Shown here: piece by piece, positions 1 to 64,000 of the stretch
Position numbering within the stretch: position 1 is the first letter of the stretch
Layout: the number at the start of each line of letters is the position of its first letter
NCBI RefSeq assembly: GCF_001642805.2
Contig: NZ_CP016948.1
Location: 3,038,001 to 3,102,000, forward strand
Direction: 5' to 3'
Source: Serratia surfactantfaciens
GTDB lineage: Bacteria > Pseudomonadota > Gammaproteobacteria > Enterobacterales > Enterobacteriaceae
Length of the DNA: 64,000 nt
The notes under the pieces: generated by a model
Told to the model about the DNA's origin: nothing
What the model saw: only the letters and a program-made list of their open reading frames with translations
The model's database searches: none
Program-made: the position numbers and the translations under genes

Positions 1-599
1 ATTTCGGTGCAGCCGAAAATAATCCCCTGTGCGCCCTGCTGCTCCAGATCGCTGATGATCCGGCGATACTCGTCGCGCGAGGCGTCGCGAATTTTACCCA
101 GGCACAGTTCGTCATAGATGATGCGGTGTACGATGTCGCGATCGGCGCTGACCGGCGTCACTACGTCGATGCCTTGCAACTCCTGCAGGCGGCCGCGGTA
201 GAAGGTCTGCTCCATGGTAAAGCGCGTGCCCAGCAGCCCGACGCGGCGAATGTTTTTTTCCCGCACCTGCAGCGCCGTGGCATCGGCGATATGAATCAGC
301 GGCAGGCCGCTGGCCTGCTCGACCGCCTCCGCCACCTTGTGCATGGTGTTGGTGCAGATCACGATAGCTTCGGCGCCGGCGGCGCGCAAAGCCACGGCAG
401 CGGCGGCCAGCAGCCGGCCGGCACCGTCCCAATCGCCCTGGTGCTGCAAGCGTTCAACCTCCTGAAAATCGACGCTATAGAGCACGATTTTGGCCGAATG
501 CAGCCCGCCGAGGCGCGCCTTTACCTGCTCGTTGATAGTGCGGTAATAAGGAATGGTGGATTCCCAGCTCATGCCGCCCAGCAAGCCCAACACTTTCAT
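1..599 (-). CDS. ygeA: Aspartate/glutamate racemase family protein (YgeA-like), 3' end cut by window
   Basis: The visible 199 residues begin MKVLGLLGGMSWES and match the cofactor-independent Asp/Glu racemase family, YgeA branch, which interconverts L- and D-amino acids through two cysteines. The first catalytic cysteine is in the CTNTMHK motif and the second in FGCTE, close to the cut end. About 30 C-terminal residues lie outside the window. Two consecutive ATG codons occur; the second was chosen because it sits 7 bases after an AGGA ribosome site, the other only 4. The gene is followed upstream by the PACE pump gene in the same orientation, 67 bases away. The family assignment is firm; the substrate is inferred from family only. 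Confidence 0.88.
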   Translation of the reverse strand, partial: MKVLGLLGGMSWESTIPYYRTINEQVKARLGGLHSAKIVLYSVDFQEVERLQHQGDWDGAGRLLAAAAVALRAAGAEAIVICTNTMHKVAEAVEQASGLPLIHIADATALQVREKNIRRVGLLGTRFTMEQTFYRGRLQELQGIDVVTPVSADRDIVHRIIYDELCLGKIRDASRDEYRRIISDLEQQGAQGIIFGCTE

Positions 600-666
600 C
601 ATTCGTTCCTCAGCATTTTCCGACGATCCTCTGACCTTACCTGAGAATCGCCGGGCTGACGACGCC

Positions 667-1119
667 TTATTTGGCGCCGGAATTGATCGGCTGGCGCGCT
701 TCAAACCAGCGCTGGCGCAGCGTGTCGTACAGCCAGTTGTAGGCCATGGTGTACGGCAGGAAGAACAGGAAGAAACCGATTTCCAGCATAAACGCCTGCC
801 CCCAGGAAATGCTCAGCATCCAGGCGGCGATCGGCACCCCGATCAGGATAAAACCGGCCTCAAAGCCGACGGCGTGCAGCGCACGCACTTTCAGGTTACG
901 CACCACCCGGCTGACCGGCCACAGACGGTCGAACACCGTGTTGTAAACCATGTTCCACAGCATCGCGACGGTGGAGAGCATCACCGCCAACGCACCGACC
1001 TGCACCATTGAGCGGTTGAGCAGCCACGCGCCCAGCGGGGCGCAAACCATCACGGCGATGGCCTCGAAACCGACGGCGTGGACGATACGTTCAATGAGAG
1101 ACTTGTTTTGCAGTTGCAT
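667..1119 (-). CDS. PACE family multidrug efflux transporter
   Basis: This 150-residue protein consists of two tandem bacterial transmembrane pair units, each with two hydrophobic helices (four in total). Both units open with the same HAVGFEA signature, giving Glu19 in the first helix, the position at which the family has its essential membrane-embedded acid. Proteobacterial antimicrobial compound efflux proteins of about this length export biocides such as chlorhexidine, or short-chain diamines, across the inner membrane using the proton gradient. A LysR regulator is transcribed divergently from the 98-base gap, the usual arrangement for PACE genes. The substrate here is unknown. Confidence 0.9.
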   Translation of the reverse strand: MQLQNKSLIERIVHAVGFEAIAVMVCAPLGAWLLNRSMVQVGALAVMLSTVAMLWNMVYNTVFDRLWPVSRVVRNLKVRALHAVGFEAGFILIGVPIAAWMLSISWGQAFMLEIGFFLFFLPYTMAYNWLYDTLRQRWFEARQPINSGAK

Positions 1120-1217
1120 ACATCACCTTTTATTCGACAGTTGTTGCGAAAGCCAGGTGATTATCATCGCTTTTTTGGGTAGATTAAAAATAGATTCCAT
1201 CGATAAAGTAGATACAT

Positions 1218-2108
1218 ATGCACTACTCACCGGAAGCGTTACAAGCCTTTGTGGAAGCCGCCGCCCTCGGCTCATTTTCCGCCGCCGCGCGCAAGCTGCG
1301 TAAAAGCCAATCCACCGTCAGCACCGCCATCGCCAATCTGGAAGCAGACCTGGCCTTGACGCTGTTCGATCGCAGCGCGCGCCAGCCGGTGCTCACCGCC
1401 GCCGGCCGCAAAGTGTTGGGGCACGTACAGGAGATCCTGGCCGCCAGCGAGCGGCTCGATGCATTGAGCATTCAGCTGGCGGGCAACGTCGAACCGCGCC
1501 TGAGCATGGTGTTTTCCGACACTTACCAGCCCAAGCACCACGACAGCCTGATGCAGCGGTTCGAACAGCGTTATCCGGAGATTGAACTGGAATGGATGAT
1601 CGCCGAAGAAGGCGACGTCATCGATCTGCTGCAGAGCGGCCGCGCGCACCTGGGCATGGTGGAAGTGCAAAAAACCTATCCGCCGGATATTGCCTTTTCC
1701 CGGCTGCCTGAACAGACCGAAATGGGGCTGTTCGTCGCCCATCAGCACCCGCTGGCGCAGGTCGCTGCGCCGACGCCGGAACAGTTATCCAGCACCCGTC
1801 AGCTGATCCTGAACACCTACACCGGCGCCGAGGCGGCCAGGCAAGGAGGATTGGTGTGGTCGGCGCCCAGCTATCTGCTGCTGCTGGAGATGGCGGAACA
1901 GGGATTCGGTTGGGCGGTGTTGCCGCACTGGCTGGTGCAGCAATACGGCCACGGCAGGCTCACCCAGCTGCGCCCGCGCGGCTGGCCCAAACTGATTTCG
2001 GTGGATGCGGTGTGGTCGAAACTGACCCCGCCGGGCCCGGCGGGGTACTGGATGCTGGAGCGGCTGTTGGAAGACGACGCGGCTCAAGCGGCGGCGTTGC
2101 GCGAATGA
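1218..2108 (+). CDS. LysR-family transcriptional regulator, divergent from the PACE pump
   Basis: The 296-residue protein has an N-terminal winged helix-turn-helix (about residues 1-60, with AARKLRKSQSTVSTAIANLE as recognition region) and a C-terminal periplasmic-binding-like effector domain. Divergent position to the PACE efflux gene suggests that it activates that gene, as known for other PACE/LysR pairs. The start ATG has no clear Shine-Dalgarno sequence. Its last 25 bases overlap the 3' end of the decarboxylase gene on the other strand. No operator was identified with confidence in the shared promoter region. Confidence 0.88.
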   Translation: MHYSPEALQAFVEAAALGSFSAAARKLRKSQSTVSTAIANLEADLALTLFDRSARQPVLTAAGRKVLGHVQEILAASERLDALSIQLAGNVEPRLSMVFSDTYQPKHHDSLMQRFEQRYPEIELEWMIAEEGDVIDLLQSGRAHLGMVEVQKTYPPDIAFSRLPEQTEMGLFVAHQHPLAQVAAPTPEQLSSTRQLILNTYTGAEAARQGGLVWSAPSYLLLLEMAEQGFGWAVLPHWLVQQYGHGRLTQLRPRGWPKLISVDAVWSKLTPPGPAGYWMLERLLEDDAAQAAALRE

Positions 2109-3745
2109 ATCACGCGCGAGAGGGTATCGAGCAGTTCGGGGATGTCCCTCTTCGGCAGCATCACTTCGATGAAAGCCAGCCGATCGCCGTCCGCTACCTC
2201 ACGCAGCGCCTGGCTCAACCCCTCAGCATCGCTGACGCGCAACGCCTTCACCGGCCGATCACCTGCCAGCGCCGCCGGCAGCTGTGTCCAATTCCAAGCC
2301 GCAATGTCATTGTAACTCTGCTCCGGCCCGTGGATGGCGCGCTCGATGGCGTACCCCTGATTATTCAGCACGAAGATCACCGGTTTAAGCCCGTCGCGCA
2401 GCATCGATCCCAGTTCCTGCACGGTGAGCTGTGCGGCGCCGTCGCCGATCAACAGCACGACCCGACGCTGCGGTTCGGCGGTTTGCACGCCGAACGCCGC
2501 CGGTAAGGTATAGCCGATCGATCCCCACAGCGCCTGCACGATCATCCGGCTGCCGCGCGGCAGCGTTAACGTGGCCGCACCAAAACAGGCCGTGCCTTGA
2601 TCGGCCAGCACGATATCGTCCGGCCGCAGGAAATCCTGCATCTGTCGCCAGAAAGCGTGTTGATCCAGCCCTTCACCCGCCGCTTCCGGCAGCGGCGGGC
2701 GGACGATCGTCGGCAACGGCCAGCGCGCCGCCAGCGACAGGCTCAGGCGATGCAGCGCCAGCACGGCATCTCGCATCGGGATGCGGTTGAACCGCCGCCG
2801 CCCTACCCAGGCTTCGAACGGCTGGATATCGATGCACTTTTCCATCGGCAGATGATGAGTGAATCCCCCGGTGATGGTGTCGGTGAAGCGCACGCCAACG
2901 TTGATCACCACGTCGGCGTTTTCGATCGACTGTTGCACCGCCGGATCGCTGGCGCCGCCGCAGTAGGTGCCGACAAAACCGGCGCGGTTCTCATCCAGCA
3001 CGCCCTTGCCGAGCAGCAGGCTGGCGTGTGGGATCGCCACTTCCTGCATCCAGCTATCCAGCGCCGTTTCAACGCCGAAGCGATCGGCCAAAAAATCCGC
3101 CAGCAGCGACACCCGCCGCGCCCCCAGCAGCTTTTCACGCGCCGCCGCGATAAACGCCCGCAATGCGTTTTGCGACAACCCGGCCTGACGCAGCATCAGC
3201 GGCGCCGGTTTGGCCGGCAGCGGCGCTTGCGCGACGTCGCTGGGCAACATCAGGTAAACCGGGCGATGTTCCAGCAAGGCAGTAGCGATCAGGCGATCGA
3301 TCTCCACGGCGGCGTTGTCGGCGGTCAGATTAGCCTGGGCAACGCTGACCTCTTTGGCGATCCGGGCGAAGTGGGTGAAGTCGCCATCCCCCAGCGAATG
3401 GTGCAGCAAATCGCCGGCGCGCTGGGCGCGCAGCGCCGGGGTGCCGACGACGTGGATCACCGGCAGATATTCGGCATAGCTGCCGGCTACGCCGTTCAGC
3501 GCGCTCAACTCACCGACGCCAAACGTGGTCAGCAGCGCCGCCGCCGGTTTGCAGCGCGCATAGCCGTCAGCCGCATAGGCGGCGTTCAACTCGTTGGCGC
3601 AACCTACCCAGCTGACCTGCGGATGCGCAATGACGTGATCGAGGAATTGCAGGTTGTAATCCCCCGGCACGCCAAAGACGTGGCGGATGCCAATCTGAGC
3701 CAGACGATCGAGCAGATAATCGGCCACCGTATAGATCTGAGTCAT
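2084..3745 (-). CDS. ipdC: Indolepyruvate/phenylpyruvate decarboxylase (thiamine diphosphate dependent)
   Basis: The 553-residue protein has the three-domain layout of the pyruvate/indolepyruvate decarboxylases. The N-terminal pyrimidine-binding domain contains GVPGDYNL and the catalytic glutamate in CANELNAAYAADGYAR. The C-terminal domain carries the thiamine diphosphate/Mg motif GDGAAQLTVQE followed by LNNQGY. Members decarboxylate indole-3-pyruvate (an auxin route) or phenylpyruvate and other branched 2-keto acids. The ATG chosen is the third candidate: AGGTG lies 6 bases upstream, whereas the GTG/ATG just before overlap that ribosome site. It converges with the LysR gene, overlapping by 25 bases. 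The exact keto-acid preference cannot be read from sequence. Confidence 0.88.
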   Translation of the reverse strand: MTQIYTVADYLLDRLAQIGIRHVFGVPGDYNLQFLDHVIAHPQVSWVGCANELNAAYAADGYARCKPAAALLTTFGVGELSALNGVAGSYAEYLPVIHVVGTPALRAQRAGDLLHHSLGDGDFTHFARIAKEVSVAQANLTADNAAVEIDRLIATALLEHRPVYLMLPSDVAQAPLPAKPAPLMLRQAGLSQNALRAFIAAAREKLLGARRVSLLADFLADRFGVETALDSWMQEVAIPHASLLLGKGVLDENRAGFVGTYCGGASDPAVQQSIENADVVINVGVRFTDTITGGFTHHLPMEKCIDIQPFEAWVGRRRFNRIPMRDAVLALHRLSLSLAARWPLPTIVRPPLPEAAGEGLDQHAFWRQMQDFLRPDDIVLADQGTACFGAATLTLPRGSRMIVQALWGSIGYTLPAAFGVQTAEPQRRVVLLIGDGAAQLTVQELGSMLRDGLKPVIFVLNNQGYAIERAIHGPEQSYNDIAAWNWTQLPAALAGDRPVKALRVSDAEGLSQALREVADGDRLAFIEVMLPKRDIPELLDTLSRVIHSRNAAA

Positions 3746-3797
3746 GATCATCACCTGTCTGCAGCTGGAGCGATTATCTTTAAGTATCGAAGATGTT

Positions 3798-3812
3798 GTT
3801 CAAATTTCGAAC
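3798..3812. promoter_or_regulatory. Near-palindromic 15-mer upstream of ipdC
   Basis: GTTCAAATTTCGAAC reads almost the same on both strands (only the fifth and eleventh positions break symmetry). It sits 53 bases upstream of the ipdC start, in the gap to the divergent aldo-keto reductase gene, so it could be an operator for either gene. No regulator is assigned. Confidence 0.3.
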
Positions 3813-3934
3813 GATGGCTCTCGCCTCAATCGGCAACCTGGCGTTACATGCCGGCCTTGTGATCCTTCCCCCGGCAGCGCGGAGTGAAAACGCATACACT
3901 TAAAGCACTTCACCTCTCGTCGACAAGGATACCC

Positions 3935-4924
3935 ATGTCCTACCAAGCCTCTCCCTCCCGTTATCAAGAGATGGAATACCGGCGCTGCGGCCGCAGCGGA
4001 CTGAAGCTGCCCGCGGTCTCGCTCGGGCTGTGGCACAACTTTGGTGACGCCACGCTGTATGACAACGCCCGCGGCCTGATCCGCTGCGCCTTCGATCGCG
4101 GCATTACCCATTTCGATCTGGCTAACAACTACGGCCCGCCGCCCGGCGCCGCCGAGGAGAATTTTGGCCGCATTCTCCACGCCGATCTGCGGGCCTGGCG
4201 CGACGAGCTGATCGTTTCATCCAAAGCCGGTTACACCATGTGGCCCGGCCCCTATGGCGACTGGGGCTCGAAAAAGTACCTGGTCGCCAGTCTCGATCAG
4301 AGCCTCAAGCGCATGGGGTTGGAATATGTGGATATCTTTTATCACCATCGTCCAGACCCGGAAACGCCGCTGGAAGAAACCATGGCGGCGCTGGATCTGC
4401 TGGTGCGTCAGGGCAAAGCGCTGTATGTCGGCCTGTCCAACTACCCCGCCGAGCGCGCGCGGCAGGCGTTCGACATTCTGCAGCGCCTCGGCACGCCGTG
4501 CGTGATCCACCAGCCCAAGTATTCGATGTTGGAACGCGGACCGGAGGCGGGGTTGCTGGATGCATTGACTGAACATGGCGTCGGCGCCATCGCCTTCTCG
4601 CCGCTGGCGGGCGGCCTACTGACCGACCGCTACCTGCACGGCGTTCCGCAAGATTCCCGCGCTGCCAGCGGCAGCCGCTTCCTGCAGCCGGAACAGCTGA
4701 CCGCCGAACGGCTGGACAAGATGCGCCGCCTCGACGCGCTGGCGCGGCAACGCGGGCAGAAGCTGTCGCAGATGGCCCTGGCCTGGGTGCTACGCGGCGA
4801 TCGCGTCACCTCGGTGCTGATCGGCGCCAGCAAGAATGCGCAGATAGAAGACGCGGTGGGCATGCTGACCAACCGTCGCTTCAGTGAAGAAGAGCTCGCG
4901 CAGATCGAGCAAATCTTATTGTAA
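3935..4924 (+). CDS. gpr: Aldo-keto reductase, L-glyceraldehyde 3-phosphate reductase type (YghZ-like)
   Basis: This 329-residue single-domain TIM barrel matches the YghZ branch of the aldo-keto reductases. The catalytic tetrad can be placed: Asp and Tyr in FDLANNYG, Lys in SSKAGY, His in FYHHRPD. The NADPH-binding end is IGASKNAQIEDAV. The family reduces L-glyceraldehyde 3-phosphate and detoxifies aldehydes such as methylglyoxal in the cytoplasm. The open frame extends 17 codons further upstream, but the internal ATG is preceded by AAGGA at the right distance and starts the conserved MEYRRCGRSG region soonest. It stands alone, divergent from ipdC. Confidence 0.88.
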   Translation: MSYQASPSRYQEMEYRRCGRSGLKLPAVSLGLWHNFGDATLYDNARGLIRCAFDRGITHFDLANNYGPPPGAAEENFGRILHADLRAWRDELIVSSKAGYTMWPGPYGDWGSKKYLVASLDQSLKRMGLEYVDIFYHHRPDPETPLEETMAALDLLVRQGKALYVGLSNYPAERARQAFDILQRLGTPCVIHQPKYSMLERGPEAGLLDALTEHGVGAIAFSPLAGGLLTDRYLHGVPQDSRAASGSRFLQPEQLTAERLDKMRRLDALARQRGQKLSQMALAWVLRGDRVTSVLIGASKNAQIEDAVGMLTNRRFSEEELAQIEQILL

Positions 4925-4939
4925 TCGCTTACAAATAAC

Positions 4940-4957
4940 GCCGCTCAATCGAGCGGC
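4940..4957 (+). terminator. Possible hairpin terminator of the aldo-keto reductase gene
   Basis: GCCGCTC and GAGCGGC form a 7-bp GC-rich stem with an AATC loop 15 bases after the stop codon. There is no run of T after it, so termination is only weakly supported. Confidence 0.35.
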
Positions 4958-5147
4958 CATACCCCAGAAAAATCTCAAATCTCGGCCTGCGGCGTCCTTT
5001 TCAGAGTTGTTCTCAGATTCAACCCTAATTGTCGGCGCTATGATGCCGATATTGCAGTAAAAATAACGATAAGGCCGCTTTTTAAACTGATGAACGCGCT
5101 TCATAAAGTGATCAACGGCCAAGCCGCGCAAGCGGGAAGGAGAAGTC

Positions 5148-5558
5148 ATGTTTAAACCTCTGCTCTTGGCCGCCATCCTGGCGGCGACGGTGCTGCCCGC
5201 CGCACAGCAGGCGCATGCCGAAGGCCTCAGCATCGATCTGATGCCGGGCGTTTCATTACGCATCGGCGATCAGGACAATCGCGGCCGTTATTGGGACGGT
5301 TACGACTGGCGCGATCGCGATTGGTGGCGCTCACATCAGGGGCGTTATCTCGGTGACCGCAGCCCGCGCGGCTATTACTGGGATGGCTATCGCTGGCGCG
5401 ACGGCGGCTATTGGCGCAAGCATTATTACTATCACGAGGGGCGTTACCGTAAGTACGACAAGCACTACGATAAACACCACTGGAAGAAAGAGAAAAAACA
5501 CCACCACGATCATGACCGCGATCGCTGGCGCCGCCACGGCGACGACGACCGCGATTAA
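5148..5558 (+). CDS. ypeC: DUF2502 family periplasmic protein (YpeC-like), basic/aromatic repeats
   Basis: The 136-residue product starts with a signal peptide (cleavage expected after AHA, about residue 24). The mature part holds two copies of a YWDGYxWRD...W unit (about residues 47-56 and 76-85), then a tail very rich in His, Lys, Asp and Arg (KHHHDHDRD). DUF2502 has no established function. AAGGAG lies 6 bases before the ATG. It converges with mntH, the manganese importer, as its homologue does in E. coli. The His/Asp tail suggests metal or polyanion binding in the periplasm, but that is inference only. Confidence 0.8.
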   Translation: MFKPLLLAAILAATVLPAAQQAHAEGLSIDLMPGVSLRIGDQDNRGRYWDGYDWRDRDWWRSHQGRYLGDRSPRGYYWDGYRWRDGGYWRKHYYYHEGRYRKYDKHYDKHHWKKEKKHHHDHDRDRWRRHGDDDRD

Positions 5559-5565
5559 CCACGAC

Positions 5566-5586
5566 GGGCCGGCGCAAAGCCGGCCC
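5566..5586. terminator. Hairpin between convergent ypeC and mntH
   Basis: GGGCCGGC and GCCGGCCC form a perfect 8-bp stem around a GCAAA loop, between the two converging stop codons. It probably ends transcription from ypeC and perhaps mntH, although neither side has a strong T-run. Confidence 0.55.
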
Positions 5587-5598
5587 GCGCCGTTTCGC

Positions 5599-6834
5599 CT
5601 ACAGCACGCTGCCGATCAGCAGATAGCCGTTCAACCCAACCACCACCACTACGATCAGTTTACCCAGGTTTTGCACCACCGGACCGTTGACCATCTCGCC
5701 CATCAGCGCCCGATTGCCGGTGAAAGCCAGCAGCGGCACCAACGCCAGCGCAATGCCGAAGCTCAGCAACACCTGGCTCAGCACCAGAATGCGCGTCGCG
5801 TCCATCCCCAGCATGATGACGATAAACGACGGCAGCATGGTCACCGCACGGCGCAGCCACAGCGGGATATGAAAATGCACGAACCCCTGCATCACCACCT
5901 GCCCCGCCAACGTGCCCACCACGGTAGAAGAGAGGCCGGCAGCCACCAGGCTCAGGCCGAACACAGTCGCGGCGGCGTGCCCGAGCAGCGGTTGCAGCGT
6001 CAGGTAGGCCACGTCGAGATCGGCGATGCCGCTGTGGCCGCTGAAATGAAATGCGGCGGCAGCGGTGGCCATCATCGCCAGATTAACGAAACCGGCGATG
6101 GTCATGGCCACGGCGACGTCGACTTTGGTGGCGGCATAGCGCTCCGCCTTGTCGTGCTCGCCACCGATTTGGGTGAGCGATGAATGCAGATAGATCACGT
6201 GCGGCATAATCGTGGCGCCCAATACCCCGGCGGCCAGGAATACCGCATCGCCGTTAGGCAAATCGGGCAGCGCCATGCCCTGCAACAGCGGCGCCAGCTG
6301 CGGTTGTGAGAACGCCAGTTCGACGATGTAGGCGGCAGCGACGAACAGCAACAGGCCACCAATCACCAGTTCCAGCGGCTTTTGCCCACGCTTTTGCAGC
6401 ATAAGAATTAAAAAAGTGGCGATGCCGGTCAGCACCGCCCCCTGCAGCAGGGAGACGCCAAGCAGCAACTTAAAGCCGATCGCCGCGCCGATAAACTCAG
6501 CCAGATCGGTCGCCATGGCGATGATCTCCGCCTGTACCCAATAAGCCCATACCGCCGGCCGCGGAAAGCGATCGCGAATATGCTCGGCCAGGTTTTTTCC
6601 GGTGGCGATCCCCAGCTTGGCGGACAACAGCTGGATCAGCATCGCCATCACGTTGGCCCAGACCACTACCCACAGCAGGCTGTAGCCGAACGAAGCGCCG
6701 GCCTGAATGTTGGTGGCGAAGTTGCCGGGATCGATATAGCCGATAGCGGCGATAAAGGCGGGCCCCATCAGCGAGAGTTTGATTTTTCTGGCGGAGCGAC
6801 CGGAGGTGGTTTCAACCACGCGACTGTTCAGCAT
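5599..6834 (-). CDS. mntH: Nramp-type manganese/divalent metal:proton symporter MntH
   Basis: This 411-residue inner-membrane protein has the Nramp signature DPGNFATN in helix 1 and [11 protein letters not shown] in helix 6, which carries the metal-coordinating Met and the conserved His. Eleven transmembrane helices are expected. It imports Mn2+ (also Fe2+) with protons and supports manganese supply under oxidative stress. The open frame continues upstream, but the ATG before LNSRVVE aligns with known MntH starts and has AAGGG upstream. A Fur-like box lies just upstream; a canonical MntR inverted repeat was not recognised. The order ypeC-mntH-nupC matches E. coli. Confidence 0.97.
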
Positions 6835-7211
6835 ATGTTGAACCCTTACTGAAATTACGTTTATCTCCACTCTATATAAATGATAATAATTATCAAGCGC
6901 ATTTAGAGCGGTAAAACTTATCTCTGTAATAGCCAACATTAACGGTTTTATCGCCGGGTTCAGCGCGGAGCTGGCCGATTTCCGTGCTTTTCTGATGGGA
7001 TTTTGGCTGCAATACCCCTGAAAGACAGGTTAGCACAAGAATACGAATTTCCTATTCCTGCTTTAACATCTTGATTTTTTATGCTTTTACGCAACACTTT
7101 AGGAGAACTCCCACTATGATTTTCCATATTTGCAATAGAAGTCTCGTTTTTAAACGTAGCGTTACATAAAATGACAGCCGAAATTCAGCCTGCCTCAAAT
7201 TTGGAGCAAAC
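6835..7211. other. Divergent intergenic region mntH / nupC (377 bases)
   Basis: This gap holds the promoters of mntH (minus) and nupC (plus). The mntH-proximal 60 bases contain the Fur-like box and a TATATA stretch. On the nupC side, TAAAAT about 40 bases before the start could be a -10 element, but no convincing -35, CRP or CytR site was found by eye. Small frames here have no coding character. Confidence 0.6.
6876..6894 (-). promoter_or_regulatory. Fur-like box in the mntH promoter
   Basis: The 19 bases match the Fur consensus GATAATGATAATCATTATC at 15 positions, including ATGATAAT and ATTATC. It lies about 45 bases upstream of the mntH start, which fits iron-responsive repression as known for enterobacterial mntH. 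Confidence 0.7.
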
Positions 7212-8399
7212 ATGTCCCATATTGCGCACTTTGCGTTGGCGATAGTGGTGGTGACGATCCTGGCCCTGTTGGTGTGCCGCGATCGCAAGAGCATCCGCAT
7301 TCGTTATGTTATTCAATTACTGGTTATCGAAGTACTGCTGGCCTACTTTTTCCTGCATTCGGAAGCGGGTTTGGGCTTCGTAAAAGGATTCGCCGCGCTG
7401 TTTGACAAACTGCTCGGGTTTGCGGGACAAGGGACTGATTTCGTATTCGGCGGCATGGGCGACAAAGGCCTGGCGTTCTTCTTCCTGAAGGTGCTGTGCC
7501 CGATCGTCTTCATTTCTGCGCTGATCGGTATTCTGCAGTACATCAAAGTGCTGCCGTTCATCATCCGCATTATCGGCACCGTGCTGTCGAAAGTGAACGG
7601 CATGGGCAAGCTGGAGTCGTTCAACGCCGTCAGCTCGCTGATCCTGGGGCAGTCCGAAAACTTCATCGCCTACAAGGATATCCTGGGCAAGATGTCGGAA
7701 AAGCGCATGTACACCATGGCGGCGACCGCGATGTCTACGGTATCCATGTCCATCGTCGGCGCCTACATGACCATGCTGGACGCCAAGTTCGTGGTGGCGG
7801 CGCTGGTATTGAACATGTTCAGCACCTTTATCGTGCTGTCGCTGGTCAACCCGTACGACACCAATAAAGAAGAAGAGCTGCACCTCGGCAACCTGCACGA
7901 AGGCCAGAGCTTCTTCGAAATGTTGGGCGAGTACATCCTGGCCGGCTTTAAAGTAGCGATTATCGTTGCCGCGATGCTGATCGGCTTCATCGCCCTGATC
8001 GCCGCGCTTAACGGTGTGTTCAGCGCCATCTTCGGCCTGAGCTTCCAGGAAATCCTCGGCTACTTCTTCTACCCGTTCGCCTGGATCATGGGCATTCCTA
8101 AGCACGAAGCCTTGCAGGTTGGCAGCATCATGGCCACCAAGCTGGTTTCCAACGAGTTCGTGGCCATGATGGAGCTGCAGAAAGTGTCTGCCGAACTGTC
8201 GCCGCGCAGCCTGGGGATCCTGTCGGTGTTCCTGGTGTCCTTCGCCAACTTCTCTTCCATCGGTATCGTGGCCGGTGCGATCAAGGGCCTGAACGAACAC
8301 CAGGGCAACGTGGTGTCGCGCTTTGGCCTGAAGTTGGTGTACGGCTCTACGCTGGTCAGCATCCTGTCCGCTTCCATCGCGGGCCTGGTGCTGGGCTAA
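7212..8399 (+). CDS. nupC: Concentrative nucleoside:proton symporter NupC
   Basis: This 395-residue inner-membrane protein is a concentrative nucleoside transporter. Landmarks are the gating segment [16 protein letters not shown], the GQSENFIA motif and the late NEFVAMMEL and NFSSIGIV segments that line the nucleoside site. It imports all common nucleosides except guanosine types with a proton. GGAG lies 6 bases before the ATG. It is divergent from mntH and followed by a strong terminator. Length equals or nearly equals that of the E. coli protein (about 400). Confidence 0.97.
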
Positions 8400-8423
8400 G
8401 CCTCTCGAACCTACTGCGATAAC

Positions 8424-8447
8424 AAGGCGCCTGCGGGCGCCTTTTTT
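8424..8447 (+). terminator. Intrinsic terminator of nupC
   Basis: GGCGCC-TGCG-GGCGCC forms a 6-bp stem with four-base loop, extended by AA/TT and followed by a run of six T. Confidence 0.9.
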
Positions 8448-8485
8448 GTTGACCTGCATTCGGCGAAGGTGAAATGACGCAAAGC

Positions 8486-8513
8486 AAAAAGCCGACCCTG
8501 AGGTCGGCTTTTT
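8486..8513 (-). terminator. Intrinsic terminator of the tRNA-Ala operon
   Basis: GCCGACC/GGTCGGC with CTGA loop, flanked by five A and five T, lies 7 bases beyond the second tRNA-Ala. It is symmetrical and could also back up nupC termination. Confidence 0.85.
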
Positions 8514-8519
8514 AAATGG

Positions 8520-8595
<76 letters not shown>

Positions 8596-8654
8596 ACAAA
8601 AGTGGTACGCATTGACCGGCGTTACGGTATCCCCAACCTTGCTGAGAAGAAGGT

Positions 8655-8730
<76 letters not shown>

Positions 8731-8764
8731 GTTCCACAATCACTTTGTGCTGTGAACGGGGCGC

Positions 8765-8793
8765 ATAATATGAAACCCGCTCAAAGCTGTCAA
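8765..8793 (-). promoter_or_regulatory. Sigma-70 promoter of the tRNA-Ala pair
   Basis: On the minus strand a perfect TTGACA is followed after 17 bases by TATTAT, then a GC-rich discriminator GCGCCCC, the type that makes stable-RNA promoters sensitive to ppGpp. Confidence 0.88.
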
Positions 8794-8883
8794 CGGCTAA
8801 ATTGAATTACTGAATCAAGCGTTGAAAAAGCCGCCAAATCAGCATGTTTGGCACCAAAAAATCATCACTTTGCGCAGAGTTCA

Positions 8884-8913
8884 GCCATTTTGAGCGTTAC
8901 ATCTCAAAATGGC
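8884..8913. repeat. Perfect 11-bp inverted repeat upstream of the formate/nitrite channel gene
   Basis: GCCATTTTGAG and CTCAAAATGGC are exact reverse complements separated by 8 bases (CGTTACAT). The element lies 126 bases before the channel gene and 91 bases behind the tRNA-Ala promoter. It has no T-run, so it is not an obvious terminator. It may be an operator, a cruciform or a repeat-family member. Confidence 0.7.
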
Positions 8914-9038
8914 GAAAGACCCTGCATATCACGTTGATTTTTAATTGACGGAATGTTAGTGAAATGCGCTTGAGTCGGACTCCTGCGCGGCATAGACTGC
9001 CCGCGCCTTAAACTTCATTACTATAAACCGAGTCCGTC

Positions 9039-9824
9039 ATGTCTTTGCATTCACCAAAAGAAATCGCCACCCTCGCCGTTCAGGCCGGGGTGAACAAAAG
9101 CCGCGCCCCTCTCGCTAATCTGTTGATTCTGGGCTTTCTCGCCGGCGCCTTTATCGCTACCGGCTTTCTGCTGGATATTCACGTCATCGGCACCCTGCCG
9201 GCCGAATGGGGCTCTTTCGGCGCCCTATTAGGTGCGGCGGTGTTCCCTATCGGCCTGATCCTGACCATTCTGGCCGGCGGCGAACTGCTGACCGGCAACA
9301 TGATGACCTTGCCGATGGCCTGGTTCGCCCGCGAAATCCCCGCTATCGCCGTGCTGCGCAACTGGTTTTGGGTCACCCTGGCCAACTTCGCCGGCAGCGT
9401 GGCCGTTGCCTACTTCTTCGGCCATCTGCTGGGCCTGACCGAGGGCGCGTTTTTGCATAAAACGCTGGCCATCGCGCAGGCCAAAGTGGATGCGGACTTC
9501 CTGCACGCCTTTATTTCCGGCGTCGGCTGCAACTGGCTGGTGTGCCTGGCGGTATGGTTAGCCTTCGCCAGCAGGGATGTACCGGGTAAAGTCATCGGCA
9601 TGTGGTTCCCGGTCATGGCTTTTGTCGCCATCGGCTTCCAGCACGTGGTGGCGAATATGTTCATCATACCGGCGGCCATCTTTGCCGGCGGCATGGGTTG
9701 GGAGCAATACCTGCCTAACTTTGCTGCGGTATTCCTCGGCAACGCGCTGGGCGGGGCCGGCTTTGTCGGGTTGATGTATTTCCTCGCCTATCGCCCGGGA
9801 TTGCCGGCCGGCGAACAAGCCTGA
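9039..9824 (+). CDS. Formate/nitrite transporter (FNT) family channel
   Basis: The 261-residue protein has six expected membrane helices and the FNT signatures GGELLTGNM (omega-loop helix 2) and GFQHVVANMF, which carries the central pore histidine. The family forms pentameric inner-membrane channels for formate, nitrite, hydrosulfide or lactate. The sequence is not close enough to FocA or NirC, as far as can be judged by eye, to pick a substrate. No pfl, nir or asr genes are adjacent; it lies between tRNA-Ala and gltX, converging with gltX. The ribosome site is poor. A long inverted repeat lies upstream. Confidence 0.87.
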   Translation: MSLHSPKEIATLAVQAGVNKSRAPLANLLILGFLAGAFIATGFLLDIHVIGTLPAEWGSFGALLGAAVFPIGLILTILAGGELLTGNMMTLPMAWFAREIPAIAVLRNWFWVTLANFAGSVAVAYFFGHLLGLTEGAFLHKTLAIAQAKVDADFLHAFISGVGCNWLVCLAVWLAFASRDVPGKVIGMWFPVMAFVAIGFQHVVANMFIIPAAIFAGGMGWEQYLPNFAAVFLGNALGGAGFVGLMYFLAYRPGLPAGEQA

Positions 9825-9835
9825 TAAACGACAAT

Positions 9836-9870
9836 AAAAAAGCCCCGGGATCGCTCCTCGGGGCTTTTTC
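9836..9870. terminator. Bidirectional terminator between FNT gene and gltX
   Basis: AGCCCCG and CGGGGCT form a 7-bp stem, with A-run before and T-run after, between two converging genes. Confidence 0.88.
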
Positions 9871-9894
9871 TTTATGGATGGCGTATCAGCCTAA

Positions 9895-11310
9895 TCAGGC
9901 CTGCGCTTCACGCTCGGCGATGTAAGCCAGCGCCATATCGATGCGCTGCAGCGAACGCTTCTGGCCGATCGCATGCACGGTCACGTCCATGCCCGGTGAC
10001 TGACCGGCGCCGGTCACCGCCACGCGCAGCGGCATGCCAACCTTGCCCATGCCGACGCCCAGCTCGTCCGCCGTACCCTGAATGGCATCATGCACGTTTT
10101 CCGGCGTCCAGACGGTGATGGCGGCCAGCTTGGCGCGCACCGCTTCCAGCGGCTGACGTGCAACCGGGCGCAGGTGTTTCTTGGCGGCGTCGGCGTCGAA
10201 CTCGCTGAAGTCTTCGTAGAAGTAACGGCAAGACTCCGCCATTTCCTTCAGCGTCTTGCAACGCTCGCCCAGCAGCTTGACGATCTCCTTCAGTTCCGGG
10301 CCGTTGCGGGTTTCAAGACCCAGTTGCTCAACGTGCCACGCCAGATGCACCGCCACTTCTTCCGCCGGCATGTGGTTGATGTAGTGGTGGTTCAGCCATT
10401 GCAGCTTCTCGGTGTTGAACGCACTGGCAGATTTGTTGATCGCTTCCAGCGTGAAGAACTCTTTCATCTCATCGATGGAGAAGATCTCCTGATCGCCGTG
10501 GGACCAGCCCAGACGCACCAGGTAATTCAGCAGCGCCTGCGGCAGGTAGCCGTCATCGCGATACTGCATCACGCCCACCGCGCCGTGGCGCTTGGACAGC
10601 TTTTTACCGTCGTCGCCGAGGATCATCGACACGTGCGCGTATTCCGGCACCGGCGCGCCCAGCGCTTTGAGAATGTTGATCTGGCGCGGGGTGTTGTTGA
10701 TGTGGTCTTCACCGCGGATCACATGGGTGATTTCCATGTCCCAGTCATCGACGACGACGCAGAAGTTATAGGTTGGCGAACCGTCGGTGCGGCGGATGAT
10801 CAGATCGTCCAGCTCCTGGTTGCTGAATTCGATCGGGCCGCGAATTTTGTCGTCGAAAATCACCGAACCTTCCTGCGGGTTGCGGAAACGCACCACGTGC
10901 GGCTCGTCGTCGGTGTGGCTGCACTGGCTGTCGCGGCAGTGGCCGTCATAACGCGGCTTCTCGCCGTTTTCCATCTGCTTCTCGCGCAGCGCTTCCAGGC
11001 GTTCCTTGGAGCAATAGCATTTATAGGCGGTGCCCTGCTCCAGCATCTCGTCGATGACCGCGTTATAGCGATCGAAACGCTTGGTCTGGAAATACGGGCC
11101 TTCATCCCAATCCAGGTTCAACCAGTTCATGCCATCCATAATTGCGTCGATCGCGTCCTGGGTGGAGCGTTCCAGATCGGTATCTTCGATACGCAGAACG
11201 AACTCACCGCCCGCATGGCGGCTGAACAACCAGGAATAAAGTGCGGTACGCGCGCCGCCGACGTGAAGATAGCCGGTCGGGCTCGGTGCAAAACGGGTTT
11301 TGATTTTCAT
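9895..11310 (-). CDS. gltX: Glutamyl-tRNA synthetase
   Basis: This 471-residue class Ic synthetase charges tRNA-Glu in the cytoplasm. The HIGH-type motif appears as [11 protein letters not shown] near the N-terminus, and KLSKRHG is the KMSKS-type loop. A C4 zinc-binding cluster is visible in [11 protein letters not shown]...GHCRDSQC. Length equals that of the E. coli enzyme. The open frame extends 30 codons upstream; the ATG before [12 protein letters not shown] is the conserved start, with AAGG 12 bases upstream. The divergent tRNA-Val/Lys operon follows, as in E. coli. Confidence 0.98.
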
Positions 11311-11559
11311 TGGGTTCACTGCCTTATTACGCAACGCGTGTCGGCGGTTGCCGACGATTGCTCGGAATTGAAAAAAGAGTGGACGACATTGTATCACCAC
11401 GCGCTAATTCCTCAACGCCGACACGATATTGCACCGGTCGATTTCACGCGATTTGCGGCCAGTTCCGCATAACATTGCGCAAAGAATCGGCGTCTCTGGC
11501 GATAATTATCGCGCCCTGCCTAAATTTGCGGCGAACGATTGAAATCATTTTAAAAACCG

Positions 11560-11587
11560 TTGACTCACTTTGAACTATCCCTATAAT
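11560..11587 (+). promoter_or_regulatory. Promoter of the tRNA-Val/Lys operon
   Basis: TTGACT and a perfect TATAAT are separated by 16 bases, followed by a GCGAC discriminator. The first tRNA begins 17 bases after the -10 element. Confidence 0.85.
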
Positions 11588-11604
11588 GCGACTCCAACAA
11601 GACG

Positions 11605-11680
11605 GGGCGATTAGCTCAGTTGGTAGAGCATCTCCTTTACACGGAGGGGGTCGGCGGTTCGAGCCCGTCATCGCCCACCA
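11605..11680 (+). tRNA. valU: tRNA-Val (anticodon TAC), copy 1
   Basis: This 76-base cloverleaf has encoded CCA and loop TTTACAC with anticodon TAC. Compared with copies 2 and 3 it starts GGGCGAT and ends ATCGCCC; the C at acceptor position 4 is matched by G on the 3' side, a compensated base-pair change. Confidence 0.97.
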
Positions 11681-11709
11681 TCTTGTTGAGAAAAAATGAG
11701 AACGAATGA

Positions 11710-11785
11710 GGGTGATTAGCTCAGTTGGTAGAGCATCTCCTTTACACGGAGGGGGTCGGCGGTTCGAGCCCGTCATCACCCACCA
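11710..11785 (+). tRNA. valX: tRNA-Val (anticodon TAC), copy 2
   Basis: The 76-base tRNA starts GGGTGATTAGC and ends ATCACCCACCA, with anticodon TAC. It follows copy 1 after 29 bases in the same transcript. Confidence 0.97.
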
Positions 11786-11824
11786 TCATTCTCTCGTTTA
11801 GCAGTAACCTGGAAGTCCTGAAGT

Positions 11825-11900
11825 GGGTGATTAGCTCAGTTGGTAGAGCATCTCCTTTACACGGAGGGGGTCGGCGGTTCGAGCCCGTCATCACCCACCA
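11825..11900 (+). tRNA. valY: tRNA-Val (anticodon TAC), copy 3
   Basis: This copy is identical to copy 2 over its full 76 bases, with encoded CCA. It precedes tRNA-Lys by 7 bases. Confidence 0.97.
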
Positions 11901-11907
11901 CTTCTGC

Positions 11908-11983
11908 GGGTCGTTAGCTCAGTTGGTAGAGCAGTTGACTTTTAATCAATTGGTCGCAGGTTCGAATCCTGCACGACCCACCA
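11908..11983 (+). tRNA. lysV: tRNA-Lys (anticodon TTT)
   Basis: The 76-base tRNA starts GGGTCGTTAGCTCAG; its anticodon loop CTTTTAA gives TTT, and CCA is encoded. It is the last gene of the val-val-val-lys transcript, the same order as E. coli valUXY-lysV. Confidence 0.97.
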
Positions 11984-11988
11984 ATTCA

Positions 11989-12016
11989 GAAAAAAGCGCC
12001 TTTTGGCGCTTTTTTC
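11989..12016 (+). terminator. Intrinsic terminator of the tRNA-Val/Lys operon
   Basis: AGCGCC-TTTT-GGCGCT forms a 6-bp stem flanked by A-run and six T, starting 6 bases after tRNA-Lys. Confidence 0.92.
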
Positions 12017-12075
12017 GTTTCTGCCGCACTCACTTTCCCTTCTTCTTATTCTCTCTATTCACCACGCGCTGAGAT

Positions 12076-12094
12076 ACGAATGGTTATCATTTTG
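12076..12094 (+). promoter_or_regulatory. Fur-like box upstream of fepB
   Basis: Twelve of 19 positions match the Fur consensus, with the right half (TTATCATT) well kept. It lies about 90 bases before the fepB start. Iron repression of fep genes is established in enterobacteria, so function is likely although the match is moderate. Confidence 0.55.
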
Positions 12095-12185
12095 GCCGCT
12101 TGAATGGTAAATTAGCGGGCAACCCCCACGGCCACTCCGCCGTCGGATTGATACGCCTTTGTGCAAGGAAAGAAAGAGCCCGCTC

Positions 12186-13193
12186 ATGACCCTATCCTTA
12201 CGTCAGCTGTTTATTTCATTCATCGCCGTTTCCACCTTGCTGCTCAGCGGCTGCGGCCCGGACGACAAGAGCGACGAGCAGAAACCGTCCGCCCCCGCTG
12301 CCGACAGCAGTTGGCCGCGCACCATCGACAGCGCCAAAGGGAAATTTACGCTGGAAAAACCGCCGCAGCGCATCGTGTCCACCAGCGTCACCATCACCGG
12401 CACGCTGCTGGCGATCGACGCCCCGGTGGTCGCCAGCGCCGCCACCAGTCCGAATCCCCTGGTAGCCGATAAACAAGGTTTCTTTACCCAATGGAGCGAA
12501 GTGGCCAAACAGCGCCACGTCGAGCGGCTGTATCAGGTGGAGCCGAATGCCGAAGCCGTCGCCGCCACCGCGCCGGACTTGATCGTCGTCGCCGCAACCG
12601 GCGGTGATTCTGCGTTAAAACTGTACGATCAGCTGTCTGCCATTGCGCCGACGCTGGTGCTCGATTACGGCGACAAAAGCTGGCAACAGCTGGCGAGCGA
12701 GCTCGGCGAGATCACCGGCCATGAGGCCGGCGCCAAACAGGCGGAAGATCGTTTCGAACAGCGCGTGGAGCAAGTGAAGCAGGCGATTACCCTGCCGCCG
12801 CAGCCGACCACCCCGCTGGTGTATGCCGATAATGGCCGCGAGGCCATGCTGTGGACGCCGGGCTCCGCCCAGGGCAAGCTGCTGACCCAGCTCGGCTTCC
12901 AGTTGGCCACTCCGCCGGAAAGCGCCAAAGGCAACACCAGCATGGGGAAACGCCATGACATCATCCAGATCTCCGGCGAGAAAATGGCCGAGGGCCTGAA
13001 CGGTAAAACGTTGATCCTGTTCGCCACCAATGAACGCAAAGTGCAGGAGCTGTTGGCCAACCCGTTTCTCAAGCATCTGGAGCCGGTGGAGCAACGGCAC
13101 GTCTACGCCGTCGGCAACGACACCTTCCGCCTCGATTACTACAGCGCCACCAACATGCTGAACCAAATCGAGCAGTTGTTCAAAAAGCCCTGA
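12186..13193 (+). CDS. fepB: Ferric-enterobactin binding protein FepB (lipoprotein-type signal)
   Basis: The 335-residue protein is a class III periplasmic binding protein of the ferric-siderophore type, with the entry motif PPQRIVSTSVTITGTLLA and the typical long-helix two-lobe pattern. It delivers ferric enterobactin or a related catecholate to FepDG. The first 23 residues end in LLLSGC, a good lipobox, so it may be membrane-anchored at Cys23, unlike the soluble E. coli protein. The start is the ATG before TLSLRQLF; the reading frame upstream has only a TTG. The fepDGC operon follows on the same strand after a hairpin. Confidence 0.88.
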   Translation: MTLSLRQLFISFIAVSTLLLSGCGPDDKSDEQKPSAPAADSSWPRTIDSAKGKFTLEKPPQRIVSTSVTITGTLLAIDAPVVASAATSPNPLVADKQGFFTQWSEVAKQRHVERLYQVEPNAEAVAATAPDLIVVAATGGDSALKLYDQLSAIAPTLVLDYGDKSWQQLASELGEITGHEAGAKQAEDRFEQRVEQVKQAITLPPQPTTPLVYADNGREAMLWTPGSAQGKLLTQLGFQLATPPESAKGNTSMGKRHDIIQISGEKMAEGLNGKTLILFATNERKVQELLANPFLKHLEPVEQRHVYAVGNDTFRLDYYSATNMLNQIEQLFKKP

Positions 13194-13201
13194 ATCACGC
13201 T

Positions 13202-13226
13202 GTCGGCAGGCCAATCCCCTGCCGAC
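13202..13226 (+). terminator. Hairpin between fepB and fepD
   Basis: GTCGGCAGG and CCTGCCGAC make a perfect 9-bp stem with a 7-base loop, 8 bases after the fepB stop. Only GCTTTCC follows, so it may be a partial terminator or a 3'-end stabiliser that raises fepB over fepDGC. Confidence 0.55.
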
Positions 13227-13373
13227 GCTTTCCGCAAACGGATCGGCAGTTCACATTCAATCAATTGAAATATCAATAGTTATTAACATCCTCAACGCAG
13301 CTAAACCACGAACCGACGGGTGCATGCGGGCGTAAACTCGTGCTACTATTTGGCGCCCGTTATAAACGCAAAT

Positions 13374-13392
13374 AGCAATGAGAATAAAAATC
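13374..13392 (+). promoter_or_regulatory. Possible weak Fur-like site before fepD
   Basis: AATGAGAATAAAAATC and flanks match 12 of 19 Fur positions just upstream of the fepD ribosome site. The match is near what AT-rich DNA gives by chance. Confidence 0.25.
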
Positions 13393-13409
13393 ATAAAGGA
13401 GTTACCGGT

Positions 13410-14465
13410 GTGAACGTACCCACTCCGACTGAGCGGACGCTTTCGTCCGCGCCGCACGCAGCTTACGCCAGTGGCTTCAAACGCATCGCCGGGTTCGGTA
13501 TCGGTTTGGCGCTGTTGCTGCTGTGCGTCATTGCCAGCCTGATGCTGGGTTCCAAAGCCATTCCTTTCCATACCGTCTGGCTCAGCCTGCAGGGCGTAGC
13601 GAGCGGTTCCGACAGCACCATCATTCTCAACGCCCGGGTGCCCCGTACGCTGGCGGGCATTTTGGCCGGCATGGCGCTCGGCGCCGCCGGCGCGCTGATT
13701 CAGGCGTTGACGCGCAACCCGCTGGCCGATCCCGGCGTGCTCGGCATCAACGCCGGCGCCAGCTTCGCCGTGGTCATCGGCATCATGTTTTTCGGTGCCG
13801 CCACCACCGAAAGCTATATGGTCTACGCCTTCGCCGGCGCCGCCGTCACTACCCTGCTGGTCTACCTGATCGGCACGCTGGCGGGCGGGCGCATCAACCC
13901 GGTACGGCTGACGTTGGCCGGCGTGGCTATCGGCGCGGTGCTGCTCGGCATCACCACCGGGCTGTCGCTGATCGATCCGCAAACCTTTGACCAACTCCGC
14001 TTCTGGCAGGCCGGCACGCTGGATATCCGCACGCTGTCCACGCTGCCGGTGACCGCCCCCGCCATTCTGCTCGGCTGCCTGCTGACGCTGCTCATCGCCC
14101 GGCCGCTGAATACCATCGGCATGGGGGAAGATCTGGCTATCGCGCTCGGCGCGCGCGTGGTGCTGACTCAGGTGATCGCGGTGATCGCCATCACCTTGCT
14201 GTGCGGTGCAGCAACCGCCACCGTCGGCCCGATCAGCTTCATCGGCCTGATGGTGCCGCATATCGCTCGTTGGTGGGTCGGCCCCGACCAACGCTGGATC
14301 CTGCCCTACTCCATGCTGCTGGCGCCGATTTTACTGCTGTGCGCCGACGTAGTCGGCCGCTTGCTGGCGGCCGGTGAACTGCGGGTGTCCATCGTCGCCG
14401 CCTTTATCGGCGCGCCGGTGTTGATCTGGCTGGTGCGACGCAAGAAAACGCTGGGGGGCTTGTGA
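13410..14465 (+). CDS. fepD: Ferric-enterobactin ABC transporter permease FepD
   Basis: This 351-residue FecCD-family permease has about nine to ten membrane helices. RVPRTLAGILAGMALGAAGA is the family signature, and the loop region GARVV marks the segment that contacts the ATPase. With FepG it forms the inner-membrane channel for ferric enterobactin. The start is GTG: AAGGAG lies 8 bases upstream, and no ATG occurs between that site and the first helix. Its stop codon overlaps the fepG start (TGATG). Confidence 0.93.
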   Translation: MNVPTPTERTLSSAPHAAYASGFKRIAGFGIGLALLLLCVIASLMLGSKAIPFHTVWLSLQGVASGSDSTIILNARVPRTLAGILAGMALGAAGALIQALTRNPLADPGVLGINAGASFAVVIGIMFFGAATTESYMVYAFAGAAVTTLLVYLIGTLAGGRINPVRLTLAGVAIGAVLLGITTGLSLIDPQTFDQLRFWQAGTLDIRTLSTLPVTAPAILLGCLLTLLIARPLNTIGMGEDLAIALGARVVLTQVIAVIAITLLCGAATATVGPISFIGLMVPHIARWWVGPDQRWILPYSMLLAPILLLCADVVGRLLAAGELRVSIVAAFIGAPVLIWLVRRKKTLGGL

Positions 14466-15502
14466 TGAGTCTGCCCCACACTCTGCATATTGGCCGCCCG
14501 GACGGCATCATCAACTGGCGCATGCCGCTGCGCCTGCTGCTGGTCAACCTTTCGCTGCTGGCTTTGTGCCTGGCGATGGCGGTTGCCGCGCTGTGCTACG
14601 GCACGCTGCAGCTCTCGCTGGAGCAGGTCTTTGCCGCGCTCAGCGGCGAGGCGCCGAAAAACCTGGTGACTGTGGTCACCCAATGGCGCTTGCCTCGCAT
14701 CGCCATGGCGCTGTTGTTAGGCGCCGCGCTCGGCATGAGCGGCGCCATTTTCCAGTCGATTATCCGCAACCCGCTCGGCAGCCCGGACGTGATCGGCTTT
14801 AATATGGGGGCTTACACCGGCGCGCTGATCGCCATCACCCTGTTCAACGGCGGCTACTATTACGTCGCCGGCGGCGCGCTGGCCGGCGGCATTCTCTCGG
14901 CGCTGGCCATCTATCTGCTGGCCTGGCGGCAAGGCATTGCCGGCTTCCGGTTGATCATCGTCGGCATCGCCATCAGCGCAGTGCTGGTCTCCACCAACAC
15001 CTGGCTGATCATCACCGCTTCGCTCGAGCGCGCCATGGACGCCGCCATGTGGCAGGCCGGTTCGCTCAACGGCATGACCTGGCAAAAAGCCCAGCCCGCG
15101 ACGGCGTTCATCGTGCTGGCGGCGGCCGCCGCGCTGCTGATGGGCAAACGGCTGCAGCTGCTGGAAATGGGCGACGACACGGCGCGCGCGCTGGGCGTCA
15201 ATGCCGAAAGCAGCCGGCTGTGGCTGATGCTGTTCGGCGTCACCCTCACCGCCGCCGTCACCGCCACCGCCGGGCCGATTTCCTTTATCGCGCTGGCGGC
15301 ACCCCAGATCGCCCGTCGCCTGGCCGGACAATCCTCGGTCACCCTGACCTCCTCGGCGCTGATGGGCGCGGCGTTGTTGCTCGGCGCCGACGTGGTGTCC
15401 CAACATCTTTTCGCGCCGATCCAACTGCCGGTCGGGGTCGTGACCGTCTGCATCGGCGGCCTGTACCTGATTTGGCTGCTCATTCGAGAGGCCCGCAGAT
15501 AA
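14465..15502 (+). CDS. fepG: Ferric-enterobactin ABC transporter permease FepG
   Basis: The 345-residue FecCD permease has the signature WRLPRIAMALLLGAALGMSG and GPISFIALAAPQIARRL near the C-terminal third. It pairs with FepD. The ATG overlaps the fepD stop by one base, and the fepC ATG overlaps its own stop by one base, indicating translational coupling through fepDGC. A GTG one codon earlier is possible. Confidence 0.93.
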   Translation: MSLPHTLHIGRPDGIINWRMPLRLLLVNLSLLALCLAMAVAALCYGTLQLSLEQVFAALSGEAPKNLVTVVTQWRLPRIAMALLLGAALGMSGAIFQSIIRNPLGSPDVIGFNMGAYTGALIAITLFNGGYYYVAGGALAGGILSALAIYLLAWRQGIAGFRLIIVGIAISAVLVSTNTWLIITASLERAMDAAMWQAGSLNGMTWQKAQPATAFIVLAAAAALLMGKRLQLLEMGDDTARALGVNAESSRLWLMLFGVTLTAAVTATAGPISFIALAAPQIARRLAGQSSVTLTSSALMGAALLLGADVVSQHLFAPIQLPVGVVTVCIGGLYLIWLLIREARR

Positions 15503-16326
15503 TGAAGAGTGATAATGCCATGAGCCACCGCCTGCACGCCTCGCACCTGAAGCTGGGCTACGACAATAAAATCATCGCTGACGATCTGAGCGTGGCGATC
15601 CCCGACGGCGCCTTAACGGTGATCGTCGGGCCGAACGCCTGCGGAAAATCGACGCTGTTGCGCGCCCTGTGCCGCCTGCTGAAACCCAGCGCCGGCGAGG
15701 TGATGCTGGACGGCAAGAACATCAGCAGCTTCGCCACCAAGGCGCTGGCACGCGAGCTTGGCCTGCTGCCGCAAACCTCGATCGCGCCGGACAGCATCAC
15801 CGTGGCGGACCTGGTGTCGCGCGGCCGCTATCCGCACCAAAGCCTGCTGAAACAGTGGACGCAGGCCGACAAACAGGCGGTGGAAGCTGCCATGGCGGCC
15901 ACCAACGTCAGCCAACTGGCGGATCGCAGCGTCGACGAGCTGTCCGGCGGGCAGCGTCAGCGCGTCTGGGTGGCGATGGCGCTGGCGCAGCAAACGCCGC
16001 TGCTGCTGCTGGATGAGCCGACCACCTATCTGGACATCGCGCACCAGATCGAGCTGCTGGATCTGTTCCGCCAGCTCAACCGCGAGCGCGGTCAAACCCT
16101 GATCGCGGTGCTGCACGATCTCAACCACGCCTGCCGCTATGCCGATCACATCATCGCCATGCGCGACGGCAAGATCGTGGCGGAAGGGAAACCGACGGAG
16201 ATCATCACCGCCGAACTGGTGGAGCGGGTGTTCGGCATGCCATGCATGATCATCGACGATCCGCTGTCCCACACGCCGCTGGTGATCCCGCGCGGCCGCT
16301 ATCACTGCGACGCGCCGCAGGCATGA
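15502..16326 (+). CDS. fepC: Ferric-enterobactin ABC transporter ATPase FepC
   Basis: This 274-residue ATPase shows Walker A GPNACGKST, the ABC signature LSGGQRQR, Walker B LLLLDEPTTYLD and the switch histidine in VLHDLNHA. It drives ferric-siderophore import through FepDG. The start overlaps the fepG stop; an alternative ATG six codons later (MSHRL) is less well coupled. The E. coli orthologue is 271 residues. Confidence 0.94.
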   Translation: MKSDNAMSHRLHASHLKLGYDNKIIADDLSVAIPDGALTVIVGPNACGKSTLLRALCRLLKPSAGEVMLDGKNISSFATKALARELGLLPQTSIAPDSITVADLVSRGRYPHQSLLKQWTQADKQAVEAAMAATNVSQLADRSVDELSGGQRQRVWVAMALAQQTPLLLLDEPTTYLDIAHQIELLDLFRQLNRERGQTLIAVLHDLNHACRYADHIIAMRDGKIVAEGKPTEIITAELVERVFGMPCMIIDDPLSHTPLVIPRGRYHCDAPQA

Positions 16327-16349
16327 AAAAGGCCGGGTTAACCCGGCCT
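16326..16349 (-). terminator. Intrinsic terminator of the DppA-like gene
   Basis: An 18-base perfect palindrome GGCCGGGTTAACCCGGCC is followed on the minus strand by five T, right after the DppA-like stop codon. The same stem may serve fepC from the other side, where the T-run is lacking. Confidence 0.85.
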
Positions 16350-16354
16350 CGTGG

Positions 16355-17941
16355 TTATTTCTCCAGCGACACCTGTTTGAAGATGTGTTTGCCGAACGGG
16401 TCTATCTCGTAGCCTTTTACTTCCTTACGCACCGGTTCGAAGATGGTCGAGTGCGCGATCATCAGCGCCGGCATCTGATCGTGCATCACCACCTGTGCCT
16501 GCTGATACATCGCCACCCGTTTGGCGTGATCGTTCTCTTCGCGCGCCTGCAGGATCAGCTGGTCGAACGGTTTGTAGCACCATTTCGCCGAGTTGGAGCC
16601 GCCGAGCGAAGCGCAGGTGAACAGCGGGCCGAAGAAGTTGTCCGGATCGCCGTTGGCGGTGGTCCAGCCCATCAGCGCGGTCTGGTGCTCGCCGTTTTTA
16701 ATCCGCTGCAAATACTCGCCCCACTCGAAGGTGACGATTTTGGCGCGCACGCCGATCTTGGCCCAGTCGGCCTGGATCATCTCCGCCATGCGCTTGGCGT
16801 TGGGGTTATAGGGCCGCTGCACCGGCATCGCCCACAGATCGATATCGAACCCCTGCCCCAGCCCGGCCTCCTGCAGCAGCTGCTTCGCCCGTTCCGGCGA
16901 ATACGGATAATCTTCAAGCTGCGCGTTGCTGCCCCATTGGGTCGGCGGCAGCAGATTCTTGGCCGGCTGGCCGGCGCCGTGGAACACCGCGTCGATGATC
17001 GCCGGCTTGTTGACAGCCAGCGCCAACGCCTGGCGCACCTTGACGTTATCCAACGGCTTCTTCTGGGTGTTGAACGCCAGGAAGCCGATATTCAGGCCGG
17101 ATTTTTCCATCACCTGCAGGTTGCCGTCCTGCCGCATGCGCGCCAGATCCGCCGGGTTGGGGAACGGCATCACCTGGCACTCGTTCTTTTGCAGTTTGGC
17201 GTAACGCACCGTCGCATCCGGCGTGATCGAGAACACCAGCCGATCGATCTTCGGTTTGCCTTCCCAGTAGCGGTCGAACGCCTTGTAGAGGATTTTTGCG
17301 TCCTTCTGGTACTGCACCAGCTGGAACGGCCCGGTGCCGATCGGATCGTTGTCCACCCGCTGCGGCGTGCCGGCCTTCAGCATCGCGTCGGCATATTCCG
17401 CCGATAAAATGGTGGCAAAGTACATGCCCAGATCGGCGACGAACGGCGCCTCGGCGCGGGAGAGCTCAAAGCGCACGGTGTGGTCATCCACCTTGACGAT
17501 CCGGTCAATCAGCGTGCCGAACTCCATCGACTCGAAGTTGGTGTAGGCGCCGTTGGAGACCTTGTGATACGGGTTGTTGGCGTCCTTCTGGCGCATAAAC
17601 GAGAAGATGACGTCATCGGCGTTGAAATCGCGGGTGGGGGTAAAATATTTATTGCTCTGGAATGCCACGCCCTTGCGCAGGTGGAAGGTATAGCGCTTAC
17701 CGTCTTCGCTGACCTCCCAGCTTTCCGCCAGGCTGGGTTGCAGCTCGACGGTACCGGGTTTGAAATCCACCAGCCGGTTATAGATCGCCGCCGAGCTGGC
17801 ATCCACCGTGGTGCCGGAGGTGAACAGCTGCGGGTTGAAACCTTCCGGCGAGCCTTCAGAACAGTAGACCAGCGTATTGGCCCGCGCGCCGCCGGCAATC
17901 GCCAACGCCAGCAGCCCGATCGTTATTGCTTTTCTTTTCAT
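16355..17941 (-). CDS. DppA-like dipeptide ABC transporter substrate-binding protein (orphan)
   Basis: The 528-residue protein has a Sec signal peptide (cleavage after ARA, about residue 21) and a mature start TLVYCSEGSPEGFNPQ nearly the same as DppA. The motif DPIGTGPFQL and the sequence AMPVQRPYNPNARRM-like stretch are family landmarks. DppA binds dipeptides in the periplasm for DppBCDF. No permease or ATPase gene is nearby, so it probably serves a transporter encoded elsewhere and may be a paralogue of the true dppA. The ATG chosen has GGGGA upstream; a longer frame upstream lacks signal-peptide logic. Confidence 0.88.
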   Translation of the reverse strand: MKRKAITIGLLALAIAGGARANTLVYCSEGSPEGFNPQLFTSGTTVDASSAAIYNRLVDFKPGTVELQPSLAESWEVSEDGKRYTFHLRKGVAFQSNKYFTPTRDFNADDVIFSFMRQKDANNPYHKVSNGAYTNFESMEFGTLIDRIVKVDDHTVRFELSRAEAPFVADLGMYFATILSAEYADAMLKAGTPQRVDNDPIGTGPFQLVQYQKDAKILYKAFDRYWEGKPKIDRLVFSITPDATVRYAKLQKNECQVMPFPNPADLARMRQDGNLQVMEKSGLNIGFLAFNTQKKPLDNVKVRQALALAVNKPAIIDAVFHGAGQPAKNLLPPTQWGSNAQLEDYPYSPERAKQLLQEAGLGQGFDIDLWAMPVQRPYNPNAKRMAEMIQADWAKIGVRAKIVTFEWGEYLQRIKNGEHQTALMGWTTANGDPDNFFGPLFTCASLGGSNSAKWCYKPFDQLILQAREENDHAKRVAMYQQAQVVMHDQMPALMIAHSTIFEPVRKEVKGYEIDPFGKHIFKQVSLEK

Positions 17942-18025
17942 TGCGCTATCCCCAGTGGTGAAAAAACAGCCCAACGGATAGCAATAAATCATGTAGTTAG
18001 CGATGTAAAGGACAAATTCCGCGCA

Positions 18026-18057
18026 TAAAAACGGGCAGGCGCGCAAGCGGCCTGCCC
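18026..18057 (-). terminator. Intrinsic terminator of budAB
   Basis: GGGCAGGC and GCCTGCCC form an 8-bp stem with a 9-base loop; on the minus strand the stem is followed by G and five T. It lies 25 bases after the budB stop. Confidence 0.87.
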
Positions 18058-18081
18058 CGGTGAAACCACGCGATGATGAAA

Positions 18082-19767
18082 TTAAATCATCTGGCTGAAG
18101 TTCATCTGCGCCATCAGCTTATAGTTGTCGGCATAGTCGACCGGAATGGCCACCACCACCGGCCCCTGGATCGCCATCGCCTTGCGCAGCATCGGCCGCA
18201 GATCGTCCACCGACTGTACGGCGAAACCGACCGCGCCGCAGGATTCCGCGTAGGCCTTGAAGTCAATCGGCCCGAACTCCACGCCGGATTTGCGCTGGTA
18301 TTTGTTCACCTCCTGCATCTCCACCATGTTATAGGCGTTATCCACCCAGATGACGTGCACGATGTTGTTTTTCAGCCGCACCGCGGTCTCCAGCTCCATG
18401 CTCGACTGCATGAACCCGCCGTCGCCGGAGATCGACACCACCTTGTCGCCGGGGCGCACCAACGCCGCGCCGATGGCCCACGGCAACGCCACCCCCATGG
18501 TTTGCTGGCCGTTGGAGATCAACAGCTGGCGGGCGCGGAAGCTGTAAAGATAGCGGGCGATCCAGATGTGGAAGCTGCCCATGTCCACGCACAGCGTCAC
18601 GTCGTCGCTGACGATGTCCTGCAGCTCCTTGACGATGCGCAGCGGGTGGATCGGCATACCGCCGCGCCGCGCGGCGCGCTCCGCCAGTTCAGTGCGTTGA
18701 CGGCCGAGATCGGTGAGGATCAGTTCCACCTCGGGCGGCACGCAGACTGCCTCACTGAACGCTTCGGTCATCATGTTCAGCGTGGCGCTGATGTTGCCCA
18801 CCAGCTCGACGTCCGGACGATAACAGGTATCGATATCCGCCGGCAGCACGTCGAGATGCACCAGCTTCAGCCGCCCGTGGCTGTTCCACATGCAGGGATC
18901 GTATTCGATCGGATCATAGCCGACGCTCACCACCAGATCGGCCTTCTGCAGCAACTGATCGGCCGGCTGGTTGTTGAACAGACCGACGCGGCCGGCAAAA
19001 CGGGCGAAGTGATTGACGTCGATCACCCCCGCCGCCTGATAGGTGCCGACCACCGGCATATGGGTGCGGTACAGCAGATGGCGCACCGCCTCGCTGTTCT
19101 CTGGCCGGCTGGCCTGCAAACCGAGCAGCAATACCGGGCATTTGGCCTGGCGGATCAGTTTCACCGCCGCCTGAATGTCGTCCGCCGCCGCGGCCCCCAT
19201 GCGCGGCAAGCGGCAGCCGGCCAGCACCGGCGCCGTGACCGGTTCATTGACGATATCCATCGGCAGGCTGACGAACGACGCCCCCGGGCGGCCGAACTCG
19301 GCGCGGCGGAAGGCGTTGGCGATCACCTCGGAAATCGCCGAGCCGGCGTGCACTTCGGCGCAATACTTGGTCACCGGCCGGAACATGCTGACGGTATCCA
19401 TGCTCTGGTGCGTCTGCTTCAGGCTGTCGGCGCGCTTCACCGCTCCGCCGAAGGCCACCACCGCATCCCCTTCCGAGGTGGCGGTGGCCAGCCCGGTGAT
19501 CAGGTTGGAACTGCCCGGCCCGGAGGTGACCAGCGCCACCCCGGCCTTGCCGGTCAGGCGGCCGACCGCCGCCGCCATAAAGGCCGCGTTGGCCTCATGC
19601 CGCACCACCACTGTTTCGATCGACGGTGCGTCCTCCAGCGAATCGAACACCCGGTCTATCTTGGCGCCCGGAATGCCGAAAACGTGTTTGACGCCCTGCG
19701 CTTCCAGGTTTTTCACCACCAAATCGGCGCCGCATTGCCAGTCATTGCCTGTTTTTTCCTGTGCCAT
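18082..19767 (-). CDS. budB: Catabolic acetolactate synthase
   Basis: This 561-residue thiamine diphosphate enzyme condenses two pyruvates into acetolactate, the first step to acetoin and 2,3-butanediol. Visible are the N-terminal FGIPGAKID and catalytic Glu in [15 protein letters not shown], and the cofactor motif [15 protein letters not shown]. The FAD-binding features of anabolic IlvB-type enzymes are not evident, and no small subunit gene follows. GGAGG lies 7 bases before the ATG. It is the second gene after budA, 32 bases downstream. Confidence 0.95.
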
Positions 19768-19799
19768 GGTTCCACCTCCTAAGAAAACGATCGCCGGGG

Positions 19800-20579
19800 T
19801 TAGCCCTCGGCGGAACGAATCGCGCGGTCCAAATCCTCTGGGCAGAGGTTGGCGCGCAAGAAATCCGCATCATGCGGCAACTGAAGATTGAGACGGGTGA
19901 TGACGCCGAACTGCAAGCGGCCGTGATCGAGCTGGTAGTCCAGCACGTGGCCGCCGCCGCTGCGGTCGTCGGTAACGAAATGTTCGTGATAGCCGGCCAC
20001 GCCGATGCCCTGCATGTAATCCGGCGAGCGGAAGCCGACCAGCGTGCCGCGCCGCTGATGGAACGAGAAGGTCGGCTGCTCTTCTATCGCTTCCAGCATC
20101 GGGCGATAGGGCCGTTCCTGACGCGGCACGGTGCGGGTTTCCACATGGCTGAACTCGCCATCAACCCTTACCGCGCAAAACAGGTTCGGCGAGGCGACCT
20201 GCTCGTCGATGCACTGGTGCAGCTGCGCCTTGGTGATCGGCCGGTCGAACTGCTGGCTGACGCTGGGCTGGAAAAAGGTGACGACGGCGAAAGGGGTTTT
20301 CTGTTGCAGACCGGCTGGGCGGGCGCTGCCGTCGGCGCGCAGCTGGTGTATTTCCTGGTCGAAGGCGATCAGTTCGCCATCCAGATGATTGAAGGTGCCG
20401 AGGCCGAAATCGCCGTGTTTGAGCAGCTCGGCAATGGTGGTTTCGCCCTCGTAGACCCCGTCAATGAGCGCGCTCATCAGCGAGATTTGATAGATTTCGC
20501 CCTCCCCGGCGTTGATCGACTGCCTGGCGAAACCCTGCGCCAAATGGCGCGCACAGGAACACCCGTGTTTTTCGTTCAT
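19800..20579 (-). CDS. budA: Acetolactate decarboxylase
   Basis: The 259-residue zinc enzyme converts acetolactate to acetoin. The metal-binding histidine cluster is seen in [21 protein letters not shown], and [20 protein letters not shown] is the conserved N-terminal core. A GGAGGAG ribosome site lies just before the chosen ATG; the frame extends 18 codons upstream from a GTG but without support. It leads the budAB operon, divergent from a LysR regulator. The leader carries a terminator-like stem and a second hairpin close to the ribosome site. Confidence 0.95.
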
Positions 20580-20698
20580 GACTAACTCCTCCACCAGCGC
20601 GGAATCGCGGTTCCGCGCGTTCAAAAGACCCACCGGCGGTGAGCCAAGATGCCGCCCAGGTCGCGTTCATCAGTTGGAACGATTCAGCCTGAGGCGAC

Positions 20699-20722
20699 AA
20701 AAAAACCGGCACGGCTGGCCGG
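20699..20722 (-). terminator. Terminator-like stem in the budA leader (candidate attenuator)
   Basis: Read on the minus strand, CCGGC-CAGCCGT-GCCGG is a 5-bp all-GC stem followed at once by seven T. It lies about 120 bases upstream of the budA start, on the same strand. No gene lies upstream that it could end, because the next gene is divergent. That makes premature termination in the bud leader the natural reading. Confidence 0.55.
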
Positions 20723-21011
20723 CCGATATCCAGAACTCACGGCATAATGCGTGACAGTAAAGGCTCACTAATCATTAATACCGAGTCGGATATCAAATTG
20801 AACGGTTAATCTGGTGTTGGAGCGACAATCAACTCCGCAGGCGGCTTGTGCAGCCTGGGAAAAACATCTGTTATTTAGTGCTAAGCGCCGCGAGGTTTAT
20901 GCGTTTTCTCTCTATACGGCCGGGATGCGGCGGCGTTGAAGCCCGCCGTCAACCCGCAGCCAGAGTAGCCGCAGCGCCGCCGACAGAGAAGCGGGTATTC
21001 ATAAGAAACGC

Positions 21012-21030
21012 TTTTGCATATAATGCAAAA
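21012..21030. promoter_or_regulatory. Perfect palindrome directly before the LysR regulator start
   Basis: TTTTGCATATAATGCAAAA has perfect 8-bp arms around ATA and ends on the base before the regulator ATG. It contains a T-N11-A core (TGCATATAATGCA) as bound by LysR proteins, so autoregulation is a plausible role. Confidence 0.5.
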
Positions 21031-21933
21031 ATGAATGACGCCCGTTATGTTGAACATCTACCGATCTTTCTCGACGTGGCCCGCCTGGGCAGCTTTTCCG
21101 CCGCCGCACGCCGGTTGGGCATGGTGCCCTCCTCGCTGGTGCGCCATATCGACGCGCTGGAAAGCGCGCTCGGCGCCGCGCTGTTCGTCCGCTCCACCCG
21201 TGGGCTGCTGCTGACCGACGCCGGCGAGCTGCTGCTGACGCGCGCCGCCGCGCTGATGACGGACATTACCGGTATTCACGCCGAGCTGAGCGCGTTGAAC
21301 GAAACGCCGCAGGGCACGCTGCGCATCAGCTGTCTGCCGACCTTCGGCAAAACCTATGTGTTGCCGTTGCTGCCGACGCTGACGGAGCGCTATCCGCAGC
21401 TGTGGATCGATCTCGATCTGACCGAACGCCAGACCGATCCGACGCAGGAACCGCTGGACGTCGCCATCCGTATCGGCGAGCAGAAGGACAGCGCGCTGTA
21501 CGCCAGCCGTATCGCCACCCAACGCTGGGTTATGTGCGCCAGCCCCGCCTACGTCGCGCGCTATGGCCTGCCGACCGATCTGGAGGCGCTGCCGCAGCAC
21601 CGGCTGATCGCCCGCTACCACAAACAGCAGCCGGCCTGTTGGGCGCAGATCCTCGACGCGGCGCTGATGAGCCGCTGCACCATGGCGCTGCGCTGCGACG
21701 ACTTCACCGCGCAGCGTCAGGCCGCGCTGCTCGGCCTGGGTATCGCTTTTCTGCCCAACTGGGTGGTGGGGCCGGACGTGCAGAACGGACAACTGGTGCA
21801 GATGCTGGAAGATCCGCGCCATGAGCAGCAAGGCATCTACCTGCTGCGGCCAATGGCGAAGGTATCCGCCCGGCTGGCGGCCTTCACAGCCCTGCTGCAG
21901 CAAACCATCGGTCAGCCGCCCAGTTGGGCGTAA
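21031..21933 (+). CDS. budR: LysR-family regulator of butanediol genes
   Basis: This 300-residue LysR protein has an N-terminal winged helix (FLDVARLGSFSAAARRLGMV as helix-turn-helix region) and an effector domain. It is divergent from budAB, the standard place for the acetate-responsive activator of that operon in Serratia and Klebsiella, so the role is inferred from position. The frame runs 61 codons further upstream, but that part is basic and unlike the family; the ATG before NDARYVEHLPIF gives normal length. It has no clear ribosome site, and a palindrome abuts the start. Its 3' end overlaps eutC by 22 bases. Confidence 0.82.
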   Translation: MNDARYVEHLPIFLDVARLGSFSAAARRLGMVPSSLVRHIDALESALGAALFVRSTRGLLLTDAGELLLTRAAALMTDITGIHAELSALNETPQGTLRISCLPTFGKTYVLPLLPTLTERYPQLWIDLDLTERQTDPTQEPLDVAIRIGEQKDSALYASRIATQRWVMCASPAYVARYGLPTDLEALPQHRLIARYHKQQPACWAQILDAALMSRCTMALRCDDFTAQRQAALLGLGIAFLPNWVVGPDVQNGQLVQMLEDPRHEQQGIYLLRPMAKVSARLAAFTALLQQTIGQPPSWA

Positions 21934-22703
21934 AGCGGCGTGACCCGATTGTGCAGCGCCGGGTTGTCGCTCTCGTCCTTCAGCTCGATGCCGGTCAATC
22001 GCCGCTGAAACGCCTGCTCCAGCAGCCAGGCCAGGCGGAACGCCGCCTGCGGATAATCCAGCCCCTCAGGCCGCACGTTGGAGATGCAGTTGCGCTCAGA
22101 GTCTCTTCTGTGCGAGTTCGGCTCCCAGGTCAAATAGACGCCCAGGCTGTCCGGCGACGACAGCCCCGGCCGTTCGCCGATCAGTACCGCCACCGCCCGG
22201 GCTTGCAGGCATTCGCCGATCTCATCCCCCAGCGCCACCCGCGCCTGATGCGCCAGCGCCACCGGCGCGACGGCCAGCCCCAGCGTCTCGAGGTAGGGCA
22301 ACAGCGCCTGCAGCAACGGCAGCGCCTGGCGATGCACCGCCTTGGAGGAGAGGCCGTCCGCCACCACCAGTAACAAATCGATGCGGCGCGGCGGCAGACC
22401 GAGCAGCAGGCTGCGGCTGTCCGGCGCCAGTCGCCGCCCCAGATCCGGCCGACGCAGGTAGGCGGCGCGGTCAGCAGCCTGGCTGCGCACCGCCAGCGAG
22501 GGCCAACCGGCCTCGTGCAGATCCGCCGCCAGCCGCTCGCTGTCGAAAGGCTGATGCACCGCGTCGCGCGCCTGGGCATGGGCCAGGCCGAAGCGCAGCA
22601 GCTCGTCGGTCGGCAGGCTGGCGCCGGTGCGCCCCAGCGCGATGCGCGCATCGGTAAAGGCGCGCAGCGCGTCCCAGCTGTTGACGTGTACCGGTTTGCT
22701 CAT
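21912..22703 (-). CDS. eutC: Ethanolamine ammonia-lyase small subunit
   Basis: The 263-residue protein matches EutC: N-terminal ARIALGRTGASLPT, the cobalamin-binding region DGLSSKAVHRQA, and RPGLSSPDSLGVYLTW with ERNCISNVRP near the end. With EutB it splits ethanolamine into acetaldehyde and ammonia using adenosylcobalamin. It starts inside the last codons of eutB (4-base overlap), showing translational coupling. No shell, reactivase or aldehyde dehydrogenase gene of a eut operon is nearby. Confidence 0.95.
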   Translation of the reverse strand: MSKPVHVNSWDALRAFTDARIALGRTGASLPTDELLRFGLAHAQARDAVHQPFDSERLAADLHEAGWPSLAVRSQAADRAAYLRRPDLGRRLAPDSRSLLLGLPPRRIDLLLVVADGLSSKAVHRQALPLLQALLPYLETLGLAVAPVALAHQARVALGDEIGECLQARAVAVLIGERPGLSSPDSLGVYLTWEPNSHRRDSERNCISNVRPEGLDYPQAAFRLAWLLEQAFQRRLTGIELKDESDNPALHNRVTPLYAQLGG

Positions 22704-24085
22704 GTGCGTTCTCCCTGCAGCGCCAGCAACAGCGGGTGATTGGCGGCGGCATCGCGCAGCCGCCCGCGCTCGTCGGTGATGTTCATCGCCGCCAGCCAGG
22801 CGGCGAATTCCGGCGCGTGTTTCAGCCCCAGCAGCTCGCGGATATAAAGCGCATCATGGAACGAGGTGCTTTGGTAGTTAAGCATGATATCGTCCGCGCC
22901 CGGCACGCCGATCAGGAACGTCAGCCCGGCGGCGGCCAACAGCGTCAGCAAGGTATCCATGTCGTCCTGATCGGCTTCGGCATGGTTGGTATAGCAGACG
23001 TCGCAGCCCAGCGGCAGGCCGAGCAGCTTGCCGCAGAAGTGGTCCTCCAGCCCGGCGCGGATGATTTGTTTGCCGTCATACAGATACTCCGGGCCGATAA
23101 ACCCCACTACGGTGTTGATCAGCAGCGGCGAAAAATGGCGCGCCACCGCATAGGCGCGTGCCTCGCAGGTTTGCTGATCGACGCCGTGATGCGCGTTGGC
23201 CGACAGGCAACTACCCTGCCCGGTTTCGAAATACATCACGTTATCGCCCAATGTGCCGCGCTTGAGGCTCAGCGCCGCCTGCTGCGCCTCCGCCAGCAGC
23301 GCCAGACTGATGCCGAAACCGCGGTTGGCCGCCTCGGTGCCGGCGATCGACTGAAACACCAGATCCACCGGCGTGCCGCGCTCCATCAGCCGCAGCGTGT
23401 TGGTCACGTGGGTCAGCACGCAGGATTGGGTGGGAATGGCGAAGCGCTGGATCACATCGTCCAGCATGTAGTTGAGTTTTTCCAGCAGCGGCAGGCTGTC
23501 GCTGGCCGGGTTGATACCGACCACCGCGTCGCCGCTGCCATACAGCAGGCCGTCCAGCATACTGGCGGCGATGCCCTGCAGGCTGTCGGTCGGGTGATTG
23601 GACTGCAGCCGCACGCTGAGGTGGCCCGGCAGGCCGATCGTATTGCGAAAACGCGTCACCACTCGGCATTTCTTCGCCACCAGGATCAGATCCTGATTGC
23701 GCATGATCTTGCTGACCGCCGCCGCCATCTCCGGCGTTATGCCGGCGGCCACCTGCGCCAGCATGGCGCTGTCCGCCTGCTCGCTCAGCAGCCAGTCGCG
23801 AAAATCGCCGACCGTGAGGTGCGAGATGGGCGCAAAGGCGACGGCATCGTGGCTGTCGATAATCAGGCGCGTCACCTCGTCCTGTTCGTACGGCACCAGC
23901 GGCTGCTGCAGGAACGCCTTGAGCGGCACATCCGCCAGCGCGATGCGCGCCGCCATGCGCTCTTCGGCGCTTTGCGCTGCCACTTCCGCCAGATAATCGC
24001 CGGAACGCGCCGGCGAAGCCTTCGCCATCAGCTGGCGCAGGTCGCCGAAGCGATAACCGCGTTGGCCCAACGTTGCCTGATACAT
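22700..24085 (-). CDS. eutB: Ethanolamine ammonia-lyase large subunit
   Basis: The 461-residue catalytic subunit is a TIM barrel; NHPTDSLQGIAASMLDGL, THVTNTLRLMERGTPVDLVF and MYFETGQGSCLSANAHHG are conserved EutB segments that form the ethanolamine and cobalamin site. It forms the active complex with EutC. The pair stands alone, without the eut microcompartment genes; an ethanolamine permease usually found before such short loci is absent here too, so ethanolamine entry must depend on another gene or diffusion. It is preceded by a divergent nucleotidyltransferase gene. Confidence 0.96.
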   Translation of the reverse strand: MYQATLGQRGYRFGDLRQLMAKASPARSGDYLAEVAAQSAEERMAARIALADVPLKAFLQQPLVPYEQDEVTRLIIDSHDAVAFAPISHLTVGDFRDWLLSEQADSAMLAQVAAGITPEMAAAVSKIMRNQDLILVAKKCRVVTRFRNTIGLPGHLSVRLQSNHPTDSLQGIAASMLDGLLYGSGDAVVGINPASDSLPLLEKLNYMLDDVIQRFAIPTQSCVLTHVTNTLRLMERGTPVDLVFQSIAGTEAANRGFGISLALLAEAQQAALSLKRGTLGDNVMYFETGQGSCLSANAHHGVDQQTCEARAYAVARHFSPLLINTVVGFIGPEYLYDGKQIIRAGLEDHFCGKLLGLPLGCDVCYTNHAEADQDDMDTLLTLLAAAGLTFLIGVPGADDIMLNYQSTSFHDALYIRELLGLKHAPEFAAWLAAMNITDERGRLRDAAANHPLLLALQGERT

Positions 24086-24244
24086 AGCCCCCTCCCTTGC
24101 CCTGCGTGACGAGATACAAGCCCTGCACCAAGTGTAGTCAGCGGGAGAAGAAAATTATTTTGCCGGCGATCGCCGCCATCATGCTTTCCCCCATTTCACC
24201 CACCGCCGCTTCGGGTTACAGTAGCCGCGAAAACGGGAGGGGTG

Positions 24245-24793
24245 ATGGATCCGCAACGGCAAATTATCGAATGGCTGCAACAAGATAACACTCGCATGGC
24301 GGCCCTGCGCACCGTGCGCAGGCTCGGCCTGAATGACTGGTGCCTCGGCGCCGGCTTTGTACGCAATCTGGTGTGGGACCGGCGGCATGGCTACGCCGTG
24401 GCGACGCCGCTCAACGATATCGACGTGATTCATTTCGATGCGGAGCGTGCGCAGGCCGAACGCGATCGCATGCTGGAAGCACGTTTGCAACAGTGGCTGC
24501 CGCAGCCGTGGTCGGTCAAGAACCAGGCGCGCATGCACCTGCGCAGCGGCCGGGCGCCCTACCGCAACAGCGAAGAGGCCATCAGCTTCTGGACCGAAGT
24601 GGAAACGGCGATCGGCGCACGCCTGAACGCCGACGACAGCATCACGCTGGTGGCCCCCTTCGGGCTCGCGGCGCTGTTCAACGACACCATCACCTTCAAC
24701 GTGAAAAACGGCGACCGCGCCGCCTATGCCCAGCGGGTGCTCGACAAAGGCTGGCTGCTGCGCTGGCCGCATCTGCGGCAGGTAAAGATTTAG
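24245..24793 (+). CDS. Nucleotidyltransferase-like protein (NTP_transf_6 / DUF925 type)
   Basis: This 182-residue protein belongs to a small family with a nucleotidyltransferase fold. The pattern CLGAGFVRNLVWD followed by PLNDIDVIHFD matches the glycine-rich helix start and the paired metal-binding aspartates (DID). The substrate is unknown. GGAGG lies 4 bases before the ATG; a GTG one codon upstream is also possible. It precedes the FlxA-like gene by 52 bases on the same strand. Confidence 0.75.
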   Translation: MDPQRQIIEWLQQDNTRMAALRTVRRLGLNDWCLGAGFVRNLVWDRRHGYAVATPLNDIDVIHFDAERAQAERDRMLEARLQQWLPQPWSVKNQARMHLRSGRAPYRNSEEAISFWTEVETAIGARLNADDSITLVAPFGLAALFNDTITFNVKNGDRAAYAQRVLDKGWLLRWPHLRQVKI

Positions 24794-24845
24794 CCGCCGC
24801 TGCCGATACCCTGAACAGCGATATACCGACTCAGGGAGAGCATCC

Positions 24846-25313
24846 ATGTCGACCACCATCACCATGATAGTACCGATCAAAAATACCGTTCCCGGCGTCA
24901 GCAACGTGTTCAGCGCGCCGGGCCATCAGGGCGAACTGCTGATGGCCAAACCGGTCAACAACCAGCCGCAGGGCGGCAAGATGGAGAAAAACGAACGCGC
25001 CAACGGCAATGACGAACCGGTCAACCTCAACGAAAGCCGCGCCTCGGCCCGCATCAAGGCGCTGAACCGGCAGATTCAGGCGCTGCAGCAAAAGTTGGTG
25101 GAGCTAAAGGACTCCGACGCCGATCCTAAGGAAATCGAAAAGCAGAAGCAGCTGATCGAAGCGCAGATCAAAATGTTGCAGGCAGAAATCGCCCGCATCC
25201 AGAAAGAAGAAATGGAAAAGCAGCAGCAGGAGCAGATGGCAAAAGCCGCGGCGCAATCCGGCGACGGCGTAAACCGCCCAACGCCGCTCAACGCTGTGGA
25301 CGTCTATATCTGA
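24846..25313 (+). CDS. FlxA-like coiled-coil protein
   Basis: The 155-residue protein lacks a signal peptide. Residues about 58-133 are a long charged heptad-type coiled coil rich in Gln, Glu and Lys (RIKALNRQIQALQQKLVEL and following), matching the FlxA-like family. Function is unknown; E. coli FlxA is expressed with flagellar genes. The N-terminal 50 residues look disordered. GGGAGAG precedes the ATG. It converges with the LysR gene, with one base between the two stop codons. Confidence 0.72.
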   Translation: MSTTITMIVPIKNTVPGVSNVFSAPGHQGELLMAKPVNNQPQGGKMEKNERANGNDEPVNLNESRASARIKALNRQIQALQQKLVELKDSDADPKEIEKQKQLIEAQIKMLQAEIARIQKEEMEKQQQEQMAKAAAQSGDGVNRPTPLNAVDVYI

Positions 25314-25314
25314 G

Positions 25315-26235
25315 TCAATATTCCGCGTTTTCCTGCCGGCGCTGTTGCAGCAGCGCCGCCTGCTGACGCGCCACCTGCCAGATGGCCTCCGCCGCCGGCG
25401 TCAGCGAACGGTTCTTGCGCCGCACCAGCATCAGAGCACGGTTGATCTCCGGCACCAGCCGCCGCACCCGGAGCCGCCCCCCTTCCGGCAGCGGCAACGC
25501 CAACGCCGGGAAAATGCTGATGCCGATCCCCTCCGCCACCATCGGGAACAGCGTCGCCGGATGGCCGATTTCCTGCACTACCGGCGCCTCCACGCCCTGC
25601 TGTCTCAGCGCGCTGTCGATCAGCGGTCGGCTGCCCGACGCATAGTCCTGCAACACCAGGCGGCAACCGTTCAGCGCCGACCAATGTACCGCCTGCTGCG
25701 CCGCGAACGGATGATCGTCGCGGCACAGCAACAGGAACGGCTCGTGCAGCACCGCTTCGCACTCCAGATCCACCGCCTGTACCGGATCGACCACGATGCC
25801 GAAATCCACCTCCGCGTTGCGCACGCTGTGCAGCACCTGCTGCTGCGCCTGATCGCGCAGCATGATGCGGATCTCCGGGTATTCGCGCTCACCGGCGGCG
25901 ATGCACTGCGGCATCAGATGGGCGGAAATGGTTTGGCTCGTCGCCACCCGCACCGTGCCGCTGCGCTGTACGCCAAAGCTGCGCGCATCCAGCAACGCGG
26001 CCTGCAGTTCGTCCAGCAGCCGCTCAACCCGATTGGCCAGCCGCAGGCCGGCGTCGGTCAGCACCACTTCACGCGTGGTGCGATCCAGCAGGCGCACGCC
26101 GACCTCTGCTTCCAGCTCTTTCACGCTGTGGCTGACCGCCGATTGCGTCAGACCAATCGCCTCACCGGCGCGGCTGAAACTGCCGTGGCGAGCGATGGCG
26201 ACGAACACCCGCAGCTGTTTGAGTGAGTAATTCAT
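25315..26235 (-). CDS. yfeR: LysR-family regulator YfeR
   Basis: The 306-residue protein has a classical LysR helix-turn-helix ([22 protein letters not shown]) and a C-terminal effector domain. Its divergent partner is the SBF-type transporter yfeH, the same pair as in E. coli and Salmonella, where YfeR represses yfeH in response to osmolarity. A 14-base perfect palindrome lies 8 bases upstream of its start and is the likely shared operator. Confidence 0.9.
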
Positions 26236-26242
26236 GTGTTTT

Positions 26243-26256
26243 ATTCATATATGAAT
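26243..26256. promoter_or_regulatory. Palindrome ATTCATATATGAAT between yfeR and yfeH
   Basis: This 14-base perfect palindrome lies in the 97-base divergent promoter region, near the yfeR start. LysR regulators bind such AT-rich dyads, so it is a good candidate YfeR site. Confidence 0.5.
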
Positions 26257-26332
26257 TAAATAAATCAATTTAATTATTATATGCCCACGCGGGAGAATAG
26301 CCCCATCGATTTTCTACCCTGAGCGCACCGCC

Positions 26333-27325
26333 ATGAGATTTCTGCCCGATCGTTTTACCCTGACGCTGATCGCCACCGTATTGCTGGCGTCGTTCCTGCC
26401 GGCGCGCGGCGAGTTCGTCGGCTGGCTCAACGCCCTGACCATCGCCGCCATCGCCCTGCTGTTCTTCATGCACGGCGCCAAGCTGTCGCGCGAGGCCATC
26501 CTGGCCGGCAGCAATAACTGGCGGCTGCATCTGTGGGTGATGTTCAGCACCTTCATCATTTTTCCGGCGCTGGGCATGCTGTTCGCCTGGTGGGCGCCGA
26601 TCGACGTCAGCCCCGAGCTGTACGCCGGTTTCATCTACCTGTGCATCCTGCCCGCCACCGTGCAATCGGCCATCGCCTTCACCTCGCTGGCGGGCGGCAA
26701 CGTGGCGGCGGCGGTGTGCAGCGCTTCCGCCTCCAGCCTGCTCGGGATCTTCGTGTCGCCGCTGCTGGTCGGCCTGCTGATGAATGTGCACGGCGATACC
26801 GGCAGCCTGCGGCAGGTCGGCTCGATCGTGCTGCAGCTGCTGGTGCCGTTCGTCGCCGGCCACCTGCTGCGGCCGCTGATCGGCGGCTGGATCGAACGCC
26901 ATCGCCCGCTGATCGGCAAAACCGACCAGACCTCGATTCTGCTGGTGGTGTACGCCGCCTTCAGCGAAGCGGTGACGCACGGCATCTGGCATCAGGTCGG
27001 GCTTGGTTCGCTGGCGTTTATCGTCGGCGGCAGCATCGTGTTGCTGACGATCGTGCTGGTGGTGAACACTTACATGGCGCGTTGGCTGGGGTTCAGCAAG
27101 GCGGACGAGATCACCATCGTGTTCTGCGGCTCGAAGAAAAGCCTGGCGAACGGCATTCCGATGGCCAATATCCTGTTTCCGGCGGCTCAGGTGGGGATCA
27201 TGGTGCTGCCGCTGATGGTGTTTCATCAGGTGCAGCTGATGACCTGCGCAGTGTTGGCGAAGAGGTACCAGCGTAAGCGGCAGACGCAACAGGCGGTGCC
27301 CAACGCACAGGCGTCGCGCGGGTAA
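26333..27325 (+). CDS. yfeH: Bile acid:sodium symporter-like membrane protein YfeH
   Basis: The 330-residue inner-membrane protein has about nine to ten helices and belongs to the SBF-like branch of the bile acid/sodium symporters. FTSLAGGNVAAAVCSASASS and FCGSKKSLANGIPMANIL are the two conserved crossover-helix motifs. The substrate is unknown. It is transcribed away from yfeR and converges with ypeB. Confidence 0.92.
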   Translation: MRFLPDRFTLTLIATVLLASFLPARGEFVGWLNALTIAAIALLFFMHGAKLSREAILAGSNNWRLHLWVMFSTFIIFPALGMLFAWWAPIDVSPELYAGFIYLCILPATVQSAIAFTSLAGGNVAAAVCSASASSLLGIFVSPLLVGLLMNVHGDTGSLRQVGSIVLQLLVPFVAGHLLRPLIGGWIERHRPLIGKTDQTSILLVVYAAFSEAVTHGIWHQVGLGSLAFIVGGSIVLLTIVLVVNTYMARWLGFSKADEITIVFCGSKKSLANGIPMANILFPAAQVGIMVLPLMVFHQVQLMTCAVLAKRYQRKRQTQQAVPNAQASRG

Positions 27326-27349
27326 AAAAAAGACGGGCCAAGGCCCGTC
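27323..27349 (-). terminator. Intrinsic terminator after ypeB
   Basis: GACGGGC-CAAG-GCCCGTC forms a 7-bp stem followed on the minus strand by an uninterrupted run of seven or more T. It ends ligA-ypeB transcription. Confidence 0.9.
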
Positions 27350-27352
27350 AGA

Positions 27353-27567
27353 TCAGCTTTTCTTCAGCGGCTTGACCAGGTGGTCAAGCCCTTCGATTTT
27401 AATCGCCAGCGTCATCTCCATCAGCATACCGAGCTTGCCTTTGGGGAATTCGCCTTTGCGAGCGAACCACAGCAGGTACTCTTCGGGCAGGTCGATCAGC
27501 ACCCGCCCCTGGTACTTGCCGAACGGCATCACGGTATTGGCGATCTCCAGCAGGTTTTCTTTTTCCA

Positions 27568-27568
<1 letters not shown>
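27353..27568 (-). CDS. ypeB: DUF3820 family small protein YpeB
   Basis: This 71-residue cytoplasmic protein carries the family core MPFGKYQGRVLIDLPEEYL and FARKGEFPKGKLG. The domain (also called a putative quorum-sensing-regulated virulence factor domain) has no proven role. Its ATG overlaps the ligA stop codon by one base, so it is translated with ligA, as in E. coli. Confidence 0.9.
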
Positions 27569-29592
<2,024 letters not shown>

Positions 29593-29604
29593 TCACCATC
29601 AAAG

Positions 29605-29632
29605 ATAAAAAACCCCCGGCTAGCGGGGGCTT
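29605..29632 (-). terminator. Terminator between zipA and ligA
   Basis: CCCCC and GGGGG flank GGCTAGC, and on the minus strand six T follow. It lies between the zipA stop and the ligA start, so part of the zipA transcripts should end here and ligA likely has its own promoter. Confidence 0.8.
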
Positions 29633-29668
29633 TGTTGTTACGGATGTTCAGTGCGCGCGGCAACCCGG

Positions 29669-30694
29669 TCAGGCGTTGTTTTCCAACACTTCACGGATGC
29701 GCGCTTTGTAGGTTTCCAGCTTCTGCGGCGTCATCATGCGGCGCTCGTCGTCCAGCACCACGCCGCCCACGTCGTCGGCGATGCGCTGCGCCGACTGCAG
29801 CATCAGCTTGAAGTTCTGATTGGCGTCGCCGTAAGACGGCACCATCATGAACATCGACACGCCCGGCGTGGAGAAGTCGGACATCATGTCAGGATCGAAC
29901 GATCCCGGCTTGACCATGTTCGCCAGGCTGAACAGCACCGGGCCGCTGCCGGCCGGGCTGATATGGCGGTGGAAGATGCCCATCTCGCCAAACTGGAAGC
30001 CCGCCTGCAACACGCTCTGCAGCAGCACTTCGCCGCCGATCACGCCGCCCTGATGGGCCGCGACGTGCAGCACCAGCACGGTCTCTTTCAGCTTAGCCGG
30101 AATTGGCGCAACCGCCGGCTGTTGTGGCTGCGGCGCAGGTTCCTGCGCCGGCTTCGCTGCCGGCGCGGGCTGCACAGGGGCCGGTTCGGCGTGGAATGCC
30201 GGTTCCGCCACCTGCGGCGCCTCATGTTCATGCGGCAGATCGTCGACGCGCGGCTCGCGGCGCGCGGCCGGTTGCGGTTGCTGCGGCTCGGCCTGTTCTT
30301 CGTCCGGCGCGTAGTTGTTCAGCAGGATGTCATCATACTCCGGCCGCTGAGACAGCGGAGGCGGTGTCTGATGAGCGGCCGGCTGAACGGCGCGGGGCGC
30401 TGGCGCAGCCGCCGGAGCGGGCTTCGGCGCGGCCACGGGTTCTTCGCGTGCGGCATCGAAATGGCCGAATGACGGCTCGTCTTGCGGGTGAGCGGCGCGC
30501 ACGCGCACCTCACCGACGCCTTCTTCGAGATCGTCGATCGGAGTTTGTTCACGTTCCTTTTGGGAACGTTTGGCTGGGCGATCGCGGAAGAGCGCTGACC
30601 GTTCTTTGCGACTGGTCCACAGACCGTGCAATAACAGCGCTATTATGGCGATCGCGCCAACAACGATTAATATCAGACGCAAATCCTGCATCAT
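29669..30694 (-). CDS. zipA: Cell division protein ZipA
   Basis: The 341-residue divisome protein ties FtsZ to the inner membrane. It has one N-terminal membrane helix ([20 protein letters not shown]), a short basic stretch, a long proline/glutamine/alanine-rich linker (about residues 80-200), and the C-terminal FtsZ-binding domain beginning at [14 protein letters not shown]. The start MMQDLRLIL equals that of the E. coli protein. It is divergent from cysZ. Confidence 0.97.
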
Positions 30695-30915
30695 TGCTAT
30701 CTCTGTTGTTCCAATACATTGCCACCGCGGCAAACATTCACTCTTTAACTCTATTTGCCCGCGCACACAAGTGCAAGTCCGTGCTGAACTTTATGCCAAT
30801 AAAGATGATTATACTGCCTTTTTCTGCTGGTTTTTCAGCCAACCCTACCCTAGCCAGTGGAAAATCATCCCTATATGATAATGATGCCTGTTCAGACAAC
30901 GAGATAACTTAAGAT

Positions 30916-31674
30916 ATGTCCTATACGCAGCCCCCTTCCCGCCCGACCAGCGGCATTCACTATTTTGCCGAAGGCTGGCGCCTGATTTCACGCCCGGGGA
31001 TTAAACGCTATGTGGTCCTGCCGTTGCTGGTCAACGTGCTGCTGATGGGCTCCGCTTTCTGGTGGCTGTTCAGCCGGCTCGGCGACTGGATCCCGGCGAT
31101 GATGAGCCACGTGCCCGACTGGCTGCAATGGTTGAGCTACCTGCTGTGGCCGCTGGCGGTCGTTTCGGTGCTGCTGGTGTTCAGCTATCTGTTCAGCACC
31201 ATCACCAATCTTATTGCCGCGCCGTTCTGCGGCCTGCTGGCGGAACAGCTCGAAGGCAGCCTGACCGGCAAACCGCTGCCGGACACCGGCCTGCTCGGCA
31301 TCGCCAAAGATCTGCCGCGCATCATGGCGCGCGAATGGCGCAAGCTGATGTATTACCTGCCGCGCGCGCTGCTGCTGCTGGCGCTGTATTTCGTGCCCGG
31401 CATCGGTCAGACGGTGGCGCCGGTGCTGTGGTTCCTGTTCAGCGCCTGGATGCTGGCGATCCAGTATTGCGACTACCCGTTCGACAACCACAAGGTGAGC
31501 TTTGCCGACATGCGCCGCGCCTTGCGCCAGCACAAAACCGACAACCTGCAGTTCGGCGCGCTGGTCAGCCTGTTCACCATGATCCCAATCCTCAATCTGG
31601 TGATCCTGCCGGTCGCCGTCTGCGGCGCCACCGCGATGTGGGTCGATCGCTACCGCTCGCAATTCGTCCGATAA
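30916..31674 (+). CDS. cysZ: Sulfate transporter CysZ
   Basis: This 252-residue inner-membrane protein (four hydrophobic segments, with [19 protein letters not shown] and [10 protein letters not shown] as conserved stretches) is the CysZ sulfate permease feeding cysteine synthesis. It sits directly before cysK on the same strand, as in E. coli. The ribosome site is weak. Confidence 0.95.
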
Positions 31675-31714
31675 TCGCCGTTTTTTACCGCCGATAGCGC
31701 GGGAATTTTCGACA

Positions 31715-31733
31715 GGGCGCGCATTTCGCGCCC
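31715..31733 (+). terminator. Hairpin after cysZ
   Basis: GGGCGCG-CATTT-CGCGCCC is a perfect 7-bp stem followed by TTATCATT. It separates cysZ from cysK; the T-run is short, so termination may be partial. Confidence 0.6.
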
Positions 31734-31744
31734 TTATCATTGTG

Positions 31745-31800
31745 CTTAAAACTTATTTCCTAATAACATATAGATATACCAATTCTTTACTTCCCTGCCG
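31745..31800 (+). promoter_or_regulatory. AT-rich cysK promoter region, likely CysB target
   Basis: TTAAAACTTATTTCCTAATAA-type sequence and several TATA stretches lie 60-115 bases before cysK, where CysB activates cysK in enterobacteria. CysB sites are poorly conserved, so this rests on position and base composition. Confidence 0.35.
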
Positions 31801-31859
31801 GTACTGTTAGCGTATGCTTTCGATGTTCCCCACATTTTCATAGAGTTAAAGGACGGGCT

Positions 31860-32828
31860 ATGAGCAAGATATATGAAGACAACTCATTAACAATCGGCCA
31901 TACGCCGCTGGTTCGTCTGAACCGTATCGGCAACGGACGCATTCTGGCCAAGGTTGAATCGCGCAACCCGAGCTTCAGCGTCAAATGCCGCATCGGTGCC
32001 AATATGATTTGGGATGCGGAACAACGCGGCGTGTTGACCGCCGGCAAGGAACTGGTAGAGCCCACCAGCGGCAACACCGGCATCGCGCTGGCCTTCGTCG
32101 CCGCCGCGCGCGGTTACAAGCTGACGCTGACCATGCCGGAAACCATGAGCATCGAGCGCCGCAAGCTGCTCAAGGCGCTGGGCGCCAACCTGGTGCTGAC
32201 TGAAGGGGCGAAAGGCATGAAGGGCGCCATCGCCAAAGCGGAAGAGATCGTCGCCACCGATCCGAACCGTTACCTGATCCTGCAACAGTTCAGCAACCCG
32301 GCCAACCCGGCGATCCATGAGAAAACCACCGGCCCGGAAATCTGGGAAGACACCGATGGGGAAGTCGACGTGTTCATCTCCGGCGTCGGCACCGGCGGCA
32401 CGCTGACCGGTGTCAGCCGCTACATCAAGAACACCAAAGGCAAAGCCATCACCACCGTGGCGGTCGAGCCGACCGACTCGCCGGTCATCAGCCAGGCGCT
32501 GGCTGGTGAAGAGCTGAAACCGGGCCCGCACAAGATTCAGGGCATCGGCGCCGGTTTCATTCCGGGCAACCTCGATCTGGACCTGGTGGATCGCGTCGAG
32601 AAAATCTCCAACGACGAAGCCATCAGCATGGCGCGTCGCCTGATGGACGAAGAAGGCATCCTGGCGGGTATCTCCTCCGGCGCGGCGGTCGCGGCAGCGG
32701 TAAAACTGGCCGAAGAACCGGCGTTCGCCGACAAGACCATCGTGGTGATCCTGCCGTCTTCCGGCGAACGTTATTTGAGCACCGCGCTGTTTGCCGATCT
32801 GTTCACCGAGCAGGAATTGCAACAGTAA
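31860..32828 (+). CDS. cysK: Cysteine synthase A (O-acetylserine sulfhydrylase)
   Basis: This 322-residue PLP enzyme makes cysteine from O-acetylserine and sulfide. The PLP lysine is Lys42 (SFSVKCR), the acetylserine loop is [10 protein letters not shown], and the phosphate-binding loop is [16 protein letters not shown] precedes the ATG. The C-terminus is ELQQ rather than the terminal Ile that family members use to dock into serine acetyltransferase; this may affect the CysE complex. A strong terminator follows. Confidence 0.97.
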
Positions 32829-32850
32829 TTCCAGCACTGCACAAATCGCT

Positions 32851-32878
32851 AAAAAAGCACCCTGCGGGGTGCTTTTTT
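32851..32878 (+). terminator. Intrinsic terminator of cysK
   Basis: AAGCACCC-TGCG-GGGTGCTT with A-run before and six T after, about 25 bases past the cysK stop. Confidence 0.92.
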
Positions 32879-33159
32879 GTGGACTGGATCAAACTTTATA
32901 GCAGTCCAAGATTGCTTTTGCCCGTCTCCTTTAGTATTTAACGGTGCATTATTTCGATGCGCAAAATTAATCACCCCCCGAGCCCGGTCAAGGCTGAATC
33001 GATTTACTCATCTGTCGCCGACGCGTCGAATCGGGCATAATGGGGAGCGGATTGGAACGACGTCTAAAGCCGAGTTTTTTGATCTGAAGTGCCTAACGCG
33101 TCGTTTTCTGTTGCATCAACGTTCGCCCCTGTCCATAGTCAGGCGCTATAACCAGGCAA

Positions 33160-33191
33160 GCTAAAGTCAGGCCCCTGGGCTAAACTTTAGC
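33160..33191 (+). repeat. Two-tier inverted repeat in the ptsH leader
   Basis: Outer arms GCTAAAG and CTTTAGC (7 bp) enclose inner arms GCCC and GGGC around CT. The element ends 36 bases before the ptsH start and has no T-run, so it may be an mRNA leader structure or an operator. Confidence 0.5.
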
Positions 33192-33227
33192 ACCACAACA
33201 TTAATCCAATAAGTTGGGGAAACATCA

Positions 33228-33485
33228 ATGTTCCAGCAAGAAGTTACTATTACCGCTCCGAATGGTCTGCATACTCGCCCTGCCGCTCAGTTCGTTAAAG
33301 AAGCCAAAGGCTTCACGTCTGACATCACCGTGACCTCCAACGGCAAAAGCGCCAGCGCTAAAAGTCTGTTCAAACTGCAAACTCTGGGGCTGACTCAAGG
33401 GACCGTAGTGACCATCTCCGCTGAAGGTGAAGACGAGCAGAAAGCCGTTGAGCACTTGGTAAAACTGATGGCAGAGCTTGAGTAA
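33228..33485 (+). CDS. ptsH: PTS phosphocarrier protein HPr
   Basis: The 85-residue HPr passes phosphate from enzyme I to the sugar-specific IIA domains. The active His15 is in NGLHTRPAA and the regulatory-site equivalent Ser46 region is [11 protein letters not shown]. It heads the ptsHI-crr operon; ptsI starts 46 bases later. GGGG lies 6 bases before the ATG. Confidence 0.98.
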
Positions 33486-33531
33486 TCGGCCCGTCTTTTT
33501 AGTTAACACCAGTCAAGAGTAAGGTAGGGTT

Positions 33532-35259
33532 ATGATTTCAGGCATTTTAGTATCACCGGGCATCGCTTTTGGTAAGGCTCTCTTGCTGAAAGAAGACGAC
33601 ATTGTCATCAACCGGAAAAAAATCTCTGCTGATCAAGTAGAGCAGGAAGTCTCGCGTTTTCTGGCCGGCCGCGCGAAAGCGTCCGAACAGCTGGAAGCGA
33701 TCAAGACCAAAGCTGGCGAAACCTTCGGCGAAGAGAAGGAAGCTATCTTCGAAGGCCACATCATGTTGCTGGAAGACGAAGAGCTTGAGCAGGAAATCAT
33801 AGCCCTAATCAAAGATGAGCTGGCCTCCGCAGACGCCGCCGCCTACACCGTGATCGAAGGTCAGGCGAAAGCGTTGGAAGAGCTGGACGACGAATACCTG
33901 AAAGAACGCGCCGCCGACGTGCGCGACATCGGCAAGCGCCTGCTGCAGAACATCCTGGGCATGCCGATCGTCGATCTGGGCTCCATTCAGGACGAAGTGA
34001 TCCTGGTGGCCACCGATCTGACCCCGTCAGAGACCGCGCAGCTGAACCTGGACAAAGTGCTGGGCTTCATCACCGACCTCGGCGGCCGTACCTCCCACAC
34101 CTCCATCATGGCGCGCTCCCTGGAGCTGCCGGCGATCGTCGGTACCAGCGACGTGACCAAGCAGGTGAAAAACGACGACTACCTGATTCTGGACGCGGTT
34201 AACAACAAAATTTACGTTAACCCGACCGCTGACGTTATCGATCAGCTGAAAGCCGCCCAGAACCAATACATCACCGAGAAAAACGATCTGGCCAAGCTGA
34301 AGGACCTGCCGGCGATTACGCTGGACGGCCATCAGGTTGAAGTCTGCGCCAACATCGGCACCGTGCGCGACGTCGCGGGTGCAGAGCGCAACGGCGCGGA
34401 AGGTGTCGGCCTGTATCGTACCGAATTCCTGTTCATGGACCGCGACTCGCTGCCGACCGAAGACGAGCAGTTCCAGGCTTACAAGGCCGTGGCGGAAGCC
34501 ATGGGTTCGCAAGCGGTGATCGTCCGCACCATGGACATCGGCGGCGACAAAGACCTGCCGTACATGAACCTGCCGAAGGAAGAGAACCCGTTCCTCGGCT
34601 GGCGCGCCATCCGCATCGCGATGGACCGCCGTGAAATCCTGCATGCCCAGCTGCGCGCCATCCTGCGCGCCTCGGCGTTCGGCAAACTGCGCATCATGTT
34701 CCCGATGATCATCTCCGTGGAAGAAGTGCGCGATCTGAAAGGCGAAATCGAGACGCTGAAGGCGCAGCTGCGCGAAGAAGGCAAGGCGTTTGACGAGAGC
34801 ATCGAAGTGGGCGTGATGGTGGAAACACCGGCTGCGGCGGTCATCGCTCACCACCTGGCGAAAGAAGTCGACTTCTTTAGTATTGGGACAAACGATCTAA
34901 CCCAGTATACTCTGGCGGTAGATCGCGGCAACGAGCTGATTTCTCATCTCTATAACCCGATGTCCCCATCAGTACTTGGCCTGATTAAACAGGTTATTGA
35001 TGCATCTCACGCGGAAGGCAAGTGGACCGGCATGTGCGGTGAACTGGCTGGCGATGAGCGTGCTACACTGTTGTTATTGGGCATGGGGCTGGATGAGTTC
35101 AGCATGAGTGCGATTTCAATCCCGCGCATCAAGAAAATTATTCGCAACACGAATTTCGAAGATGTGAAGGCGTTGGCAGCGCAAGCCTTGGCACAGCCAA
35201 CGGCACAAGACCTGATGAATTGCGTCAATAAATTCATCGAAGAAAAAACGCTCTGCTAA
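33532..35259 (+). CDS. ptsI: PTS enzyme I (phosphoenolpyruvate-protein phosphotransferase)
   Basis: This 575-residue enzyme moves phosphate from phosphoenolpyruvate to HPr. The phospho-histidine is in [18 protein letters not shown]. The C-terminal PEP-binding barrel includes [13 protein letters not shown], and the catalytic cysteine is in GMCGELAGD. Length equals that of E. coli enzyme I. Confidence 0.98.
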
Positions 35260-35308
35260 ACTTCCACGACACTGGAACGCCGCCCAATTTAATGCTTAGG
35301 AGAAGATC

Positions 35309-35818
35309 ATGGGTTTGTTCGATAAACTGAAATCTCTGGTTTCTGATGACAAGAAAGACACGGGCACTATCGAGATCGTCGCTCCCCTTTCTGGCGAAAT
35401 CGTCAATATCGAAGATGTGCCGGACGTAGTGTTCGCTGAAAAAATCGTTGGCGACGGTATCGCTATCAAACCGGCCGGCAACAAAATGGTTGCTCCGGTT
35501 GACGGCACCATCGGCAAGATTTTCGAAACCAACCATGCATTCTCTATCGAATCCGACAGCGGCATTGAGCTGTTCGTCCACTTCGGCATCGATACCGTAG
35601 AACTGAAAGGCGAAGGCTTCAAACGCATCGCCGAAGAAGGTCAGCGCGTCAAGAAAGGCGACGTCGTTATCGAGTTCAACCTGCCTCTGCTGGAAGAGAA
35701 AGCCAAGTCGACCCTGACGCCGGTCGTTATCTCCAACATGGACGAGATCAAAGAGCTGATCAAACTGTCCGGCAGCGTAACCGTTGGCGAAACCCCGATC
35801 ATCCGCATCAAGAAGTAA
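35309..35818 (+). CDS. crr: PTS glucose-specific enzyme IIA (IIA-Glc)
   Basis: This 169-residue protein carries phosphate to the glucose and related IIBC permeases and controls adenylate cyclase and inducer exclusion. The two active-site histidines lie in TNHAFSI (His75) and [10 protein letters not shown] (His90). It is the last gene of the pts operon, ended by a strong terminator. Confidence 0.98.
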
Positions 35819-35832
35819 TCGCGGATGATCAA

Positions 35833-35865
35833 TAAAAAACGGCGCCCTCGGCGCCGTTTTTTTTA
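35833..35865. terminator. Terminator between crr and the two-component system
   Basis: CGGCGCC-CTC-GGCGCCG is a 7-bp stem with A-run before and eight T after. It suits the plus strand best and may serve the converging kinase gene too. Confidence 0.92.
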
Positions 35866-35894
35866 TCCCTTCGGGGTATCCCCATCTCGCTGCG

Positions 35895-37217
35895 TCATGA
35901 CGACCAGCGCGGCACGCGCAGAGTGATGATCAGCCCCTCTTTGTCGCCGTTGCGCGCCTCAACCTGGCCGCCGTGCGCCAGCACCACCTTGCGGGTAATC
36001 GCCAGCCCAAGGCCGTAGCCCTTGCCCGACAGCGCCGATTTCACGCGCACGAAAGGATCGAAGATGCTCGACAGCTTCGACTCCTCGACGCCCGGCCCCT
36101 GATCGCTGACGGCGATCTGAAACTGATTGTCGACGCGCGACAGCGCCACCGTCACCCGCTGACCGTGGCTGGAAAAGCGCAACGCATTACGCACGACGTT
36201 ATCCACCGCACGCCGCATCAGCTCCGCATTGCCCTTGACGGTGTACTCCACATCCGATTCGGCCTGCAGCACGATATCCACGCCGGGCACCTGCGCCTCG
36301 TAGCGCGCATCGCTCACCACCGCGTCCACCAGACCATACAGATCGAAATACTCTTCGTCCGGCAAGCTGCTGTGTTCGGTACGCGACAGCGCCAGCAGTT
36401 CGCCGATCATTTTGTCCAACCGCCCCGACTCATGTTCGATACGCTTCAGCGAGGTTTCGACGTTGCCGGCATTCTGCCGCGCCAGGCCGATGGCCAACTG
36501 CAGGCGCGCCAACGGTGAACGCAGTTCGTGCGAAACATCGTGCAGCAACTGCTCACGGGCGCTGACCAGCAGCTCCAGCCGCTCGGCCATGGTATCGAAA
36601 TCGCGCGCCACGTCAGACAGTTCGTCATGACGCCGCCGCATATTCGGGTACAGCCGCACCGACAGATCGCCCTGCGCCACCCGATCCAGGCCGCCGCGCA
36701 GCTGACGCATCGGGCGGGTCAGGTTCCAGGCCAGCACGGCGCTGAACAGCAAACCGCCCAGCCCGCCGACCCACAGCATCGGCGCTGGAATGTTGAAGAA
36801 GTGGGAACGCCGCTCCGGCCGATACTCTTCCCGCAGCCCGCGCACGTTATAACTCAGCCAGTACCCCTGCCCTTCTCCAGTTTGCACCCAGGCGGAAATC
36901 TCTTTCGGCATCCGCCGCCCTTCAAACACCGGTTCTTCCGGCTCAGGCGGCGGTTGGGTCATCGGCGTAACGGACAGCAGACGCCGATCGTCCTCCGGCC
37001 AGTCGCGCATCAGGGCTTCCAGCGCCGGCATGCCGCCGCTGCCCAACTGGGTGGTGGCGGAGGTCAGCAGCAAGCCGATCGCCCGCCGTGCCATGGAATT
37101 CTCCGGCGGCACATAGCGGTCGCCATAAAGAGAAAATGCCACCCACAAGGCCTGCGTCATAATGAGGAAGGTCAGCCAAAAGCCGAGCAAAATTTTCCAG
37201 AACAGTCTTCCGCGCAT
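35895..37217 (-). CDS. Sensor histidine kinase (EnvZ/CpxA-like architecture)
   Basis: The 440-residue kinase has two membrane helices (about residues 8-30 and 147-167) around a periplasmic domain of about 115 residues. This is followed by HAMP (NLTRPMRQLRGGLDRVAQGD), the phospho-histidine box HDVSHELRSPLARLQ, and the ATPase domain with N-box NVVRNALRFS and GKGYGLGLAI. The periplasmic part is proline/glutamate-rich (PPPEPEEPVFEG) and does not suggest a known ligand. It follows its regulator by 6 bases and has no good ribosome site, so translation is probably coupled. It occupies the crr-cysM gap that holds pdxK in E. coli. Confidence 0.9.
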   Translation of the reverse strand: MRGRLFWKILLGFWLTFLIMTQALWVAFSLYGDRYVPPENSMARRAIGLLLTSATTQLGSGGMPALEALMRDWPEDDRRLLSVTPMTQPPPEPEEPVFEGRRMPKEISAWVQTGEGQGYWLSYNVRGLREEYRPERRSHFFNIPAPMLWVGGLGGLLFSAVLAWNLTRPMRQLRGGLDRVAQGDLSVRLYPNMRRRHDELSDVARDFDTMAERLELLVSAREQLLHDVSHELRSPLARLQLAIGLARQNAGNVETSLKRIEHESGRLDKMIGELLALSRTEHSSLPDEEYFDLYGLVDAVVSDARYEAQVPGVDIVLQAESDVEYTVKGNAELMRRAVDNVVRNALRFSSHGQRVTVALSRVDNQFQIAVSDQGPGVEESKLSSIFDPFVRVKSALSGKGYGLGLAITRKVVLAHGGQVEARNGDKEGLIITLRVPRWSS

Positions 37218-37223
37218 GTCTGG

Positions 37224-37904
37224 TTACCGTATGCGATAGCCGATGCTGCGCACCGTCTCGATGCTCAGCTTACTGCCGGCCAGCGCGCTCAGCTTCTGGC
37301 GGATATTGCTGATATGCACGTCTACGCTGCGATCATAGGCCTCGCGCGGGCGCCCCAGTCCTTTCTCGGACAGTTCGTCCTTCGACACCACGCGATCCGG
37401 CGCGCGCAGCAACAGCTCCAGCAGATTGAATTCCGAAGCCGTCAGATCAAACGCCTTGCCCCGCCATTCGCTGCTGCGGGTAGAAGGGTTCATCGTCAGC
37501 TCGCCGAAGCTGATGGCGGCCTCGTCGTCCGCCTCTTGCGGCCGCTCTTCGAAACGGCGCAGCACCGCGCGCAGACGCGCCACCAATTCGCGCGGATAGC
37601 ATGGCTTGGGCATATAATCGTCGGCCCCCATCTCCAGGCCAATCACCCGATCGATGTTGTCGCCTTTGGCTGTCAGCATGATGATCGGCAGCCGGCTCTT
37701 TTTACGCACGTCGCGCAGCACGTCGATGCCGCTCATGTCCGGCAGCATGATGTCGAGGATCATCGCGGTATAATCGCCCGACAGCGCGCCTTCGACCCCC
37801 GCCTTGCCGGTCAGCACCAGCGTGGCGTCGAAGCCTTCGCCCGTCAGGTATTCGCTCAGCATGGTGCCAAGCTCCAGGTCATCGTCGACCAGTAAAATTT
37901 TCAT
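37224..37904 (-). CDS. OmpR/CpxR-type response regulator
   Basis: The 226-residue protein has a receiver domain with acidic pocket DDD at residues 7-9, phospho-acceptor Asp51 in MILDIMLPDMSG and conserved Lys in MPKPCYPREL. A C-terminal winged helix follows, with RSVDVHISNIRQKL and the ending VRSIGYRIR. It is first in a two-gene operon with the kinase. The start is the ATG before KILLVDDD, with AAGGAG upstream; a frame five codons longer lacks support. Targets are unknown; the closest architecture is CpxR/OmpR. Confidence 0.92.
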   Translation of the reverse strand: MKILLVDDDLELGTMLSEYLTGEGFDATLVLTGKAGVEGALSGDYTAMILDIMLPDMSGIDVLRDVRKKSRLPIIMLTAKGDNIDRVIGLEMGADDYMPKPCYPRELVARLRAVLRRFEERPQEADDEAAISFGELTMNPSTRSSEWRGKAFDLTASEFNLLELLLRAPDRVVSKDELSEKGLGRPREAYDRSVDVHISNIRQKLSALAGSKLSIETVRSIGYRIR

Positions 37905-38129
37905 GCCTTGCTCCTTCACCGATTTTCGTTATTTTCCCGCCAATTCCGCCGGCCCGCAGCCGGTTTTACTCAATCCTTACACATCGCTCTTTGCGTCTCG
38001 CCACCGTTATTGTGGCCGCTGTTGCGCGATTTCTCTACTTCAGTCAGGGGATTGGCGCGCGAGCAGGCGATAGCCGCCGCTTCGGCGGGCCGGACAGGCA
38101 GTCTGTAACAGGGAGGTGAGAAGGCGTTT

Positions 38130-38151
38130 CCCGGCGGGACGCGCCGCCGGG
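38130..38151. terminator. Strong hairpin after cysM
   Basis: CCCGGCGG and CCGCCGGG form a perfect 8-bp all-GC stem with a 6-base loop, 9 bases past the cysM stop. No T-run follows on either strand. Confidence 0.5.
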
Positions 38152-38159
38152 AGGGGGAC

Positions 38160-39041
38160 TCAGTCGAATACGCCGGTGGAGAGGTAGCGATCGCCGCGAT
38201 CGCAGACGATCGCCACCACGACGCTGCCGGGGTGAGCCGCCGCGACGCGCAGGGCGCCGACTACCGCGCCACCGGAGCTGACGCCGCAGAAGATACCTTC
38301 ACGCTGCGCCAACTGACGCATGGTCTGCTCGGCATCGCCCTGTTCGATATCCAGCACCTGATCCACCAGCTCCGGGCGGAAAATGCCCGGCAGGTAAGCG
38401 GGTGCCCAACGGCGAATACCGGGGATGCTGCTGCCTTCCGCCGGCTGCAGGCCGATGATCTGCACCTGCGGGTTCTGGCTCTTCAGGTAACCGCCCACCC
38501 CGGTAATGGTGCCGGTGGTGCCCATGCTGGAAACGAAGTGCGTGATGCGCCCTTCGGTCTGGCGCCAGATCTCCGGACCGGTAGTGGTGAAGTGGGCATA
38601 GGGGTTGTCCAAGTTATTGAACTGATCCAGCACCTTGCCCTGCCCCTGGCGCTGCATCTCCAGCGCCAGATCGCGCGCGCCTTCCATTCCCTGTTCACGG
38701 CTGACCAGGATCAGCTCGGCGCCGTAGGCACGCATCGCCGCCTGCCGCTCCAGGCTCATGTTCTCCGGCATCAGCAGCTTCAGCGTATAGCCTTTCAATG
38801 CAGCGATCATCGCCAGCGCAATGCCGGTGTTGCCGCTGGTGGCCTCGATCAGCACGTCGCCGGGCTTGATCTCACCGCGCAGCTCCGCCTGCTGGATCAT
38901 CGCCAACGCAGCGCGATCCTTCACCGATCCCGCCGGGTTATTGCCTTCCAGTTTGACCCATACTTCGCTGCCCGCCTGGGCGGCCAGCCGTTGCAGTTTT
39001 ACCAGCGGGGTATTCCCGATGCATTGTTCGAGCGTTGTCAC
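38160..39041 (-). CDS. cysM: Cysteine synthase B
   Basis: This 293-residue PLP enzyme makes cysteine from O-acetylserine with sulfide, or S-sulfocysteine with thiosulfate. Landmarks are the PLP lysine in NPAGSVKDRAA, the loop [11 protein letters not shown] and SSMGTTGTITG. The likely start is GTG (V/M-TTLEQCIGNTPL), which aligns with the E. coli start and has AGG 8 bases upstream; the upstream frame contains the cysA terminator region and is not conserved. It follows the cysPTWA operon after a terminator. Confidence 0.94.
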   Translation of the reverse strand: MTTLEQCIGNTPLVKLQRLAAQAGSEVWVKLEGNNPAGSVKDRAALAMIQQAELRGEIKPGDVLIEATSGNTGIALAMIAALKGYTLKLLMPENMSLERQAAMRAYGAELILVSREQGMEGARDLALEMQRQGQGKVLDQFNNLDNPYAHFTTTGPEIWRQTEGRITHFVSSMGTTGTITGVGGYLKSQNPQVQIIGLQPAEGSSIPGIRRWAPAYLPGIFRPELVDQVLDIEQGDAEQTMRQLAQREGIFCGVSSGGAVVGALRVAAAHPGSVVVAIVCDRGDRYLSTGVFD

Positions 39042-39077
39042 GATCTTTGCCTGTGTGTTGTTGATGTACGTAAAGTA

Positions 39078-39100
39078 AAAAGGCAACCCTGGGGTTGCCT
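39078..39100 (-). terminator. Intrinsic terminator after cysA
   Basis: GGCAACC-CTGG-GGTTGCC is a 7-bp stem followed on the minus strand by five T. It lies between cysA and cysM, so cysM may depend on readthrough or its own promoter. Confidence 0.85.
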
Positions 39101-39125
39101 TGAATAAAAGGGCAGCTAAAACCTA

Positions 39126-40214
39126 TCAGGCGCTTTTGGCTAACGCAACAGGTTGCAGCAGTTGATCGCCGGCATACAGCCGCGCATTGAGGCTGCCGAC
39201 GTAATAGCGGCCGCCGCGCACCGGCGTGGCGTTGCCTTCCGGCAGTACCACGCTGATCGGTTCCTGGTGCCAGCCGATCGGTTGCACCGTCAGCTGCCAG
39301 AAGTGGCCGCGCGGGCTGACTTCCAGCACCTGTACCGGCAGCGGGCAGCGCTCGCTGCTCTCAGTCGCCACTTCCATTTCCCACGGGCGCAGGAACAGAT
39401 CGACGCTGCCCTGATGCATCGGCTGGAACGACAGCGGCCACTGGTGCGCGCCGACGAACAGCTGGGAACCGCGAATTTCGCCGTTCAGGCGGTTCACTTC
39501 CCCCATGAATTCCAGCACGAAGCGGCTGGCCGGTTCGCGCATGATTTCGATCGGCGAACCGACCTGTTCGATATTGCCCTGGCTCATCACCACGATGCGG
39601 TCGGCCACTTCCATCGCCTCTTCCTGATCGTGGGTGACGAACACGCTGGTGAACTTCAGCTCTTCATGCAACTGACGCAGCCAGCGGCGCAGCTCTTTGC
39701 GCACCTGCGCATCCAGCGCGCCGAACGGTTCGTCCAGCAGCAGAATTTGCGGTTCCACCGCCAAGGCGCGCGCCAGCGCCACGCGCTGTTTCTGGCCGCC
39801 GGACAGCTGCGACGGATAGCGGCTGGCCAGGTGGCCCAGCTGTACCATTTCCAGCAGCTGAGTGACTTTCTGTTTGATCGCCGCGGCGTTCGGACGCTCG
39901 CGACGCGGCAGTACGGTCAGGCCAAAGGCGATATTGTCGAACACCGTCATGTGGCGGAACAGCGCATAGTGCTGAAACACGAAGCCCACACGCCTGTCGC
40001 GCGCGTGCATGTGGCTGACATCGGTGCCGTGGAAGCCCAGTTTGCCGCCGCTCTGGCTTTCCAGCCCGGCGATGATGCGCAGCAGCGTGGTCTTGCCGGA
40101 ACCGGACGGCCCGAGCAGCGCCACCATCTCGCCGGAAGCAATATCGAGCGAGATATCGTTCAATACCTTGGTGCGACCGAAGTACTTGTTGATGCCGTTA
40201 ATCTCAATGCTCAT
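39126..40214 (-). CDS. cysA: Sulfate/thiosulfate ABC transporter ATPase CysA
   Basis: This 362-residue ATPase drives sulfate/thiosulfate import. It shows Walker [13 protein letters not shown] signature [15 protein letters not shown], Walker [12 protein letters not shown] and switch His in [10 protein letters not shown], followed by a C-terminal regulatory TOBE-like domain. Its start lies within cysW (11-base overlap). The ATG before [12 protein letters not shown] matches known CysA starts. Confidence 0.97.
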
Positions 40215-41079
40215 GATTTTCCTCCCGCTCGAGACGCGCGTTCTGGCGTTCCAGACGCCACTGCAGCGCACTCTTCAAAAATAGGGTAACGATCGCCATC
40301 AGGGTCAACAGCGCGGCGGCGGTAAAGGAGCCGACGGTGTTGTAATCCTGCTGCAACAGCTCGACCTGCAGCGGCAAACTGTAGGTTTCGCCGCGAATCG
40401 AACCGGACACCACCGACACCGCGCCGAACTCGCCGATGGCACGCGCGTTGGTCAGCACCACACCGTATAGCAACGCCCAGCGAATGTTGGGCAGCGTCAC
40501 GCGGCGGAACATCTGCCAGCCGGACGCCCCCAGAAGAATGGCGGCCTCGTCTTCCTGGCTGCCCTGGCTGAGCATCATCGGCACCAGCTCGCGCACCACG
40601 AAGGGACAGGTGACGAAAATGGTCACCAGCACCATGCCCGGCCAGGAGAACATGATCTGGATGTTATGCGTGTCCAGCCAGCCGCCCAGCAGGCCGTTGC
40701 TGCCGTAAAACAGCAGGTAAATCAGCCCCGCCACCACCGGTGAAACGGCGAACGGAATGTCGATCAGCGTCAGCAGCAGCTGGCGGCCGGGGAAGGTGAA
40801 ACGCGTCACCAGCCACGCCAGCAAGGTGCCGAACACCAGGTTGAACGGCACGGTGATCAGCGCGATCAAGACCGTCAGCCAGATGGCGTGCAGCATGTCC
40901 GGATCGAGCAAGTTGCTCCACATCGCGCCGAACCCTTTGGAGAAGGCCTCGGCGAAAATCGACATCATCGGCACCACCAGCAGCAGCACCGAAAACAGCG
41001 CGCCGATGGCGATCAGCGTCCACTTGCCCCAGTTGACGCGCGGGCGCTCGGCGCCGTTGAAGGCGGAAACATCAGCCAT
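40204..41079 (-). CDS. cysW: Sulfate/thiosulfate ABC transporter permease CysW
   Basis: The 291-residue inner-membrane permease has six helices and the EAA-type loop [22 protein letters not shown] that contacts CysA. It forms the channel with CysT. Start and stop overlap the neighbouring genes by 1 and 11 bases. Confidence 0.97.
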
Positions 41080-41918
41080 CAGTGCCCTCCTCCCAAACGT
41101 CTGCCGAAGCGGCTTTGCAATACGTTAATGCTGAACAGCAGCAGCAGCGACGCCGCCAGGATCACCGAAGCGATAGCGCTGGCCGCCGGGTAATCAAACT
41201 CCTGCAAACGTACAAAAATCATCAGCGAGGTCACTTCCGTCTTCCAGGCGATGTTGCCGGCGATGAAAATCACCGCGCCGAACTCGCCCAGGCTGCGGGT
41301 AAAGGAAATGGCGGTGCCGGCCAGCAGTGCCGGCGCCACCTCGGGCAACACCACGCGGCGAAAGCTCTGCCAGCGCGTGGCGCCCAGCGTCTCGGCCGCC
41401 TCTTCGTATTCCGGCCCCAGCTCTTCCAAAACCGGCTGCACGGTGCGCACCACAAACGGCAGGCTGGTGAACGCCATCGCCACCGCGATCCCAAGCCAGG
41501 TGAAGGTGACCTTAATGTCAAAGTGCGCCAGCCACTGACCGTACCAGCCAGTGGTGGAAAACAGACCGGCCAGCGTCAGGCCGGCCACCGCCGTCGGCAG
41601 CGCGAACGGCAGATCGATCAGGCCGTCCAGCAGCGAACGGCCGGGAAAACGGTAGCGCGTCAGGATCCAGGCCATCAGCATGCCGAACACCGCGTTGAAC
41701 AGGCTGGCGACGCCGGCGGCCAGCAGCGTCACTTTGTACGCCGCCACCACCTGCGGGTTGGAAATCACTTCCCAATATTGCGCCAGGCTCATCTGCGCCA
41801 GCTGCATCACCAGCGCGGTGAGCGGCAGCAGCAGGATCAGACAGGTATAAAACAGGCTGCTGCCGAGGCTGAGGCCAAATCCGGGCAGCACCCGCTTACT
41901 GGACGACAACGCCAACAT
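41079..41918 (-). CDS. cysT: Sulfate/thiosulfate ABC transporter permease CysT (CysU)
   Basis: The 279-residue permease has six helices and the EAA loop EYEEAAETLGATRWQSFRRV. It pairs with CysW. Its ATG follows the cysP stop without a gap (TAAATG), and its stop overlaps the cysW start. Confidence 0.97.
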   Translation of the reverse strand: MLALSSSKRVLPGFGLSLGSSLFYTCLILLLPLTALVMQLAQMSLAQYWEVISNPQVVAAYKVTLLAAGVASLFNAVFGMLMAWILTRYRFPGRSLLDGLIDLPFALPTAVAGLTLAGLFSTTGWYGQWLAHFDIKVTFTWLGIAVAMAFTSLPFVVRTVQPVLEELGPEYEEAAETLGATRWQSFRRVVLPEVAPALLAGTAISFTRSLGEFGAVIFIAGNIAWKTEVTSLMIFVRLQEFDYPAASAIASVILAASLLLLFSINVLQSRFGRRLGGGH

Positions 41919-42941
41919 TTACTTGCGCCCTGCCGCTAACAGCTGATCCAACTCGCCGCCGGTGGCGAAGTGAGTTTTCATCACCTGCGGCCAACCGCCG
42001 AACTGGTCTTCCACCCGGAACAGTTTGGTGTCCGGGAATTGCCCTTTCGCCGCCGCCATCGCTTTCTGGTCATAGACGCGGTAGTAGAAGCTGGTGATCA
42101 CCTGCTGCGCCGCCGGGCTGTAGAGGTAGTTCAGATAGGCTTTGGCCGCCTGCTCGGTGCCGTTGCGCTCGACGTTTTTGTCGACCCAGGCCACAGGAAA
42201 CTCCGCCAGAATATCGACCGGCGGCACGATCACTTCGTACTTGTCTTCACCGTATTGCTTACGGATGTTGTTCACTTCGGACTCGAAGCTGATCAGCACG
42301 TCGCCCAAGCCGCGTTCGACGAAGGTGGTGGTCGCGCCGCGGCCACCGGTATCGAACACCAGCACGTTTTTCAGGAAGCGGGTCATAAAGGCGCGGGTCT
42401 TGGCCGGATCGTTGCCGTCAGCCTGGCTGGCGGCGCCCCAGGCGGCCAGATAGGTGTAGCGGCCGTTGCCGGAGGTTTTCGGATTCGGGAACACCAGCTT
42501 CACGTCGTCGCGCACCAAATCGTTCCAGGTGTGGATGCCCTTCGGGTTGTCCTTGCGCACCAAAAACGCCATGGTGGAATAGAACGGCGAGCTGTTGTTG
42601 GGCAGGCGCGCCTGCCAGTCCGCCGGGATCAGCTGCCCACGATCGTGCAGGATCTGCACGTCGGTCACCTGGTTGTACGTCACCACGTCGGCGCGCAAGC
42701 CCTGCAGGATAGCCAGCGCCTGCTTGGAGGAACCGGCGTGCGACTGTTTGATGGTCAGCTTGTCGTTCGGGTGCTGTTGATTCCACTGCTGTTCAAAGCC
42801 GGGGTTCAGCGCGACGAACAATTCACGGGAAACGTCATAAGAACTGTTCAGCAATTCCGCCGCCGACGCTGCGCCGCTCGCCAACAGCGCAGCCGCCAGC
42901 CAACCTTTCAGCACGAGATTTTTAACCCGGTTTTGTTTCAT
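41919..42941 (-). CDS. cysP: Thiosulfate/sulfate-binding periplasmic protein CysP
   Basis: This 340-residue protein has a signal peptide (cleavage after ASA, about residue 27) and the mature start [15 protein letters not shown] typical of CysP/Sbp. Conserved stretches are [25 protein letters not shown] and [19 protein letters not shown]. It binds thiosulfate or sulfate for CysTWA. AGGTG lies before the ATG; it leads the cysPTWA operon. CysB control is expected; an AT-rich stretch with TATATAAAA lies about 90-120 bases upstream. Confidence 0.97.
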
Positions 42942-43108
42942 TCTGCACCTTATCACTGAGTCAGTCCTTCAGGCTTTCGCCTTATTGACGACCAGTGTAT
43001 TTATAACTCGGTGCGGAGCTGTAACGCTTTTATATACCGTTTAGTGATTTACAAGCATCAAACGCTATAAGGCAGGAAAAGAGCGGCGTTTTCGGGTCGG
43101 GAATGCGG

Positions 43109-43135
43109 GCCGAAGCCGGGCGCGCCGGCTTCGGC
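43109..43135. terminator. Perfect 11-bp hairpin after yfeX
   Basis: GCCGAAGCCGG and CCGGCTTCGGC pair fully around GCGCG, 8 bases past the yfeX stop. The stem is very stable but no T-run follows on either strand; it may be a 3'-end stabiliser or Rho-assisted stop. Confidence 0.55.
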
Positions 43136-43142
43136 AACGGCG

Positions 43143-44042
43143 TCAAAGTGACAGCAGGCGTGTCAGCGATGGCGCAAAGTAGTAGCTGCCGGTCACCGCT
43201 CGGCTGAAACGCAGCATCGCGTCGCGTTTGCCGTCCAGATCGCCGAACATGCTCAGCAGCTGCTGCTCGATATTGTGCAGGCGCGCGCAATAGGCGATGA
43301 AGAACAGGCCGTGCTTGCCGCTGGCGGTGCCGTAAGGCAGGCTCTGGCGCAGAATCTTCAGGCCCTTGCCGTCCTCTTTCAGATCGACACGGCTGACGTG
43401 CGAAGTATCCGGGCGCTGGTCCGCCGGCAGCTCTTCGCTGTCGTGCTTGGTGCGGCCGATGATCTGCTCCTGCTGTTCGGTGGTAAAACGCTGCCACTGG
43501 CGCAGGTTGTGCTCGTAACGTTGCACCAGCACGTAGCTGCCGCCCGCATCCTCTTCACCCTCGGCGATCGTCGCCACTGCCGGGCGCTGGTCGCCCTGCG
43601 GGTTTTCGGTGCCGTCGATGAAGCCGCTCAGATCGCGCTCTTCCACCCAGCGGAAGCCATGGGTTTCTTCTTCGATCTTGATGACGTTGCCGAACGCCGC
43701 CAACGCGGCCTGCGCCAGCGTAAAGTTGACGTCGTGGCGCAGCGACTGAATGTGGATCAGCATATCGCGCTGGGTGGCCGGCGCCAGTCCTTTGCCGAGC
43801 GGCGTAAACGGCTTCAGTTCTTTCGCGCCCTGGCCGCTGGAGAGATCGTGCCAGACGTCATAGCCGAAAGCGATAACCGCGCCGAGGCGCGCATCGGGAA
43901 ACTGCTGTTGCAGCTCGCTCAACGTCTGACAAAACTGTTTGCAGCCCTGGCGCAAATCGGCGAATTCGCCCTGTACGCTGGCTTCCATAAAAATGGCGAA
44001 ACGGCAGTGCTCCAGCAGAATGCCGCTCTGAACCTGTGTCAT
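43143..44042 (-). CDS. yfeX: Dye-decolourising heme peroxidase YfeX
   Basis: The 299-residue protein is a B-class DyP-type peroxidase, cytoplasmic with no signal peptide. The distal motif [10 protein letters not shown] contains the catalytic Asp; the proximal heme His lies in [14 protein letters not shown]. These enzymes oxidise porphyrinogens and dyes with peroxide; a role in heme iron release has been debated. GAGG precedes the ATG before TQVQSGIL, which aligns with E. coli YfeX. It begins the run yfeX-yfeY-yfeZ shared with E. coli. Confidence 0.95.
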
Positions 44043-44219
44043 GTTGTTATCCTCAATACCAGAATCCGGCAACAGGTATGGCGGTTGACGCGCGGGTTCC
44101 CTGTTACAAACGCGCGCTATGATACCGCAAGCACGGGCGATTGCCTTGCAGCAGCGCAAAGAAAATAGGGGTAATGGCTTGAAAAGGCAGGCGCCGCGCA
44201 CCGGCGCCCGTTGACAGCG

Positions 44220-44807
44220 TTACTGCTGCGGTTTGGCGTGCCAAACGATCTTGCTGACCGTCCAGCTTTTCAGGGTGTCGTCCGGCGGGATGATATCCTG
44301 CGCCCCGGCCCACTTGCCGCTGAAGATGTAGGTGACGTACTTGCTCTGCTCCGCCACGCACTCCACCTTGCCGGCGTCTTCGCCGCTGCCCGGTTTACAG
44401 GAACCGAACGCCTTGCTGTACATGTCGCCGAACGGCGTGCCGAGCTTGTTGCCCCACTCCGTCGCCACTTTAGGATCCATCACGTCCACCCGCTGCAGGC
44501 GCCCTTTCGGTTCGCCGGTGATCACCAGCTTCACTTCGTCGCCGGACAGCGCCTGATAGTAAGAGACGATCTGGCCGTTGTTGGTCGCCATGCCGCCGCG
44601 CAGGCGGTAGTTGCCGTCCAGCCCGTCGTTGATGGCGCTTTCCGACATCGGCGTGCCGGCGTTGAGCTTGCCGACGCCCTTGGCGCCGACCTCCAGGCTG
44701 CTGCCGAACCAGTTGAACGGCGACAGGCTGGACCAGGAGAAATTGGACATGCTCGAACAGCCGGTCAGTAACAGCGGAAGCCCTAACAGCAGGGGGCGAA
44801 TATTCAT
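44220..44807 (-). CDS. yfeY: DUF1131 lipoprotein YfeY (RpoE-regulated type)
   Basis: This 195-residue protein has a lipobox LLTGC at residues 14-18 and a mature domain matching DUF1131, known in E. coli as a sigma-E-regulated lipoprotein of unknown function. AGGAG lies 6 bases before the ATG before NIRPLLLG; the longer frame is unsupported. It sits between yfeZ and yfeX on the same strand. Confidence 0.9.
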   Translation of the reverse strand: MNIRPLLLGLPLLLTGCSSMSNFSWSSLSPFNWFGSSLEVGAKGVGKLNAGTPMSESAINDGLDGNYRLRGGMATNNGQIVSYYQALSGDEVKLVITGEPKGRLQRVDVMDPKVATEWGNKLGTPFGDMYSKAFGSCKPGSGEDAGKVECVAEQSKYVTYIFSGKWAGAQDIIPPDDTLKSWTVSKIVWHAKPQQ

Positions 44808-44963
44808 CTCTAGCTCCTTAAACATCAATGGCACGGGGCGGTAATCCGCCCCTGCCGCACTCGGCGTTTTGCTGCGTGCCAGCCTCTCACAACGGCCCGC
44901 ACTACGCCAACGGTTGCCTGCTTGGAGTGCGGAAAATGCGAAAAGTGCCGCACTTCTCGGCAA

Positions 44964-45428
44964 TTAGTCAGCCTGCTCCGCCGGCGCGAAACAGGCTTTC
45001 AGGCGCGCATTCAGCAGCAGATAGCTCAGCGCCAGCGCGTCGAACAGCGCCAACGCCAACTCCAGCCCCGGCGCATCGCCGTCCTGGCGCCACAGGCTGA
45101 ACAGCGAGCCGCCGAGCGACGCCAGCAGAGAGGCTGCCAACACCCAGCGCCAGCCGCGCCACAGCCGCGGCCATTGGTGGCGACGGCCGCTCAGCAAAAA
45201 CGCCAGCGCCGCCGGCAGACCGAGCAGCATGCCGTACCAAAAGCGTTGGGTATCCGGATAAAACAGCGCCAGCAAGCTTTCGCCCTGCTCGCGCGAAGCG
45301 CCGGCCATCACGAACAGCAGCCAGGTGCGCGCCTGCAGAATCAGCACGGCCCAAAACCCCAGCGGCAGCCGCAGCGTGCCGTGCTGATCGAAATCGTCCG
45401 GGGAAAAGCGGGGTGAGAATGGCTTCAA
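44964..45428 (-). CDS. yfeZ: DUF2919 inner-membrane protein YfeZ
   Basis: The 154-residue protein has about four hydrophobic helices (from residues 25, 65, 92 and 120) after a hydrophilic start. It matches the DUF2919/YfeZ family by length, topology and position beside yfeY. Function is unknown. It is divergent from the YgiW-like gene. Confidence 0.85.
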   Translation of the reverse strand: MKPFSPRFSPDDFDQHGTLRLPLGFWAVLILQARTWLLFVMAGASREQGESLLALFYPDTQRFWYGMLLGLPAALAFLLSGRRHQWPRLWRGWRWVLAASLLASLGGSLFSLWRQDGDAPGLELALALFDALALSYLLLNARLKACFAPAEQAD

Positions 45429-45604
45429 CGGTCGTTCCTTGCCAACAGAATAAAAAGACTATGGCTACAGATGGGCGCCGGCGATGGGAATTTCAATGCG
45501 TCGGCTTAAGAAGCTCTTAAGATCGGCGTGTTTTAATCCTTATCACCAAGCAAGCACCCGATATCAGCGGGATGTGATTTTCGATAACGATAAGGAAGCG
45601 CAAC

Positions 45605-46003
45605 ATGAAAAAACTGACTCTGGCCGCTCTGATCGCGCTGTGCAGCGCACCGGTACTGGCGCAACAAGGCGGGTTCCTCGATCCGGCCGCGCCGCAGGCG
45701 CAAACACAGCCTGCTCCGCAGGGCGGTTTCTCCGGCCCCAGCGCGGCGCTGACCACCGTGGACAAGGTGAAATCGCTGAGCGACGACACCTGGGTGATGC
45801 TGCAGGGCAACATCGAACAGCGCATCGGCGACGAAACCTATACCTTCCGCGACGCCACCGGCACTCTGACGGTCGATATCGACCGCAAACGCTGGAACGG
45901 CCAGACCGTTACGCCGAAAGACAAGGTGCAGTTGGAAGGTAAAGTGGATAAAGACTGGAACAGCCTCGAAGTGGACGTGAAAACCGTCAAAAAGCTGCCG
46001 TAA
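45605..46003 (+). CDS. YgiW/YdeI family periplasmic OB-fold stress protein
   Basis: The 132-residue protein has a signal peptide (cleavage after LAQ or VLA, about residue 19) and one bacterial OB-fold domain: VKSLSDDTWVMLQGNIEQRI to LEVDVKTVKKLP. The family is linked to tolerance of hydrogen peroxide and cationic peptides. E. coli ygiW lies elsewhere, so this copy is placed differently. AAGGAAG precedes the ATG. It converges with ypeA. Confidence 0.88.
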   Translation: MKKLTLAALIALCSAPVLAQQGGFLDPAAPQAQTQPAPQGGFSGPSAALTTVDKVKSLSDDTWVMLQGNIEQRIGDETYTFRDATGTLTVDIDRKRWNGQTVTPKDKVQLEGKVDKDWNSLEVDVKTVKKLP

Positions 46004-46045
46004 TGCGCTGCGGCGGGCGGTGCAACGCCGCCGCCCGCTGCCTGC

Positions 46046-46471
46046 TCAATATTCCTGATCTTCGATCAGCCGCTTGCCCAGGCTGGTGATGCCCTGGATC
46101 TCGTAGCCGAGCTTCTCGTACATCTCGACCACCGTGTCGTTGTCTTCGCGCACCATAATCTGGATCTTCGGGCAGCCACGGGCGATCAACTTCTTCTCCA
46201 GACGGTTGATCAACGCATTGGCGATGCCGCGCCCGCGATAGTCGGGATGCACCCCGAGGTAATAAGCCGATCCGCGGTGGCCGTCATAGCCGCCCATCAC
46301 CGAACCGACCACTTCACCGCCAACCTCCGCCACCAGGAACAGCTCCGGGTCGTGGTTCAGCTTGCGCTCGATGTCCATTTCCGGATCGTTCCAGGGGCGC
46401 AGCAGATCGCAGCGCTCCCACAGGGTAATGACTTCTTCAAAGTCGTCTTGTCGAAATACGCGAATTTCCAT
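46046..46471 (-). CDS. ypeA: GNAT acetyltransferase YpeA
   Basis: This 141-residue single-domain GNAT protein has the acetyl-CoA pyrophosphate loop in [13 protein letters not shown] (Q/R-x-x-G-x-G/A). It equals E. coli YpeA in size and in its place beside amiA. The substrate is unknown. It is divergent from amiA. Confidence 0.92.
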
Positions 46472-46675
46472 CGATGTTGGCCGCTGTTAATTAAGGTGTT
46501 TATCTGATTATCGCGTGATTATTCACTTACGCAATATCAAACTGCGATTTACCGCGCTATTTGCCCAGAAATCGCCGGTAACAGGCGTAATAAATGGAAA
46601 TAGTTATCGGGTCGATTAATGATTATCAATACGATATAACGTCGCAAAATAGAAACGTCGATGGAGCGTTGCGTA

Positions 46676-47557
46676 ATGAAAAAGCAGGGTAAACCATTCC
46701 TCAATTTTAAACCGCTTGCCGTTTCCCCGACGCGACGCCAACTTTTGCTTTCCGGCCTGGCGGTGGCGCTGCTCGGCGTAAAAAGCCAAAGCGCCAAGGC
46801 GGAAGGCCTGCTGCGCAATCAGCACAGCAAACCGGCGGCAAAACCGATCGGCGGCAAAAAGCTGGTGATGATCGATCCCGGCCACGGCGGCATCGATTCC
46901 GGCGCGGTCGGCCACGAAGGCTCGCAGGAAAAACACATCGTGCTGGAAATCGCCAACCACGTGCGCCGTTTTCTGCATGAGCACGACCACGTCGAAGCGC
47001 GCCTGACGCGCGAAGAAGACGAGTTCATTCCGCTGTTCCAGCGGGTGGAGATCGCCCACCAGCACCAGGCCGATCTGTTCATTTCGATTCACGCCGACGG
47101 CTTCACCAGCCCATCGGCCTCTGGCGCTTCGGTGTTCGCCCTCTCCAACCGCGGCGCCAGCAGCGCCATGGCGCGCTACCTGTCCAATCGTGAAAACGCC
47201 GCCGACGACGTGGCGGGCGGCAAGTACAAGGATCAGGACAACTACCTGCAGCAGGTGCTGTTCGATCTGGTGCAAACCGATACCATCAACAACAGCCTGA
47301 CGCTCGGCCGCCACGTGCTCGGCCAGATCCGCCCGGTGCACCACCTGCACAGCGACAGCACCGAACAGGCGGCGTTCGCGGTGCTGAAATCGCCGTCCAT
47401 TCCCTCAGTACTGGTAGAAACCTCGTTCATCACCAACCCGAACGAAGAGCGGCTGCTGGGCACCACCGCGTTTCGCGAGAAAATAGCCCGCGCCATCTCG
47501 GACGGCATCATCAATTTCTTCGATTACTTCGATGCCCACCAGCGCAAACCCCGCTGA
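46676..47557 (+). CDS. amiA: N-acetylmuramoyl-L-alanine amidase AmiA
   Basis: This 293-residue zinc amidase cleaves peptidoglycan at division septa. The N-terminus carries a twin-arginine signal (TRRQLLLSGLAVALLG). The amidase_3 domain shows zinc ligands in DPGHGGIDSGA, the Glu of EKHIVLE, SIHADGF and the late catalytic Glu in VLVETSFITN. The ATG before KKQGKPF has GGAG 9 bases upstream and was chosen over one five codons earlier. It precedes hemF, as in E. coli. Confidence 0.95.
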   Translation: MKKQGKPFLNFKPLAVSPTRRQLLLSGLAVALLGVKSQSAKAEGLLRNQHSKPAAKPIGGKKLVMIDPGHGGIDSGAVGHEGSQEKHIVLEIANHVRRFLHEHDHVEARLTREEDEFIPLFQRVEIAHQHQADLFISIHADGFTSPSASGASVFALSNRGASSAMARYLSNRENAADDVAGGKYKDQDNYLQQVLFDLVQTDTINNSLTLGRHVLGQIRPVHHLHSDSTEQAAFAVLKSPSIPSVLVETSFITNPNEERLLGTTAFREKIARAISDGIINFFDYFDAHQRKPR

Positions 47558-47613
47558 TGCCGCGGGCGGCGAATAAGAGTATACTCAGCGCCTTGTTCAG
47601 CCAGACGCTATAA

Positions 47614-48998
<1,385 letters not shown>

Positions 48999-49020
48999 CT
49001 GCGCCCTGCTCTGCTGCGGT

Positions 49021-51261
49021 TTAGAAGCGTACCTCACCGCCGAAGATATAAGTCCGCCCACGGGCGGTGTTGGTCGGCGTCTCATACTGCGACTGCGACG
49101 GCAGCGAGTTCATCTTGTTCAGCGCGTCCGAATAGTCTTTGTCCATCAGGTTTTGCACGCTGAGCTTCAGCAACAGATTGCGATTCACCTGATAGGTGCC
49201 GTAGAGATCGATAATGGTCGGAATATGCGGCGCCGGCTCTTTCAGCAACTGCTCATTCTCATCGTAATCAGAGTCCGGCGACAGGCGCACCGCTTTGCCG
49301 GTGTATTTCACCACCCCGCCCAGCGTCAGTTTCTCGTCCAGCAGGCGTACCCCGCTGTCCAGCGTGAAGTAGAATTCCGGCAGTTCGCTGACATCACCCG
49401 CGCCGAACACGTTGCTGGCCTGGTTGGTCGGCTGGGAGGTATGCTCCTTGCTTAACGACAGCTTGGTGAAGGCGAAACCGGCGTCGTACAGCGCTTCGAG
49501 CTCCACCCCGCGCATTTTGACCGGTTCGGGGGCGTTGCTGTACATGGTCATGCTGACATTGACGTCCGCGTTATCCCACTCTTCCTGCGTCGCCTGCGAA
49601 CGGTTGCACTTCTGGCGGTTTTTACACACCAGGTAGGTTTGGCTGGATATGTAGTTTTTGATCCTGGTTTCGAAATAGACCGCTTTCAGTTGGAAGCTGT
49701 CCTGCTTGAATAACAGATCGTGGGCATTGGCATTGAACCCGCCCTGCCAGGTCTCCGCTTTTTCGCCCTTCAGGAACGGGTTCATCGACTGACCGCCGCT
49801 GTTGGCGAAGAACACCTCCTGGATATTCGGCCCGCGCATCGACTTGCTGTAGCTGACGAACGGCTGCAGCCACGGCGTGACCTGCGCCGACAGCATTACC
49901 GACGGGTTGAAACCCTGTTCATTGCGGGTGATATTGCTGGCGCCCTGCGGGAAGCATTCTACGCGCTCGTCACAGGCCGGCTTATAGCCGGAGAGGCGAT
50001 AGGCGGTGTAGTTCAGATCGAAATTCCCCTGCCAGATGCCGTAGTTAGCTTGTAACCCGCTGTACAGGCTGGAGATATCTTGTTTGCCGGCAATGCCCAC
50101 CGGCATGCTTTCCGCCTGATCGTCATCCGTCACCAAGCCGGAGGCCTTTTTCTTATACTCGTTGCGCACCAGCTTGCCGCCGTAGCTGAAGGCGAAATCG
50201 ACGTCCTGCAGGCTGAAACGGCTGGTGTTGTTGATATCCAGCGCATCGGAGATGTTTTTCGCCGTGCTGTCGCTGAACCCCGCCATGTTGTCGGACATGA
50301 ACTTTTGCTCGCCGCGGCTGGTGCTGGCGGTCAGGTTGAAATCTATCAGCTCGGAGAACGGCGCATAGTGGTATTTGAGGTAGAAATCGTCGCTGTCGAT
50401 GTGGCGGCGGGTGATTTTATTCTGGTAGCTGCGCGCCGACAGTTCGATGCTGTTGAAGGCATCCGGCTTGATGTCCACTTTGAACAGCTGGGATTTCGGG
50501 TTCTGGCGGTAGGTTTTATCGACGTTGAACATCTCACTGTCGAAACCGGCGCCGTTTTTGTAGTTGGAGGTGATGGAGCTGCCGCTGATCGCCGCCATCG
50601 CCCCCAGGCTGCCGCCGTCGGCAAAGGCGGCGGTTTTGGCGCCGACGGCGATCATGCCGCTGCGGCCGATGCCGTTATTGCCCACCGAGAATTTGGTGCG
50701 CACGCCGAACGGGTTATCGGAAAACACCACGTCGTCCACGCCGATAGTGCGGAAGTTGGCGCTGCCCGCCAAGGCGTTGACGCCGTCGGAACCGGTGGCG
50801 TTGCCGCGCGCCACGTCGACGCCGACGATAAAGTTAGGATCGATCAGCGCCCCGAACTGGCTGGTGGGCAATCCCCCGTGCGCTGCGTCGCTCGGCGAGT
50901 TGCCGTAGTAGTTTTGCGTGATGCCATCGACCATGGTGTTGACCCGGCCGAAACCGCTCAGGCCGCGGATATTGACGCTGACCGATCCCTGGCCGGGATC
51001 GATCTGGGTATAGGTGCCCGGCATACTGCGCAGAATGCTGTCCACCGACTCCAGATTTTTGTTTTCGTCGCGCGAGCTGAATGCCCCCGGCCTGGCCAAC
51101 GCGTCTTTTTCGCTGCTTTTGCCGCTGTCGGCGGCCGAGACGTTGAGCGGGCTGAACGCCACGCTGCCTTTATTATTTTCCGCCTGTTCCTGCGCGGCCG
51201 CAGCCGGCCCGTGCAACGCCAGTCCCGCGCCGATCAGGCTCGCTATCATTTTGATTTTCAT
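49021..51261 (-). CDS. TonB-dependent outer-membrane receptor, heme/hemoprotein-like
   Basis: This 746-residue receptor has a signal peptide (cleavage after AAA, about residue 22), a plug domain (SMPGTYTQIDPGQGSVSVNI, RGLSGFGRVNTMVDGITQ) and a 22-strand barrel ending in aromatic RF. SMRGPNIQEVFF and MNPFLKGEKAET resemble the FRAP and NPNL boxes of heme/hemoglobin receptors, so heme or hemoprotein import is the best guess. A pair of cysteines in CKNRQKC may form an extracellular disulfide. It lacks the N-terminal signalling extension of HasR. GGGG precedes the ATG. It is last in the ChaN-TonB-protease-receptor run; its own upstream gap has no clear Fur box. Confidence 0.85.
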   Translation of the reverse strand: MKIKMIASLIGAGLALHGPAAAAQEQAENNKGSVAFSPLNVSAADSGKSSEKDALARPGAFSSRDENKNLESVDSILRSMPGTYTQIDPGQGSVSVNIRGLSGFGRVNTMVDGITQNYYGNSPSDAAHGGLPTSQFGALIDPNFIVGVDVARGNATGSDGVNALAGSANFRTIGVDDVVFSDNPFGVRTKFSVGNNGIGRSGMIAVGAKTAAFADGGSLGAMAAISGSSITSNYKNGAGFDSEMFNVDKTYRQNPKSQLFKVDIKPDAFNSIELSARSYQNKITRRHIDSDDFYLKYHYAPFSELIDFNLTASTSRGEQKFMSDNMAGFSDSTAKNISDALDINNTSRFSLQDVDFAFSYGGKLVRNEYKKKASGLVTDDDQAESMPVGIAGKQDISSLYSGLQANYGIWQGNFDLNYTAYRLSGYKPACDERVECFPQGASNITRNEQGFNPSVMLSAQVTPWLQPFVSYSKSMRGPNIQEVFFANSGGQSMNPFLKGEKAETWQGGFNANAHDLLFKQDSFQLKAVYFETRIKNYISSQTYLVCKNRQKCNRSQATQEEWDNADVNVSMTMYSNAPEPVKMRGVELEALYDAGFAFTKLSLSKEHTSQPTNQASNVFGAGDVSELPEFYFTLDSGVRLLDEKLTLGGVVKYTGKAVRLSPDSDYDENEQLLKEPAPHIPTIIDLYGTYQVNRNLLLKLSVQNLMDKDYSDALNKMNSLPSQSQYETPTNTARGRTYIFGGEVRF

Positions 51262-51384
51262 ATATCCCCAGAAATAGCCAATAAGGTTTGATGGCCGACA
51301 ATGCCCAGCAAAAAGCCCGCCGAAAACGCGGTAAATAAGGTTGTTATTGTTTTATTGCGCCGCAGCAGGCCGCGGCGCTAAAGA

Positions 51385-53511
51385 TTATTTCTGCGCCTGC
51401 CGATCCGCCGCCAGAATAAAGGCGTATTCCAGCGCGCCGTTTTCCAGCCGCGCCAGGCGGCCCGATTTGCCGCCATGGCCGGCGGTCATGTCGGTGGAGA
51501 GCAGCAGCAGTGAATCGCCCTGTTTGAAACGCCGCAGCTTCGCCACCCATTTGGCCGGCTCCCAATACTGCACCTGCGAGTCGTACAAACCGCTGGTGAC
51601 CAGCAGGTTCGGATAACGCTGCTTGCGCACGTTGTCGTACGGGCTGTAGGACTTCATCAGCGCATAGGCGGCCGGCTGGTTCGGGTTGCCCCACTCCTCG
51701 TATTCGCCGGTGGTCAGTGGAATGCTGTCGTCCAGCATGGTGGTCACCACATCGACGAACGGCACCTGCGCCACCACCGCGTTGTACAGCTGCGGCGCCT
51801 GATTGATCACCGCCCCCAACAGCAAGCCGCCGGCGCTGCCGCCCATGGCGTAGATGCGCCCCGGCTGGCCGTAGCCGTCTTTGATCAACACCTGGGTGGC
51901 ATCGATGAAGTCGTTGAAACTGTTCGGTTTGTGCGTCAGCTTGCCCTGTTTGTACCAGCTCTGCCCCAGCTCGCCGCCGCCGCGCACGTGGATCAGCGCA
52001 TAGACAAAGCCGCGATCCAGCAGGCTGATGCGGTTGGCGCTGAATGCCGGATCCATGCTCATGCCGTAAGCGCCGTAGCCGTAGACCAGCAGCGGGTTAT
52101 GGCCGTTTTTGAACAGCGATGTGCGATACACCAGCGAGACCGGCACCTTCACGCCATCGCGCGCCGTTACCCAGATGCGCTCGCTGTGATACAGGCTGGG
52201 ATCGACGCCTTTCACTTCCTGCTGCTTGAGCAGGGTACGCTCGCCCTTATTCAGATCCCACTCATAGGTGCGGGTCGGCGTGGTCATCGCCGAATAGCCG
52301 TAGCGCAACCGATCGCTGTCCGGCTCCGGGTTATAGCCCAGCCAGGCCATGTAGCTGGCGTCGTCGAACGGGATGGCGCGCTCGGTTTTACCGTCCCAGC
52401 TGATTTGCCGCAGCTGTACCAGCCCGTTGGCGCGTTCCTGCACCACCAGCCAGTCACGGAACAGGCTGAAGCTTTCCACCTCGTGCTGCGCCTGCGGCGC
52501 AATCAGCGTCTGCCAGGGTTTACCCGCCGCAGCCGTACGGTACAGGCCAAAATTCGGGTCCTGATGGTTGGAACGCAGATAGAACTCGCCGCGGTAGTGA
52601 TCGAGGTAATACTCGCGGCCGTTTTGTCGGGCGGCGAACAACTGCGGCTCGCGCTGCGGCTGGCTGGCGTCGATCAGGCGCACTTCGGAAGTGGTATTGC
52701 CGCTGATGGTGAGTATCAGGTAATCGCGTGAGGATGAGCGGCCGAGGCTGAGGTAAAACGCCGGATCGTTTTCCTGGTACACCAGCTTATCTTGCGCCGT
52801 CGGCGTCCCGTACTGATGGCGGTAAACCTGATACGGCAACAGCGTTTGCGGGTGGTTGCGCACGTAGAACAGGGTTTGATTGTCGTTGGCCCACAGCATG
52901 TTGCCGGAGGTATTTTCCAGCGTTTCCGGCGACCAGCTGTCACTGCCTAATTCGCGCAGGGAAATGCGGTATTGGCGGCGGCCCTGCAGATCTTCGGCCA
53001 CCGCCAGACGGCGGTTGTCCCGGCTGACGTCCATTGCCCCCAGTCGATAATAGGCCTGGCCGGCCGCGCGCTGATTGGCGTCCAGCAAGGTTTGCCACGG
53101 CGCGTCGGCGGTGAGCGCCTGGCGCTGATACAGCGCGAACTCTTTACCGGCGGCGTAGCTTTCCTGATAGCGATAGCCGTTGAGCTGATAGGGCACCGAA
53201 CGATCGTCAGGATTCATGCGGCCCAGCATCTCCTGATACAGCGTGGCGCGCAGCTTCTGGTACGGCGCCATCATTTGCTCGGTGTAGCGGTTCTCCGCCT
53301 TCAGGTAGTCCAGCACCTTCTGCTCTTTTCGGCTGTCGTCGCGCAGCCAGTAATAATCGTCGATGCGCGTCTCGCCGTGGGCAGTTAGCACTTTCGGCGC
53401 GCGTTCCGCCAACGGCGGCTGCGGTTGCGCCAGCGCGGCGCCGGCGACGCCTAAAGAAAGCCAGAACGCGGCCGCAATGCGGCGGCGCGGGGTGAATAAC
53501 AGCGGGTTCAT
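51385..53511 (-). CDS. Oligopeptidase B family (S9A) serine peptidase with export signal
   Basis: This 708-residue prolyl-oligopeptidase-type enzyme has an N-terminal beta-propeller and a C-terminal alpha/beta hydrolase domain. The nucleophile Ser is in MGGSAGGLLLG and the His in MTAGHGGKSGR; the HVRGGGELGQSWY segment is typical of oligopeptidase B, which cuts after basic residues in peptides. Unlike the cytoplasmic family norm, it begins with RRRIAAAFWLSLGVAGAALA, a good signal peptide (cleavage about residue 28). It is thus probably periplasmic. It lies between a TonB-family gene and a TonB-dependent receptor, 54 and 123 bases away. GAGGGA precedes the ATG. Confidence 0.88.
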   Translation of the reverse strand: MNPLLFTPRRRIAAAFWLSLGVAGAALAQPQPPLAERAPKVLTAHGETRIDDYYWLRDDSRKEQKVLDYLKAENRYTEQMMAPYQKLRATLYQEMLGRMNPDDRSVPYQLNGYRYQESYAAGKEFALYQRQALTADAPWQTLLDANQRAAGQAYYRLGAMDVSRDNRRLAVAEDLQGRRQYRISLRELGSDSWSPETLENTSGNMLWANDNQTLFYVRNHPQTLLPYQVYRHQYGTPTAQDKLVYQENDPAFYLSLGRSSSRDYLILTISGNTTSEVRLIDASQPQREPQLFAARQNGREYYLDHYRGEFYLRSNHQDPNFGLYRTAAAGKPWQTLIAPQAQHEVESFSLFRDWLVVQERANGLVQLRQISWDGKTERAIPFDDASYMAWLGYNPEPDSDRLRYGYSAMTTPTRTYEWDLNKGERTLLKQQEVKGVDPSLYHSERIWVTARDGVKVPVSLVYRTSLFKNGHNPLLVYGYGAYGMSMDPAFSANRISLLDRGFVYALIHVRGGGELGQSWYKQGKLTHKPNSFNDFIDATQVLIKDGYGQPGRIYAMGGSAGGLLLGAVINQAPQLYNAVVAQVPFVDVVTTMLDDSIPLTTGEYEEWGNPNQPAAYALMKSYSPYDNVRKQRYPNLLVTSGLYDSQVQYWEPAKWVAKLRRFKQGDSLLLLSTDMTAGHGGKSGRLARLENGALEYAFILAADRQAQK

Positions 53512-53565
53512 AATCCCTCACGAAGTTTGAAAAGGCGGACGGCGGCGAGGCGGCGTCTGCCAGCA

Positions 53566-54363
53566 TTAACGGCGGGCGTTCAGCTCCGCCAGATTGAAAT
53601 CGATCGGCATCGTCACCCTGACGGCCCCCTGCTGCAGCATCTCCGGCGGCGGCGGCGGCAACGGCTGCGCGCGCGACACTACCGCCACCGCTTCCCGATC
53701 CAGCGACGCGGTGCCGGAACGCACCTGCAGGCTCACATTCGACACGCGCCCCTGCGCATCGACGCTGAAACTGACCTGCGGCATGCCGCTACGCCGGCGG
53801 CTGCGGGCATCCAGGGGATATTCCTTGATGCGGTTCAGCTTGCCCTTCACCAGACTCTCCCACGACAGCTTGGCCTGCGCGTTGCTGTTGGCATCGCTGT
53901 TGATCGGCGCGGCGGTTTGGTGGGAGAGCGTCTGCGCCTGCGGCGCGGCGGCGCTGGACGCGGCGGCACTGCGCGTCTCTTTGGCCTGTTCCTGCGGTTT
54001 CGGCTGCGCTTTTTGCGGGGGGCGGTGTTCGGCGCGCTTCTTCTGCGCCGTCACGATTTTCGCGTTATCGGCGCGCGCCAGCTTGGGCAGATCCGGCTGT
54101 TGCTGCTGCTCAGCGGGCTGCGCCGCGGCGGACTCCGCTTGCTGCACGCCCAACGGCAGCGGCTTGCTTTCCGGCGCTTCAATCTGCGCCGCCCAGCTCA
54201 TCATCACCGCCGGCGGCGGCAGCACCACCGGTTCCAGCGCCGTCTGCGGCCAATAAAACAGCAATACCAACGCCGCGTGCGCCGCCAGGGCGAGCAGCAG
54301 GCCGCGCGCCCAGCGCGGCTGCGGCAGCTCAAAGGCCGGAAGGGAATAAGACTGACTTAACAT
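53566..54363 (-). CDS. TonB-family energy transducer
   Basis: The 265-residue protein has one N-terminal membrane helix containing a histidine (LLLALAAHAALVLLFYW), a proline/glutamine/alanine-rich periplasmic spacer, and a C-terminal TonB domain from YPLDARSRRRSGMPQVSF to RAQPLPPPPPEML. It would link the ExbBD proton motor to outer-membrane receptors, most likely the receptor encoded downstream. No exbBD genes are here. The ATG before LSQSYSLP was chosen because the longer frame runs through the Fur box. It resembles HasB-type accessory TonBs more than classical TonB, as the spacer lacks long Pro-Glu/Pro-Lys repeats. Confidence 0.87.
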   Translation of the reverse strand: MLSQSYSLPAFELPQPRWARGLLLALAAHAALVLLFYWPQTALEPVVLPPPAVMMSWAAQIEAPESKPLPLGVQQAESAAAQPAEQQQQPDLPKLARADNAKIVTAQKKRAEHRPPQKAQPKPQEQAKETRSAAASSAAAPQAQTLSHQTAAPINSDANSNAQAKLSWESLVKGKLNRIKEYPLDARSRRRSGMPQVSFSVDAQGRVSNVSLQVRSGTASLDREAVAVVSRAQPLPPPPPEMLQQGAVRVTMPIDFNLAELNARR

Positions 54364-54408
54364 AGGGGCATTAGCTTGCTTAATTGCGAATGATTGCAGA
54401 TCACATTT

Positions 54409-54427
54409 ACTAATGATAATCATTTGC
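54409..54427 (-). promoter_or_regulatory. Fur box upstream of the TonB-family gene
   Basis: TAATGATAATCATTTGC and flanks match the Fur consensus at 15 of 19 positions, with an unbroken 14-base core. It lies 46-64 bases upstream of the TonB-family start. Confidence 0.8.
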
Positions 54428-54465
54428 AAATATAATTAACACCCCTTTTCACTGTCTTAACGTAT

Positions 54466-55308
54466 TCATTTCACTGATGGTGTGATCCACAGGTAGTCCG
54501 CTGTGTTCGCATCAACCTGTACGCCCGGCTCTGCCAGCATCAGCACCGTCGAGGCCGCCGCCGGTTGCAGATCCCGCACGTGCAGCGGCACGCCCACCGA
54601 TTTGGCGGCGTGATAGCCACCGGCGATCAACAGCGCGGGCGTGGGCGCCGCCAGCAAACGTTCCGCCATACGCCGATCGCGCTGCTGCTGGATCGCCAGC
54701 ATCGCGTGCAGTTGGTCGGCCTCAATCTTGCCGCCGTGCGAAGTGCGGATGGTCTCTTCCAGCGCCTTGCGCACCGCCGGCTGCGCCGATAACTGCCCCG
54801 CCGGGAACTGCGGCTGCTGATAGAACGCCGTAATCTCGCTGCGATCCAGGTTGGCTGACCACAGCGGGTATGGCGCACGCATCGCCGCCATCGTCACCCC
54901 GCCATACAGTTCCCACTTCCAGCCCGGCTGCCAGGCGATCAGTTCCGCCACGCGGCCGTCACGCACTGTGGGATCGCTCTGCAGCCACTGCTTGACTTTG
55001 TCCACCTGCGCCTGCTGGTTCGGGTTGATCATCTCCATCAGCACGCTGCCCTGCGGCCGCCGCTGCGGCAGCTGCTGCACCAGCCATTGCTCAATCTGAT
55101 GGTGGTAAGGATTGTCATGCTTTTCCCCGACGATCACCCGCGGCTGCTGCGCCAATCGCGTCAACAGCTGCTCAGGCGTCAGGGTCGCGCCGCTGTGCAG
55201 ATCGGTGATATTACCCAGGTTGTCGATGCTGTTGGCCGGCGTTTGCACCGAGTTTTGGCTGCAGGCGCCGAGCGCCAACGCCGCCAATAAAATCAGATAT
55301 CTCATCAT
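54466..55308 (-). CDS. ChaN family iron-regulated lipoprotein
   Basis: The 280-residue protein has a lipobox ALGAC near residue 15 and a ChaN-type domain: RVIVGEKHDNPYHHQ at the start and ALLIAGGYHAAKSVGVPLHV near the end, which holds the conserved histidines. ChaN proteins bind heme pairs at the outer membrane and are regulated by iron. Two ATG codons adjoin; either could be the start. A strong Fur box overlaps its promoter, and the TonB-family gene follows on the same strand. Confidence 0.87.
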   Translation of the reverse strand: MMRYLILLAALALGACSQNSVQTPANSIDNLGNITDLHSGATLTPEQLLTRLAQQPRVIVGEKHDNPYHHQIEQWLVQQLPQRRPQGSVLMEMINPNQQAQVDKVKQWLQSDPTVRDGRVAELIAWQPGWKWELYGGVTMAAMRAPYPLWSANLDRSEITAFYQQPQFPAGQLSAQPAVRKALEETIRTSHGGKIEADQLHAMLAIQQQRDRRMAERLLAAPTPALLIAGGYHAAKSVGVPLHVRDLQPAAASTVLMLAEPGVQVDANTADYLWITPSVK

Positions 55309-55340
55309 GTTGCCCCATTATCGAAAATGGCGACATTATA

Positions 55341-55359
55341 GATAATAATTATCATTTGC
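55341..55359 (-). promoter_or_regulatory. Fur box in the chaN promoter
   Basis: GATAATAATTATCATTTGC matches 15 of 19 Fur positions. On the minus strand it is directly followed by TATAAT, so Fur would sit between or over the -35 and -10 elements, giving tight iron repression. Confidence 0.82.
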
Positions 55360-55442
55360 ATATAGATCCGACTTAACGATTTTTTTACGTGGCGATCGCC
55401 GGTGGCGCATTGCGTTGGAAAGGCATTGCGGGTATAACCAAT

Positions 55443-55474
55443 AGCCATTCAGATATTTAGACGTCTATACGGAT
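55443..55474 (+). promoter_or_regulatory. Tandem MetJ boxes before mmuPM
   Basis: A perfect MetJ box AGACGTCT is flanked in register by AGATATTT (5 of 8) and ATACGGAT (5 of 8), with AGCCATTC (4 of 8) before them. Tandem 8-mers are how MetJ binds with S-adenosylmethionine. It ends 8 bases before the mmuP start, fitting methionine repression. Confidence 0.75.
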
Positions 55475-55482
55475 AGATTATT

Positions 55483-56892
55483 ATGCACGCATCGGCGCCC
55501 GCCGCAGGGCAGTTCAAACGCAGCATGAAGGCCCGGCACCTGGTGATGTTGTCGCTGGGCGGTGTGATCGGTACCGGGCTGTTTTTCAACACCGGTTATA
55601 TCATCTCTACCACCGGGGCGCTCGGCACCCTGCTGGCCTACCTGATCGGCGCGCTGGTGGTGTACCTGGTGATGCTGTGCCTGGGTGAGCTGTCGGTGGC
55701 GATGCCGGAAACCGGCGCTTTTCACGTCTATGCCTCGCGCTATCTGGGGCCGGCCACCGGCTATGCCGTCGCCTGGCTGTACTGGCTCACCTGGACAGTG
55801 GCGCTCGGCTCCAGCCTGACCGCCGCCGGATTCTGCATGCAGTACTGGTTCCCGCAGTCGCCGGTGTGGCTGTGGTGCCTGATCTTCTGCGCGGCCATTT
55901 TTCTGCTTAACGTGGTGACCACCCGCTTTTTCGCCGAAAGCGAATTCTGGTTTTCGCTGATCAAAGTGGTGACCATTCTGGCGTTTATCATTCTGGGTGG
56001 CGCCGCCATGTTCGGTCTGCTGCCGATGAAAGACGGCACCCCGGCGCCGTTCCTGCACAATCTGACCGCTTCTGGCTGGCTGCCGCACGGCACGCTGCCG
56101 ATCCTGATGACCATGGTGGCGGTGAACTTCGCCTTCTCCGGCACGGAACTGATCGGCATCGCCGCCGGTGAAACCGAGAACCCGGAAAAAGTCGTGCCGC
56201 TGGCGATCCGCACCACGGTGATCCGCCTGATGCTGTTCTTTATCGGCACCGTGTTCGTGCTGGCGGCGCTGATCCCAATGGATCAGGCGGGGATCGTCAA
56301 AAGCCCGTTCGTGCTGGTGTTTGAACGCATCGGCGTGCCTTACGCCGCCGATATCTTCAACTTCGTGATCCTGACCGCCATCCTGTCGGCGGCCAACTCC
56401 GGCCTGTACGCCTCCGGGCGCATGCTGTGGTCACTGGCCCACCAGCGCACCCTGCCGGCCTACTTCGCCCGCGTCAATGCACGCGGCATTCCGATCAATG
56501 CCCTGACCTTCAGCATGCTCGGCGGCGTCCTGGCGCTGCTGACCAGCGTGATCGCGCCGGATACGGTGTTTGTCGCCCTGTCGGCAATCTCCGGCTTTGC
56601 GGTGGTGGCGGTGTGGCTGAGCATCTGCGCCGCCCACTATGCTTTCCGCCGCGCCTACCTGCGCAGCGGCCAGCCGATAAGCGGCCTGAAATACCGCGCG
56701 CCCGGCTACCCATTGACGCCGATCCTCGGCTTTGCGCTGTGCCTGCTGGCCTGCATCGGACTGGCGTTCGATCCGGAGCAGCGCATTGCGCTCTACTGCG
56801 GGCTGCCGTTTGTCGCCCTGTGCTACCTCACCTATTTCCTGACCCGGCGCGCCGGGCAAAAAACCGCTTTGGGAGAACAACATGTCGGTTAA
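55483..56892 (+). CDS. mmuP: S-methylmethionine permease MmuP
   Basis: This 469-residue amino acid permease (about twelve helices) shows the APC-family start [16 protein letters not shown] and [16 protein letters not shown], very close to E. coli MmuP. It imports plant-derived S-methylmethionine. The ribosome site is poor. Its stop lies 11 bases inside mmuM, so the two are co-translated. Confidence 0.95.
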
Positions 56893-57820
56893 CAACCCCG
56901 TCGCCCACCTGCTGGCCGAACAGCCCACGCTGATCCTGGACGGCGCGCTGGCCACCGAACTGGAAGCGCGCGGCTGCGATCTGACCGATCCGCTGTGGTC
57001 GGCCAAGGTGCTGATTGAAAATCCCGAGCTTATCTATCAGGTGCATCTCGATTATTTCAACGCCGGCGCCCAGTGCGCCATCACCGCCAGCTATCAGGCC
57101 ACGCCGCAGGGCTTCTTGCGCCGCGGCCTGGATCAGGATCGGTCGCTGGCGCTGATCGCCAAAAGCGTGCAGCTGGCGCAACGCGCGCGCCGCGATTATC
57201 TGGCCGAACACCCGCAGGCCGCGCCGCTGCTGATCGCCGGTTCGGTAGGCCCATACGGTGCCTATCTGGCCGACGGATCGGAATACCGTGGCGACTATCG
57301 GCTGGCGCAGGATGACATGATCGCCTTCCACCGCCCGCGCCTCACCGCGCTGGCCGCCGCCGGCGTCGATCTGCTGGCCTGCGAAACGCTACCGTCTTTC
57401 GCTGAACTGCAGGCGCTGCTGACGCTGCTGCAGGAGTTCCCGACGCTCGGCGCCTGGTTCGCCTTCACCCTGCGCGACAGCCAACACCTCAGCGACGGCA
57501 CGCCGCTGACGGAGGTCATGTCCGCGCTGCGCGGCAACCCGCAGGTGCTGGCCATCGGTATCAACTGCATCGCGCTGGACAAGGTCGCCCCGGCGTTGCG
57601 TCAGCTGAGCGCGCTGGCCGACAAACCGCTGCTGGTCTACCCGAACTCCGGGGAGCATTACGATGCAGTCAGCAAAACCTGGCACGCCTGCGGCAGCGAG
57701 CACGGCAGTCTGGTCGATCAGGCGGTAGAGTGGCGCGCGCTCGGCGCACAATTGATCGGCGGCTGTTGCCGCACTACCCCGCAGGATATCCGCGCCATCG
57801 CCGCGCGCTGCAAGAAATGA
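56882..57820 (+). CDS. mmuM: Homocysteine S-methyltransferase
   Basis: This 312-residue zinc enzyme moves a methyl group from S-methylmethionine (or S-adenosylmethionine) to homocysteine, giving methionine. [16 protein letters not shown] is the N-terminal signature, with zinc cysteines in GINC and the C-terminal [13 protein letters not shown] precedes the ATG, which overlaps mmuP by 11 bases. Confidence 0.96.
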
Positions 57821-57829
57821 GAAAGGGGG

Positions 57830-58186
57830 TTATTCGGTTAACCGGCGCAGTTGCTCCGCGGCTTGTTCGACGTTGAGGCGGCCTTGAGCAGCCTCGACCG
57901 TGAGTTCAACCAGCTGCGCATCTTCACGCAGTGCAATGCCATTGATACCGAGAAATAACGCCATGCTTTGGAAGGCCGTGCGCTTATTGCCATCAAGAAA
58001 AATATGACCATGACTGATAGCAATGAGATAAAGTGCGGCCAAACGGTAAACGTCGGTGACGTTCTCATAGTGGTAAGCATTGAGCACGCGGTTGGCTACG
58101 GCCTCAACTTTACTGCCATCCTGGCGGCCGTGAGGCACAATTTCAGCATTGAATTCCGCAATATCCTCTGCGGTCAAAAAGATCAT
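57830..58186 (-). CDS. doc: Doc-type toxin (Fic/Doc fold)
   Basis: The 118-residue protein has the Doc motif HGHIFLDGNKRTAF (HxFxDGNKR), the active loop of Doc kinases that phosphorylate elongation factor Tu. It is the distal gene of a toxin-antitoxin pair, overlapping the antitoxin by 4 bases. The motif is intact, so the toxin looks functional. The conserved acid replaces the second Gly/Asn of Fic AMP-transferases, supporting Doc rather than Fic. Confidence 0.9.
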   Translation of the reverse strand: MIFLTAEDIAEFNAEIVPHGRQDGSKVEAVANRVLNAYHYENVTDVYRLAALYLIAISHGHIFLDGNKRTAFQSMALFLGINGIALREDAQLVELTVEAAQGRLNVEQAAEQLRRLTE

Positions 58187-58392
58187 CTATTGGCCAGCGC
58201 CTTAATCGTATCCGCGTGTTTAGCCTGAATGCGCGCTTTCACCTTGGCTTTGACCAAAACCTCATAGTCTGCCTTACTGATGATGTAAACCTCATCGTGT
58301 CCGCGGCGCGTCACTTCCACCGGCTGTTTTTGCGCTTCCAAAAGCACCTCGGCAAGGTTGTTTCTGGCCGCCGTGTAGCTAATCGTAGTCAT
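58183..58392 (-). CDS. phd: Phd/YefM-type antitoxin
   Basis: This 69-residue protein starts MTTISYTAARNNLAEVL and has VTRRGHDEVYIISKADYE, the Phd/YefM DNA-binding N-terminus; the basic helical tail (KAKVKARIQAKHADTI) should neutralise Doc. The longer frame upstream crosses the palindromic operator, so the ATG with AGGTAAAG before it was chosen. It is first in the operon, the usual Phd-Doc order. Confidence 0.88.
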   Translation of the reverse strand: MTTISYTAARNNLAEVLLEAQKQPVEVTRRGHDEVYIISKADYEVLVKAKVKARIQAKHADTIKALANR

Positions 58393-58402
58393 TTTCTTTA
58401 CC

Positions 58403-58414
58403 TGTACATGTACA
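58403..58414. promoter_or_regulatory. Palindrome TGTACATGTACA before the antitoxin gene
   Basis: This perfect 12-base palindrome, part of a longer TGTACATGTACATG run, begins 11 bases upstream of the antitoxin start. Phd binds such palindromes to repress its own operon. Confidence 0.6.
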
Positions 58415-58450
58415 TGTTTGACGATTATTTGTACCACGTCCGCTGGAAAT

Positions 58451-58483
58451 AAAAAAGCCCCCGGCGCCAAGGGCGCAGGGGGC
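58451..58483 (-). terminator. Intrinsic terminator of maeB
   Basis: GCCCCC-GCGCC and GGCGC-GGGGGC form a long GC stem with one mismatch and a 3-base loop; six T follow on the minus strand. It lies 19 bases past the maeB stop. Confidence 0.9.
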
Positions 58484-58501
58484 CAGTCACTCAGCCCGGC
58501 C

Positions 58502-60781
<2,280 letters not shown>

Positions 60782-60826
60782 TATGGATTCCTTTGTTTTT
60801 TGCTTTTATGTTGAGGTAAGGCTTTG

Positions 60827-60881
60827 AGGCTGCGCCCTGCCGTGGGCCATGGCGCCCAGGTACAATGACAGGGCACAGCCT
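60827..60881 (-). promoter_or_regulatory. Stem-loop in the maeB leader
   Basis: As RNA on the maeB strand, AGGCUGUGCCCUG and CAGGGCGCAGCCU pair over 13 positions, one being G-U, around a 29-base loop that itself holds GGGC/GCCC. On the other strand the same pair is an A-C mismatch. A TATACT on the minus strand at 60885-60890 could be the -10 element, which would start the transcript at the foot of this stem. Confidence 0.5.
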
Positions 60882-60996
60882 TGAAGTATAGTGAGAGAAA
60901 CATCACAAACTTTGAAGCACGCCATAACCTTGGTCGAAATACCGTTTTAAAAGTAAAAAAAGAAGGCCTGCGGGACGAGTCAGAGAAGCGCCGCCG

Positions 60997-61260
60997 TCAG
61001 TGCGACGGCAGCGTGGCGCGCCAGGCGTTGAGCGTCTCCACCTGGCCGGCGCAAATGTGTAACGAGGTTTGTAACGCCAGGGTATAGCTTACCGCATCAC
61101 CCCAGGTCTCCCCCTGCAGCTGCGGCTGTTCGCAGGGCGCGAACACCGACTCAGGGGGCAACAGCGGCACGGCCTGCGGCGCCGGCGGCCGGGCGCAGGA
61201 GCTCAAGCACAGCGCCAGGCAGAGGCCGAGCGGCGCAGGGATCGTTTTTAATCGCTTCAC
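60997..61260 (-). CDS. chiZ: Rz1-like outer-membrane spanin lipoprotein ChiZ
   Basis: The 87-residue protein starts with GTG (GAGGA 7 bases upstream) and has a lipoprotein signal with lipobox CLSSC at about residues 18-22, then a proline-rich mature start (ARPPAPQAVPLLPP). That is the layout of Rz1 o-spanins. Its first 110 bases overlap the end of chiY in another frame, as phage Rz/Rz1 pairs do. In S. marcescens it forms, with ChiY, the envelope-spanning part of the chitinase release system (type 10 secretion). Two further cysteines may form a disulfide. Confidence 0.85.
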   Translation of the reverse strand: MKRLKTIPAPLGLCLALCLSSCARPPAPQAVPLLPPESVFAPCEQPQLQGETWGDAVSYTLALQTSLHICAGQVETLNAWRATLPSH

Positions 61261-61531
61261 GGTATTTCCTCTGATAAGCGTCGTGTTGCTGGCGCAGCTG
61301 CTGTTCCTGCCGCTGCTGCGCCGCCATCAGCGCGCGGTTTTGCGCGTCCTGAGTCTGCAAGGTGGCGATAAGCCCCGCCTGCTGCGCCAGGCTTTTCTGC
61401 AATTCCGCCGCCTGTTGCCGCGCGGAGGCCAACTGGTGCGACAACAGCGAGCTATAGCCGCCGAGGCAAATGGCCGCCAGCAACAGCAACAACAACCCGC
61501 CCTGCGCCAGCTTCTGCAGCCAGCCGCTCAT
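61151..61531 (-). CDS. chiY: Rz-like inner-membrane spanin ChiY
   Basis: The 126-residue protein has one N-terminal membrane helix (GGLLLLLLAAICLGGY) followed by a glutamine/alanine-rich coiled coil (about residues 30-90), the i-spanin plan. Its ATG overlaps the chiX stop (ATGA), and its 3' part overlaps chiZ. With ChiZ it is expected to bridge inner and outer membranes in the final release step. A longer frame upstream runs inside chiX and is not used. Confidence 0.85.
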   Translation of the reverse strand: MSGWLQKLAQGGLLLLLLAAICLGGYSSLLSHQLASARQQAAELQKSLAQQAGLIATLQTQDAQNRALMAAQQRQEQQLRQQHDAYQRKYREAIKNDPCAARPLPGAVLELLRPAAGAAGRAAVAP

Positions 61532-61929
61532 GCCGGGTAGTCCCGAAACGGCAGCTGGAAGTGCGGGCCATCCTTGAGGGTTTTCCATTCGCCGCCCCAT
61601 TCGACGTTGATACAGCATTCACGCGCCGCGCGCCGTACCGCCACCGCAATCTGCGCATAGTAATCCCACTCCCAGGAGACCACGCCCGCCGGCATCGCCA
61701 CCACGTCCACCGCATGGCCGGTCAGGTGGCGGCTGCGCAGCGTTTGGCTGCTGCCGGCACGCACCATTTCCCGCTGGCGTGCCATGCTGCGCAGCCCCTC
61801 GCTGACGGAAAACGGCACCAGTGAATAACGCAGCGCCAAACGAATAACGCGCACCAAATCCGGATGCACGCCACGCAGATTTTCTTCGCTGCGGGCGGTA
61901 AAGCGAATATCTTCGATGTCATTTAACAT
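61528..61929 (-). CDS. chiX: Peptidoglycan endopeptidase ChiX (M15 family)
   Basis: This 133-residue enzyme has no signal peptide. The M15 zinc site is visible: His68 and Asp75 in SRHLTGHAVD, His123 in DGPHFQL, with Asp120 as likely catalytic neighbour. ChiX of S. marcescens cleaves the L-Ala-D-Glu bond in peptidoglycan and is required to secrete chitinases. It overlaps chiW by 11 bases and chiY by 4. It should not be confused with the unrelated ChiX small RNA of other enterobacteria. The ribosome site is weak, so translation is probably coupled to chiW. Confidence 0.92.
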   Translation of the reverse strand: MLNDIEDIRFTARSEENLRGVHPDLVRVIRLALRYSLVPFSVSEGLRSMARQREMVRAGSSQTLRSRHLTGHAVDVVAMPAGVVSWEWDYYAQIAVAVRRAARECCINVEWGGEWKTLKDGPHFQLPFRDYPA

Positions 61930-62245
61930 TTTTAAACCCCGTCTTTTTACCGATAAATTTTTTAATTAGGGCGTTGATGTAATCCGCCCCCATAAAACCA
62001 ATCAGTACGCTGGCCAAATTCGCCCATTTTAATTCCAGGCCCCTCAGCGCTAACGCATCGCGCACCGTCCAGGCCAACAGCGCACACATCGCCGCATTCA
62101 ATAAGCGTCGCCGAATGCCCACGTTGCGATAGGCGCCATGTAATAACGCCATCACGCCAGCCAGAATGGCGTTCAATACCGGCTGAAGATATTCACATAC
62201 TCGCTGGACTATTAAGCCAACAGCGTCAGGCTCTATGCTGGACAT
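61919..62245 (-). CDS. chiW: Holin-like membrane protein ChiW
   Basis: This 108-residue protein has three hydrophobic helices (about residues 22-40, 47-64 and 75-95) and a lysine-rich tail (KKFIGKKTGFKNVK), the form of class I phage holins. It is thought to let ChiX cross the inner membrane. AAGGAG lies 8 bases before the ATG, the best ribosome site of the four genes. It heads chiWXYZ, divergent from chiB. Confidence 0.92.
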   Translation of the reverse strand: MSSIEPDAVGLIVQRVCEYLQPVLNAILAGVMALLHGAYRNVGIRRRLLNAAMCALLAWTVRDALALRGLELKWANLASVLIGFMGADYINALIKKFIGKKTGFKNVK

Positions 62246-62537
62246 AGCTCATCTCCTTTTTATTTTTAATTAAATGCCAATCACGGCCGGTGGGACATCG
62301 GATAATCAGAATCTAGTTAAGGATGCTATTACAAAGCAAATGAATAAATACAGGACCTATGGTCGAATTCATTCATGCTGAACGCTGGCACAACAGATTA
62401 GCGCCCGTGGATGCGACAGTTAATAAAATTTCATTATTATCGTGATTTATTTCGACTTTTGTTTTTACGAAAAATAAACATTAATGGCGGTGGGAAATAC
62501 TTCCCCATCATAAAAACATCCACTCTGGAGAAATACC
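62246..62537. promoter_or_regulatory. Divergent control region chiW / chiB
   Basis: This 292-base gap is AT-rich, in contrast to the flanking genes. AATGAAT (62339-62345) and ATTCATT (62367-62373) are perfect 7-bp inverted arms 21 bases apart near its centre. Chitinase genes of S. marcescens are under the LysR regulator ChiR and chitin induction; whether these arms bind it is unknown. The chiB side ends in GGAG 7 bases before the start. Confidence 0.5.
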
Positions 62538-64000
62538 ATGTCCACACGCAAAGCCGTTATTGGGTATTATTTTATTCCAACCAACCAAATCAATAATTAC
62601 ACCGAGTCCGATACCTCCATCGTGCCATTCCCGGTATCCAACATCACGCCGGCCAAAGCCAAACAGCTGACGCACATCAACTTCTCTTTCCTGGATATCA
62701 ACAGCAACCTGGAATGCGCCTGGGATCCGGCCACCAACGACGCCAAAGCGCGCGATGTGGTCAAGCGCCTGACCGCGCTCAAAGCGCACAACCCCAACCT
62801 GCGCATCATGTTCTCCATCGGCGGCTGGTACTACTCCAACGATCTGGGCGTGTCGCACGCCAACTACGTCAACGCGGTGAAAACCCCGGCGTCGCGCACC
62901 AAGTTCGCCCAATCCTGCGTACGCATCATGAAGGATTACGGCTTCGACGGCGTGGACATCGACTGGGAGTATCCGCAAGCGGCAGAAGTGGACGGCTTCA
63001 TCGCCGCGCTGCAAGAGATCCGCACCCTGCTGAATCAGCAAACCGTCGCTGACGGCCGCCAGGCGCTGCCGTATCAGTTGACCATCGCCGGCGCCGGCGG
63101 CGCCTTCTTCCTGTCGCGCTATTACAGCAAGCTGGCGCAGATCGTCGCGCCGCTCGATTACATCAACCTGATGACCTACGATCTGGCCGGCCCCTGGGAG
63201 AAGATCACCAACCACCAGGCGGCGCTGTTCGGCGACGCGGCCGGGCCGACCTTCTACAATGCGCTGCGCGAAGCCAATCTGGGCTGGAGCTGGGAAGAGC
63301 TGACCCGCGCCTTCCCCAGCCCGTTCAGCCTGACGGTCGATGCCGCGGTGCAGCAACACCTGATGATGGAAGGGGTGCCGAGCGCCAAAATCGTGATGGG
63401 CGTGCCGTTTTACGGCCGCGCCTTCAAGGGCGTCAGCGGCGGCAACGGCGGGCAATACAGCAGCCACAGCACGCCGGGCGAAGATCCGTATCCGAGCACC
63501 GACTACTGGCTGGTGGGCTGCGAAGAGTGTGTGCGCGACAAGGATCCGCGCATCGCGTCCTATCGCCAGCTGGAGCAGATGCTGCAGGGCAACTACGGCT
63601 ATCAGCGGTTGTGGAACGACAAGACCAAAACCCCTTACCTGTATCATGCGCAGAACGGGCTGTTCGTCACCTATGACGACGCCGAGAGCTTCAAATACAA
63701 AGCGAAGTACATCAAGCAGCAGCAGCTGGGCGGCGTGATGTTCTGGCATCTGGGGCAAGACAACCGCAACGGCGATCTGCTGGCCGCGCTGGATCGCTAT
63801 TTCAACGCCGCGGACTACGACGACAGCCAGCTGGATATGGGCACCGGCCTGCGCTACACCGGCGTCGGCCCCGGCAACCTGCCTATCATGACGGCGCCGG
63901 CCTACGTGCCGGGCACCATTTACGCGCAGGGCGCGCTGGTGTCCTATCAGGGTTACGTCTGGCAGACCAAGTGGGGGTACATCACCTCTGCGCCGGGTTC
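62538..64000 (+). CDS. chiB: Chitinase B (GH18 exo-chitinase), 3' end cut by window
   Basis: The visible 487 residues correspond to S. marcescens ChiB (499 residues). The GH18 barrel holds the catalytic motif DGVDIDWE with Asp140, Asp142 and acid Glu144, plus SIGGW, NLMTYDL and the late MFWHLGQDN. From about residue 450 the chitin-binding CBM5/12 domain begins (APAYVPGTIYAQGALVSYQG). It has no classical signal peptide and is released with the aid of ChiWXYZ. It degrades chitin processively, giving chitobiose. The start has GGAG upstream. Confidence 0.98.
   Translation, partial: MSTRKAVIGYYFIPTNQINNYTESDTSIVPFPVSNITPAKAKQLTHINFSFLDINSNLECAWDPATNDAKARDVVKRLTALKAHNPNLRIMFSIGGWYYSNDLGVSHANYVNAVKTPASRTKFAQSCVRIMKDYGFDGVDIDWEYPQAAEVDGFIAALQEIRTLLNQQTVADGRQALPYQLTIAGAGGAFFLSRYYSKLAQIVAPLDYINLMTYDLAGPWEKITNHQAALFGDAAGPTFYNALREANLGWSWEELTRAFPSPFSLTVDAAVQQHLMMEGVPSAKIVMGVPFYGRAFKGVSGGNGGQYSSHSTPGEDPYPSTDYWLVGCEECVRDKDPRIASYRQLEQMLQGNYGYQRLWNDKTKTPYLYHAQNGLFVTYDDAESFKYKAKYIKQQQLGGVMFWHLGQDNRNGDLLAALDRYFNAADYDDSQLDMGTGLRYTGVGPGNLPIMTAPAYVPGTIYAQGALVSYQGYVWQTKWGYITSAPG

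What the first reader, a model, noticed from the sequence alone, without database searches (positions are those of the whole stretch)
60997..62245. Lysis-cassette-like secretion module chiWXYZ beside chiB
Four overlapping minus-strand genes encode a holin-like protein, an M15 endopeptidase, an i-spanin and an o-spanin. They have the plan of a phage lysis cassette, but no phage head, tail, integrase or attachment site is present. They lie back to back with chitinase B. This is the module described in S. marcescens as type 10 secretion, which turns controlled envelope opening into protein release. The 110-base out-of-frame overlap of chiY and chiZ keeps the Rz/Rz1 pattern.
Basis: partly seen in the sequence, partly recalled or inferred. 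Interest (0 to 1): 0.75.

Follow-up and report, generated by a model that had tools for sequence, protein, structure and literature searches.

The report
Known Serratia chitinase-release lysis cassette
This is the well-studied set of four phage-derived genes with which Serratia releases chitin-digesting enzymes, probably by opening a few of its own cells; it is intact and ordinary here, though relatives show that its neighbours and parts can be lost one by one.

Summary
Window 60997-62245 (-) encodes ChiW (lambda-type holin), ChiX (M15 endopeptidase), ChiY (i-spanin) and ChiZ (o-spanin), overlapping by 11, 4 and 110 bases and divergent from chiB. It is the published S. marcescens chiWXYZ type 10 secretion locus: ChiX differs from the crystallised ChiX at 4 of 132 aligned residues and keeps its zinc and catalytic residues. 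No phage structural gene was recognised nearby. In the genus, 26 of 30 genomes carry chiW, chiX and chiB together, and in all 26 the four frames are open with nearly the same overlaps; the other four genomes are small (1.5-3.6 Mb). Outside the chiY/chiZ overlap all four genes show purifying selection. Beyond chiB lie chiR and cbp21.

Additions: chiB is not a fixed partner. Serratia sp. AKBS12 and two of seven genomes of a related genus have cbp21-chiR-chiWXYZ-maeB without chiB; two more of the seven keep only chiWX and seem to share one chiYZ deletion. Print disagrees on whether release is lytic; I favour lysis of a ChiR-expressing minority (about 0.7). Novelty: already known.

The parts
61919..62245 (-). 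chiW, lambda-type holin, 108 aa, one start codon (no dual-start motif)
   Evidence: PF05106 1.1e-20, TIGR01594 5.6e-22, phrog_126 2.6e-24; no second Met in residues 2-8 in 31 of 31 ChiW
61528..61929 (-). chiX, M15/LAS-family L-Ala-D-Glu endopeptidase, 133 aa; R47, H68, D75, D120, H123 kept; residue 7 is Asp (Glu in the crystallised protein)
   Evidence: PDB 5opz ChiX E 9.6e-84; residues against those named in PMC5778951
61151..61531 (-). chiY, Rz-like i-spanin with an N-terminal hydrophobic segment, 126 aa
   Evidence: phrog_214 Rz-like spanin 1.4e-20; hydrophobic segment in 29 of 29 ChiY
60997..61260 (-). chiZ, Rz1/LysC-like lipoprotein o-spanin, GTG start, lipobox LSSC, 87 aa
   Evidence: PF23793 LysC 4.9e-20, phrog_456 2.1e-19; lipobox pattern in 29 of 29 ChiZ
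61151..61260 (-). 110-base out-of-frame overlap of the chiY 3' end and the chiZ 5' end
   Evidence: 110 or 113 bases in 26 of 26 Serratia loci; mean dS 0.16-0.24 there against 0.65-0.71 outside it
62246..62537 (.). divergent chiW-chiB intergenic region with conserved blocks; no motif shared with the chiR-cbp21 spacer found
   Evidence: alignment of 15 of 26 loci; 14-mer comparison not above shuffles
62538..64000 (+). chiB, GH18 chitinase; start inside the window, last bases beyond it (stop at 64037)
   Evidence: PF00704 3.9e-80; L003 2539-4038
58502..60781 (-). maeB (malic enzyme), conserved chromosomal neighbour that fixes the site
   Evidence: PF00390 and PF01515; adjacent to the cassette in L004-L017 and in the loci that have the cassette

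Best explanation
It is the S. marcescens chiWXYZ type 10 secretion locus. Under ChiR control a minority of cells make chitinases, CBP21 and the cassette together; ChiW opens the inner membrane and lets the signal-less ChiX into the periplasm; ChiX cuts the peptidoglycan peptides; ChiY and ChiZ, linked across the periplasm, then merge the inner and outer membranes, so the cell breaks open and its load of chitinolytic enzymes is released for its kin. Shown here: gene content, gene order, conservation and selection. Shown by others: ChiX activity, need for ChiW and ChiX, ChiR control, lysis after induction. Inferred: that lysis, rather than non-lytic passage, is the normal mode in this strain.
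For: Family and structure matches; catalytic and zinc residues kept. Cassette beside chiB in 26 of 30 genus genomes, frames open in 26 of 26. Purifying selection: dN/dS 0.072 (ChiW), 0.072 (ChiX), 0.118 and 0.135 (ChiY and ChiZ outside the overlap), so the spanins are kept as functional parts. chiR (LysR type) and cbp21 (LPMO) lie just beyond chiB. PMC10847048 section 10: ChiR-induced S. marcescens releases normally non-exported proteins in a cassette-dependent way and turns into vesicles; lysed cells 67 of 798 (8%) before and 1,413 of 2,393 (59%) after anaerobic triggering. In Y. entomophaga, spanin knockouts were largely blocked in release. About 1% of S. marcescens cells expressed a ChiX reporter, as told in PMC10101115.
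Against: Db10 work reported non-lytic release, and spanin-free Salmonella systems secrete without detectable lysis. In chiW or chiX mutants the chitinolytic proteins are reported to gather in the periplasm, though ChiB and ChiC lack signal peptides, which lysis of the whole cell does not explain. The lytic result used arabinose-driven ChiR and anaerobic stress. In Y. entomophaga an optimised cassette lacking either spanin still lysed cells, so selection on spanins does not by itself prove the last step. Nothing was expressed or measured here.
Confidence: 0.72

Rival explanations
1. Same locus, non-lytic mode: ChiW only carries ChiX to the periplasm, ChiX loosens the wall, and periplasmic chitinases cross the outer membrane of living cells; the spanins merely help.
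For: PMC5778951 passages: a signal peptide put on ChiX rescues a chiW mutant, and the chitinolytic proteins gather in the periplasm of chiW or chiX mutants. Non-lytic Salmonella systems and Db10 reports. Two related-genus species keep intact chiWX after losing chiYZ, with dN/dS about 0.09 (ChiX) and 0.15 (ChiW) between them (one pair).
Against: Cassette-dependent release of normally non-exported proteins and spanin-type vesicles by tomography. ChiY and ChiZ are intact in 26 of 26 Serratia loci and selected. The step across the outer membrane stays unexplained.
Confidence: 0.24
2. Remnant of a prophage that happens to lie beside chiB.
For: The proteins have phage relatives: 1151 phage records match ChiX (21 in the 60-80% identity band, none higher, best listed 62.7%) and 169 match ChiW, all under 60% and none covering 80% of it. 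A locus in G024, prophage-like by eye, has ChiX- and ChiY-like genes at 62-63%.
Against: No phage structural or integration gene recognised nearby; no megablast match in 50,697 phage records; frames open in 26 of 26 and dN/dS well below 1 outside the overlap; same site beside maeB in Serratia and two outside lineages.
Confidence: 0.02

Closest known systems
Serratia marcescens ChiWXYZ type 10 secretion system (SmaLC)
   Same: Gene content and chitinase neighbourhood; ChiX almost identical to 5opz; ChiR is part of the described system.
   Different: Four ChiX substitutions in 132 aligned residues, among them Glu7 to Asp, a residue described as a crystal-contact zinc ligand. Db10 ChiW, ChiY and ChiZ were not aligned: no record named Db10 was fetched.
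Yersinia entomophaga YenLC / ambiguous lysis cluster
   Same: Holin, endolysin described as strikingly similar to ChiX, i-spanin and o-spanin outside a prophage; no dual-start holin.
   Different: Other regulator (RoeA) and cargo, pH-gated release. Sequences not compared here.
Salmonella T10SS of the stm0014-stm0018 chitinase operon
   Same: Holin and peptidoglycan hydrolase beside a chitinase gene, and a LysR-type gene.
   Different: Hydrolase similar to the muramidase TtsA instead of an M15 endopeptidase, ToxR-like ChiR, no spanins.
Phage P88 (Peduoviridae) lysis genes
   Same: Holin, M15 endolysin and a DUF2570 protein in a row; ChiX 62.7%.
   Different: Set among capsid, tail and baseplate genes; P88 is not among the phage matches to ChiY at E 1e-5, which are two records of one Aeromonas phage.

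Membership tests
Type 10 secretion system (chiWXYZ type) | Holin gene next to a peptidoglycan hydrolase gene | tested here: met
Type 10 secretion system (chiWXYZ type) | Hydrolase without a signal peptide, with LAS zinc site and catalytic Asp120 | tested here: met
   Residues R47, H68, D75, D120, H123 present in the window; SRH and DGPHFQ motifs in 31 of 31 ChiX; N-terminus hydrophilic by eye
Type 10 secretion system (chiWXYZ type) | Holin with three transmembrane segments | tested here: inconclusive
   Three are predicted in PMC5778951; my simple hydropathy scan gave broad overlapping segments and does not settle the number
Type 10 secretion system (chiWXYZ type) | Two-component spanin (optional in the class) | tested here: met
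Type 10 secretion system (chiWXYZ type) | Outside any prophage | tested here: met
   No phage genes recognised in ORF lists read by eye
Type 10 secretion system (chiWXYZ type) | Cargo and regulator genes close by | tested here: met
   chiB, chiR, cbp21
Type 10 secretion system (chiWXYZ type) | Cassette needed for chitinase release | not testable with these tools
   Reported for S. marcescens
Functional prophage or prophage lysis cassette | Adjacent structural or integration genes | tested here: not met
Lambda S holin with dual start | Two start codons giving holin and antiholin | tested here: not met
   No second Met in residues 2-8 in 31 of 31 ChiW

The most novel reading that the evidence does not exclude
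In a related genus the same locus was trimmed by one shared deletion of chiYZ to a bare holin plus endopeptidase pair that stayed under purifying selection: a spanin-free release system derived from a lytic one, giving a natural test of whether spanins decide between lysis and secretion.
Probability: 0.35. Interest if true: 0.5.

Novelty: already known. Interest (0 to 1): 0.3.

Why it matters
The locus is the archetype of type 10 secretion, so the window copy adds no new system. The comparison bears on the open question of lytic or non-lytic release: Serratia keeps its spanins under selection, whereas two species of a related genus seem to have lost them in one deletion and kept the other two genes. 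It also shows that chiR and cbp21, rather than chiB, accompany the full cassette in every lineage compared.

Tried and rejected
Shared ChiR-site motif: 14-mers with up to 2 mismatches between the chiW-chiB and chiR-cbp21 spacers gave 3 hits against 0 to 10 in ten shuffles: nothing found; the chiA, chiC and chiD stretches were fetched and their ORFs listed, but not compared for motifs. Plasmid-borne cassette: the one plasmid match (NZ_MT039221.1) carries maeB, hemF and amiA and ends just after tal, so I read it as a mislabelled chromosome piece. An rRNA operon as cause of the contig ends beside the locus: no Rfam match in five of the nine such loci, nor in L017; near-identical tkt copies explain them better. 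Hamilton 2014 is not held. No structure was predicted, since ChiX is solved.

Changed on checking: the confidence in the lytic statement was lowered from 0.78 to 0.72, and the non-lytic rival raised from 0.20 to 0.24, because the periplasmic build-up in mutants counts against it and had been left out.

Full report
What is there. The four frames are as described: chiW 61919-62245, chiX 61528-61929, chiY 61151-61531, chiZ 60997-61260, all on the minus strand. The ORF listed from 61618 for chiY is too long; the chiX stop and the chiY start share ATGA, and ChiY is 126 aa in 13, 127 aa in 12 and 129 aa in 1 of 26 Serratia loci. Families: ChiW is a lambda-type holin, ChiX an M15 endopeptidase, ChiY and ChiZ Rz- and Rz1-like spanins; in NCBIfam only ChiW passes a curated cut-off. 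ChiX matches the solved S. marcescens ChiX (5opz) at E 9.6e-84 over residues 2-133, with four differences. The residues that PMC5778951 names (Arg47, His68, Asp75, Asp120, His123; sections 12 and 15 part 1 read) are all present. Residue 7, a zinc ligand only through crystal contacts in that paper, is Asp here, as in many relatives.

Surroundings. chiB is divergent, with 292 bases between it and chiW. Beyond the window end lie a LysR-type gene (chiR; PF03466 and PF00126) and an LPMO gene (cbp21; PF03067), then genes that look by eye like a dihydroxyacetone-kinase group, tal and tkt. The names chiR and cbp21 follow the papers and my own knowledge. On the other side are maeB, a Phd-Doc pair, and two genes that I name mmuM and mmuP after the annotation of NZ_MT039221.1. 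No phage structural or integration gene was recognised; those lists were read by eye and only partly run against Pfam. No megablast match exists among 50,697 phage records. The locus is 94.1-95.1% identical over 4 kb to five named loci of the S. marcescens group (L004-L008), which places the window there.

Conservation. In the genus search, 26 of 30 genomes have ChiX at 85% or more, ChiW at 87% or more and ChiB at 93% or more, close together on one contig by the listed coordinates. The four without are 1.5-3.6 Mb genomes; one of them has a distant holin (43%). All 26 loci have open frames whose lengths agree within three residues, with overlaps of 11, 4 and 110 or 113 bases; starts were taken nearest to the window protein's start. 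Summed pairwise dN/dS over pairs with dS above 0.05: ChiW 0.072 (322 of 325 pairs), ChiX 0.072 (323), ChiY 0.192 (323), ChiZ 0.304 (320). Outside the overlap ChiY is 0.118 and ChiZ 0.135; inside it the ratios are 0.59 and 1.04, where synonymous change is held down. The pairs are not independent, so these are descriptive values.

Outside Serratia. Among 392 family genomes, 32 have a ChiW match at E 1e-15 or better; apart from Serratia only G060 (79%) and G106 (75%) exceed 50%. G060 is Serratia sp. AKBS12, by equal contig length with L017. It has cbp21-chiR-chiWXYZ-maeB without chiB, and its best GH18 hit is 61.8 bits, against 269.1 bits for chiB in the window genome. In the genus of G106, 7 genomes were searched with ChiX: 6 match, 4 of them at 79-83%. 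G416 and G417 have cbp21-chiR-chiWXYZ-maeB without chiB; G106 and G419 have only chiW and chiX beside maeB. G362 has maeB next to the sugar-binding-type regulator gene and no cassette; G418 and G299 have no ChiX above 46% and no cassette part in the 1.5 kb before maeB. G106 and G419 have closely alike spacers between chiX and maeB, both lacking chiYZ, so one shared deletion is likely. Their ChiX differ by dN 0.041 and dS 0.442, their ChiW by dN 0.037 and dS 0.248. LPMO_10 matches: none in G106, G362, G418, G299; one in G419, away from the cassette. A maeB tree of 19 rows (8 of the 13 named Serratia loci L004-L016, with the window, G003, G017, G060 and the seven genomes) puts G419 outside G106 plus G362 (99/98), so loss of chiYZ first and of chiWX later in G362 is the simple reading. 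The chiB-bearing group has weak support (53/20), so gain of chiB in Serratia against losses outside it is open; the tree is rooted at the midpoint and built from one linked gene.

Origin. Phage relatives of ChiX are common, none at 80% identity or more, best listed 62.7%; those of ChiW are all under 60% and none covers 80% of it; ChiY finds one Aeromonas phage in two records, where the spanin follows a holin and a gene annotated as chitinase A. A locus in G024, prophage-like by eye, has ChiX- and ChiY-like genes at 62-63% and a partial ChiZ match. The cassette therefore looks like an old, possibly mosaic, capture; this is inference.

Mechanism. PMC5778951 (abstract, sections 12 and 15 part 1, passages) shows ChiX activity and its need for secretion, and tells that mutants gather the chitinolytic proteins in the periplasm. 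PMC10847048 (passages and section 10) shows lytic, spanin-type release in induced S. marcescens. PMC13284979 (abstract and passages) and PMC10109510 (passages) report non-lytic Salmonella systems, which lack spanins, and the former recalls the Db10 non-lytic work. PMC10101115 (passages) finds that an optimised Yersinia cassette lyses even without a spanin. Hamilton 2014, Costa 2019 and Palmer 2021 were seen only as cited there. I favour lysis of a ChiR-expressing minority in Serratia: the spanins are under selection, and normally non-exported proteins come out with the chitinases. The periplasmic build-up is the strongest point against it. The spanin-free form in the related genus is compatible with either mode, or with slow decay.

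Literature. Five searches place the locus firmly in print. I did not see the chiB-less or chiYZ-less loci in those listings; I did not search for them by genus, whose name is unknown to me. Spanin-free type 10 systems as such are known.

Noticed in passing
window 57830-58470 (-): A Phd-Doc toxin-antitoxin pair (PF02604, PF02661) sits between mmuM and maeB; a Doc match at this site appears in only 2 of 14 named loci (L005, where it is in two pieces, and L009).
   Followed up: partly
L003 14073-16067, L176 1772-3766, L175 983-2437 (outside the window): The transketolase gene beyond the chi locus has a 99.8% identical second copy and a 100% identical 1455-base third piece elsewhere in the genome; contigs of nine named loci (L008-L016) end at tal or tkt, as does a 'plasmid' record.
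   Followed up: partly
L171 (NZ_MT039221.1 254420-276248): A record called plasmid unnamed2 of Serratia proteamaculans carries maeB, hemF, amiA and the chi locus and looks like a chromosome piece; its chiZ is annotated as a 57-aa hypothetical protein, shorter than the 87-88 aa o-spanin frame of the 26 Serratia loci.
   Followed up: partly
L127 7693-9914 (G197): An orphan ChiW-like holin (47%) lies divergent from a CBP21-like LPMO gene (59%), with a regulator carrying a Trans_reg_C domain beside it; no hydrolase gene recognised by eye in the 18 kb.
   Followed up: partly
L133 9065-11222 (G076): A LysR gene, a holin (48% to ChiW) and an M15 endopeptidase (62% to ChiX) lie among ordinary-looking chromosomal genes without a ChiY or ChiZ match; this genome has no GH18 or LPMO_10 match.
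   Followed up: partly
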